A stretch of 40,013 nucleotides of DNA from Microcaldota archaeon (GCA_021821445.1 JAKACK010000009.1:1-40013); one strand, 5' to 3'. Positions 1 through 40,013 are shown, numbered from the stretch's first letter. Notes: generated by a model from the letters alone, not told the origin. Made by a program: numbers and translations.

Positions 1-2
1 TA

Positions 3-428
3 GGAACAACATGTACCGCAACATCTGGTGCATTGTGTACATCTCCTATAGCATCACCTGGAAACTTCATAGTAACATTAGGACAAGTAGGTACAACAGA
101 CTGGGGAACTACAACTTTCGCATTCGTTCCAACAGGTTCTGTAATGCCAACAACATCTAGTCTGATATCATTCCCAGCTGGTTCGGTATTAGGAACTGTA
201 AAAGGATCTGTAGCTGATACTAGTAACGCATTACGAGCAACTTCTATGACAAGTGGATTTACTACGACTGTAGATTTCAGTGATGCAAATTCTATAGGAA
301 CAGGAACAATTCCAACAGCAGTAGGATCAACAACCTCTGGAGAAATATGGGCAATATATGAATTACCCTCATCTTCTACAACCTATTATGCACAAGAACT
401 TGGAAAAGTAACAATGAAGATATCTTGA
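3..428 (+). CDS. Type IV pilin-like surface protein, 5' end cut off by the window edge (paralog of 558..1205)
   Basis: Frame is open from position 3 and reads GTTCTATSGALCTSPIASPGN..., colinear with residues of the 558..1205 protein downstream of its class III signal peptide. The ORF-track start at 33 is internal. Confidence 0.8.
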   Translation, partial: GTTCTATSGALCTSPIASPGNFIVTLGQVGTTDWGTTTFAFVPTGSVMPTTSSLISFPAGSVLGTVKGSVADTSNALRATSMTSGFTTTVDFSDANSIGTGTIPTAVGSTTSGEIWAIYELPSSSTTYYAQELGKVTMKIS

Positions 429-449
429 TTTGATATCTTTATTTTTTTG
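417..449 (+). terminator. Hairpin plus T-run at the 3' end of the first pilin gene
   Basis: Perfect 8-bp inverted repeat AAGATATC-ttgattt-GATATCTT (417-424 / 432-439) followed by tatttttttga. The stop codon lies in the loop. Confidence 0.55.
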
Positions 450-557
450 ACTTTATATTTTATATTTAACCTCTTATTCTATTTATTTTAAAATTGTATG
501 TTGATATTAACCAATTTATAATAAGGTTTAAATACTTTAAATTCAATAAATATATAA

Positions 558-1205
558 GTGGATATTATGGAAAACACTAAGAAAAATTTCAAAGCGCAGA
601 GCGCTATGGAATATTTGATGACTTATGGTTGGGCAATTTTGATAATTGCAATAGTACTTGCAGCACTTTATGTATTAGGAGTATTTAACGGAAGTGCATT
701 TATAGGAACAACATGTACCGCAACATCTGGTGCATTGTGTACATCTCCTATAGCAGCACCTGGTAATTTCTCAGTTACATTAGGACAAGTTGGTACAACA
801 GACTGGGCAAATACAACTTTCGCATTCGTTCCAACAGGTTCTGTAATGCCTGCAACATTAGGATTACTTTCATATCCTAATAATTCAGTAATTGGAAATG
901 TAATTGGTAGTGTAAGTACTACCGGATCTGCATCTTACACTACAGCATCAGGAGCAAAATCATCAAGTGTAAGCAGTGTTCCAGAAGCAAAGTCTATGAC
1001 AAGTGGATTCACTACAAAGGTAGTTTTCAGTGCATCATCTAATTGCTTAGATACATCATCAAACACATTAAAAAGTTGCAGTTCAATACCAAGTGCAGTA
1101 GGATCAACAACATCCGGAGAAATATGGGCAATATATGAATTACCATCATCTTCTTCAACTTATTATGCACAAGAACTTGGAAAAGTAACAATGAAGATAT
1201 CCTGA
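558..1205 (+). CDS. Class III signal peptide-containing type IV pilin-like protein (start may be ATG at 567)
   Basis: N-terminus KAQSAMEYLMTYGWAILIIAIVLAALYVLGVF is a classic archaeal class III prepilin signal: charged n-region, Q-S-A-M-E, hydrophobic helix. Confidence 0.85.
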   Translation: MDIMENTKKNFKAQSAMEYLMTYGWAILIIAIVLAALYVLGVFNGSAFIGTTCTATSGALCTSPIAAPGNFSVTLGQVGTTDWANTTFAFVPTGSVMPATLGLLSYPNNSVIGNVIGSVSTTGSASYTTASGAKSSSVSSVPEAKSMTSGFTTKVVFSASSNCLDTSSNTLKSCSSIPSAVGSTTSGEIWAIYELPSSSSTYYAQELGKVTMKIS

Positions 1206-1228
1206 TTTGATATCTTTATTTTTTAATT
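1194..1228 (+). terminator. Hairpin plus T-run at the 3' end of the second pilin gene
   Basis: Same inverted repeat AAGATATC-ctgattt-GATATCTT (1194-1201 / 1209-1216) followed by tattttttaattttt. Confidence 0.55.
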
Positions 1229-1336
1229 TTTAATTTTTATTGCTTATTAATTATTATTTTATACAGCTATTTTTAATTTAATCTTTAATGCAAAGATTAG
1301 GTTTATATATTTTTAAAATTTATAGTAATTGATTGA

Positions 1337-2560
1337 ATGGACATATATGAACTTTATAAATTTGATTCCTCTGAAGATATAGTAAATAATTCAGATAATA
1401 TAAGGAAAATAACCGATTATTTAAAGAATTATAAAAATGGTGAAAAACCATTACTCATAGCAGGTCCTAGTGGTACGGGTAAAACCTCAATTATAAACTT
1501 TATTCTTAAAAAGCTTGATTATAATATAGTGAATCTTGATGCAAGTGATTATAGGGATAGAGATACAATAGAAAAGAAGCTTGTTTCTGCATCTCACACT
1601 ACCTCATTATTCAACAATAAAAATGTCATAGTCCTTGATGAAATAGATGATTTGAACAATAAATACGATGCTGGTGCATCAACCGCAATCCTAAAATTAA
1701 TTAAAGAATCCTCAAATCCTATAATCTTTATAGCTAATGATGCTTGGGATAAAAAAATAGGTTTTCTAAGAAATAAAGTTGATACTATAAATTTTAGGAG
1801 TTTAACTCAATCAGAGATAAGAGAACTTCTTGAATATAAAATAAAGAAATTTAATTTAAAGGTAAAAACCGAGATGGTTGATTTTATAGTAAAGCAGTCA
1901 AATGGAGATGCTAGAGCTGCACTTAATGATCTATTTACCATATCAATAGATATAGGAGATGCTAATGAAATAGAAGAATACAGTATGGCAGGATTACGTT
2001 CTAACAAAATGGATATATTCAAATTCTTAGATAAGGTATTTATGGCGAATACATTTTCATCACCATTAATCGCTTTATCCTCAATTGATCTGGATAATGA
2101 TATGATAGTTCAATGGCTTAGTGAAAATATACCAAATATATATAAAGGTAAGGATGTTCAAAAAGCGCTTGACAATCTTGCATTGGCTACTATGTATAAT
2201 AATAGAGCTTCGAGAAAGCAATATTACCTTTACTGGAGATACCGTAATGTATTTATGACAAGTGGAATATCACTTTCAAAAAGTAAATACTATCTAAGAT
2301 CTTCAAGCTATAATTATCCTAAAAATATAAGAGAATTAAGTAAATCAAAGGAAGATAGAAAAAAGTTAAATTTAATTCTTGATAAACTCAAAAGAACTAT
2401 AAAAGAGAGTAGATTTAATTTGAGAGAATATTACATACCAATAATGAGAGAGATGGTAAAGGAGAATAATAAAGCAGGAGAAATGAATAGGGTATATGAA
2501 TTTTTTGAATTAAAATATAATTTATCAAAAGAAGATGTAGATTTTATAAAGGATCATTAA
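1337..2560 (+). CDS. AAA+ clamp loader, replication factor C large subunit-like
   Basis: Walker A GPSGTGKT, Walker B VIVLDEIDDL, and the RFC-L-like motif NGDARAALNDL. Confidence 0.75.
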   Translation: MDIYELYKFDSSEDIVNNSDNIRKITDYLKNYKNGEKPLLIAGPSGTGKTSIINFILKKLDYNIVNLDASDYRDRDTIEKKLVSASHTTSLFNNKNVIVLDEIDDLNNKYDAGASTAILKLIKESSNPIIFIANDAWDKKIGFLRNKVDTINFRSLTQSEIRELLEYKIKKFNLKVKTEMVDFIVKQSNGDARAALNDLFTISIDIGDANEIEEYSMAGLRSNKMDIFKFLDKVFMANTFSSPLIALSSIDLDNDMIVQWLSENIPNIYKGKDVQKALDNLALATMYNNRASRKQYYLYWRYRNVFMTSGISLSKSKYYLRSSSYNYPKNIRELSKSKEDRKKLNLILDKLKRTIKESRFNLREYYIPIMREMVKENNKAGEMNRVYEFFELKYNLSKEDVDFIKDH

Positions 2561-3945
2561 TTTTCTGAGCTTTTTTCTTGGTTAAATTTTGAAATCAATG
2601 TAGATATTATTTTTTCCATTTCTCCATCTCCATCCTTTATTTTTATACTTCCCGCTTCATTATGCCCTCCACCATTACATATTAATTTTTCATCTTCAAG
2701 TTCTTTTATAACTTTTAGCAAATTTATACGATTCACTATGGAATCACTTATCCTTATTGATATGTAGTTTTTGAAGTACACCATAGTCACATTGCCATTT
2801 TTAGTTTCCAGTTCTAATTTATCATGTAGTTTTGTGGTATACCTTCCATGTTTCATGTACTCATAATCTCGTTCAGCAATATATTTGTAATCAACGACAT
2901 ATACGATTACATTATCATCCAGCGTGTATTTTTTTGCTTTCCTAACACCTATATCCAAGGATTCTTTCAATTCAAAAAGAGCTTGATTTAACACATATTC
3001 AAATTGCTCTTTATTGTCTATAATTCTTGATAAATATGCAGGGGATATTCTATAATGGTTAGGCCCATAATACTCACTCACTGTGAGAGCATCTAATACG
3101 GTTGCAAGATGATTTGCGGTCATATCATTCAAATCTGCAAAATTACTATGGTCGCTTATTAATGATGCTCCCTCCAAATCTTTATAAAATTCGCCACTCA
3201 TTATAGACGCAAATTCTGCTGTTAAAAATCCTGCAGTTACATTTGAATCCATACCATACATCCACGGATTTATGTACATATGCACTTTATCTGATGGAAA
3301 TCCTTCATAAATCGGGTGATGTTCAATCCAAATTATATCTGATTTTGTGGAATTTATAGCAGGTTCGCTATCTGGACTAGTTCCAAAGTCTGTCAAAAAT
3401 ATTAACGGTTTTTCAACCGTTTTAAAATTGTTTAAGTAATACTGATCAGAATTATATATTGAAAGGTCATAGCTTATTCCTCTATTTGGGTTCCATCCAA
3501 TGTTAAATCTTTCAATATTAAATAATTCCCCAATTTTTTTGAAAGTTTTATATAAAGCGATAGCACCTGTTGCTCCATCTCCGTCCATATGAAATCTAAC
3601 TATCATAGGAGCTCCTGACAATACTGATTTTAGAACTTGTACAGAGGCTTTTCTCAAATCCGCTTCCATTTTCTTAATATGAGGTTCTGTTATTTCTACA
3701 GTATCTAGCTTAGAGATTAATTCCGAAATAACTTTTTTATAATACTCTTCACCAACTTTTTCATCACTTAAATTAATCTTTCCTGAATCTTTATCATAAT
3801 AAATTACATTCAGTAAATTAATCTTATCTGTACTTTTGAACATGTATATGTGTTCATCATTTATTGCGGTATAAATATTTTGATTATACCTTGGATTTAA
3901 TTTTATAGAGGTTACTATTAACCTTTCATTTTCATTCTCACTCAT
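2557..3945 (-). CDS. DHH-family phosphoesterase (RecJ-like)
   Basis: FHMDGDGATGAIALYKTF, IFLTDFG, WIEHHP and C-terminal DHHA1-like CNGGGHNEAGSIKI motifs. Confidence 0.75.
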   Translation of the reverse strand: MSENENERLIVTSIKLNPRYNQNIYTAINDEHIYMFKSTDKINLLNVIYYDKDSGKINLSDEKVGEEYYKKVISELISKLDTVEITEPHIKKMEADLRKASVQVLKSVLSGAPMIVRFHMDGDGATGAIALYKTFKKIGELFNIERFNIGWNPNRGISYDLSIYNSDQYYLNNFKTVEKPLIFLTDFGTSPDSEPAINSTKSDIIWIEHHPIYEGFPSDKVHMYINPWMYGMDSNVTAGFLTAEFASIMSGEFYKDLEGASLISDHSNFADLNDMTANHLATVLDALTVSEYYGPNHYRISPAYLSRIIDNKEQFEYVLNQALFELKESLDIGVRKAKKYTLDDNVIVYVVDYKYIAERDYEYMKHGRYTTKLHDKLELETKNGNVTMVYFKNYISIRISDSIVNRINLLKVIKELEDEKLICNGGGHNEAGSIKIKDGDGEMEKIISTLISKFNQEKSSEN

Positions 3946-4006
3946 ATTATCACATAAAAAAATTTGTTAAATTGTTATTTTATTATAAAATTATGCCATT
4001 AATTAG

Positions 4007-5035
4007 TTATTTTAATGCATCACATTTTGTTTTTATTGTAGAATTTGTTACATAATTACAATAAGTATAATTGCCAGTTTCATTAGCCATTGAATAATAT
4101 ATACTTGAGGTACATAAACTATAAACACTGCTTGGCAAATCTGAGCATTCTTGGTTTATTTCGCTGCTATTTAAAATTGTTGGAGTTACAGGTTTAACCG
4201 CACAAACCCTGCTAAGTTTACTTCCAACATGAGAGCATAAAGAACTATTAAGGGTAATTGAATAAAGTGAGTAATAACATAATTCTCTATCTGTAGTATT
4301 TATATAAGTTAAGTAAGTGGCATCTCCAGAAATTAAGCTGTAATTTATACTGGAGCTTTTTGCTGCTCTTTGATTGGTTGGAATAAGTGAAAGTAAGTAA
4401 AATAAAGAAGTTGAGGTGTTGTTTTCTACTGAATTGCAGTATAATGAATTTTTAGTATTCATAGCGGTTTTAAAATAATACATATTATAACAAGTTGTTC
4501 TATTTGTTGAATTAATAATATAATGACAATAATTATCTGTACTATAATTAGCTTCAGATTCTAGCTTAATCCCACATTTAGATTCAAGTGCACTATTATT
4601 TAATGAAAAGCAAGTTTTAGAATTATTGATCGTTGTAAAATTATAGACACAGTTACTATAATCAGAAGAGCTTTTATTTATCATATTACAATAACTAAAT
4701 TTATCATATGCATATGCCGCATTTAAATAACAACCATTTTCAGAAGAATTCGGCAACAATTTACAGATTGACATATTCTTTGTTTTAATTGCAAGATTCT
4801 CAAGACACGATTCTTGATAACCTTTATTTAAATATGATTGACAGCCTTTTATGGAATTTACATTAGCATTTGACGAAATTGATAGCATTACTGCCAATAT
4901 AATCATCAGTATAATAAGAGGAATTAATATTATAAAAAATTTTTCTTTGTCATTTAATTTTATTTTTATTTCCTCCTGCTTATTTTCTTTCTTATTTTTT
5001 GATATATCTGAATTTTTGTTCTTTAATTTAGCCAT
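4007..5035 (-). CDS. Membrane-anchored Cys-repeat extracellular protein
   Basis: Lys-rich cytoplasmic N-terminus, one TM helix (FFIILIPLIILMIILAVML), then a long region with regularly spaced Cys and many N-X-S/T sites. Confidence 0.6.
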   Translation of the reverse strand: MAKLKNKNSDISKNKKENKQEEIKIKLNDKEKFFIILIPLIILMIILAVMLSISSNANVNSIKGCQSYLNKGYQESCLENLAIKTKNMSICKLLPNSSENGCYLNAAYAYDKFSYCNMINKSSSDYSNCVYNFTTINNSKTCFSLNNSALESKCGIKLESEANYSTDNYCHYIINSTNRTTCYNMYYFKTAMNTKNSLYCNSVENNTSTSLFYLLSLIPTNQRAAKSSSINYSLISGDATYLTYINTTDRELCYYSLYSITLNSSLCSHVGSKLSRVCAVKPVTPTILNSSEINQECSDLPSSVYSLCTSSIYYSMANETGNYTYCNYVTNSTIKTKCDALK

Positions 5036-5047
5036 CTTCTTTCACAT

Positions 5048-5821
5048 TTATAAATCATCATCATTAGAATCCAACATAGTCTCATTTGTGCTTGTTGGTG
5101 TTAATATCGAGAATCCCTCACTAGTTATCTCATACGGGGCTAAGAACCAACTGTGATTACTTCCTCTCATCTTAACAATCTCAAGGGTAAGATTTCTTTT
5201 ATCTGCTTCACCCTCTTCATATAATAGTATAATGCCGTCAAATGTAAAGAATTCAGGATCAAATGTTACGTCCTTTCTTTCACTTGTTGGAAGTTCTGCA
5301 GTTAAAATTGATGTGACTCCCATTGATTTTAATTTTGATGTTAAAGATAACAAAGCGATTCTGTAATTTACAGGATCCGGTATCAATAAACGCAATAAAG
5401 ATATTGAATCGATAACTACGAATTTAGAACCATTCATCGCAACTATATCATCTATATCTGATATTATTGTGCTAAATGAATAACTAGGTGAATCACTCTT
5501 TTCTATTATCTTTATGGAAATACCTTTTCCCTCTATAAGTAATTTCTTTTCCTCTAATAATTTATCAATATCTTTAAATTTAGTAAATACCTCTTTAGCG
5601 TTTGCAATTATTGATTCAGGTTCTTCTTCAAATGAAATAAAACTTGATGGAACTCCTAATTTTGCCATATTGTAAGCAATTTCAAGGCTTAAAAGGGTTT
5701 TTCCTGCTCCAGGCCCACCTCCAACTATAACTTGATTTTTTAACGGTATTCCACCATATAACATATAGTCTAATCCTTTAACACCCGTTTTTAATTTAAT
5801 AATTTTGTCATCGTTATTCAT
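5048..5821 (-). CDS. KaiC-like RecA-superfamily ATPase
   Basis: TGVKGLDYMLYGGIPLKNQVIVGGGPGAGKTLLSLEIAYN and FVVIDSISLLRLL are typical of single-domain KaiC-like proteins. Confidence 0.85.
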   Translation of the reverse strand: MNNDDKIIKLKTGVKGLDYMLYGGIPLKNQVIVGGGPGAGKTLLSLEIAYNMAKLGVPSSFISFEEEPESIIANAKEVFTKFKDIDKLLEEKKLLIEGKGISIKIIEKSDSPSYSFSTIISDIDDIVAMNGSKFVVIDSISLLRLLIPDPVNYRIALLSLTSKLKSMGVTSILTAELPTSERKDVTFDPEFFTFDGIILLYEEGEADKRNLTLEIVKMRGSNHSWFLAPYEITSEGFSILTPTSTNETMLDSNDDDL

Positions 5822-5925
5822 TAAATCATCAAAAATAAATGATATCCATTTACTCTTATTTACTTATAAATTTAAATATCTTTATTAAATAATAAGTATA
5901 TTGTTAAATTAATAGGGAATTAACT

Positions 5926-6735
5926 ATGAAAAAAAAATTTGTTTATATAGGTGCGATACTTATAGTTATATCAATAATAATACTAGCAGTTTTAATCGCA
6001 TACGTGAGTTCATTAACCTCATCTAGTTCTGAAAATGCGTTAGGTCTTAAAAACTTTACAGTTGATGAAAATAACATCTATTCATATCCATTTTATTCAA
6101 ATGGAAATAGTAGTTTACTAATTAGCATAATCAATAACAAAGCAGATATGATGATACTTAATGTATCAGAATTCAAAAATTGGGAGAGTACTAATGAAAC
6201 TATTGATTCAGCAATTAATAATAAAGATGCAATGTTAATAATAAACAACATAACTAATCTAACAATACCTCTTAGTCCTAAAGTAGTACCTAATTACATT
6301 TCAACTTCTAATCTTAAAGCTAATTTAGCAAATGGAATTATACCTATAGGTTATTATGATTTAGTAGTATATAATAAAAATGGCAGTCCATCTTCAAATT
6401 CATCTATTCCAGGTATAATAGATTATATACCTTCATCAAAACTCGGTTTTATATCAGGTTATTTAGATAAAATGAGCATAGCTGCTATTGTAATGATATT
6501 GCTGTTTGTAGCAGGATTAATAATCATAATATATGGTTTTATAAAAAAGGATGACCAAGAAAAAGCAATGATGAATAAAAAAGATGAAACAAGCAATTAC
6601 ATAGATAATTTATACGATTCAGTAGAAGATTCAAGCGATAAGCAAGTCAAAAGCAATAAAAGATCAAAAAACAAAGTTATAAAGAAAGCTAAAGATAAAA
6701 AGAAAAATCAGGTAAATGATCAATCGAAGAAATAA
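5926..6735 (+). CDS. Two-TM membrane protein with Lys-rich cytoplasmic tail
   Basis: Hydrophobic segments FVYIGAILIVISIIILAVLIAYV and AAIVMILLFVAGLIIIIYGFI; C-terminal KDKKKNQVNDQSKK. Confidence 0.6.
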   Translation: MKKKFVYIGAILIVISIIILAVLIAYVSSLTSSSSENALGLKNFTVDENNIYSYPFYSNGNSSLLISIINNKADMMILNVSEFKNWESTNETIDSAINNKDAMLIINNITNLTIPLSPKVVPNYISTSNLKANLANGIIPIGYYDLVVYNKNGSPSSNSSIPGIIDYIPSSKLGFISGYLDKMSIAAIVMILLFVAGLIIIIYGFIKKDDQEKAMMNKKDETSNYIDNLYDSVEDSSDKQVKSNKRSKNKVIKKAKDKKKNQVNDQSKK

Positions 6736-6751
6736 TACTAAAGCTGATTAA

Positions 6752-7447
6752 ATGGATAAATTAGAAGAGAAGATAGCGGGCGAGATTACTTTATCCGATA
6801 GCCCTGGAAGTATAATGAAAAAATGGAGGGAATTATTCGGTATAACTCAGGTTGAATTATCAAAAGAACTTAAGATATCAACATCAACTATAAGTGATTA
6901 TGAAAGCAATCGTAGATTAAGTCCAGGTGTTGGGGTTGTCCGTAGATTTGTACAAACACTAATATACATTGATGAAAACAGAGGAGGGTCTGTAAAAAAG
7001 AGTTTAACTAAATTTTCAGGGCAGGAAGAACCAAATCTACCCTACTTAATACACGACTTCGTTGCACCTGTAAATGGGATAGATTTCAATAGAATAATAG
7101 AAGGGAAGATTGTAGCTAGTCAAGATTATTTAGATAACCTAAGATTATTTGGTTATACTAAGGTAGATAGTCTTAGAGTTATACTAGAAATGACACCATC
7201 AGATTATCCAAAGCTTTTTGGATCTACAAATGAACGAGTCTTTATATTCGAAAATGTTTCAACTGGTAGGTCACCTATGGTTGTAATAAGAATAGCACCC
7301 ATAAAACCTTCTGTAGTATTAATACCAAATCCAAATCTTATAAATGTTGATAAATTAGCTATAAGAATAGCGCAAATAGAACGTATACCACTCATAACAA
7401 CAAAATTAACAATAGAAGAGATAGAGAGTAGATTAAATAAGTTATAA
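6752..7447 (+). CDS. Archaeal XRE-type HTH transcriptional regulator
   Basis: WRELFGITQVELSKELKISTSTISDYESNRRLSPGVGVVRRFV is a cro/C1-type HTH followed by a conserved archaeal C-terminal domain. Confidence 0.8.
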   Translation: MDKLEEKIAGEITLSDSPGSIMKKWRELFGITQVELSKELKISTSTISDYESNRRLSPGVGVVRRFVQTLIYIDENRGGSVKKSLTKFSGQEEPNLPYLIHDFVAPVNGIDFNRIIEGKIVASQDYLDNLRLFGYTKVDSLRVILEMTPSDYPKLFGSTNERVFIFENVSTGRSPMVVIRIAPIKPSVVLIPNPNLINVDKLAIRIAQIERIPLITTKLTIEEIESRLNKL

Positions 7448-7468
7448 TTAAGCAATTAAGTAATTGAT

Positions 7469-7816
7469 ATGATAATTAAATCAATATCTATAAGGGAACC
7501 TTTTGCAAGCATGATACGGGATGGTAAAAAAACAATAGAGACCCGTACATGGAAAACTAATTATAAGGGAAATTTATTGATATGTGCATCAAAATATCCA
7601 AAAACGGAGTTCAGCGGTAAAGCTATCGCAATAGCTGAACTATATAATTGCAGAAAGATGGAAAAAGGGGATGAGAGAGATGCCTGTTGTAAAATTTATG
7701 AGAAAGCCTATTCATTATGTCTTAGAAATATAAGACCTATACCCCCATTTCATGTAAAAGGAAAATTAAATCTCTTTAATACTGAAATTAACGATGATAT
7801 AGAAAAATATATCTAA
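7469..7816 (+). CDS. ASCH-domain protein
   Basis: ISIREPFASMIRDGKKTIETRTWKTNYKGNLLICASKYP is ASCH/PUA-like. Confidence 0.75.
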   Translation: MIIKSISIREPFASMIRDGKKTIETRTWKTNYKGNLLICASKYPKTEFSGKAIAIAELYNCRKMEKGDERDACCKIYEKAYSLCLRNIRPIPPFHVKGKLNLFNTEINDDIEKYI

Positions 7817-7818
7817 AA

Positions 7819-8544
7819 TTATCCCCAAACATCTGCAGATATCTTTTTAGGATCTACATTTAATTCTTTAAGAGAATCTTTCATCGCTTTTACAAAATTC
7901 AACGGACCACAAATGTAAACTGTTCTCTCATCTATATCTGGTGCATATTTTTTAATCATGTTCGCATCAATATGCCCTTTTTCTCCATTCCAAGAATCAG
8001 TTTCTGAGGGTCTTGTAACTGTTATAACTTTTTTAAGTTTTATCTCTTTTTCTATCTCCTCTAACTCATCCTTCATTATTATTTCTGTAGGATATTTTAT
8101 GCTGTAAAGAAGTACTGAATCTACATCATATTTATTGCTTCTTATATGCCTTAATGTGGATATAAATGGAGCTACCCCAGTTCCACCAGCTATAAAAAGT
8201 GATTTTTTATTTTCTTCTGGAACAAATTTAAATTGTCCATAAGGCCCTGCTATATAAAATTTATCTCCAATTTTTGCATCCATAAAATGCGATCTATAAT
8301 TATTATGCTCTTTTACTATAAAAAGTTCAAGAATATCTGCATTTGGTTCTGAAGCTATAGAAAAAGCTCTGCCTATATACTGTTTGTTATTCTCATCAAT
8401 ACCATAAGTCATAACAAACATTCCTGCATCAAAATTCATTGGTTTTCCATCTACTGGTTTAAATCTAATTATTTCAACTTCAGGTGTACCACTAAAGTTC
8501 TCAACAACTTCATAAAGTTTCTTTTCTATTTTATATTGTACCAT
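7819..8544 (-). CDS. FAD/NAD(P)-binding ferredoxin reductase-like oxidoreductase
   Basis: FNR-type NAD motif FIAGGTGVAPFISTLRHI, FAD motif GRAFSIAS, C-terminal VYICGPLNFVKAMKDSL. Confidence 0.8.
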   Translation of the reverse strand: MVQYKIEKKLYEVVENFSGTPEVEIIRFKPVDGKPMNFDAGMFVMTYGIDENNKQYIGRAFSIASEPNADILELFIVKEHNNYRSHFMDAKIGDKFYIAGPYGQFKFVPEENKKSLFIAGGTGVAPFISTLRHIRSNKYDVDSVLLYSIKYPTEIIMKDELEEIEKEIKLKKVITVTRPSETDSWNGEKGHIDANMIKKYAPDIDERTVYICGPLNFVKAMKDSLKELNVDPKKISADVWG

Positions 8545-8642
8545 AAAGTAACCCTTTTATGAATATATTAATAGGAAATATAATTATAAACCTTTAATAG
8601 TCTATTTTTATAATGAAATATATAATAATAATTCTTTAAAAA

Positions 8643-9407
8643 GTGCTAAATATGAATTATGAAGTAGATTTTTCAGATAATTACGCTGAGACAAAATACG
8701 GTAAAATATTTTATAAGCAGCATAAAGGAGCAGAAAAATCTTCACCAATTATTTTTATACATGGATTAGGTGCAGATACAAGATCATGGTTAAGAACAGT
8801 TGATAGTTTAGTGGATAATTTGGATATATATTTGATAGATTTATTAGGTCATGGTAAATCAGATGCTCCAAATATAGATTATAAAGTAAATGTACAAGTA
8901 TCAGTATTAAGAGAATTTATAGAAAAATTAGATATTAACCCAATAATAGTTGGTCATTCATATGGAGGATGGGTTACAGCATTATACGCATCTCTATATG
9001 ATACTCAAGCAATAGTTTTAGAAGATTCTGCAGGATTTTATAATGAAGATTACAGTAAAAATACATATGGAGAAAAAGAAATCTTATATAAAAAAGTGAT
9101 GCAATTAGCAGGTAATCATGATTATGTTATAAAGAGTATAATAAACTCAGATAATACTGAATTTTATCTTAACAAAGAAATCTTATCAAAGATAAAAACG
9201 CCAACTCTAATCGTATGGGGTAGAGATGATGAAACAGTATCAATTGACATTGGCAGAAAACTTAATGAATATATTATAGGTAGTAAATTGACAATAATAG
9301 AGAATGCTGGTCATGTATCACATTATTCTCAAAGTGAAATATTTTCTAAAACTCTTACAGAATTTCTACAATTTTTAAAAGGCAAACAAAAATCAAAACA
9401 ATGTTAA
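8643..9407 (+). CDS. Alpha/beta hydrolase
   Basis: IIFIHGLGADTRSW oxyanion-hole region, nucleophile elbow VGHSYGGW, catalytic His region ENAGHVSHYSQ. Confidence 0.85.
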   Translation: MLNMNYEVDFSDNYAETKYGKIFYKQHKGAEKSSPIIFIHGLGADTRSWLRTVDSLVDNLDIYLIDLLGHGKSDAPNIDYKVNVQVSVLREFIEKLDINPIIVGHSYGGWVTALYASLYDTQAIVLEDSAGFYNEDYSKNTYGEKEILYKKVMQLAGNHDYVIKSIINSDNTEFYLNKEILSKIKTPTLIVWGRDDETVSIDIGRKLNEYIIGSKLTIIENAGHVSHYSQSEIFSKTLTEFLQFLKGKQKSKQC

Positions 9408-10718
9408 TAAGGAGGGATTTTCCAAATACCTCTTTAATTCATTTCCGAATTTTGCTGCATCTGCCCCATCAACAACTCTATGGTCGAAAGTGAGTGTGAA
9501 TTCCATAACCTTTCCTGGAACAACCTCTCCATTTTTTACCACAGGTGTATCCTTTATTATGCCGAAAGAGAGTATAGCTACATCGGGTGGATTAATTAAT
9601 GGCATGCCCATAAATCCTCCTCCTAAACTACCTATATTTGTTATTGTGAACGAGTTTCCCTTCATCTCACTTATAGTTATAGTATTGTTGTAAAGTTTTT
9701 CCCTTAAATTGATAAGGTCTTTTGCAATTTCTACAACACTCTTTTTATCCGCATCTTTTATAACTATTATTTTCAACCCATCTTTTGTTTCAGCCCCCAA
9801 TCCTATGTTGTAATAATCCTTCAGTATAACTTCATTTGTATCAGGGTCAAAACTTGCATTAAAATATGGATTATTTTTAAGAGTTTGTACAGTCGCTTTT
9901 ATCATAAATGGCAAATAGGTTAATTTAACATCAAAATTCTTCTGTACATAATCTTTTGTTTTATTCAATAAATTATATAATTCATCAGAGTCAATGAGAT
10001 CCATATGAGATGCTGTTGGTATGCTGCTTGATACTGACATATTTTTAGCTATAGCTTTTCTGAGAAATGATAAAGGAACTCTTCGTGTACTATTATTGGA
10101 TTCAATTTTATTTGTTGATAAAATATCTGATTTTACGCTATTTGAAGTTGTAGGTGCAGTTGCTGGTGCTGTTACTTTAGTAGACTCCTGATTACTATTT
10201 GATACTGATTTACCTTTTAGACTATCTGCAAATTTCCTAACATCTTCTTCAAGTATTTTTCCATGAGGTCCTGTTCCATTTACATCTCTTATGTTAATAT
10301 TAAGGTTTAAAGCAAGCCTTTTAACGGCTGGTGTAGCCATAACACTGTTATTTGTATTAGCATCATTTGAATTATTTACTACTGCTGGTGCTTTATCTAT
10401 AACTGTATCAACTTTAGTCTTATTTTGCTCTGTACTGGTGTTATTTGTGACCGTACCTGAATTTCCTGTTTTATTTGAGATTTCATCAGTACTTCCTATA
10501 ACAGCTATCTCATCTCCAACTTTTATTGTGTCTCCTGTTTTTATATTATACCTTATAAAGCCATCAACTGGGGTTGGTATACTCACAACAGCTTTATCCG
10601 TTTCAATCTCGGCTATTGGATTATCCTGTTCAACTTTATCCCCATCTTTATAAAGTAATTTTAACACATGACCTTCTGTTATTCCCTCTCCAATATCAGC
10701 AAAATTTATTGTTTCCAT
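9393..10718 (-). CDS. 2-oxoacid dehydrogenase complex E2 (dihydrolipoyl acyltransferase)
   Basis: Lipoyl domain EIETDKAVVSIPTPVDG, peripheral-subunit-binding domain ATPAVKRLALNLNINIRDVNGTGPHGKILEEDV, catalytic FTLTFDHRVVDGADAAKF. Confidence 0.95.
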   Translation of the reverse strand: METINFADIGEGITEGHVLKLLYKDGDKVEQDNPIAEIETDKAVVSIPTPVDGFIRYNIKTGDTIKVGDEIAVIGSTDEISNKTGNSGTVTNNTSTEQNKTKVDTVIDKAPAVVNNSNDANTNNSVMATPAVKRLALNLNINIRDVNGTGPHGKILEEDVRKFADSLKGKSVSNSNQESTKVTAPATAPTTSNSVKSDILSTNKIESNNSTRRVPLSFLRKAIAKNMSVSSSIPTASHMDLIDSDELYNLLNKTKDYVQKNFDVKLTYLPFMIKATVQTLKNNPYFNASFDPDTNEVILKDYYNIGLGAETKDGLKIIVIKDADKKSVVEIAKDLINLREKLYNNTITISEMKGNSFTITNIGSLGGGFMGMPLINPPDVAILSFGIIKDTPVVKNGEVVPGKVMEFTLTFDHRVVDGADAAKFGNELKRYLENPSLLTLF

Positions 10719-10739
10719 TTTAAATCCCCTAAAAATATA

Positions 10740-11717
10740 TCAAGAATCCATAAGCTTTTTTATGTAATAAAGCACTTTATTCCTATTTGGTACCCAATAA
10801 TCTTCATCTCCAGAAAATGGATAGGGGAAACTGAATCCTCCAACTCTCATAACTGGTGATTTTAAATCATATAAGCATTTTTCTCCTATCCTAGCTGAAA
10901 TCTCAGCACCTACTCCAAATGAAAGAGATGCTTCATGAACTATGAGTGCTCTTCCTGTTTTTTTAACACTTTTTAATATTGCAGATTCATCTATAGGATT
11001 TATAGTACGCAAGTCCAATACATCGGCTGATATATTATTCTCTTCAACTGTCTTCTGCACTTCTCTTGCCATAGTACCGTAAGTTATTATTGTGAGATCA
11101 TCCCCCTCCTTTGCTAAATTGGCTTTGCCTATAGGTACTTCGTACATACCATCAGGTATCTCCTGCTTAAATAATCTGTAAAGTTTTGTAGGTTCTAAAA
11201 ATAATATAGGGTCCTTTGAATGTGCCGCTTTTATCAGTAAACCTTTTGCATCATAAGGTGTTGATGGTTCAACAACTATCAATCCTCCTATATGTGAGAA
11301 TAACGCTTCAGGGCTTTCCGAATGATGTTCTAATGTCCTAACACCACCACTTACAGGCATTCTAACAACCATTGGTATCTGAATATTACCCATTGTTCTA
11401 GATCTATATCTAGCTGCATGAGCCGCCAATTGATCAAATCCTATATAAGAAAATCCTCCAAATTGTATCTCCGGAAATGGGTGCATTCCAGCTATAGCCA
11501 TTCCAATAGAAGTTCCTATTATAGAGGATTCTGCCAACGGGGTATCCACTATTCTATCAGGACCATACTTTTTGATTAATCCATCAGTTACTCTAAATAC
11601 ACCTCCATCTTTTCCAACATCCTCTCCCAATACAATTATATCAGAACTTTCATTCAAGCACAAATCCAAAGCGTTGTTCAACGCAGTAACCATATTAGCC
11701 AACATCAAATTCACCAT
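10740..11717 (-). CDS. 2-oxoacid dehydrogenase E1 component beta subunit
   Basis: GEDVGKDGGVFRVTDGL, DTPLAESSIIGTSIGMA, VHEASLSFGVGAEISARI. Confidence 0.95.
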   Translation of the reverse strand: MVNLMLANMVTALNNALDLCLNESSDIIVLGEDVGKDGGVFRVTDGLIKKYGPDRIVDTPLAESSIIGTSIGMAIAGMHPFPEIQFGGFSYIGFDQLAAHAARYRSRTMGNIQIPMVVRMPVSGGVRTLEHHSESPEALFSHIGGLIVVEPSTPYDAKGLLIKAAHSKDPILFLEPTKLYRLFKQEIPDGMYEVPIGKANLAKEGDDLTIITYGTMAREVQKTVEENNISADVLDLRTINPIDESAILKSVKKTGRALIVHEASLSFGVGAEISARIGEKCLYDLKSPVMRVGGFSFPYPFSGDEDYWVPNRNKVLYYIKKLMDS

Positions 11718-12791
11718 TTATTGCCAAAAATTATTTTTAACCGCTTCATCCTTCTCTTCCTGCAATGTTTCAGGTATAAAACTATAAACGTTGTCAAACA
11801 TCTTTTCCGGTTCAGATTTTACGGATTCTATATCTTTAGCTGCCTGATTCACAAGCTCTTTATTTTCTTCTATCATACTCTGTTCCATCTCATCGTTCCA
11901 TATCTTTTTTGAAATAAGATATCTTTGAAGCCTTTTTATTGGGTCTTTTTTCTGCCATGCATCTACATCTTCTTCAGGTCTATATTTAGTAGGATCATCA
12001 GATGTTGTGTGCATTCCCATTCTATAAGTTAAAGCTTCTATGAGAACCGGTTTTCCATTCTGTTTTATAGATTCCAAGGCATCTTTTGTTGCTTTATAAA
12101 CTGCAAGTACATCGTTACCATCAACTTGAATTGATTTTATACCTGCCGCAACCCCTTTTTGAGCTAAAGTTTCAGCAGCACTCTGCCTTGATCTAGGTAC
12201 TGATATCGCCCATTCATTATTTTCAATCATGAAAATTACAGGTAGATTGAATACACCTGCAAAATTTATTGCTTCATAAAAGTCTCCTTCAGATGTAGAT
12301 CCATCTCCACCATACACTATAACAGCATTTCCAATTTTTCTATACTTTAATCCATAAGCTATTCCAGCTGCATGTGTGAATTGGCTTCCAACAACAATTA
12401 TTTCAGGTGTAGTGTGATAATCCGATATTGAAGAATAAGCCTCCTCATAACCTTTAACAGCTGTGAACAAACTTTTTAATGGCACCCCTCTGACAATTAA
12501 TGATAAATGGGTTCTATATATAGGTACTATATAATCGTTTTTATCCATAGCGTACGCACTTCCAACTTGTACAGCCTCTTCCCCATTAAGAGGTGCAAAG
12601 GTCGCAACTTTTCCAAGTCTTTGCAATGCCAATAATTTGTTACTAACCGCTCTACCCAAATTCATAAATTTATACATCTCAATAAGCTTTTTATCATCGA
12701 GATCTTTTGGGATAAGACTGATATCCACATTAGAATCCTCATCCATAACCTGCATGTTCTTTATAGAAGTATTATAAGCTTCCTTTATCAT
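11718..12791 (-). CDS. 2-oxoacid dehydrogenase E1 component alpha subunit
   Basis: TPP-binding motif GGDGSTSEGDFYEAINFAGVFNLPVIFMIENN; YRMGMHTTSDDPTKYR. Confidence 0.95.
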   Translation of the reverse strand: MIKEAYNTSIKNMQVMDEDSNVDISLIPKDLDDKKLIEMYKFMNLGRAVSNKLLALQRLGKVATFAPLNGEEAVQVGSAYAMDKNDYIVPIYRTHLSLIVRGVPLKSLFTAVKGYEEAYSSISDYHTTPEIIVVGSQFTHAAGIAYGLKYRKIGNAVIVYGGDGSTSEGDFYEAINFAGVFNLPVIFMIENNEWAISVPRSRQSAAETLAQKGVAAGIKSIQVDGNDVLAVYKATKDALESIKQNGKPVLIEALTYRMGMHTTSDDPTKYRPEEDVDAWQKKDPIKRLQRYLISKKIWNDEMEQSMIEENKELVNQAAKDIESVKSEPEKMFDNVYSFIPETLQEEKDEAVKNNFWQ

Positions 12792-12915
12792 TTAACCACT
12801 CATCCTATGAATTTAATTAAATCTATTTAAATATAACTATAATTAGAGGAGCTTTTCGTTTATTGACGCATTTATTTTTTAAAATAAAAATAATAATTCA
12901 GAATTAGAAATAAAA

Positions 12916-13263
12916 TCAGAATGTTACTACAGAATATTCAGAATCTATCCTTTTAGCAGTTTCTACCCCACCCATAACATCCTTTATTCCATCAAATATA
13001 AGATCAGATGTGAGTCCCATTCCTTTAAGTGAAACTTTGCAATAGGTTACTTCAATTCCGTCATTTTTCATTTTATTAATAAGATTTAACATTGCTTCTG
13101 AATTACCAGAATTCTTCAAAAGAGCCATTACTCCTCTTCCTAAAAACATTACTGAAACCTCAGCTTTTGCGTTGTCTCTGGCACCTAAAGCAAAATTTAT
13201 TGCCATCATAGTTTTATTTATATCCTCCTTTCCAGATGTTGATATTACAAATATTTTAGACAT
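12916..13263 (-). CDS. DsrE/DsrF-like family protein
   Basis: MSKIFVISTSGKEDINKTMMAINFALGARDNAKAEVSVMFLGRGV. Start placed at the ATG at 13263; the ORF-track start at 13332 would cover the intergenic promoter region. Confidence 0.65.
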   Translation of the reverse strand: MSKIFVISTSGKEDINKTMMAINFALGARDNAKAEVSVMFLGRGVMALLKNSGNSEAMLNLINKMKNDGIEVTYCKVSLKGMGLTSDLIFDGIKDVMGGVETAKRIDSEYSVVTF

Positions 13264-13332
13264 TATATCACAATTGACATAGCATATTAAATTATTTAAA
13301 CTTATAACCCCATTAGTATATTTGGTACTCAA

Positions 13333-13911
13333 ATGATATTGTCTTCAGAAAAATTTCCAGTAATATTGAAAAGTATAGACTACAATGATGCTATAAATAT
13401 GAGTGTTACAGGTAGTGATAAGGATATTGCTAAAAATACCGCGGAATATGGAAAATTTCCTTATCCATATAAAGTATCAGATGCGATAAATTTTATCGCT
13501 TATTCATTGAATATGCAAAAGATAAAAATGGAATTTAATTTTGCAATGTATGAAAAGGATACTGAAAAATTTTTAGGATTGTTCGGTATATTCAATATAG
13601 ATTATTTTAATAAAAAAGCAGAGATTGGGTATTGGTTAGGCAAGAAATATTGGGGGGAAGGATTAGGTAGTATAGGCATAAGAATGCTTTTGAATTATAC
13701 ATTTAATAATTTAAATTTGAATAAGATATATGCAAAATCCTTTGTTTTTAATTTAAGATCCATACATTTGATGGAATCCTTAAAATTTGTAAAAGAAGCT
13801 GAATTAAGGGATGAAGTGAAAATTGGCGGAAGATATAAAAATTTGGTTATTTATAGCATTCTGAAAAAAGAATACCATTTAAAAAATGAAAAAATATCAA
13901 TTGAAGAATAA
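13333..13911 (+). CDS. GNAT N-acetyltransferase (RimJ/RimL-like)
   Basis: EIGYWLGKKYWGEGLGSIGIRMLLNYTFNNLNLNKIYAKSFVFNLRSIHLMESLKF. Confidence 0.85.
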   Translation: MILSSEKFPVILKSIDYNDAINMSVTGSDKDIAKNTAEYGKFPYPYKVSDAINFIAYSLNMQKIKMEFNFAMYEKDTEKFLGLFGIFNIDYFNKKAEIGYWLGKKYWGEGLGSIGIRMLLNYTFNNLNLNKIYAKSFVFNLRSIHLMESLKFVKEAELRDEVKIGGRYKNLVIYSILKKEYHLKNEKISIEE

Positions 13912-13920
13912 GGTGTAAAT

Positions 13921-14121
13921 ATGTATTTTAATAAAGCCACGATAAGAAAATTGTTTAAATCCGCAGGTGCTACAAGAGTTAGTAATAAAGCATTATTAGC
14001 ATTTCAGGATTTGCTTGATAAAGAGGCATACAAAACAGCTGTCAAAGCGGTAAAACTTTCAAAGCATGCAAAACGTAAAACGGTTGAAGAGTCAGATATA
14101 AAATTAGCATCCTCAGAATAA
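13921..14121 (+). CDS. Archaeal histone
   Basis: 66-aa histone fold: IRKLFKSAGATRVSNKALLAFQDLLDKEAYKTAVKAVKLSKHAKRKTVEESDIKLA. Confidence 0.9.
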   Translation: MYFNKATIRKLFKSAGATRVSNKALLAFQDLLDKEAYKTAVKAVKLSKHAKRKTVEESDIKLASSE

Positions 14122-14193
14122 TATAAAAAATTCAATAAGCTTAATAATATTTAAGTATAAAGTAAATAAGTCAAATTAAAATTGGTTTTATAT

Positions 14194-14628
14194 ATGGAAA
14201 AGATTAATTTTCATGAAATCAATTTCTTTAAGAAAGCAGAAATGTTATTTTTAGCTTTTGCGATCTTTGCTATCGCTTCTACAAATATAATAAATTCAAC
14301 AGTTGCAAATCAATCTACAACAGTGCCTGTTGTATATAGAGCAATAGTTGGTATAGTTTTGATAATAATCTGCATATTTGCAATTTTTAAGTTTATGAAG
14401 TACGCGATAGGTGGATTATTAGCATTGATAATACTTTTGATACTATTGTCAACTGCATATTACTTCTTTAAAACAGGTACATTTAGTATAGCACATAGTT
14501 TACAATTTTTATCTGATGCTTACAACTTCTTCATAGGAAAATCTCAAACAATTAGCACAACTGTTAATTCAATAACCAATGTGAGTAAATCAAATTCAAT
14601 AGTTGTTGCGAATAATTCAACAAGTTAA
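14194..14628 (+). CDS. Small multi-TM membrane protein
   Basis: Several hydrophobic segments (MLFLAFAIFAIAS, AIVGIVLIIICIFAIF, YAIGGLLALIILLILLST). ATG at 14194 preferred over the TTG at 14182. Confidence 0.55.
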   Translation: MEKINFHEINFFKKAEMLFLAFAIFAIASTNIINSTVANQSTTVPVVYRAIVGIVLIIICIFAIFKFMKYAIGGLLALIILLILLSTAYYFFKTGTFSIAHSLQFLSDAYNFFIGKSQTISTTVNSITNVSKSNSIVVANNSTS

Positions 14629-14651
14629 AATACAATTTAGGAAAAGAACAA

Positions 14652-14660
14652 ATTTATATA
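14652..14660 (+). promoter_or_regulatory. TATA-like element upstream of the RNase P RNA
   Basis: aatttatata about 25-30 nt before the 5' strand of P1. Confidence 0.4.
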
Positions 14661-14682
14661 TTTTAATACCTATACTATAAAC

Positions 14683-14925
14683 ATGTGGCAAGCGGGCAGC
14701 TTACCGAAAGGAGGAAGCTCTCCCCATACGAATTGACCAAAAAATAAGCTTAAGGCTTAGCTCAGAATAGAAACGCACCCTTTTATAATATAAAGCGATG
14801 ACTACACGAGCATTTATAATTAGGGTTGAAACGGCTGATGCAAAATCAATAATGAATATGCAAGGTTATAATACCGCTTAGTTGAATGCTGCCTAAAACA
14901 GAAGGGAGGCTACTACTTGCCACAT
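14683..14925 (+). ncRNA. rnpB: RNase P RNA
   Basis: Perfect 10-bp P1 (AUGUGGCAAG 14683-14692 / CUUGCCACAU 14916-14925). P2 GGGCAGC/GCUGCCU. CR-I-like GGAGGAAGCUC and CR-V-like ACAGAAGGGAGGCU form P4 (AGCUCUCCC/GGGAGGCU) with a single bulged U. Also AGGGUUGAAACGG and UCAGAAUAGAAACGC core-like motifs. Confidence 0.85.
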
Positions 14926-14944
14926 CTTATTATAAAAATTTTAA

Positions 14945-15030
14945 GCCTCAGACGGGGATCGCACCCGCGGCCTCTTGTTTTCCTGAATAATATATACGAG
15001 ACAAGCGCTCTACTACTGAGCTACTGAGGC
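14945..15030 (-). tRNA. tRNA-Thr(CGU) with a ~15-nt intron after position 37
   Basis: Acceptor GCCTCAG/CTGAGGC, D-arm GCTC-AGTAGTA-GAGC, anticodon stem CTTGT/ACAAG, T-arm GCGGG-TGCGATC-CCCGT. Next base is U73. C32 U33 then CGT anticodon at 14996-14998 (minus). Putative intron at 14980-14994. Confidence 0.8.
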
Positions 15031-15214
15031 AATAATTTCCATATAATTTATCAATCAAAATTTTATAAAATATTTCAACAAATATCAATTATAATATAAA
15101 TGATTATTCTAAACTACTAATATTTTTATATACTTTAAAATAAATATTTCAATAACATTAATATAAATAATTGATTAAATTATTAATGTAAATAAATTTA
15201 AGATAGGCAAAACT

Positions 15215-18200
15215 ATGGTAAAATACGAGCCAATGGATTTTAATCAAGATAATGAGAATGATGAATCTCAAAGTGGAGATGATTATCTATCAAAACTTCA
15301 AAACAATAATTCAAATTTAGATAATCAGAATGATAATACTGATAATAATCAGCAATCCGATAGCTCTAATTCTAATAATTATACAGGATCTGATCAGAAT
15401 TTCCAAGAAGAACCAAATTCTGATGATACTGAAAACCAGAATACTGACCAAACTTCAAATTCCGATAATACAGAAAACAACAATTCAGATACCAAACAGA
15501 ATGATGTAAAAAGCACCAAAAAGAAAAAAAATACACAAAAAAGCAATAAAAAAGATTTATCAATAGATGAATATTTAGATAACGTTATTAAAGCAAAAAA
15601 AGGTACTAAAAGCAATAAAACCATAATTCCACCATCTAATGAAAATAATCCGCCTCAAAATCAATATAATCCTGAGATTGATGAGCAAAGTTCATTAAAT
15701 CAAAATAATATTAATCAGAATAATCCACAAAATAATCAAAACGAAGTTCTTAATCAGCCTATGTTAGATCAACAATTCTATAATGAACAACAAGATAATT
15801 ATCCTAATCAAGCTCAGCCTGATAACCAAAATCAAAACGTCCATAAAAGATTTGGGATAAACAAAGAAATAAATAAAATCAACGAAGTAAACCCAAAAAT
15901 AATAAAACCAAATTTAAAATATAATAGCGCTGGCAAAAAAAAGTTGATAATATTCATAATCGTGATTATAGCATTAATTGCGATAGTAGGAGCAGGAGTA
16001 ATATTACTGCATCATCCAAAAAAAGTTGTTACAAAAGTACCTGTATCCGCACCTAAATTTCATTATATAAATAGTTGTCAGTCAATTATAAAATCTGGTG
16101 TTTATTACCTAGGTACCAATCTTACGTATTCAGGTACATCAGGCAGTTGTATAAATATAAGAGCTAGTAATGTATCATTTATATGCAAAAATAAGGGTAT
16201 AACAGGATCTGAAGGTAATTCAAACGGTGTATTAATTTCTAATGAAAATAACGTTTCTGTAGAAGGATGCTCAATAACAAAGTTTGCTTATGGAATTAAT
16301 ATAAACGATTCAAATAATTCAATAATCTCATTTAACAACATTTCAGATAATTTAATATCATCAATAAATTTAAAAGGTGGAAAAAATAATTATATACTAA
16401 ACAATACTATTATAGGTTCAGGAGAGAAATATGGTGCAATATATCTTTATGATAATGCTTCAAACAACACTATAAGTCAAAATAAAGTATTGGGAAGTGA
16501 TAATGTAAGTATATATATAGATTCAGCTGGGAATAAGATATATGAAAACACAATAAACGATACACCTTACGCATTCTATTGTAATGTAAATTATGGATTA
16601 CCTAGTAGTAATTTAGCTTATGCAAATTCCTGTTATAAAAACATTGGATGTGATTTTGAAGAGTGTAGCGTATTAAATATACCTGACAATGTATCAAAGA
16701 TTACATTGAGCCCAAAAATATATACCTGCGGTTCAATAAATTCACCAGGAAACTATACCATGATGGATAATATAACTGCAGGATACCTAAATATAAATTA
16801 TACTAGCCCATATGGTGTAGTAAACAAATCCCTGTTATACTATCCAAAATGTATAACCATAACAAAACCAAACGTAACATTAAATTGTAATAACTATTCA
16901 ATATACGATTCAGATGAAGGAATAAACATATTTGGTTTAAAGAATGTTTCATTAGAAAATTGCAATCTTAATGGTGATAGTAAAGCGATAAATGATTCAT
17001 TTTCAAACTATACAGTAATGAAAAATATACAAATATCAAATAGTACAAACTATGGAATAAATTTTGCTTCTTCATATAACGGAACTATTTCAAATGTATC
17101 TATAAGCAATAGTAGTGACGGTATATACCTATTCGCTGGTTCCGAATATAATGTGTTTTATAATATATCCTTAAAAAATAATCAGTATGGAGTGTTCCTT
17201 AATTATTCTAATTTAAATATATTTAATAATTTCAAAATAAAAAATAATAGTTATGGGGTATTTTTCAAATCCTCGCTTTATAATACATTCAACAACGGTA
17301 ATATAACCAATAATTCCGTTATAGATCTTTATGCAGAACCAGATTCAATAGCAAACAAAACTACAAACATATTTGATTCTACAACATGTGGTTTGAGTGA
17401 TACAAAATGGGGTGTATGCAAATATTATGTATTACCTAAATTGAATATATACCCAATAAATAGCTGTCTAAATATAACAAGATCTGGAAATTATGTACTT
17501 GACAAAAATATAGTAACATCAAATTCAAGGTGTATAACAATAACAAAACCAAACGTAACTTTATCATGTTCAAATTATTCAATAAGTCAAGCAACACCGA
17601 ATCATGGAACTGCAATATATGAAAATGGTTTGAATAATATAACTATAAATCATTGTGGTATATATGGTTTTGACCATTCAATATCAATTTCAAATTCAAG
17701 TAAAATTAATATTTATAATTCTACATTAAAAGATTACAATCCAATAAAAGTGTCCAATTTAACTTACTTCTATTTCATAAATAATTCAATTAAAACATCA
17801 GGGGAGGAGGGATTAAATATAAATACAGTATCCAAGAGTGTAATCTATGATAACCATATAACCGGAAATGATAGAACTAATGGAATGGTGCTAAATAACT
17901 CTTATATTAATCTTATATTCAATAATACAATATATTCAAATATGGTAGGATTTGAATTAGAAAATAACTCAATAAATAATACGATATTCAATAACACTGT
18001 AGGTTTGAGTTCAGAGTACGATTATGAATGTTCCCCACAAGCAAGCCATATATACTCCGAGTATAAAGGATATAATTACGGGCAAAAAACAAATAAATGC
18101 TCATGGCTATCAGCTCTTAGTACTTCATCCCCATATGCATCTTGCTATATAGTGTCAAATCCAACGAAGATAAATATAAATTCAGATTACCTTTACAGAT

Positions 18201-18496
18201 ACGGAACAGTTTGCATGAAGATAATTTCAAATGATGTTACCTTAAATTGTAATAATCACACAATTTCAGCATTGCGTGGAGGTACTTATGTAAATGTGAT
18301 TAATTCAAATAATTTCAAAATTGAAAACTGTTACTTGCAAGGTTTCACCTCACCAATACAGGTATCAAATTCAGCTGGATCAATTATAGGAAATAAAGTA
18401 CTTATAAAGAAAGTTGACGTGTCAAATGCAATTGTAATATCAAATTCGCCGAATGTAACTACAAGCGAAAACTACATCTACAATTATTCCTCTTAA
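15215..18496 (+). CDS. Membrane-anchored giant surface protein: N/Q-rich cytoplasmic N-terminus, one TM, extracellular beta-helix-like (NosD/CASH-like) repeats
   Basis: N/Q/D-rich first ~230 aa; TM KKKLIIFIIVIIALIAIVGAGVILLHH; repeated modules of the form SC.NI..SGNY.L..NI....CITITKPNVTLNCNNYSI....GI.I....N..I.NC. Confidence 0.75.
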   Translation: MVKYEPMDFNQDNENDESQSGDDYLSKLQNNNSNLDNQNDNTDNNQQSDSSNSNNYTGSDQNFQEEPNSDDTENQNTDQTSNSDNTENNNSDTKQNDVKSTKKKKNTQKSNKKDLSIDEYLDNVIKAKKGTKSNKTIIPPSNENNPPQNQYNPEIDEQSSLNQNNINQNNPQNNQNEVLNQPMLDQQFYNEQQDNYPNQAQPDNQNQNVHKRFGINKEINKINEVNPKIIKPNLKYNSAGKKKLIIFIIVIIALIAIVGAGVILLHHPKKVVTKVPVSAPKFHYINSCQSIIKSGVYYLGTNLTYSGTSGSCINIRASNVSFICKNKGITGSEGNSNGVLISNENNVSVEGCSITKFAYGININDSNNSIISFNNISDNLISSINLKGGKNNYILNNTIIGSGEKYGAIYLYDNASNNTISQNKVLGSDNVSIYIDSAGNKIYENTINDTPYAFYCNVNYGLPSSNLAYANSCYKNIGCDFEECSVLNIPDNVSKITLSPKIYTCGSINSPGNYTMMDNITAGYLNINYTSPYGVVNKSLLYYPKCITITKPNVTLNCNNYSIYDSDEGINIFGLKNVSLENCNLNGDSKAINDSFSNYTVMKNIQISNSTNYGINFASSYNGTISNVSISNSSDGIYLFAGSEYNVFYNISLKNNQYGVFLNYSNLNIFNNFKIKNNSYGVFFKSSLYNTFNNGNITNNSVIDLYAEPDSIANKTTNIFDSTTCGLSDTKWGVCKYYVLPKLNIYPINSCLNITRSGNYVLDKNIVTSNSRCITITKPNVTLSCSNYSISQATPNHGTAIYENGLNNITINHCGIYGFDHSISISNSSKINIYNSTLKDYNPIKVSNLTYFYFINNSIKTSGEEGLNINTVSKSVIYDNHITGNDRTNGMVLNNSYINLIFNNTIYSNMVGFELENNSINNTIFNNTVGLSSEYDYECSPQASHIYSEYKGYNYGQKTNKCSWLSALSTSSPYASCYIVSNPTKININSDYLYRYGTVCMKIISNDVTLNCNNHTISALRGGTYVNVINSNNFKIENCYLQGFTSPIQVSNSAGSIIGNKVLIKKVDVSNAIVISNSPNVTTSENYIYNYSS
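16850..16903 (+). repeat. Copy of the internal CITITKPNVTL module repeat
   Basis: tgtataaccataacaaaaccaaacgtaacattaaattgtaataactattcaata resembles 17531..17584 at nucleotide level. Confidence 0.7.
17531..17584 (+). repeat. Copy of the internal CITITKPNVTL module repeat
   Basis: tgtataacaataacaaaaccaaacgtaactttatcatgttcaaattattcaata, compare 16850..16903. Confidence 0.7.
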
Positions 18497-18512
18497 ATTA
18501 TAGGTTATTAAT

Positions 18513-20291
18513 ATGTTATTCAAAACGCTTTCAGAATATTACGAAAAAATTTATCAAACCGCTTCAAGAATAGAAATGGTTGGTATATTATCAGAAATAT
18601 TTAAACAGTGTAGTATAGAAGAAATATCAAAAATAATATATATAACACAGGGTCAATTAGCCCCAACTTTTGAGGGTATAGAATTTGGAATAGCAGATAA
18701 GATAGTGGAAGAAGCAATATCTGTTGCAACCGGATATTCAAAAGAAGAGATAGAAGTGCAGTACCATAAAACCGGAGATTTAGGTTTAGTAGCAGAGTTA
18801 TTTTCCAAATCATCAAAACTTAGAAGGATGTCAGATAAAAAGTTTACAGTTTTAGACGTTTATTCCTCTATGTATAAAATTGCAACTACCTCCGGTAAAA
18901 ACAGTAAAGAGTTAAAAATAAGAATGCTGTCTGATTTAATCGCTTCATCAGAACCTGTAGAAGCAAAATACATGGTTAAATATCCATTAAATGAACTTAG
19001 GTTGGGAGCAGGAGATGAAACTATATTAGAGGCTTTATCATTAACAATAACAGGAACTCGTTCTAAAAAAGATGTTATGGATAGAGCATATAATATATGC
19101 AGTGATTTAGGCGAAATTGGAGAGATATCTTTAAAGGGAGGTATAGAAGCGATAGAAAATATGAAAGTTTCTCTATTCAAGCCGATACGTCCAGCTTTAG
19201 CTGAACGTTTGCCAACCCCAGAAGAAATATTAAAAAAGATGGGAGGTAAATGTGCTGTAGAACAAAAATATGATGGGTTCAGATGCCAAGTTCACAAGGA
19301 TGGAAATAAAGTAAAACTTTATTCAAGAAGATTAGAGGAAACTACCGAAATGATGCCCGATATAGTAAAAGCAGTTATAAATGATATAAAAGTAGATAAG
19401 GTAATTTTTGAAGGAGAGGCATTAGCTTATAATGAATCAACAAATGAATTTTTACCATTTCAAGAAACAATACAAAGAAAAAGAAAACATGGAATAAGTG
19501 AGAAAATAATAGAGTTACCCCTTCATCTAATGTCTTTCGATATAATGTATTTAGAAGGGAAAGATTTATTGGGAGAGTCTTATGAAAAGAGACGAGCTCT
19601 TTTAGAAGATGTTGTTAAAGGGTCTAATACCATATCACCTTCAAAGAGGATTTTAACAGATTCAGCAAAAGAATTCGAAGAATTTTTTGAAGATTCAGTT
19701 GAAAATGGTTTGGAGGGTATAGTAGCAAAAGATCTAAAGTCTCATTATATTGCAGGAGCTAGAAAATTTTCATGGATAAAAATGAAAAGGAGCTATAGAG
19801 GTGAGTTATCGGATAGCTTAGATCTAGTCATAGTTGGTTATTACTTAGGCAAAGGTTCAAGAGCAGAGTTCAAATTTGGGGGGCTGCTGTGCGCTGTATA
19901 CAATAAAGAGAAAGATATGTTTGAAACAATATCTAAATTAGGAACAGGTTTTACAGAAGACCAAATGGTTGAATTACAATCTCTTTTAACAAAGATTAAA
20001 GTTGATGAAAAACCTGCTAGAGTAGATTCTATAATGAAGCCAGATTTCTGGGTTTACCCAAAGTATGTTGTCACCGTAAAAGCAGATGAGATAACTAAAT
20101 CACCTATGCATACATGTGGTAGGTCAAAGCAACCTGATGGTACGGAAGTTGGTTACGCTTTAAGATTTCCTAGACTGATTGGAGATACAACTATAAGAGA
20201 GGATAAAAGTCCAGAAGAGGCAACAGAAACAAAAGAAGTAATAGAAATGTTCGATCAACAAAAAAGAGTCAGCATATCAAAAAAATCTTAA
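18513..20291 (+). CDS. lig: ATP-dependent DNA ligase
   Basis: Nucleotidyltransferase motif I EQKYDGFRCQVH, KMKRSYRGELSDSLDLVIVGYYLGKGSR, C-terminal MKPDFWVYPKYVVTVKADEITKSPMHTCG, ALRFPRLIGD. Confidence 0.95.
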   Translation: MLFKTLSEYYEKIYQTASRIEMVGILSEIFKQCSIEEISKIIYITQGQLAPTFEGIEFGIADKIVEEAISVATGYSKEEIEVQYHKTGDLGLVAELFSKSSKLRRMSDKKFTVLDVYSSMYKIATTSGKNSKELKIRMLSDLIASSEPVEAKYMVKYPLNELRLGAGDETILEALSLTITGTRSKKDVMDRAYNICSDLGEIGEISLKGGIEAIENMKVSLFKPIRPALAERLPTPEEILKKMGGKCAVEQKYDGFRCQVHKDGNKVKLYSRRLEETTEMMPDIVKAVINDIKVDKVIFEGEALAYNESTNEFLPFQETIQRKRKHGISEKIIELPLHLMSFDIMYLEGKDLLGESYEKRRALLEDVVKGSNTISPSKRILTDSAKEFEEFFEDSVENGLEGIVAKDLKSHYIAGARKFSWIKMKRSYRGELSDSLDLVIVGYYLGKGSRAEFKFGGLLCAVYNKEKDMFETISKLGTGFTEDQMVELQSLLTKIKVDEKPARVDSIMKPDFWVYPKYVVTVKADEITKSPMHTCGRSKQPDGTEVGYALRFPRLIGDTTIREDKSPEEATETKEVIEMFDQQKRVSISKKS

Positions 20292-20303
20292 TCAATTGAT
20301 TAA

Positions 20304-20633
20304 CTAACTAATAGAACGTCCACTTTCTATAATTTTAGAAAACTTTTGAACACTCTTTATTATATTCTTTACTTTTGGATTTAATTTATAACCCAAACCG
20401 TAACCCGTATTCGTCCTTATATGTGTTGGTTGTATAACATTGAGATCGAGTGAAAGCTCTCTTAAAGTTATTATAAGGGTTTTCCTAGTGAACTTCTTCT
20501 CCAATATAGAATAAAGCTCTTTTGTAGTCCTCGGTGATTTTTGTAATAGTAGTTCCATCACCGCATAATTAGGTCTACTCAATGCTTTTCTTAATGCCCA
20601 AATATTATCCAATTCTTTTTCATTTCTTGTCAT
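20304..20633 (-). CDS. Winged-helix-type transcriptional regulator
   Basis: ALSRPNYAVMELLLQKSPRTTKELYSILEKKFTRKTLIITLRELSLDLNVIQ is wHTH-like; divergent to the pilus cluster. Confidence 0.6.
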   Translation of the reverse strand: MTRNEKELDNIWALRKALSRPNYAVMELLLQKSPRTTKELYSILEKKFTRKTLIITLRELSLDLNVIQPTHIRTNTGYGLGYKLNPKVKNIIKSVQKFSKIIESGRSIS

Positions 20634-20682
20634 AAATATATATGATACCTAAAGATTTAAAATAGTTTTCTTTTATCTATGA

Positions 20683-20770
20683 AGATACTAATATAAACTC
20701 TATTATATATGAGTATTTGAAAAATATTAAAAAACATTATATTATACAAAAGTATATAAATAGATACTTT
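20683..20770. promoter_or_regulatory. Candidate operator/promoter region between the regulator and the pilus cluster
   Basis: Perfect inverted repeat AAAGTAT-ataaatag-ATACTTT (20749-20755 / 20764-20770) overlaps a TATA-like TATAAATA. AGATACT recurs at 20683-20689 and 20762-20768, and AGTAT at 20712-20716. Confidence 0.45.
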
Positions 20771-20807
20771 AATATAATATATAAATTTAAAAATAATAGA
20801 GGATAAA

Positions 20808-22289
20808 ATGAAATTTCAATTAAATAAACTTTTAAACCATAATTTTAATTTTGAGAATAATCAATTAAAAATAAATCCTATAAAATTAAATTTTTCGATA
20901 TCAAAAACACCACAAAGCAAAATAATAGAGCGTATAAATGATTTTAAAGTGATTGAAAAATCTGGAAATATTAATTTTTATTGTATACTAAATGATGAGC
21001 GAGCTTTCAACGAATCAGAAGCAGAATTACTTAAAAGATCTGTGATAGAGTATATTATAAATTCTAATCTTAATTTAAAATACTCAAAAGAATCCCTAAA
21101 ATTTGTTCAGAATATTTTAATCAATAATTATGGTGCAGATAAATTATCCTCTTATATAATAGCACATGATACAATAGGTTATGGTCCTATTAGTGTAATT
21201 CTTGAAAATTCAGATAAAATAGAGGAAATAATGATAAATGGACCAAGATCTCCAATATCTATATATCATTCCGAATATGGATTTTGTGAAACAAATCTGA
21301 AATTCAATGGTGTAGAAGAGTTCAAATTTATAATGAATAAATTAATTGCGGATACTGAAAAAGAGGTAAATGAATCCTTTCCTATAATTGATGCTGAACT
21401 ATCAAATGGTTCCAGAATACATATACAGATAAAACCATATTCACAGAGTGGTGCAACAGCATCAATAAGATTAAATAGTGGCAAATCAATCAATTTAAGA
21501 AAATTAATCGATTATAAGACTCTAACACCAGATATTGCAGCTTACCTATGGCTTGCAATTGAGTTAAATTATAATATGATAATTTCAGGAGCACCTTCAG
21601 CAGGAAAAACAACTATGCTAACAGCTTTAGCGTCATTTCTTCCAAGGTATGTAAGAATAGTTAGTGTGGAGGAGGATGTAAACGAGCTTAAATTCCACAG
21701 CAATTTTATAAACTCTATAAACTTACAAGGAAATTCAAATACAGAAGTTAATTTAAAAGAGCAGATTATAAATGCATTGCATTTGCGTCCGGATCGTCTT
21801 ATAATCGGAGAGATAAGAGGAGCTGAAGCTCACGATGTATTTTTTGGTTCGAATATAGGAGTTCCATTTATGACCACCTTACACAGCCAACTTGATGCAA
21901 AATCCCTTCTTTATAGATTACAATCAAAACCTATGTCGATAGAACCAAATCTTTTAAAATCCTTAGATATAGCTATTTTTATATCACATAACCAAATCGA
22001 TAATTCACGAAAAATAGAAAATATATCCGAATACAATTGGCTCGCTAAAGGTGAGACCTTAGATGATTTAAATCTTCCAGCAGTTAAAATTTTAAGTGTG
22101 GCTGAAAATGGATTAAGTCAGATAAGAGGATTAAAAAAATCAAAAGTAATCAAAAAATATTCTGAAGTACATGCATTGAGCATAGAGGAATCAATTGCAG
22201 AGTTTAAAAAACGTTCAGATTATTTGGGCAAATTACCAGAAAATCACAGCATATCTGAATATATACAATCTTATTGGGAGATAAAATGA
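20808..22289 (+). CDS. Type II/IV secretion (Tad/archaellum/pilus-type) assembly ATPase
   Basis: Walker A SGAPSAGKTTMLTALASFLP, Asp box VSVEEDVNEL, Walker B RPDRLIIGEIRGAEAHDVF, His box MTTLHS. Confidence 0.95.
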   Translation: MKFQLNKLLNHNFNFENNQLKINPIKLNFSISKTPQSKIIERINDFKVIEKSGNINFYCILNDERAFNESEAELLKRSVIEYIINSNLNLKYSKESLKFVQNILINNYGADKLSSYIIAHDTIGYGPISVILENSDKIEEIMINGPRSPISIYHSEYGFCETNLKFNGVEEFKFIMNKLIADTEKEVNESFPIIDAELSNGSRIHIQIKPYSQSGATASIRLNSGKSINLRKLIDYKTLTPDIAAYLWLAIELNYNMIISGAPSAGKTTMLTALASFLPRYVRIVSVEEDVNELKFHSNFINSINLQGNSNTEVNLKEQIINALHLRPDRLIIGEIRGAEAHDVFFGSNIGVPFMTTLHSQLDAKSLLYRLQSKPMSIEPNLLKSLDIAIFISHNQIDNSRKIENISEYNWLAKGETLDDLNLPAVKILSVAENGLSQIRGLKKSKVIKKYSEVHALSIEESIAEFKKRSDYLGKLPENHSISEYIQSYWEIK

Positions 22290-23011
22290 TAAATCATAAA
22301 TTCAAAAATAATTTAAGCTATTTGATAATATTATTAATAGGATCATTTATTCTATATTTTCTATTTGGTTTATATGCGATATTTATGATTCCATTATTCT
22401 TATCATCATTAATCATACAAAAATTTATAAATTCAAAATATGAATACAAAAAGAAATTTTTAGATAAAAAGAATTCATTCTTAAATTTCCTTCGTTTTAT
22501 AGTGACGAAAACAGAATTAGAGAATAAAGGAGCCATATCAATTTTAGAATCTGCAAGTCAAAATAACAAAGATATATACGCAAATAAATTATTAAAAAGA
22601 TTAAATTTAGGAGAGAACATAGACCAATCTCTTAGTGATATAAAAGACAGTTTATCAGCACCTATTATAAATGAAATTATTGGAAATTTAAAAAATGGGA
22701 TGAGTTTAGATAAAAGTATAAATTCGGTATTAAACTCAGAAATGAACCTAATTGATTACAATTATATGACAAATATAGAATTAATAAAAAAATATTCCAT
22801 AGCAACAACTCTAACATCTATAATAATCCCCACATTTTTAATCTTTGGGTTTATCGGATATTCAATAATAAATCCATTATCAATAATGTTTATCATATTC
22901 GCATCTGTTCTGCTATTTGTGCTTCCAATAATAAATCTTATAATAAAAAATAAAATGACTCTTTTTTATTATCAAATTCAAGAAAGTGAAGAATCATTAT
23001 CCAATTGGTGA
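22286..23011 (+). CDS. TadB/TadC-like pilus platform membrane protein (first of two)
   Basis: TM helices flanking a helical region (NLKNGMSLDKSINSVLN) typical of T2SSF domains; directly after the ATPase with a small overlap. ATG at 22286. Confidence 0.65.
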   Translation: MINHKFKNNLSYLIILLIGSFILYFLFGLYAIFMIPLFLSSLIIQKFINSKYEYKKKFLDKKNSFLNFLRFIVTKTELENKGAISILESASQNNKDIYANKLLKRLNLGENIDQSLSDIKDSLSAPIINEIIGNLKNGMSLDKSINSVLNSEMNLIDYNYMTNIELIKKYSIATTLTSIIIPTFLIFGFIGYSIINPLSIMFIIFASVLLFVLPIINLIIKNKMTLFYYQIQESEESLSNW

Positions 23012-23049
23012 TTTAAATAAAAATTAATTTTATAAATAATATAAACAAA

Positions 23050-23811
23050 ATGACTTCATCTTTAATCTATATAATTGCGGCTATATTAGATCTCACATTG
23101 TTAATTATATTTTGGTTTAATTCAAATATAATTGCAATTTTAATTTATCTAATATTAAATGCCGTAGTATTATATAAAAGTGGCATCTTTGAGCAAAATA
23201 AGATTAAATTTGAATGTGAAGAATTATTAGATAATCTTTTATCAAAGTCAAATTCAACAAGTATACCAAAGGTAAAGCTTCTGGAACAATCATTAAATAA
23301 AAAATTCATTTTCAGCAAAGATTTTAGTGAGGCTATAAAATACTATAAATTATCAGGATCTATAGATAGATTCAACAAAATAAATACTCATAATTCATTT
23401 ATACTTAAAAGATTAATTGAAGATTTAATTGCATCATTCTCCAAAAACCTCAGTATACAAAAAAGGTTGAATAGTCTAAGAGAGGATTATAAGAGGACCG
23501 ATAATTACAATAAAATTGCATCGAGCATAGTGAGTAGTTCAAAAAAGATGTCATTGATTGGCGAACTTCTGTTTCTACCATTATTCGCAGGAATATCATA
23601 CGATATACTCAAATTCACATCTTTTGGAGGTACAAGAGAAATATACATACTTCCAATTCTGATGATTTTATACTTCTTAATCTCAAGTTGGATAGAAAAT
23701 TTGCACTCTAATTTGTCTAATTCATTTAAAACTTACAAAATAGCTTTTTACACCTCTTTTTCATCTTTTATTATGATTATCGCTTCCATGCTGATAACAA
23801 AAATTTTATAG
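23050..23811 (+). CDS. TadB/TadC-like pilus platform membrane protein (second of two)
   Basis: Similar size and layout: N-terminal TMs, helical region (SIDRFNKINTHNSFILKRLIEDLIASFSKNLSIQKRLN), C-terminal TMs. Confidence 0.55.
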   Translation: MTSSLIYIIAAILDLTLLIIFWFNSNIIAILIYLILNAVVLYKSGIFEQNKIKFECEELLDNLLSKSNSTSIPKVKLLEQSLNKKFIFSKDFSEAIKYYKLSGSIDRFNKINTHNSFILKRLIEDLIASFSKNLSIQKRLNSLREDYKRTDNYNKIASSIVSSSKKMSLIGELLFLPLFAGISYDILKFTSFGGTREIYILPILMILYFLISSWIENLHSNLSNSFKTYKIAFYTSFSSFIMIIASMLITKIL

Positions 23812-23818
23812 TGATAAA

Positions 23819-24055
23819 ATGACAACATACATAGATATAATAGAGGCCATGTTGGTAATGGCAAAATCGAAGAAAAAGGCACAAGGATCTATAGAATACC
23901 TACTGATGCTTTCTGCTGTTAGCATTGTGATAGTAATAGCTTTAGCTATGATAGTTCAATTGAAAGGAGCAGCTATACACGCATTTTACAATTCAACTAA
24001 TCAAAGCTTAGTAGGGCAAATAGGAATGGAGATATCAAACATTTCTAAAAAATAA
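23819..24055 (+). CDS. Class III signal peptide pilin-like protein (small, candidate major pilin)
   Basis: SKKKAQGSIEYLLMLSAVSIVIVIALAMIVQLKGAAI. The start may be the ATG at 23849. Confidence 0.8.
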   Translation: MTTYIDIIEAMLVMAKSKKKAQGSIEYLLMLSAVSIVIVIALAMIVQLKGAAIHAFYNSTNQSLVGQIGMEISNISKK

Positions 24056-24065
24056 ATTAGAAGCA

Positions 24066-24449
24066 GTGAAAAATATGATAAAAAAGGCGCAGATGTCTAT
24101 TGAATTTATTATCTATATCGCAATTTCTGCTATCTCATTAGTTGCAGTACTTTCAATATACCATTTCGGTAGTTTAAAGATAAACTCAACTATGAATTTA
24201 GACTATATAGATAATTTTGCATCTATCATAAATTCGAATTTATACCAGTACAAATCAACATTTACCTCTTATATACCGAATTCAATATGTAAAATTAAAA
24301 TAGCGGGGTATGAATTGAAATATAAAAATAAATCGATAGCAATCGATGCACCTGTAAAATTAAACAATAGCATATGCAAAAATAGCGGAAAAATTGAAAA
24401 TATGACTATGTATTATTCAAACGGAACTTATTTTTTGGGTGCATCTTAA
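24066..24449 (+). CDS. Class III signal peptide pilin-like protein
   Basis: MIKKAQMSIEFIIYIAISAISLVAVLSIYHFG. ORF-track start is non-ATG; ATG at 24075 is an alternative. Confidence 0.75.
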   Translation: MKNMIKKAQMSIEFIIYIAISAISLVAVLSIYHFGSLKINSTMNLDYIDNFASIINSNLYQYKSTFTSYIPNSICKIKIAGYELKYKNKSIAIDAPVKLNNSICKNSGKIENMTMYYSNGTYFLGAS

Positions 24450-24644
24450 ATGAAATTGCAAATTCTATACGAAATGGTAATCCTTATGACAATAGCTTTG
24501 TTATTCATATCAATGATATCTGTATTTTACATATGGTTAAACAATTCAATTAAAAAATCAATTCAATCTAATGCAATCCCGTTATCCTCAAATTCATTAA
24601 ATGGCAGCATAAGACCTTATAGCTATTTTCAAATATCTGGCTGA
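24450..24644 (+). CDS. Small membrane or pseudopilin-like protein
   Basis: MKLQILYEMVILMTIALLFISMISVFYIWL; tightly packed within the cluster. Confidence 0.5.
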   Translation: MKLQILYEMVILMTIALLFISMISVFYIWLNNSIKKSIQSNAIPLSSNSLNGSIRPYSYFQISG

Positions 24645-24649
24645 TCAAT

Positions 24650-24982
24650 ATGAAGGGACTTTTATTATCTTTTGATTTAATCTTTGGTATATTGATTTTT
24701 ATAACAGTTCTATTAATCTCAATTGCCTTTTTGTCAAATGTTAGTTTATCCGATGGAAATTTACAAACTAATTTATCTTCCTTCATAGCGATAAATTCCA
24801 GATTACAGGAGCAGATTTATATTTATAATCAATTTGGATCTATTCAGACATTTACGAAATCTGGATTTTTAGTATCGAAACTGAATCTTTCAAAACCTAT
24901 TTCAAAATCAATTTACAATGAATGTGCTAATCTTTGCAGGATGATTTACCGTAAAGGTAAATTTTATATAATATCGGTGTAA
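24650..24982 (+). CDS. Pilin-like membrane protein
   Basis: MKGLLLSFDLIFGILIFITVLLISIAFLSNV N-terminal hydrophobic helix; packed cluster. Confidence 0.5.
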   Translation: MKGLLLSFDLIFGILIFITVLLISIAFLSNVSLSDGNLQTNLSSFIAINSRLQEQIYIYNQFGSIQTFTKSGFLVSKLNLSKPISKSIYNECANLCRMIYRKGKFYIISV

Positions 24983-24985
24983 AAA

Positions 24986-26287
24986 ATGAAAATCCAAACA
25001 ACTTTAGAATTTATAATAATATTGACAGTAATATCCTCTTTAATAGTATTTTCGTTGTCTATTTACGCGTCAATATCAAAAGAATCAAATTTGTTATTTA
25101 ATAGTATTAGCAATTCTCCCACAATCACATCTCAAAATAATTCTATGATCATATCATATGAATCAGGTGCACCAAAAATATTCGCATATATAGGAAATTT
25201 ATCTGAAATGGGTATTCCTAATTATGGTTATTTGGAGGTTTTAAGTAATGACAAAGTAATTATATTAAATCTGAGTATGAGTACCAACAATGGTCAGTTA
25301 ATATACGATAATTTCAATAAATCCATCTCTGGTTTTGAAATGATTAATTTTAATTATATCCCAAAACATAAGGGAATTTCAAATATAACAATAAAATTAA
25401 AAGCAAAAACGGATAACGGAATTTTAAACAAAGAAATTAAATTAAATACCTATGTTTACGATACTTCTATAACCCCAATAAATACTACCATTTCAGATTA
25501 TAAACCCCAAATAGCATTTAATTCAAAATATGAATACTTTAATCTTAATAGTTTAGATTCTATATATAAAATATCAACATCATCTCATTGTAGTTATAAC
25601 TATTATCACAGCAATAACCAAGAACCTATATCTATACAGTGCGGCCCTAATGCAAGCTATGATTTTTTTATCTTTTCAAGCTATTGTTATTATGATAAAG
25701 ATATATTTACAAGAACAATCTGTGTCTATAAAAATTACAATAATTCAGAAGTTGGTATAATCAACAAAAACAATCCTAATTATGGTTACAATGCCTCAAT
25801 AAAAATTCAAGATTTAAATTCAGTTATGGATGCTAACGTATCAACATTAAATCATAACCACACACCCTTGATAGAAAACGGAACCATTACAGGAAATATA
25901 ACCGTAAATAATGCAGATACAAATGATACATATAATATCGAACACAATGGGATTTTATTCAATAATCAAACAAATTATTCATTAAATGAATCATTTGTAA
26001 ACGATTTTGAAATAAGTAAAAGTAATCTTAATTCTATCCTAAACTTTTATAACAATAGCAATGTCAGTGCTCAACAGCTCAATAACATATACGAATCAAT
26101 GAATAACTATAATAGAAGCGTAAAGAAAATATATTCCAATTCATACCATAAAAAAGGTTGTAAAATAATCAACCATACATATAAATGCAATTTAAATTTT
26201 ATTCAATTATATATGACAGCTTATATAGATAATGTAACTTCAAATTATGCCTATTATTACAATGGTTCAAAAATATATATAAGGTGA
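24986..26287 (+). CDS. Large pilin-like protein, candidate tip or adhesin subunit
   Basis: MKIQTTLEFIIILTVISSLIVFSLSIYAS N-terminus with Gln-(X)-(X)-Leu-Glu like class III prepilins, then ~400 aa rich in Asn and N-X-S/T. Confidence 0.65.
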   Translation: MKIQTTLEFIIILTVISSLIVFSLSIYASISKESNLLFNSISNSPTITSQNNSMIISYESGAPKIFAYIGNLSEMGIPNYGYLEVLSNDKVIILNLSMSTNNGQLIYDNFNKSISGFEMINFNYIPKHKGISNITIKLKAKTDNGILNKEIKLNTYVYDTSITPINTTISDYKPQIAFNSKYEYFNLNSLDSIYKISTSSHCSYNYYHSNNQEPISIQCGPNASYDFFIFSSYCYYDKDIFTRTICVYKNYNNSEVGIINKNNPNYGYNASIKIQDLNSVMDANVSTLNHNHTPLIENGTITGNITVNNADTNDTYNIEHNGILFNNQTNYSLNESFVNDFEISKSNLNSILNFYNNSNVSAQQLNNIYESMNNYNRSVKKIYSNSYHKKGCKIINHTYKCNLNFIQLYMTAYIDNVTSNYAYYYNGSKIYIR

Positions 26288-26293
26288 AATAAT

Positions 26294-26695
26294 TTGCATA
26301 TAAAAAAGATGAAAGCACAAGCAGCAATTATAGAATCAGTACTTTCAATAACAATATTATTATCGGTTATAACCGGTTTAACATATATAAATTATTCCCA
26401 ATCTAGATCATACAGCCAAAATGAAAAAATAGAATTTTATAATATGGTTTATGATATCACAGAAATAGTAAATAAAAATGGGGCTGGAGTAATTTTCAAT
26501 AAATCCAATTCAACTATATTAAGCAAAATCCCTATAATATATAGATTGAGTTATTTGAGCATATTTGGACCAAAAATAAATTTCTCATATGGCAAATTAG
26601 ATTCATGCAACCAAAATTATTACTATTATTGTGTATACTACAACGGTACAAAAGATGGAAATTATAAAGGGGATATTTGTTTTTCTGGGTGTTAA
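26294..26695 (+). CDS. Pilin-like protein (TTG start)
   Basis: KKMKAQAAIIESVLSITILLSVITGL; C-terminal Cys-containing region YYYCVYYNGTKDGNYKGDICFSGC. Confidence 0.6.
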   Translation: MHIKKMKAQAAIIESVLSITILLSVITGLTYINYSQSRSYSQNEKIEFYNMVYDITEIVNKNGAGVIFNKSNSTILSKIPIIYRLSYLSIFGPKINFSYGKLDSCNQNYYYYCVYYNGTKDGNYKGDICFSGC

Positions 26696-26698
26696 AAA

Positions 26699-26998
26699 AT
26701 GGGCTTTTATGGATTTTTAATACTAATTACAATTGCGGCATTGATTAATTCAGCTTTAATATATCAAACATATATTGGAAATTCCGAAGAATTAAATTAT
26801 AATGTGAACAAATATATAGGTATAATGAATCTTGAGATACAAAAAATTTCAATCAGTGGCGTAAGCAATAAATATTTATACAATATAAACTCTTTAGGTA
26901 AACTAGATCAGTTCAATATAACTACAAGAAATAATGGAAATTATATTATCCTGAATGATATTATAAAACCCAAATTATATGAAATAATAAATAGGTAA
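26699..26998 (+). CDS. Small pilin-like membrane protein
   Basis: MGFYGFLILITIAALINSALIYQTYIG; last gene of the packed cluster. Confidence 0.45.
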   Translation: MGFYGFLILITIAALINSALIYQTYIGNSEELNYNVNKYIGIMNLEIQKISISGVSNKYLYNINSLGKLDQFNITTRNNGNYIILNDIIKPKLYEIINR

Positions 26999-27017
26999 AT
27001 TTAATCATTATATATAA

Positions 27018-27089
27018 GCCCTGGTGGTGTAACGGCTAGCACGAAGGACTGTGGATCCTTAAGTTCGGGTTCGATTCCCGGCCAAGGCC
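27018..27089 (+). tRNA. tRNA-His(GUG)
   Basis: Acceptor GCCCTGG/CCAAGGC (one C4-A69 mismatch), U8, D-arm GTGT..GCAC, anticodon arm AAGGA-CTGTGGA-TCCTT, T-arm TCGGG-TTCGATT-CCCGG, C73. Confidence 0.85.
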
Positions 27090-27169
27090 TATAAAATTTA
27101 TCTATTTATATCAAAAATAAGTTTTTATCTATCAATATAATTAATACAATTAACCCAAGCAAAAAGAGC

Positions 27170-27928
27170 CTATTTATAAGCTATAAGCCCTCTATAACTT
27201 CTCTTTACCCTGCTAAATCCTGCTTCTTTAAGCCTTTCCATAGAACCTCTAACATAATCTACTTTGTACTCTCTAGGTATCCTTCCACCACCTATAAAAT
27301 GATAAAGCATCCCTCCATTCTTTATCACCCTATATAACTCCATATAAAACTTAAGCGAGTATAAATCCCCACTTATCTTAACATTAGGTGGATCATGTAG
27401 TATTTTATCAAAACTATTATCCTTTAATTTTGTTATTCCTTTTATAACATCTTCATTATTTATTTTTATTTTCTTATTCTCTAAGGTACTTGCAGACCAT
27501 GGATTAATATTTGCGATGTCAATAACCTCTTTTGATATTTCATATGTTTGTACCTTTTTTGCACCCCTTTTAGCAAGCTCATTAGCTGTGTATCCAAGAC
27601 CAAAACAGGTATCGAGTAAATTTCCCTCTATGTGACCTAATTCTTTAACTTTATTTTTTGCATCTTCAGAAGGATTTGATACCGAAACTGTATGCATAAG
27701 ACTTCCATTTATCCAAAGGGTTGGTGCAAAATCCAAATGTGGCTCATACAATTTATAAGAGGTAGTTCCATTAAAGAAGTAAATATAATTAAGTGAATTA
27801 TCTTTTACAAGAAAGCAATCCTGGTTATGCCTTCTTCTATTTATCTTTTTTAATTCTTCAATTTTGATTGTCTGCCCATCTGGTAAAATCAATTGATTAT
27901 TTGATTTTGTAACATCATATAAATTCAT
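27170..27928 (-). CDS. Predicted SAM-dependent methyltransferase
   Basis: EGNLLDTCFGLGYTANELAKRGAKKVQTYEIS, FDKILHDPPN, ELYRVIKNGGMLYHFIGG. Confidence 0.75.
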   Translation of the reverse strand: MNLYDVTKSNNQLILPDGQTIKIEELKKINRRRHNQDCFLVKDNSLNYIYFFNGTTSYKLYEPHLDFAPTLWINGSLMHTVSVSNPSEDAKNKVKELGHIEGNLLDTCFGLGYTANELAKRGAKKVQTYEISKEVIDIANINPWSASTLENKKIKINNEDVIKGITKLKDNSFDKILHDPPNVKISGDLYSLKFYMELYRVIKNGGMLYHFIGGGRIPREYKVDYVRGSMERLKEAGFSRVKRSYRGLIAYK

Positions 27929-28065
27929 ACCTAAATCTAAGCTTATACGTATGTTACCATCTTTTGCATCTAATAATTTTGATATATGAAAACCAGATAA
28001 AACAAAATCCTTTTCTATTACAAAATCACCTTAAATATAATACATTGAGAATAAAAATCTATAAA

Positions 28066-29877
28066 TTAAAAAAAGTGAATAGCAAATCCTCTCATAAAAC
28101 GTTTTACAAATATATGGAATCCTCCCGTGTTTTTCTTTATGTCTTTTATCATTGTTTTATAAAGTATCTTTTCTTGAGCATCCAATTTACCTTCCTTTAC
28201 GGTAGTTTGCTTTTTTCCATCTACAACTTGAGTTTCCGTTTTACTTATAACATCCTTTTTTACCATTGCATACCATTCATCAAGAGAGCTTCCAACATTA
28301 TCATCAACTTTACCCTTTATGACTTTTAATATATCTCCCGTTGTAAGTTTTGTACTCACGTGTTTGTTATACTCTTTTAGCAACGGTATCATTATCGCTT
28401 TATCACATATTTTTTCTATATCTGCAGGTGAATAACCCATTGTAGCTCTTGATAATCTACCAAAATTTATCTTTTTTCTTGGCTTATTCTTAGTATAAAA
28501 ATCAAAAAGGTGCTTTCTTTCTTTATAATTTGGAGGAGGTATGTATAGAGCATCTCCAAATCTACCTGACCTTTTCATTGCAGGGTCTATATCCCATGGT
28601 TGGTTAGTTGCTCCTATTACATATAATCCTTCTGGATTTTTTTCAACTCCATTCATTTCAACTAGAAACTGGTTGACAGCAAGTCTCAAAGCAGAACCTT
28701 CTCCACCACCACTGTCACCTCCACCTCTTTTTACACCTAAAGCATCCAATTCATCAAAAAATATTATACAAGGTGGATTTTTTCTAGCCTGTTCAAATAT
28801 CGCATGAAGGTTCTTTTCAGTATTTCCTGTGTACATATCCACTATCTGATTGGTTCTAGCTATTATAACATTAGCATGAGCTTCTCCTGCCACAGCATTT
28901 ACTGTGTAAGTTTTTCCAACTCCTGGTGGACCATACATAAGTAATCCAACACCTAACTTTTTACCATACTTTTTAAATAAATCCGGATTGTCTATTGCTA
29001 ACACAACATTATTCTTTAAGAAGGTCTTTAACTTTTCTTCTCCAACAACCTCCGCAAAAGTCATATTTGATTTATAAAAAGGAACTTTCTTTATCTGTCC
29101 ATCCTCTATCTCCTCTTTATTATCATCATCATCCTCTTCATCGTCATCATTTTTAGAATTAAAATTATTGCTTAAGTTTGAAAGTTCTTTATCTAAATCA
29201 CTGAAATCAGGTATGTTATGAACATTAGAATTATGATTCCCTATTTGGGGAATTGAATTAGGGTTAGGTTTGGGATTAAGGTTTGGATTATTTGAAATAC
29301 TATTTTTATTCATATTAGAGGATACTAAATTTTTCAATCTTTCTTTAGCCTCTGAATAATTGGGGTTTATTGAAAGAGACTTATTATACCAATTTTTTGC
29401 ACCTTCATAATCTTTATTGGATTCTAATATATCTCCAACAAGTAATGCTGCATCTGCACTATCTGGTTGTAAGGTTATTACTTTTTCTAAATCACGTTTA
29501 GCATCAGCATACTTTTTTTGTATTCTCTCAGTTAAAGCTTTATTAAAATAAGCATCTGCATAATTAGGATCAATCTCTAATGCTTTATTATACTGTTCAA
29601 TTGCATCATCAAATTTATCATCTTCAAAAAGTTCATTTCCTTTTTTCCAATAAGATTTTGCAGTTGGTTCTACGGGTGAATTATTATTAGGGCTTTCAGA
29701 ATCATTTAATAATTCGTTATTATCTTTATCATCCGAACTTTCATCAAATTCCTTATTATTTCCATTACTGTTGTTATTACCGCTATTATCTAAACCATTA
29801 GTAATAGACCCATTATCGTTACTACCACTATTATTATTAAATGAATCCTCTTCATAATCTGGTATTTCATCAACCAT
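28066..29877 (-). CDS. TPR-AAA+ ATPase fusion with low-complexity N-terminus
   Basis: About three TPRs (SYWKKGNELFEDDKFDDAIEQYNKALEIDPNYADAYFNKA...), then AAA: GPPGVGKT, IIFFDELDAL, IGATNQPWDIDPAMKRSGRF. Confidence 0.85.
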   Translation of the reverse strand: MVDEIPDYEEDSFNNNSGSNDNGSITNGLDNSGNNNSNGNNKEFDESSDDKDNNELLNDSESPNNNSPVEPTAKSYWKKGNELFEDDKFDDAIEQYNKALEIDPNYADAYFNKALTERIQKKYADAKRDLEKVITLQPDSADAALLVGDILESNKDYEGAKNWYNKSLSINPNYSEAKERLKNLVSSNMNKNSISNNPNLNPKPNPNSIPQIGNHNSNVHNIPDFSDLDKELSNLSNNFNSKNDDDEEDDDDNKEEIEDGQIKKVPFYKSNMTFAEVVGEEKLKTFLKNNVVLAIDNPDLFKKYGKKLGVGLLMYGPPGVGKTYTVNAVAGEAHANVIIARTNQIVDMYTGNTEKNLHAIFEQARKNPPCIIFFDELDALGVKRGGGDSGGGEGSALRLAVNQFLVEMNGVEKNPEGLYVIGATNQPWDIDPAMKRSGRFGDALYIPPPNYKERKHLFDFYTKNKPRKKINFGRLSRATMGYSPADIEKICDKAIMIPLLKEYNKHVSTKLTTGDILKVIKGKVDDNVGSSLDEWYAMVKKDVISKTETQVVDGKKQTTVKEGKLDAQEKILYKTMIKDIKKNTGGFHIFVKRFMRGFAIHFF

Positions 29878-29955
29878 AATATAATCTCATTAAAATTACA
29901 AATATAAGATATATATTTTTAACTATTTTAAATCTTTAAAAAACCTGCTTTTCAA

Positions 29956-31020
29956 TCAAAAATTGGATACAATCTTATAATCCACAACTATCTCTATAAT
30001 ACTTTTTGAGTAAGTTCTAACTTTTCTTATAAGCTTAAATTCAACTTTGTAATTATTGTCTTTTGCATGCTTTAATATCATAGATTTTACTTCATCTATT
30101 TTATCCGATTCACAAAATGTATAAATATGTACAAATGTGTTATTTTTTGATAATTTAAAAGCACTATCTAAAAAAGATAAACTGGATTTGGGCATTGGCA
30201 TAACTATTCTATCAAATTTTTTATCGCAAGTTTTTGCAAATTCATTAAAATCTGCCAATACTGGTTTTATATTATTTAAATTGTTGAGTTTTATGTTCTT
30301 TTTCATATAAAAATAACCATATTTATTCAACTCTATTGCAACTATGTTTGTATTGGGGTGTTTTTTGGATATTTCTATCGCAAACGGTCCAACACCAGCA
30401 AAAGGTACACACACATTTTCATTATCTGAAATTAAATTAGAGATTCTATTCCTCTCATAAGCAAGCCTTATTGAGAAAAATACCTTTCTAACATCAAATA
30501 CAAATTCACACCCATTCTCTTTATAATTAGCCATGAATGAGTGTTTTCCTAATACATATTTGATAGGTCTAACTCTATAAATACCTTCAACAGGACCATT
30601 CTTCTTCAAAACAGTTTCAACATTTTTATTTGATTTTAAAAATACCTTCGCAATTCTTTTTTCATATTTAATCAAAGAATCAGGTATGTCAAGTATTATT
30701 ATATTACCGAGAAGATCATACCCTTTAACTAAAGAATTATAATCATCATCGTTTAAGATTTCCCTTAATTCACTTAAATAATCAACCTTAACGTTTTCTA
30801 ATTTTCCAACTTCCCTAATTGCTAATTTATACTTTATATTGTTAGAATCTAAACTTTTTATCTTGTTATATTTTTTAATTAAAGGCAAAAGTACTTTGTC
30901 TTTATCTTTTAGTACTGCATAATCTTTATTAAATAAAGATTCATCTAAAAGCAATCTCCTAGTTTTTTCAGCAGATACTTTATCTACCATAACAAAGTAA
31001 ACCTTTTCCATAGTTACCAA
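29956..31020 (-). CDS. tRNA (guanine37-N1)-methyltransferase Trm5-like
   Basis: VCVPFAGVGPFAIEISKKHPNTNIVAIELN, KHSFMANYKENGCEFVFDVRKVFFSIRLAYERNRI, IVMPMPKS. Confidence 0.85.
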   Translation of the reverse strand: MVTMEKVYFVMVDKVSAEKTRRLLLDESLFNKDYAVLKDKDKVLLPLIKKYNKIKSLDSNNIKYKLAIREVGKLENVKVDYLSELREILNDDDYNSLVKGYDLLGNIIILDIPDSLIKYEKRIAKVFLKSNKNVETVLKKNGPVEGIYRVRPIKYVLGKHSFMANYKENGCEFVFDVRKVFFSIRLAYERNRISNLISDNENVCVPFAGVGPFAIEISKKHPNTNIVAIELNKYGYFYMKKNIKLNNLNNIKPVLADFNEFAKTCDKKFDRIVMPMPKSSLSFLDSAFKLSKNNTFVHIYTFCESDKIDEVKSMILKHAKDNNYKVEFKLIRKVRTYSKSIIEIVVDYKIVSNF

Positions 31021-31134
31021 ACCAAATTAATAATAAATCATAATCAAAATATAAATAAATAAACATAAAAAAGAAAAGTTTATAAATTTTTAAATTACTT
31101 ACTGATTAATTTATAATGTTTATTTTAAAGATTA

Positions 31135-31614
31135 ATGGTAAATATAGTGATTAATGTGTATTTTGTAGTAAAAGTAACATCAGGCCAAGAAAAAATTGTT
31201 GCAAGTGTATTGCAGAATAAAGCGAGCAAGTCTGAATTACCAATTTATTCGTTAGTGGTAATTGAAGGTATGAGAGGTTATATAATAATGGAGGCTGAAG
31301 ATGAATTATCAGCTAGAAGCTTCATAAGTAGAGAAAGAAATGTAAAAGGTATATTACCTACACCTTTAGGTGATAGCGAATTAGATAAAATGATAGAGAC
31401 GAATAATACTACAACAGAAATAAATATTGGTGATGTGGTTGAATTCTCCTCAGGACCTTTTAAAGGTTATAAGGCAAAAGTACTCAAAGTTGATAATTCT
31501 AAAAGTGAAATAACTGTGGAATTAATGGATGTTGTAGTTCCAATACCAATAACAACCAAGATGAATACAGCTAAGGTAGTACAAAAGGTATCTGGGGAAT
31601 CAGGAGAACAATAA
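31135..31614 (+). CDS. spt5: Transcription elongation factor Spt5/NusG
   Basis: FVVKVTSGQEKIVASVLQNKA, RNVKGILPTPL, KOW motif GDVVEFSSGPFKGYKAKVLKVD. Confidence 0.9.
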   Translation: MVNIVINVYFVVKVTSGQEKIVASVLQNKASKSELPIYSLVVIEGMRGYIIMEAEDELSARSFISRERNVKGILPTPLGDSELDKMIETNNTTTEINIGDVVEFSSGPFKGYKAKVLKVDNSKSEITVELMDVVVPIPITTKMNTAKVVQKVSGESGEQ

Positions 31615-31713
31615 ATTAATAAGCTTTATAAATTAATAATGACATAATATTTTGTTTTTAAATTTTGATAAATTTGAAGATTCTAATATTTTTAAATAAT
31701 ATTGGTGTAAAAA

Positions 31714-32181
31714 ATGGCAGAAGTAAAAATAGCAGGTTTAATAGAAGGAGGAAAAGCAACAGCAGGACCACCATTTGGACCCGCATTAGGACCACTGGGA
31801 GTTAACATAAATGCAATAATAGGAGAGATAAATAAGGAAACATCAGCTTATGCTGGAATAAAGGTTCCTGTAGAAGTGATAGTTGATAATGTAACTAAGG
31901 ATTATACCATAACAGTAGGATCTCCACCAACAAGCGCAATGATCATGAAGGAAATAAACATAAAAGGAGGAGCAAAGGCAAAAGGTGAAATAGTGGGTAA
32001 CATAACAATAGAGCAACTCAAAAAAATTGCAAAATCAAAAGAATCTGTGCTTTATGGAAAAAGTGAAGTTGAAAGAGTAAAGCAGGTAATCGGAACATGC
32101 AATAGTATCGGAGTAACAGTAGAAGGAAAATCACCTAAAGAAGCCATAAAAGCGATAGATTCTGGAGAGCTAAAGGTATAA
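31714..32181 (+). CDS. rpl11: Ribosomal protein L11
   Basis: IAGLIEGGKATAGPPFGPALGPLGVNINAIIGEIN; FTITVGSPP-like motif TITVGSPPTSAMI. Confidence 0.97.
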   Translation: MAEVKIAGLIEGGKATAGPPFGPALGPLGVNINAIIGEINKETSAYAGIKVPVEVIVDNVTKDYTITVGSPPTSAMIMKEINIKGGAKAKGEIVGNITIEQLKKIAKSKESVLYGKSEVERVKQVIGTCNSIGVTVEGKSPKEAIKAIDSGELKV

Positions 32182-32307
32182 TCTATTTTTTTTAATTTTT
32201 TAAAATTTTGAATTTTGTAATCCCTAATTAATATTTAAATTTATAAAAGTAAATTATTATTATAATAGTAATAGTAAAATTGGAGTATAAACAAAAATGG
32301 TTATTTT

Positions 32308-32658
32308 ATGGGTATATACGATTTTTTTAAAAATCCAAAAGGGCTAGTTGAATTGCCACCTGAAAAGGTAAAAGAAATTGTAGAAAACGGCAAAAAGGAT
32401 TACATATTGATAGATGTCAGAACGAATTGGGAATACAATAAAGGGCATATAAAAGGTTCATTACTTTATACACTTGGAAACGAAGATAAATTAATAAAAA
32501 AATTAGGAATAAAAGATAATGTGATACTCATATGCAAGACAGGACATAGAAGTAGAGCAGCTGCAAATAGGCTTATCAGAATGGGTTTCAATAAAGTATA
32601 TCATATAAAAGGTGGTATGGATAACTGGAGAAAAAAAGGTTTACCTGAAGAAAAATAA
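32308..32658 (+). CDS. Rhodanese-like domain protein
   Basis: YILIDVRTNWEYNKGHIKGS, active-site loop LICKTGHRSRAAA, KGGMDNWRKKGLP. Confidence 0.9.
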   Translation: MGIYDFFKNPKGLVELPPEKVKEIVENGKKDYILIDVRTNWEYNKGHIKGSLLYTLGNEDKLIKKLGIKDNVILICKTGHRSRAAANRLIRMGFNKVYHIKGGMDNWRKKGLPEEK

Positions 32659-32674
32659 TACTGATTTTTTACTT

Positions 32675-33319
32675 ATGTATAACATACTTTATCACAAATT
32701 CGGATTCTTAAATTGGTGGCCTGGAGAAACTAAATTTGAAATATTGGTAGGTGCGATACTAACTCAGCAAACATCATGGAAAAATGTAGATAAAGCGATT
32801 AAAAACCTAAAAGAGAATAACATGTTAAATATAGAAAAAATATCCAATTGCAATATATCAGATTTAGAGGAATTAGTAAGACCAAGTGGTTTTTATAAGC
32901 AGAAAGCCAACAGGCTAAAATCAATATGTAATTTTATACTAAATAATTATGGCAATCTTGATAATTTTCTATCTATAGATATAAAAGAGCTAAGAGAAAA
33001 ACTCTTGAATTTGAATGGGGTTGGTAAAGAAACTGCTGATTCTATCATACTGTACGCATCCGAAAAACCTATATTCGTTATAGACGCTTACACTAAAAGG
33101 GAGTTTAGTAGAATATTTGGAATTAAAGAAACAGATTATGATGAACTTCAAAAACTTGTTGAAACAAATATACCAAAAGATGTAAAATTATACAAAGATT
33201 TCCATGCCCAAATTGTTGAATTGGGAAAGGAGTATTGCAACAAAAATCCTTTATGTGCAAACTGCCCTATGAATTTAACATGTTTATATTTCAGAAGAAT
33301 AGACCATGCAGAAACATAA
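32675..33319 (+). CDS. HhH-GPD/endonuclease III-family DNA glycosylase with FeS cluster
   Basis: ILVGAILTQQTSWKNVDKAI, LNGVGKETADSIILYA, VIDAYTKREFSR, C-terminal Cys cluster CNKNPLCANCPMNLTC. Start set at 32675, avoiding overlap with the rhodanese gene. Confidence 0.88.
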   Translation: MYNILYHKFGFLNWWPGETKFEILVGAILTQQTSWKNVDKAIKNLKENNMLNIEKISNCNISDLEELVRPSGFYKQKANRLKSICNFILNNYGNLDNFLSIDIKELREKLLNLNGVGKETADSIILYASEKPIFVIDAYTKREFSRIFGIKETDYDELQKLVETNIPKDVKLYKDFHAQIVELGKEYCNKNPLCANCPMNLTCLYFRRIDHAET

Positions 33320-33434
33320 TCAAATAAAAATTTTATTTATTTTTTCAAATAAAAATATTATAAAAAAAGTATAATTTTTGCATATTTTATAAAAATATTT
33401 AAATAATAATAAATAAAACTATAATTAATTATTT

Positions 33435-34358
33435 GTGAAATGTGATATTTTGTCAGAAGAAAGCAGCTTATTAAAAAAACTATTATATCGAATAATAAAA
33501 AAACATATAGCAGGCACAACTGCAGCTTCTGCAATAAAAGTACTAAAGAGCATAAATAAAGAGGGTATAAAAACAACTGTTACTTTTCTAAATGATCTTG
33601 AGGATTGTTCTAATCAAACAAAAACAAGATATAATTTTACATCTTATCTACAGCTTTCAAAAGAACTTTTTAGATTAATGATAAATTCTGATATATCTAT
33701 AAGATTATCTCAATTAGGGTATCCGCAAAATGATGGGATAATTGAAGATCTCCCTGAAATATTAAAATATATTCCAATTAAAAACGTATTGTGGATTGAG
33801 TATGAACCAAAATTTGAATTTGAAAAAATGTATGATTTTATAAAAGAAATCAATAATCCCCAATTAGGTCTTGAGGTTTCTACAAGTTTACTTGAGGACA
33901 AATCAACTTTAAATAAAATTATGGAACTAAAAAATGTAAAATTAGTCCCTTTTGATTATAGAAATGGTAATTTGAATACAATTGAGGTAAAAATTAAGAA
34001 AAAGGTAGATGCTATTACAGAATATCAGAGGATATTATCAAAGATACAAAAATATAAATACAATATTCACATATTAATGCCTGATGAAAAAATTACACAA
34101 AAATTAATTGATGCGGATAAAAAAACAAAAAAAGGTTTAATAAAAAAGAATTTAACATTTGAGCTGTTGTTAGGCTCTAGTAACAGAAAGATAAAATCTA
34201 TAAAAAGTAATGGGGTTAATCTCTGCATATATGTTGCTTATGGGAAGGATTGGATGGAATACGCAGCAAATAGGTTGACAACTGGACGTATACATGACAT
34301 ATCATTAAATATGCTTGATACTAAAAAAGAGAATGTTGGTGATACAATTGGTAAATAA
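33435..34358 (+). CDS. Diverged proline dehydrogenase-family protein
   Basis: HIAGTTAASAIKVLKSINKEGIKTTVTFLNDLEDC, ISIRLSQLGYPQND, and C-terminal VAYGKDWMEYAANRL resemble PRODH N-terminal, strand and C-terminal motifs. Confidence 0.6.
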   Translation: MKCDILSEESSLLKKLLYRIIKKHIAGTTAASAIKVLKSINKEGIKTTVTFLNDLEDCSNQTKTRYNFTSYLQLSKELFRLMINSDISIRLSQLGYPQNDGIIEDLPEILKYIPIKNVLWIEYEPKFEFEKMYDFIKEINNPQLGLEVSTSLLEDKSTLNKIMELKNVKLVPFDYRNGNLNTIEVKIKKKVDAITEYQRILSKIQKYKYNIHILMPDEKITQKLIDADKKTKKGLIKKNLTFELLLGSSNRKIKSIKSNGVNLCIYVAYGKDWMEYAANRLTTGRIHDISLNMLDTKKENVGDTIGK

Positions 34359-35409
34359 ATCAAGAACAATCAAAAATAAAAAAACAAGTAAAACAAACGA
34401 AAAACGCCCAATTGATTTAATCACAGGTCCAACTTCCGGAATAGGGGAATTACTTATATCAGAATTACTTAAAAAAGGGCACGAGGTAAGAGTTATAGTT
34501 AGAAAGGATCCTGTTCAAAGTGGCGATTTATTAAAGTTGCCAAGGGGGGTAATTCCATATATCTCAGATATAACATTTAATACAACAGAGGATAAGGAAA
34601 ACCTTTATGAAGCTTGTATAGATGTTGATAATGTATTTCATATAGCAGGAGCTACTTATAATTCAAAATATACATTTGATGAACTGATAAACATAAATGT
34701 AGTTGGTACTGAGAACCTACTCAATTCGATAGTAAAAGCTACAGCTGATAACAATAAAAAGGTTAGATTTATTTTTGCTAGCAGTGTAACTGTTTATGGT
34801 TATACTAGAAAAAATGAGAAACTTACAGAAACATCAAAGCCTAATCCAATGAGCCATTATTCAGAATCCAAGGTTATGGCAGAACAGGTTATCAATTCAA
34901 TTTGCGCTGTGCATTTAAATATAAGCTATACGAATTTAAGATTTGGTATTTTTTATGGATATGATTATAAAAAGTCATTTTATAAAATATTTTCAAATAT
35001 TTATAAAGGACATGGGTATTATATAGGAAATGGGGATAATCACTTAATATTTATTTCAGAATATGATGCTGTTAGAGCTATGCTTGCGGTTATCAGTACT
35101 GATAAGAGTTTAAATCAGGTATACAATGTTTCCGATGGTGTACCTTACACAATAAAAGAGATATTCCAATTTGTAGCTGATCAATTAGGGGTTAAACTTC
35201 CAAATGTTGGAATACCAAAAGCTATAGCAAAGCTTGGTAGAAAAATAATAAACATGAATTATGATGAATTTGAATTTATTGCGAGTGATAGAATACTTGA
35301 TATATCAAAAATAAAAAAAGATTTAGGATTCGTACCATCATCCAATATATATAAAGATGGTAAAAATCTGATTGATTTATACAAGCACGAAGTACTGAAT
35401 ATTAAATGA
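34315..35409 (+). CDS. NAD-dependent epimerase/dehydratase (extended SDR)
   Basis: DLITGPTSGIGELLISELLKKGHEVRVIVR, VFHIAGATYNSK, FIFASSVTVYG, YSESKVMAEQ. The true start is uncertain; it could be further downstream. Confidence 0.85.
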   Translation: MILKKRMLVIQLVNKSRTIKNKKTSKTNEKRPIDLITGPTSGIGELLISELLKKGHEVRVIVRKDPVQSGDLLKLPRGVIPYISDITFNTTEDKENLYEACIDVDNVFHIAGATYNSKYTFDELININVVGTENLLNSIVKATADNNKKVRFIFASSVTVYGYTRKNEKLTETSKPNPMSHYSESKVMAEQVINSICAVHLNISYTNLRFGIFYGYDYKKSFYKIFSNIYKGHGYYIGNGDNHLIFISEYDAVRAMLAVISTDKSLNQVYNVSDGVPYTIKEIFQFVADQLGVKLPNVGIPKAIAKLGRKIINMNYDEFEFIASDRILDISKIKKDLGFVPSSNIYKDGKNLIDLYKHEVLNIK

Positions 35410-35417
35410 ATTGAAGG

Positions 35418-36224
35418 ATGTTAAAGATGCGTTTCGATAAAAAACCTGGAAAAGTGGAAAAGTACATATACGAAAAATTAGATACACAAGGAGCATTATT
35501 ACTGTCTGTTATAGATCCTTTAGATTATAAATCAGAAAAAGAGGCCATAAAATCTGCAGTAACAGTGGGTGAAGGAGGTGCGGACATAATAGTTATAGGA
35601 GGCAGCACTGGAGTACAAGGTGAGTTATTAGATAATGTAACATTAGGTATAAAAGAAAAGATAAACACACCAGTTGTACTATTTCCTGGAAATATAGCGA
35701 CAATTACTAGATATGCAGATGCGATGTACTTTATGTCATTGCTGAATGCTAGAAATCCATATTGGATAACACAGGCACAGATGCTTGCAGCTCCTTTGAT
35801 AAAGTACATGAAAATTGAGGTTTTACCTATAGGATACATAGTGGTTTCACCAGGAGGTACAGTAGGTTGGGTTGGAGATGTTAATTTAATACCTAGGGAA
35901 AAACCAAAAATCGCATCTGCATTAGCACTTGCAGGTGAATATTTAGGAGATAAATTTATTATAACGGATACGGGATCAAATCCAAGTCTACAAAATTATG
36001 GTCCAATAACTGAAGAGATGGTGCATGAGGTAAAATCCGCAATATCAATTCCATATATAGTTGGAGGAGGTATAACAAATGCTGATTACCTTTCCAAAGC
36101 ACTTAAAAGTGGAGCTGATATGGTTCAGATAGGTACCGCTTTTGAAAAATCTACAAACATAAAGAATACAATAAACATGTTCTCAAAAATAATAAGGGAA
36201 GAAGGAAGGAAAAAGATAAAGTAA
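35418..36224 (+). CDS. Geranylgeranylglyceryl phosphate synthase
   Basis: DPLDYKSEKEAI, GADIIVIGGSTGVQG, PVVLFPGNIATITRYADAMYFMSLLNARNPYWITQAQ, YIVVSPGGTVGWVGD, VGGGITNADYLSKALKSGADMVQIGTAFE. Confidence 0.95.
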   Translation: MLKMRFDKKPGKVEKYIYEKLDTQGALLLSVIDPLDYKSEKEAIKSAVTVGEGGADIIVIGGSTGVQGELLDNVTLGIKEKINTPVVLFPGNIATITRYADAMYFMSLLNARNPYWITQAQMLAAPLIKYMKIEVLPIGYIVVSPGGTVGWVGDVNLIPREKPKIASALALAGEYLGDKFIITDTGSNPSLQNYGPITEEMVHEVKSAISIPYIVGGGITNADYLSKALKSGADMVQIGTAFEKSTNIKNTINMFSKIIREEGRKKIK

Positions 36225-37363
36225 TGACAAAAATGAGAGAAATATCAACATTAGAAGTTGCAGCAATATTGAAGGAGCTCAATAACATAAATGACCTATT
36301 TATCGATAAATTTTATCTTATTTCAGAGGATGAATTTCGATTTAAGCTTTCAAAATCCGGAGTTAAGATAAATGTTCAGTGCAAACTATGCCACAATTTT
36401 AGTCAAACTGAGTATGTGAAATCAGTAGATAATGATTCAAAATCAACATTCGAATCTGCAGTTAGAAAAAGAATTGGAAATTTTTATATAACTGGAATTA
36501 CACAACCTAATGATGACAGAATAATAAATTTAAAAATAAAGAAGGGAGATACCGAAAAAAATGTAATAATAGAAATGTTTGCAAAAGGCAACTTAATAAT
36601 AGCAAATTCTGATTATAAAATTGAACTCGTATATAAACCAAAAACGTTTAAGGACAGGAGTATTGAGATAAATGAAATCTACAAACCTCCTGAAAAGTCT
36701 GAGATAACAATATCAGATTTAAAAGGTACAGAATTCATTGAAAAATTAATAGATATTTATAAAAACTCCAATCAATCTATTAAATTAATAAAGTTCCTTA
36801 ACAAGTTGATAAATATAGGGGTTATATACATAGAGGATTCAATAATCCAAAATAAAATTGATCCAAACGTAAAATTATCCGATGTAAATGAAAATATGTT
36901 GAAAAGTATAATTCTAACAATAAAAGAAAAAGTCAATTACATAGATGCGCCATTACCAACTTTATATTTCGATAATGATGATAACCCCATTGATTTTTCA
37001 ATATGCCCTATATCAAAATACTCTGATTATAAAAGCAAAACTTTTGATAGGATAGGAAAGATGTTAGACACATTAACCTATGAAAACGATAATTCAGTTG
37101 ATACACCTGTTTCAAAAAAGGCAAAAGAAACTGAGATTAGCATACAAAAACAGAAAGAGATAATACAAAGTATGCATGAAAGAATAAATTATGATAAAGA
37201 AGCGGGCAAGATAATATTTACCAATATGAATTTGATTAACCAAGTTATAAATTTTGCATCTTCAAATAAGCATTTAACACTGGATCAATTAAAAGAACAA
37301 TTTCCATATCTAAATATAAAAGAAGTGGACTTAGTAAAGAAAACTATAACGTTGGAATTTTAG
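36224..37363 (+). CDS. NFACT/Rqc2-family protein, apparently N-terminal part only
   Basis: MREISTLEVAAILKELNNINDLFIDKFYLISEDEFRFKL, KRIGNFYITGITQPNDDRIINLKI, IIEMFAKGNLIIANSDYKI; ends after the coiled coil. Confidence 0.7.
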   Translation: MTKMREISTLEVAAILKELNNINDLFIDKFYLISEDEFRFKLSKSGVKINVQCKLCHNFSQTEYVKSVDNDSKSTFESAVRKRIGNFYITGITQPNDDRIINLKIKKGDTEKNVIIEMFAKGNLIIANSDYKIELVYKPKTFKDRSIEINEIYKPPEKSEITISDLKGTEFIEKLIDIYKNSNQSIKLIKFLNKLINIGVIYIEDSIIQNKIDPNVKLSDVNENMLKSIILTIKEKVNYIDAPLPTLYFDNDDNPIDFSICPISKYSDYKSKTFDRIGKMLDTLTYENDNSVDTPVSKKAKETEISIQKQKEIIQSMHERINYDKEAGKIIFTNMNLINQVINFASSNKHLTLDQLKEQFPYLNIKEVDLVKKTITLEF

Positions 37364-37404
37364 TGCTAAATTTCATAAGTGCATTTAAATTAATTTAAAA
37401 ATTA

Positions 37405-37977
37405 CTAAAACCTTGGTGTATCATCACCAACAACTTCATGCATAACATTATCTACATTAAATTCCTTTTTTATAAAATAGCTATCAATTTTGTTTGAATA
37501 TATATAATTTAAGATTACAAAATTTATAACCGCGAACATGAACAAAAAGGCTTCCCCAAAATAAAAATGAACGGTTTTACCAACATTTAAATTAGAAGAG
37601 CTAAAATAAAATAAATTATAATTTGTTTTTGCCGAATTCAATATTCCTGGATTCATAAGTAATAAAATAAACAATACAACTGCAAATCCAAAATTAAATA
37701 AATGTAAATTTATGGCAGTCGTAAATGCAAATTTTTTCAGATTCAAAATTCCTATACCTAATATTATAAATGCAAAAGCTAATATAAACGCGAAAGCAGT
37801 ACTAAAAGGACCAAACATTTTAAGTATTAGAGGAAGTCCGGAATAAACAGCATTACCTGAAAAATAATTTAATGCGGAGAAAGTGAACAAAAATAACATA
37901 GTAATTCCTATAAAAATTAGGGTAAATGACATAAATTTAATTTTTTTTATAATGTTATTACTCTCCATATTGACCAT
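37405..37977 (-). CDS. Four-TM membrane protein
   Basis: Hydrophobic segments LIFIGITMLFLFTFSALNYF, AFAFILAFAFIILGIGIL, FGFAVVLFILLLM, FLFMFAVINFVILNYIY. Confidence 0.5.
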   Translation of the reverse strand: MVNMESNNIIKKIKFMSFTLIFIGITMLFLFTFSALNYFSGNAVYSGLPLILKMFGPFSTAFAFILAFAFIILGIGILNLKKFAFTTAINLHLFNFGFAVVLFILLLMNPGILNSAKTNYNLFYFSSSNLNVGKTVHFYFGEAFLFMFAVINFVILNYIYSNKIDSYFIKKEFNVDNVMHEVVGDDTPRF

Positions 37978-38055
37978 AATATAATTAGTAAAGTTTTTAT
38001 TTAAAGCTTTTGGGGAAATATCTAATAATTATTAAGAAACAGAGTTATTGATAAA

Positions 38056-38946
38056 ATGATAAATTTGACTATTTTAGGTACATCTGCATCAGCCCCTACA
38101 ATAAATAGGGGATTATCCTCTGCATCTATAGAGAATAATGGCTCCATATATCTTTTCGATTGTGGAGAAGGTACGCAAAGACAGATGCTCAAATTCAAAA
38201 TTAATATATCAAAAATAAAATGTATTTTTATAACTCATACGCATGCAGACCATGTACTTGGAATTGCTGGACTTATTAGAACATTTGAACTTTATGGAAG
38301 GGATAAACCGTTAAACATATATGTACCTAGTAAATACACTAAAATTGTAGACCGTCTTATAAATTTAGATGGGTTTAATTCATCTTATAAAATAAATGTA
38401 ATACCTGTAGAGAAGGGAGTGATTTATAAAGACAAATACATAAGCATTACAGCTTTTCCTTTAATACATTCAATACAAACATTTGGTTATGTATTTAAGG
38501 AGAATAGAAAAAGAAATTTTATAAAAAGTAAATGCGCTAAACTTGGTATAAAAGGCCCTATGTTCAAAGATTTAGAAAAAAAAGGATTTCTTAATTTAAA
38601 TGGAAAAACCATAGATATAAAAGAGGTATCTAAAATCACAGAAGGCAAAAAAATAGTATACGCTACAGATACTTATAAATCAAATGAGACTATAAAAGCC
38701 GCAAAGAATTCAGATATAATAATACATGAGGCCACATATACAGATAAATATATAGATTTGGCAATAGAGAGAGGACATTCAACAGCATCTTGTGCAGCAA
38801 AAGTTGCAAAAGAATCTAAATCCAAATTATTAATATTATTCCATTTTAGTACTAGATATAAAAATTTATCTGTGCATTCTAAAGAGGCTAAAAAGATATT
38901 TAAAAATACTAAAATAGTAAAAGATGGTTATAAAATTAATTTATAA
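38056..38946 (+). CDS. rnz: Ribonuclease Z (tRNA 3'-endonuclease)
   Basis: LGTSASAPTINRGLSSASIENNGSIYLFDCGEGTQRQML, THTHADHVLGIAGL, IIHEATY, GHSTASCAA. Confidence 0.95.
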   Translation: MINLTILGTSASAPTINRGLSSASIENNGSIYLFDCGEGTQRQMLKFKINISKIKCIFITHTHADHVLGIAGLIRTFELYGRDKPLNIYVPSKYTKIVDRLINLDGFNSSYKINVIPVEKGVIYKDKYISITAFPLIHSIQTFGYVFKENRKRNFIKSKCAKLGIKGPMFKDLEKKGFLNLNGKTIDIKEVSKITEGKKIVYATDTYKSNETIKAAKNSDIIIHEATYTDKYIDLAIERGHSTASCAAKVAKESKSKLLILFHFSTRYKNLSVHSKEAKKIFKNTKIVKDGYKINL

Positions 38947-38959
38947 ATTAAATATGGTA

Positions 38960-40013
38960 TCAACTTATATATAATGTTGAATTGCCACAGCTACCTCCTC
39001 CAGGTCCAGTACGTATATTTATACTATAAGTTTGCTTTGGAGCATAAACACTCTTTATATAAGATAAGCACCTATAGTTAGTGCTACCTGCATAGTAAAT
39101 TTTACCATTATCTCCAATTACAGATAAACCTAAATATCCAGAATTTCCACTACCCATACTTATGTTCATAAATCCTCCTTTAAATTCGCATGTTTTATTA
39201 TATGAAGTATTATATAAATTGGAGGTAAAGGAGAAATTAGAGCAATTATATATACGTTCTTTATGCTTCGTTATGTTTAAATTTGTAGAAGTATTGGTTG
39301 GAGTAATGTTAATTGGTTTTGAAGGTAGATAACTTATAAAATTATAATTTGCATTATTTCCATAAGTTGATGAATTAATATAGATACTATCATTCTCATA
39401 TTCATCAATCGTTTTATTGTCTGTAGAATAAAACAAACTCAAATTAAGAGGTAAACCTGTTTTATAGGATAAACAGCTATTAGATTTATAATATACATAA
39501 TCTAAGCTATTATTAGACAATATACCAGAACTTTTTACCAAATAACAATCTTTACCATTGTATTTTGTACTTTTTATTCCACTAATAGTCATATTGTCAA
39601 ATTTAGAATAATCTAAAACAGAAGTTGTATTTGCTTTATTTAGATTTAAACAAATATCACTATTGGAAAATAATTTAACACAAAAATAAGATTTTGGTAT
39701 ATTCTTAATAATCATCATGCTAAAGTTAGAAAATTCTGAAGTTCCAGAAGTGTTAAAATAAAATTTATAAGAATTATTTAATTTTTCATAAGCTATATTC
39801 AAAGGCATATTGGCTGATATTTTAGTGCCCTTATTAAAATTACCATAATAATAATCAGTCTCATTATATGTACCAGAATAAGTTAAATTTATATCCTTAC
39901 TTGAATTTAAGGAGCTATAAGCATAATCAAGAAAATCCATCAAGTTTACATTACTTTTTTGATAAACCTTTAATAATATAGGATTAGACACATTTGTTGG
40001 TGGTGTTGTTGTT
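38960..40013 (-). CDS. C-terminal part of a secreted or surface protein, 5' end cut off by the window edge
   Basis: Frame stays open to 40013 and reads TTTPPTN upstream of the ORF-track GTG start. Asn/Ser/Tyr/Cys-rich with many N-X-S/T sites. Confidence 0.55.
   Translation of the reverse strand, partial: TTTPPTNVSNPILLKVYQKSNVNLMDFLDYAYSSLNSSKDINLTYSGTYNETDYYYGNFNKGTKISANMPLNIAYEKLNNSYKFYFNTSGTSEFSNFSMMIIKNIPKSYFCVKLFSNSDICLNLNKANTTSVLDYSKFDNMTISGIKSTKYNGKDCYLVKSSGILSNNSLDYVYYKSNSCLSYKTGLPLNLSLFYSTDNKTIDEYENDSIYINSSTYGNNANYNFISYLPSKPINITPTNTSTNLNITKHKERIYNCSNFSFTSNLYNTSYNKTCEFKGGFMNISMGSGNSGYLGLSVIGDNGKIYYAGSTNYRCLSYIKSVYAPKQTYSINIRTGPGGGSCGNSTLYIS

Follow-up and report, generated by a model that had tools for sequence, protein, structure and literature searches.

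A conserved ten-gene operon of Micrarchaeota, a probable type IV filament system with seven pilin-like proteins

The Epd pili of methanogens and Thermococci (clade 1; PMC4858521, PMC6668835) combine a short class III pilin bearing a QxSxE motif with further pilins and two short platform proteins. The motif has been described for the DUF361/PF04021 pilins (PMC2910488), and in Epd-like systems each of the two platform proteins has at most one T2SSF match (PMC6668835). The operons of euryarchaeal clade 2 (A. fulgidus GspE type) include a large all-beta minor pilin (arCOG02911, 250–550 aa; PMC4858521). It is a known rule that filaments are initiated by a complex of minor pilins, which forms the tip and has a Glu5-less subunit as its cap; onto some minor (modular) pilins, adhesive domains are grafted (PMC10191384).

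The main text of Makarova et al. 2016 does not mention the Micrarchaeota. For Candidatus Mancarchaeum acidiphilum Mia14, a cultured member of this group, Golyshina et al. 2017 reported two type IV pilus systems (MIA14_0170–0177 and MIA14_0252–0260), one FlaK-like peptidase and no archaellum, and assigned one of the two systems to the methanogen/Thermococci group (PMC5498576). Mia14 is associated with Cuniculiplasma, is poor in biosynthetic pathways and relies on its partner organism (PMC5498576). Pili or thin filaments have been seen on or near ARMAN-type cells and are tied to no locus; some of the thick pili near such cells come from the other organism (PMC4110969, PMC11329633).

We analyzed a stretch of 40,013 nt, called the window here; it is contig C17 in a genome of 840 kb that is 85% complete. 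This genome belongs to the genus of Mia14, as do its two nearest relatives, and named records that carry the locus belong to the Micrarchaeota. The source of the window is a Mancarchaeum-type member of the Micrarchaeota. Positions 20808–26998 hold ten genes on one strand: the gene of a secretion ATPase (g1), the genes of two TadC-type platform proteins (g2 and g3) and those of seven pilin-like proteins (g4–g10; Table 1). An earlier note on this DNA had described the ten genes as lying nearly end to end. All ORFs are as it placed them, and the intergenic gaps from g1 to g10 are −4, 38, 7, 10, 0, 5, 3, 6, and 3 nt. The gene of a small protein, a putative regulator, is the divergent neighbor of the ATPase gene in 76 of the 94 distinct loci whose upstream sequence is long enough, and the protein is 56–90% identical among the loci listed. 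In one genome (G009) it lies beside a relocated g7–g10 block and not beside the ATPase.

Table 1. The operon and its divergent neighbor (positions in the window; a slash marks the predicted processing site).
Feature	Position	Strand	Remarks
Small divergent protein	20304..20633	-	109 aa; probable winged-helix-type regulator; no Pfam match
g1, assembly ATPase (T2SSE/VirB11 superfamily)	20808..22289	+	493 aa; PF00437
g2, platform protein (TadB/TadC type)	22286..23011	+	241 aa; 4 nt overlap with g1; hhalign to TadC
g3, second platform protein	23050..23811	+	253 aa; hhalign to TadC
g4, short class III pilin KKA/QGSIEYLLML	23819..24055	+	78 aa precursor; candidate major pilin; PF04021
g5, class III pilin KKA/QMSIEF	24066..24449	+	127 aa; alternative ATG 24075; PF04021
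g6, short pilin-like KL/QILYEM	24450..24644	+	64 aa; QxxxE and hydrophobic stretch
g7, pilin-like KG/LLLSFD	24650..24982	+	110 aa; acidic residue at +6
g8, large modular pilin KI/QTTLEF	24986..26287	+	433 aa; conserved Q/E site
g9, pilin-like KA/QAAIIE	26294..26695	+	133 aa; alternative ATG 26309; Glu at +6
g10, pilin-like MGFYG	26699..26998	+	99 aa; no acidic residue near N terminus; candidate tip cap

The profile searches agree with the one assembly ATPase and the two TadB/TadC-like membrane proteins of the earlier note. The ATPase g1 matches PF00437 (T2SSE) with 77.5 bits against a cut-off of 24.9, and its Walker-type GAPxxGKT motif and other residues are invariant in 15 relatives. The closest solved ATPase is 2OAP (213 bits). 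The TadA model gives 133.7 bits, far under its cut-off of 373, and an ArlI-type model gives 180.9 bits against a cut-off of 550. In the Pfam search, g2 has a weak T2SSF match over one stretch (10.6 bits) and g3 has no T2SSF match. Compared by hhalign with the canonical TadC of the same genomes, g2 reaches 98.9% and g3 97.7%; g3 also reaches 94.0% with the second TadC, and unrelated control profiles give 0.1% in both cases. As judged from these profiles, g2 and g3 are TadC-type platform proteins.

The ATPase tree was calculated with 84 sequences, and Epd (clade 1) ATPases are not among its references. Some long rows, which were unsafe in a quick tree, were left out of it; a few long Tad/Trb rows in it are still uncertain. 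The clade of the window ATPase joins only Fermentimicrarchaeum-type sequences (support 100/100). The bacterial TadA/CpaF group (100/96) is separate from the window clade (100/100), and FlaI, A. fulgidus GspE and the Thermoproteota ATPases form a group of their own (100/100). The window clade is also apart from two other ATPases, types B and C, that most of these genomes carry. The type B locus has two canonical TadC genes and no pilins, with a LamG protein in Mia14. The type C gene has no platform gene next to it; its neighbors serve translation and protein targeting. On these sequences the clade is distinct from the Tad, archaellum, A. fulgidus GspE-like and Thermoproteota groups of the sample, in which Epd ATPases are not represented.

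Membership of the Tad systems is rejected on the model score and the tree position. The likeness to Tad that the earlier note had drawn holds for the layout (ATPase, TadB-type, TadC-type), and the very short main pilin is a further common point, but the ATPase falls outside the Tad clade and seven pilins stand against the Flp and TadE/TadF of Tad. An archaellum is rejected as well, with the ArlI-type score under the cut-off and FlaI elsewhere in the tree; none of the ten operon proteins matched ArlH, ArlJ, ArlX or the archaellin families. With euryarchaeal clade 2 the operon shares 2OAP as the closest solved ATPase, and g8 can be likened to arCOG02911 by description only. Membership of this clade is rejected too, as the ATPase does not group with A. 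fulgidus GspE.

In Mia14, about 83 kb separate the copy of the operon from the other ATPase locus; the two published loci are 82 gene numbers apart, with 968 bp to a gene. Because this spacing fits the gene numbers, the published loci fit types B and A, A being the window type. The window-type operon is almost certainly one of the two published systems; matched by position and not by annotation, it would be MIA14_0252–0260, and the other locus type B. To speak of an undescribed system, as the earlier note did, was therefore too strong; the system was already reported, since Golyshina et al. 2017 give two type IV pilus systems in Mia14. The main text of that paper (PMC5498576) presents MIA14_0252–0260 only as a type IV pilus system, without a seven-pilin anatomy, its conservation or a separate ATPase clade. 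In the open-access literature we found no description of these or of the movable module discussed below. What is new here is the seven-pilin anatomy, its conservation and the ATPase clade, which is separate within a tree that holds no Epd ATPases.

The N termini of the pilin-like proteins were aligned for 58–85 distinct orthologues per pilin (g4, g5, and g7–g10). Two are clear class III prepilins, as had been noted before: g4 is at the cut-off of PF04021 (Class_IIIsignal) with 23.7 bits, and g5 is slightly below it with 17.7 bits. The g4 site is conserved in 85 orthologues (K/R 94%, Q(+1) 98%, S 96%, E(+5) 98%), and in 84 orthologues of g5 both Q and E are at 100%. The other five, g6–g10, match no Pfam or NCBIfam family. 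Their reading as pilin-like proteins is borne out by conserved sites in g7–g10 and by eye in g6. The g8 site has Q at 98% and E at 100% (66 orthologues). In g9 (64 orthologues), Q is at 96%, K/R at 90%, and E at 96% one position later (+6). In g7 (63 orthologues), the +6 column is D/E at 97% and the upstream K/R is at 65%. In g10 (58 orthologues), the Gly is at 100% and is followed by a hydrophobic stretch without a charged residue. The QxxxE pattern of g6, a protein too short to trace by profile beyond close relatives, reads QVSFE in congeners and RAQLSIEL in genome G005.

Class III QxxxE sites are thus found in g4, g5, g6, and g8; the acidic residue is shifted in g7 and g9 and absent in g10, and these three fit the prepilin rule less well than the other four. 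A strict site followed by a hydrophobic stretch is present in four of the seven short operon proteins versus one of the 36 other ORFs of the window (558–1205), so the concentration of pilin sites in the operon is more than chance. The set is large and conserved. It is less unusual in size than the earlier note had it, since sets of at least five pilins are also known from archaella, from methanogen pili and from bacterial systems.

No prepilin peptidase is encoded in the window, as previously stated. The sole A24 prepilin peptidase of the genome is on contig 16, not beside the operon. Its score is 27.5 bits in the genome search; searched singly, the protein falls slightly short of the cut-off with 24.4 bits. 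The protein has 289 aa and about seven predicted transmembrane segments; EppA is a nine-segment protein. The claim that the window has no adhesin is not safe. A large beta-helix surface-type protein is encoded at 15215–18496, and the other pilin-like gene of the window (558–1205) has a tandem partial copy at 33–428. The 558–1205 protein ('SAMEYLMTYGWAIL' type) has 17 matches in this genome and 21 in Mia14, query included, and the numerous SAMEYLMTYGWAIL-type pilin-like genes could also supply subunits. A KaiC-family ATPase lies 15 kb from the operon.

The operon could be a fast-evolving Micrarchaeota branch of the EppA-dependent Epd (clade 1) pili. The earlier note's likeness to Epd stands for the PF04021 pilins with QxSxE and for the split platform, whose two short proteins have no more than a single T2SSF match apiece. 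The PF04021 cut-off is passed in one of 14 control genomes, and four, M. jannaschii included, match at all. The placement of one Mia14 system in the methanogen/Thermococci group by Golyshina et al. also points this way. Against it, no peptidase is adjacent, and the sole A24 protein, with its seven or so segments, is not clearly an EppA. The operon also has no second ATPase and no DUF2341 protein (no Pfam match among the ten proteins), and g6–g10 match no named family. We regard an Epd branch as a real possibility, though a somewhat improbable one.

The gene order g1–g10 is identical in all loci listed of the two families nearest to the window, and more divergent versions of the operon are present in Fermentimicrarchaeum-type genomes. 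The ATPase scores of 295 genomes of the phylum have a bimodal distribution. In the two families nearest to the window they exceed 300 bits, apart from a few contig-cut partial matches at 232–274 bits, and in two further families they are 380–400 bits. The remaining genomes score below about 250 bits, with one contig-cut match at 250. In the same 295 genomes, the ATPase and g8 occur together in 88, the ATPase alone in eight and g8 alone in two (Fisher p about 1e-62, relatedness ignored). Among 99 distinct operons, g8 and g9 are in place in 64 and the contig end cuts off 17; the remaining 18, which include divergent families, continue without g8–g9.

A short pseudopilus-type machine for secretion or for uptake of DNA or protein, in place of a long pilus, could also be built from such a set. 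Seven subunits with one short main candidate and several minor ones resemble the pseudopilin sets of secretion and competence systems, and the few biosynthetic pathways and partner dependence of the cultured relative (PMC5498576) also speak for it. However, the loci read have no conserved companion gene for a substrate, receptor, nuclease or channel, and such archaea have no bacterial-type outer membrane to cross. We consider this reading unlikely.

In four genomes (G005, G037, G039, and G009), g7–g10 are absent behind g5 and are found elsewhere as one block with the order kept. Loss of g8–g9 is therefore rejected for these four. In Fermentimicrarchaeum limneticum (CP058998) the pilin set (L309) is apart from the ATPase (L207) and matches g5–g10 by order and by its K/R-G/A sites. 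The Fermentimicrarchaeum-type operons (L205, L206, L309, and L310) have clear K/R-G or K/R-A sites, the counterparts of g7 and g10 included (RKGFAG or KKGFFG for g10). In these operons the pilins were assigned by order and site, and most profile scores are weak. To judge from these arrangements, the pilins look like one functional set with g7–g10 as a module within it, because the relocated block is intact and its order unchanged. The absence of a strict QxxxE in g7 and g10 and the short length of g6 might suggest that g6, g7, g9, and g10 only travel with the operon as ordinary small membrane proteins, but this is very unlikely in view of the conserved N-terminal columns of g7, g9, and g10, the clear K/R-G sites of the g7 and g10 counterparts, and the joint relocation of g7–g10.

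The AlphaFold2 model of g8 (mean pLDDT 88.5) has a helix at 2–43, an all-beta domain at 64–158 and a larger domain at 173–433. In this model, g8 would consist of a pilin helix to which an Ig-like and a cysteine-rich domain are attached. Cysteines C202, C234, C246, C392, and C401 are invariant and C219 is nearly so; three disulfides are possible, and g8 is a possible tip protein. The head is modular, because one genus misses the first beta domain (its matches span model positions 1–50 and 158–430). The model of g9 (pLDDT 89.4) shows a helix at 2–37 and a small sheet. A sequence search of solved structures with the g8 profile gave one weak pilin match (E 0.046) and one match at chance level; with the g9 profile there was none. 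The fold search gave nothing significant for g9 and only partial beta-sandwich matches for g8, such as a CARDB domain (2kl6, TM 0.52 over the target). No solved pilin matched g8 or g9 whole in the sequence and fold searches.

Features of archaeal type IV pili are present: a PilT/VirB11-type ATPase, a TadC/PilC-type platform, class III prepilins and a genome-encoded peptidase. The self-contained filament system with seven distinct pilin-like proteins proposed in the earlier note holds up on homology, N-terminal sites, gene order and co-occurrence. We conclude that the operon probably encodes a complete Micrarchaeota type IV filament system with the roles proposed here. Its nature as a filament-assembling machine is well supported, and the roles of single subunits are proposed with moderate confidence. 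The contig-16 peptidase would remove the short leader of the pilins. g1 would then drive the g2/g3 platform, and pilins would be lifted from the membrane into the filament. The main subunit is probably g4, which is short and highly conserved. The separable set g7–g10 probably starts the filament and takes the tip position. g10 is the best candidate for the outermost cap, because the cap subunit is known to be without Glu5; it has no acidic residue of the kind that normally pairs with the next subunit. g7–g9 would be its partners, and the Ig-like and cysteine-rich head of g8 may contact the partner surface. Cultured Micrarchaeota live attached to other archaea and need this contact. A likely use of the filament is attachment to other cells, for example an archaeal host. 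Attachment to the host is a guess, made plausible by the filaments and pili-like links seen on related cells.

In relatives of Fermentimicrarchaeum (loci L205–L207), the operon-type ATPase is fused to ferredoxin domains. A literature search found no earlier report of redox control of pilus assembly. We tentatively raise, as a rather doubtful reading, that these operons form a separate class of filaments, inherited within the Micrarchaeota, with seven fixed pilins, a movable g7–g10 tip and a role in the host contact of these episymbionts, in which the Fermentimicrarchaeum motor is redox-controlled via a fused two-cluster ferredoxin.

For the question of which molecules hold Micrarchaeota and their hosts together, the operon gives named targets, the candidate main pilin g4 and the candidate tip protein g8. 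A set of seven subunits with the acidic residue at +5, at +6 or absent is a natural test of the rule of the Glu5-less cap. In the sister lineage, the ferredoxin-fused pilus motors would point to an assembly of pili that is governed by redox state.

The pilus ATPase orthologs of Fermentimicrarchaeum-type genomes are extended at the N terminus by a part that contains 4Fe-4S domains of the ferredoxin type. Fer4_6 is above the cut-off in all three fused ATPases (L205, L206, and L207), and Fer4_7 scores 38.0 bits in L207 and 30.4 bits in L206 (cut-off 27). The ATPase ORFs at the f25 loci L208 and L211 are shorter (about 600 aa) and probably lack the ferredoxin-type part.

Type C is the third of the conserved secretion ATPases and is present in most related genomes. 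Its gene is adjoined by translation and protein-targeting genes, with no platform or pilin gene beside it.

The divergent neighbor of the pilus operon is better conserved (56-90%) than the pilus ATPase (about 40%), thus suggesting that its role is wider than control of the operon.

The window beta-helix protein, whose repeats are of the right-handed type, has a single membrane segment and an N-terminal part of low complexity; it is possibly a surface protein. At the equivalent position, both congeners encode a protein that matches it in size and layout. Ligase and regulator genes lie directly downstream in the window. The giant protein of Mia14 has an N terminus of the class III pilin type and is adhesin-like, with a pilin-type anchor.

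Pilin-like genes also occur outside the operon. Matches to the pilin-like protein near the contig edge number 17 in the window genome and 21 in Mia14 (query counted). Proteins of this type are candidate pilins for the pilin-less type B locus, which has two canonical TadC genes.

Coordinates of the ATPase, surface-type, and pilin-like features (L, loci from related genomes)
Feature	Position	Strand	Detail
Ferredoxin-fused ATPase	L205:6169-8349		
Ferredoxin-fused ATPase	L206:9438-11717		
Ferredoxin-fused ATPase	L207:12949-15150	-	
Type C ATPase	L074:16259-17746		
Type C ATPase	L159:10342-11781		
Divergent operon neighbor	window 20304-20633	-	109 aa
Beta-helix protein	window 15215-18496	+	1093 aa; PF13229, 87 bits
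Mia14 giant protein	L159:13992-19325	-	1777 aa; 16 InlB B-repeats
Pilin-like protein	window 558-1205	+	KAQSAMEYLMTYGWAIL start
Tandem partial copy of pilin-like gene	window 33-428	+	contig edge
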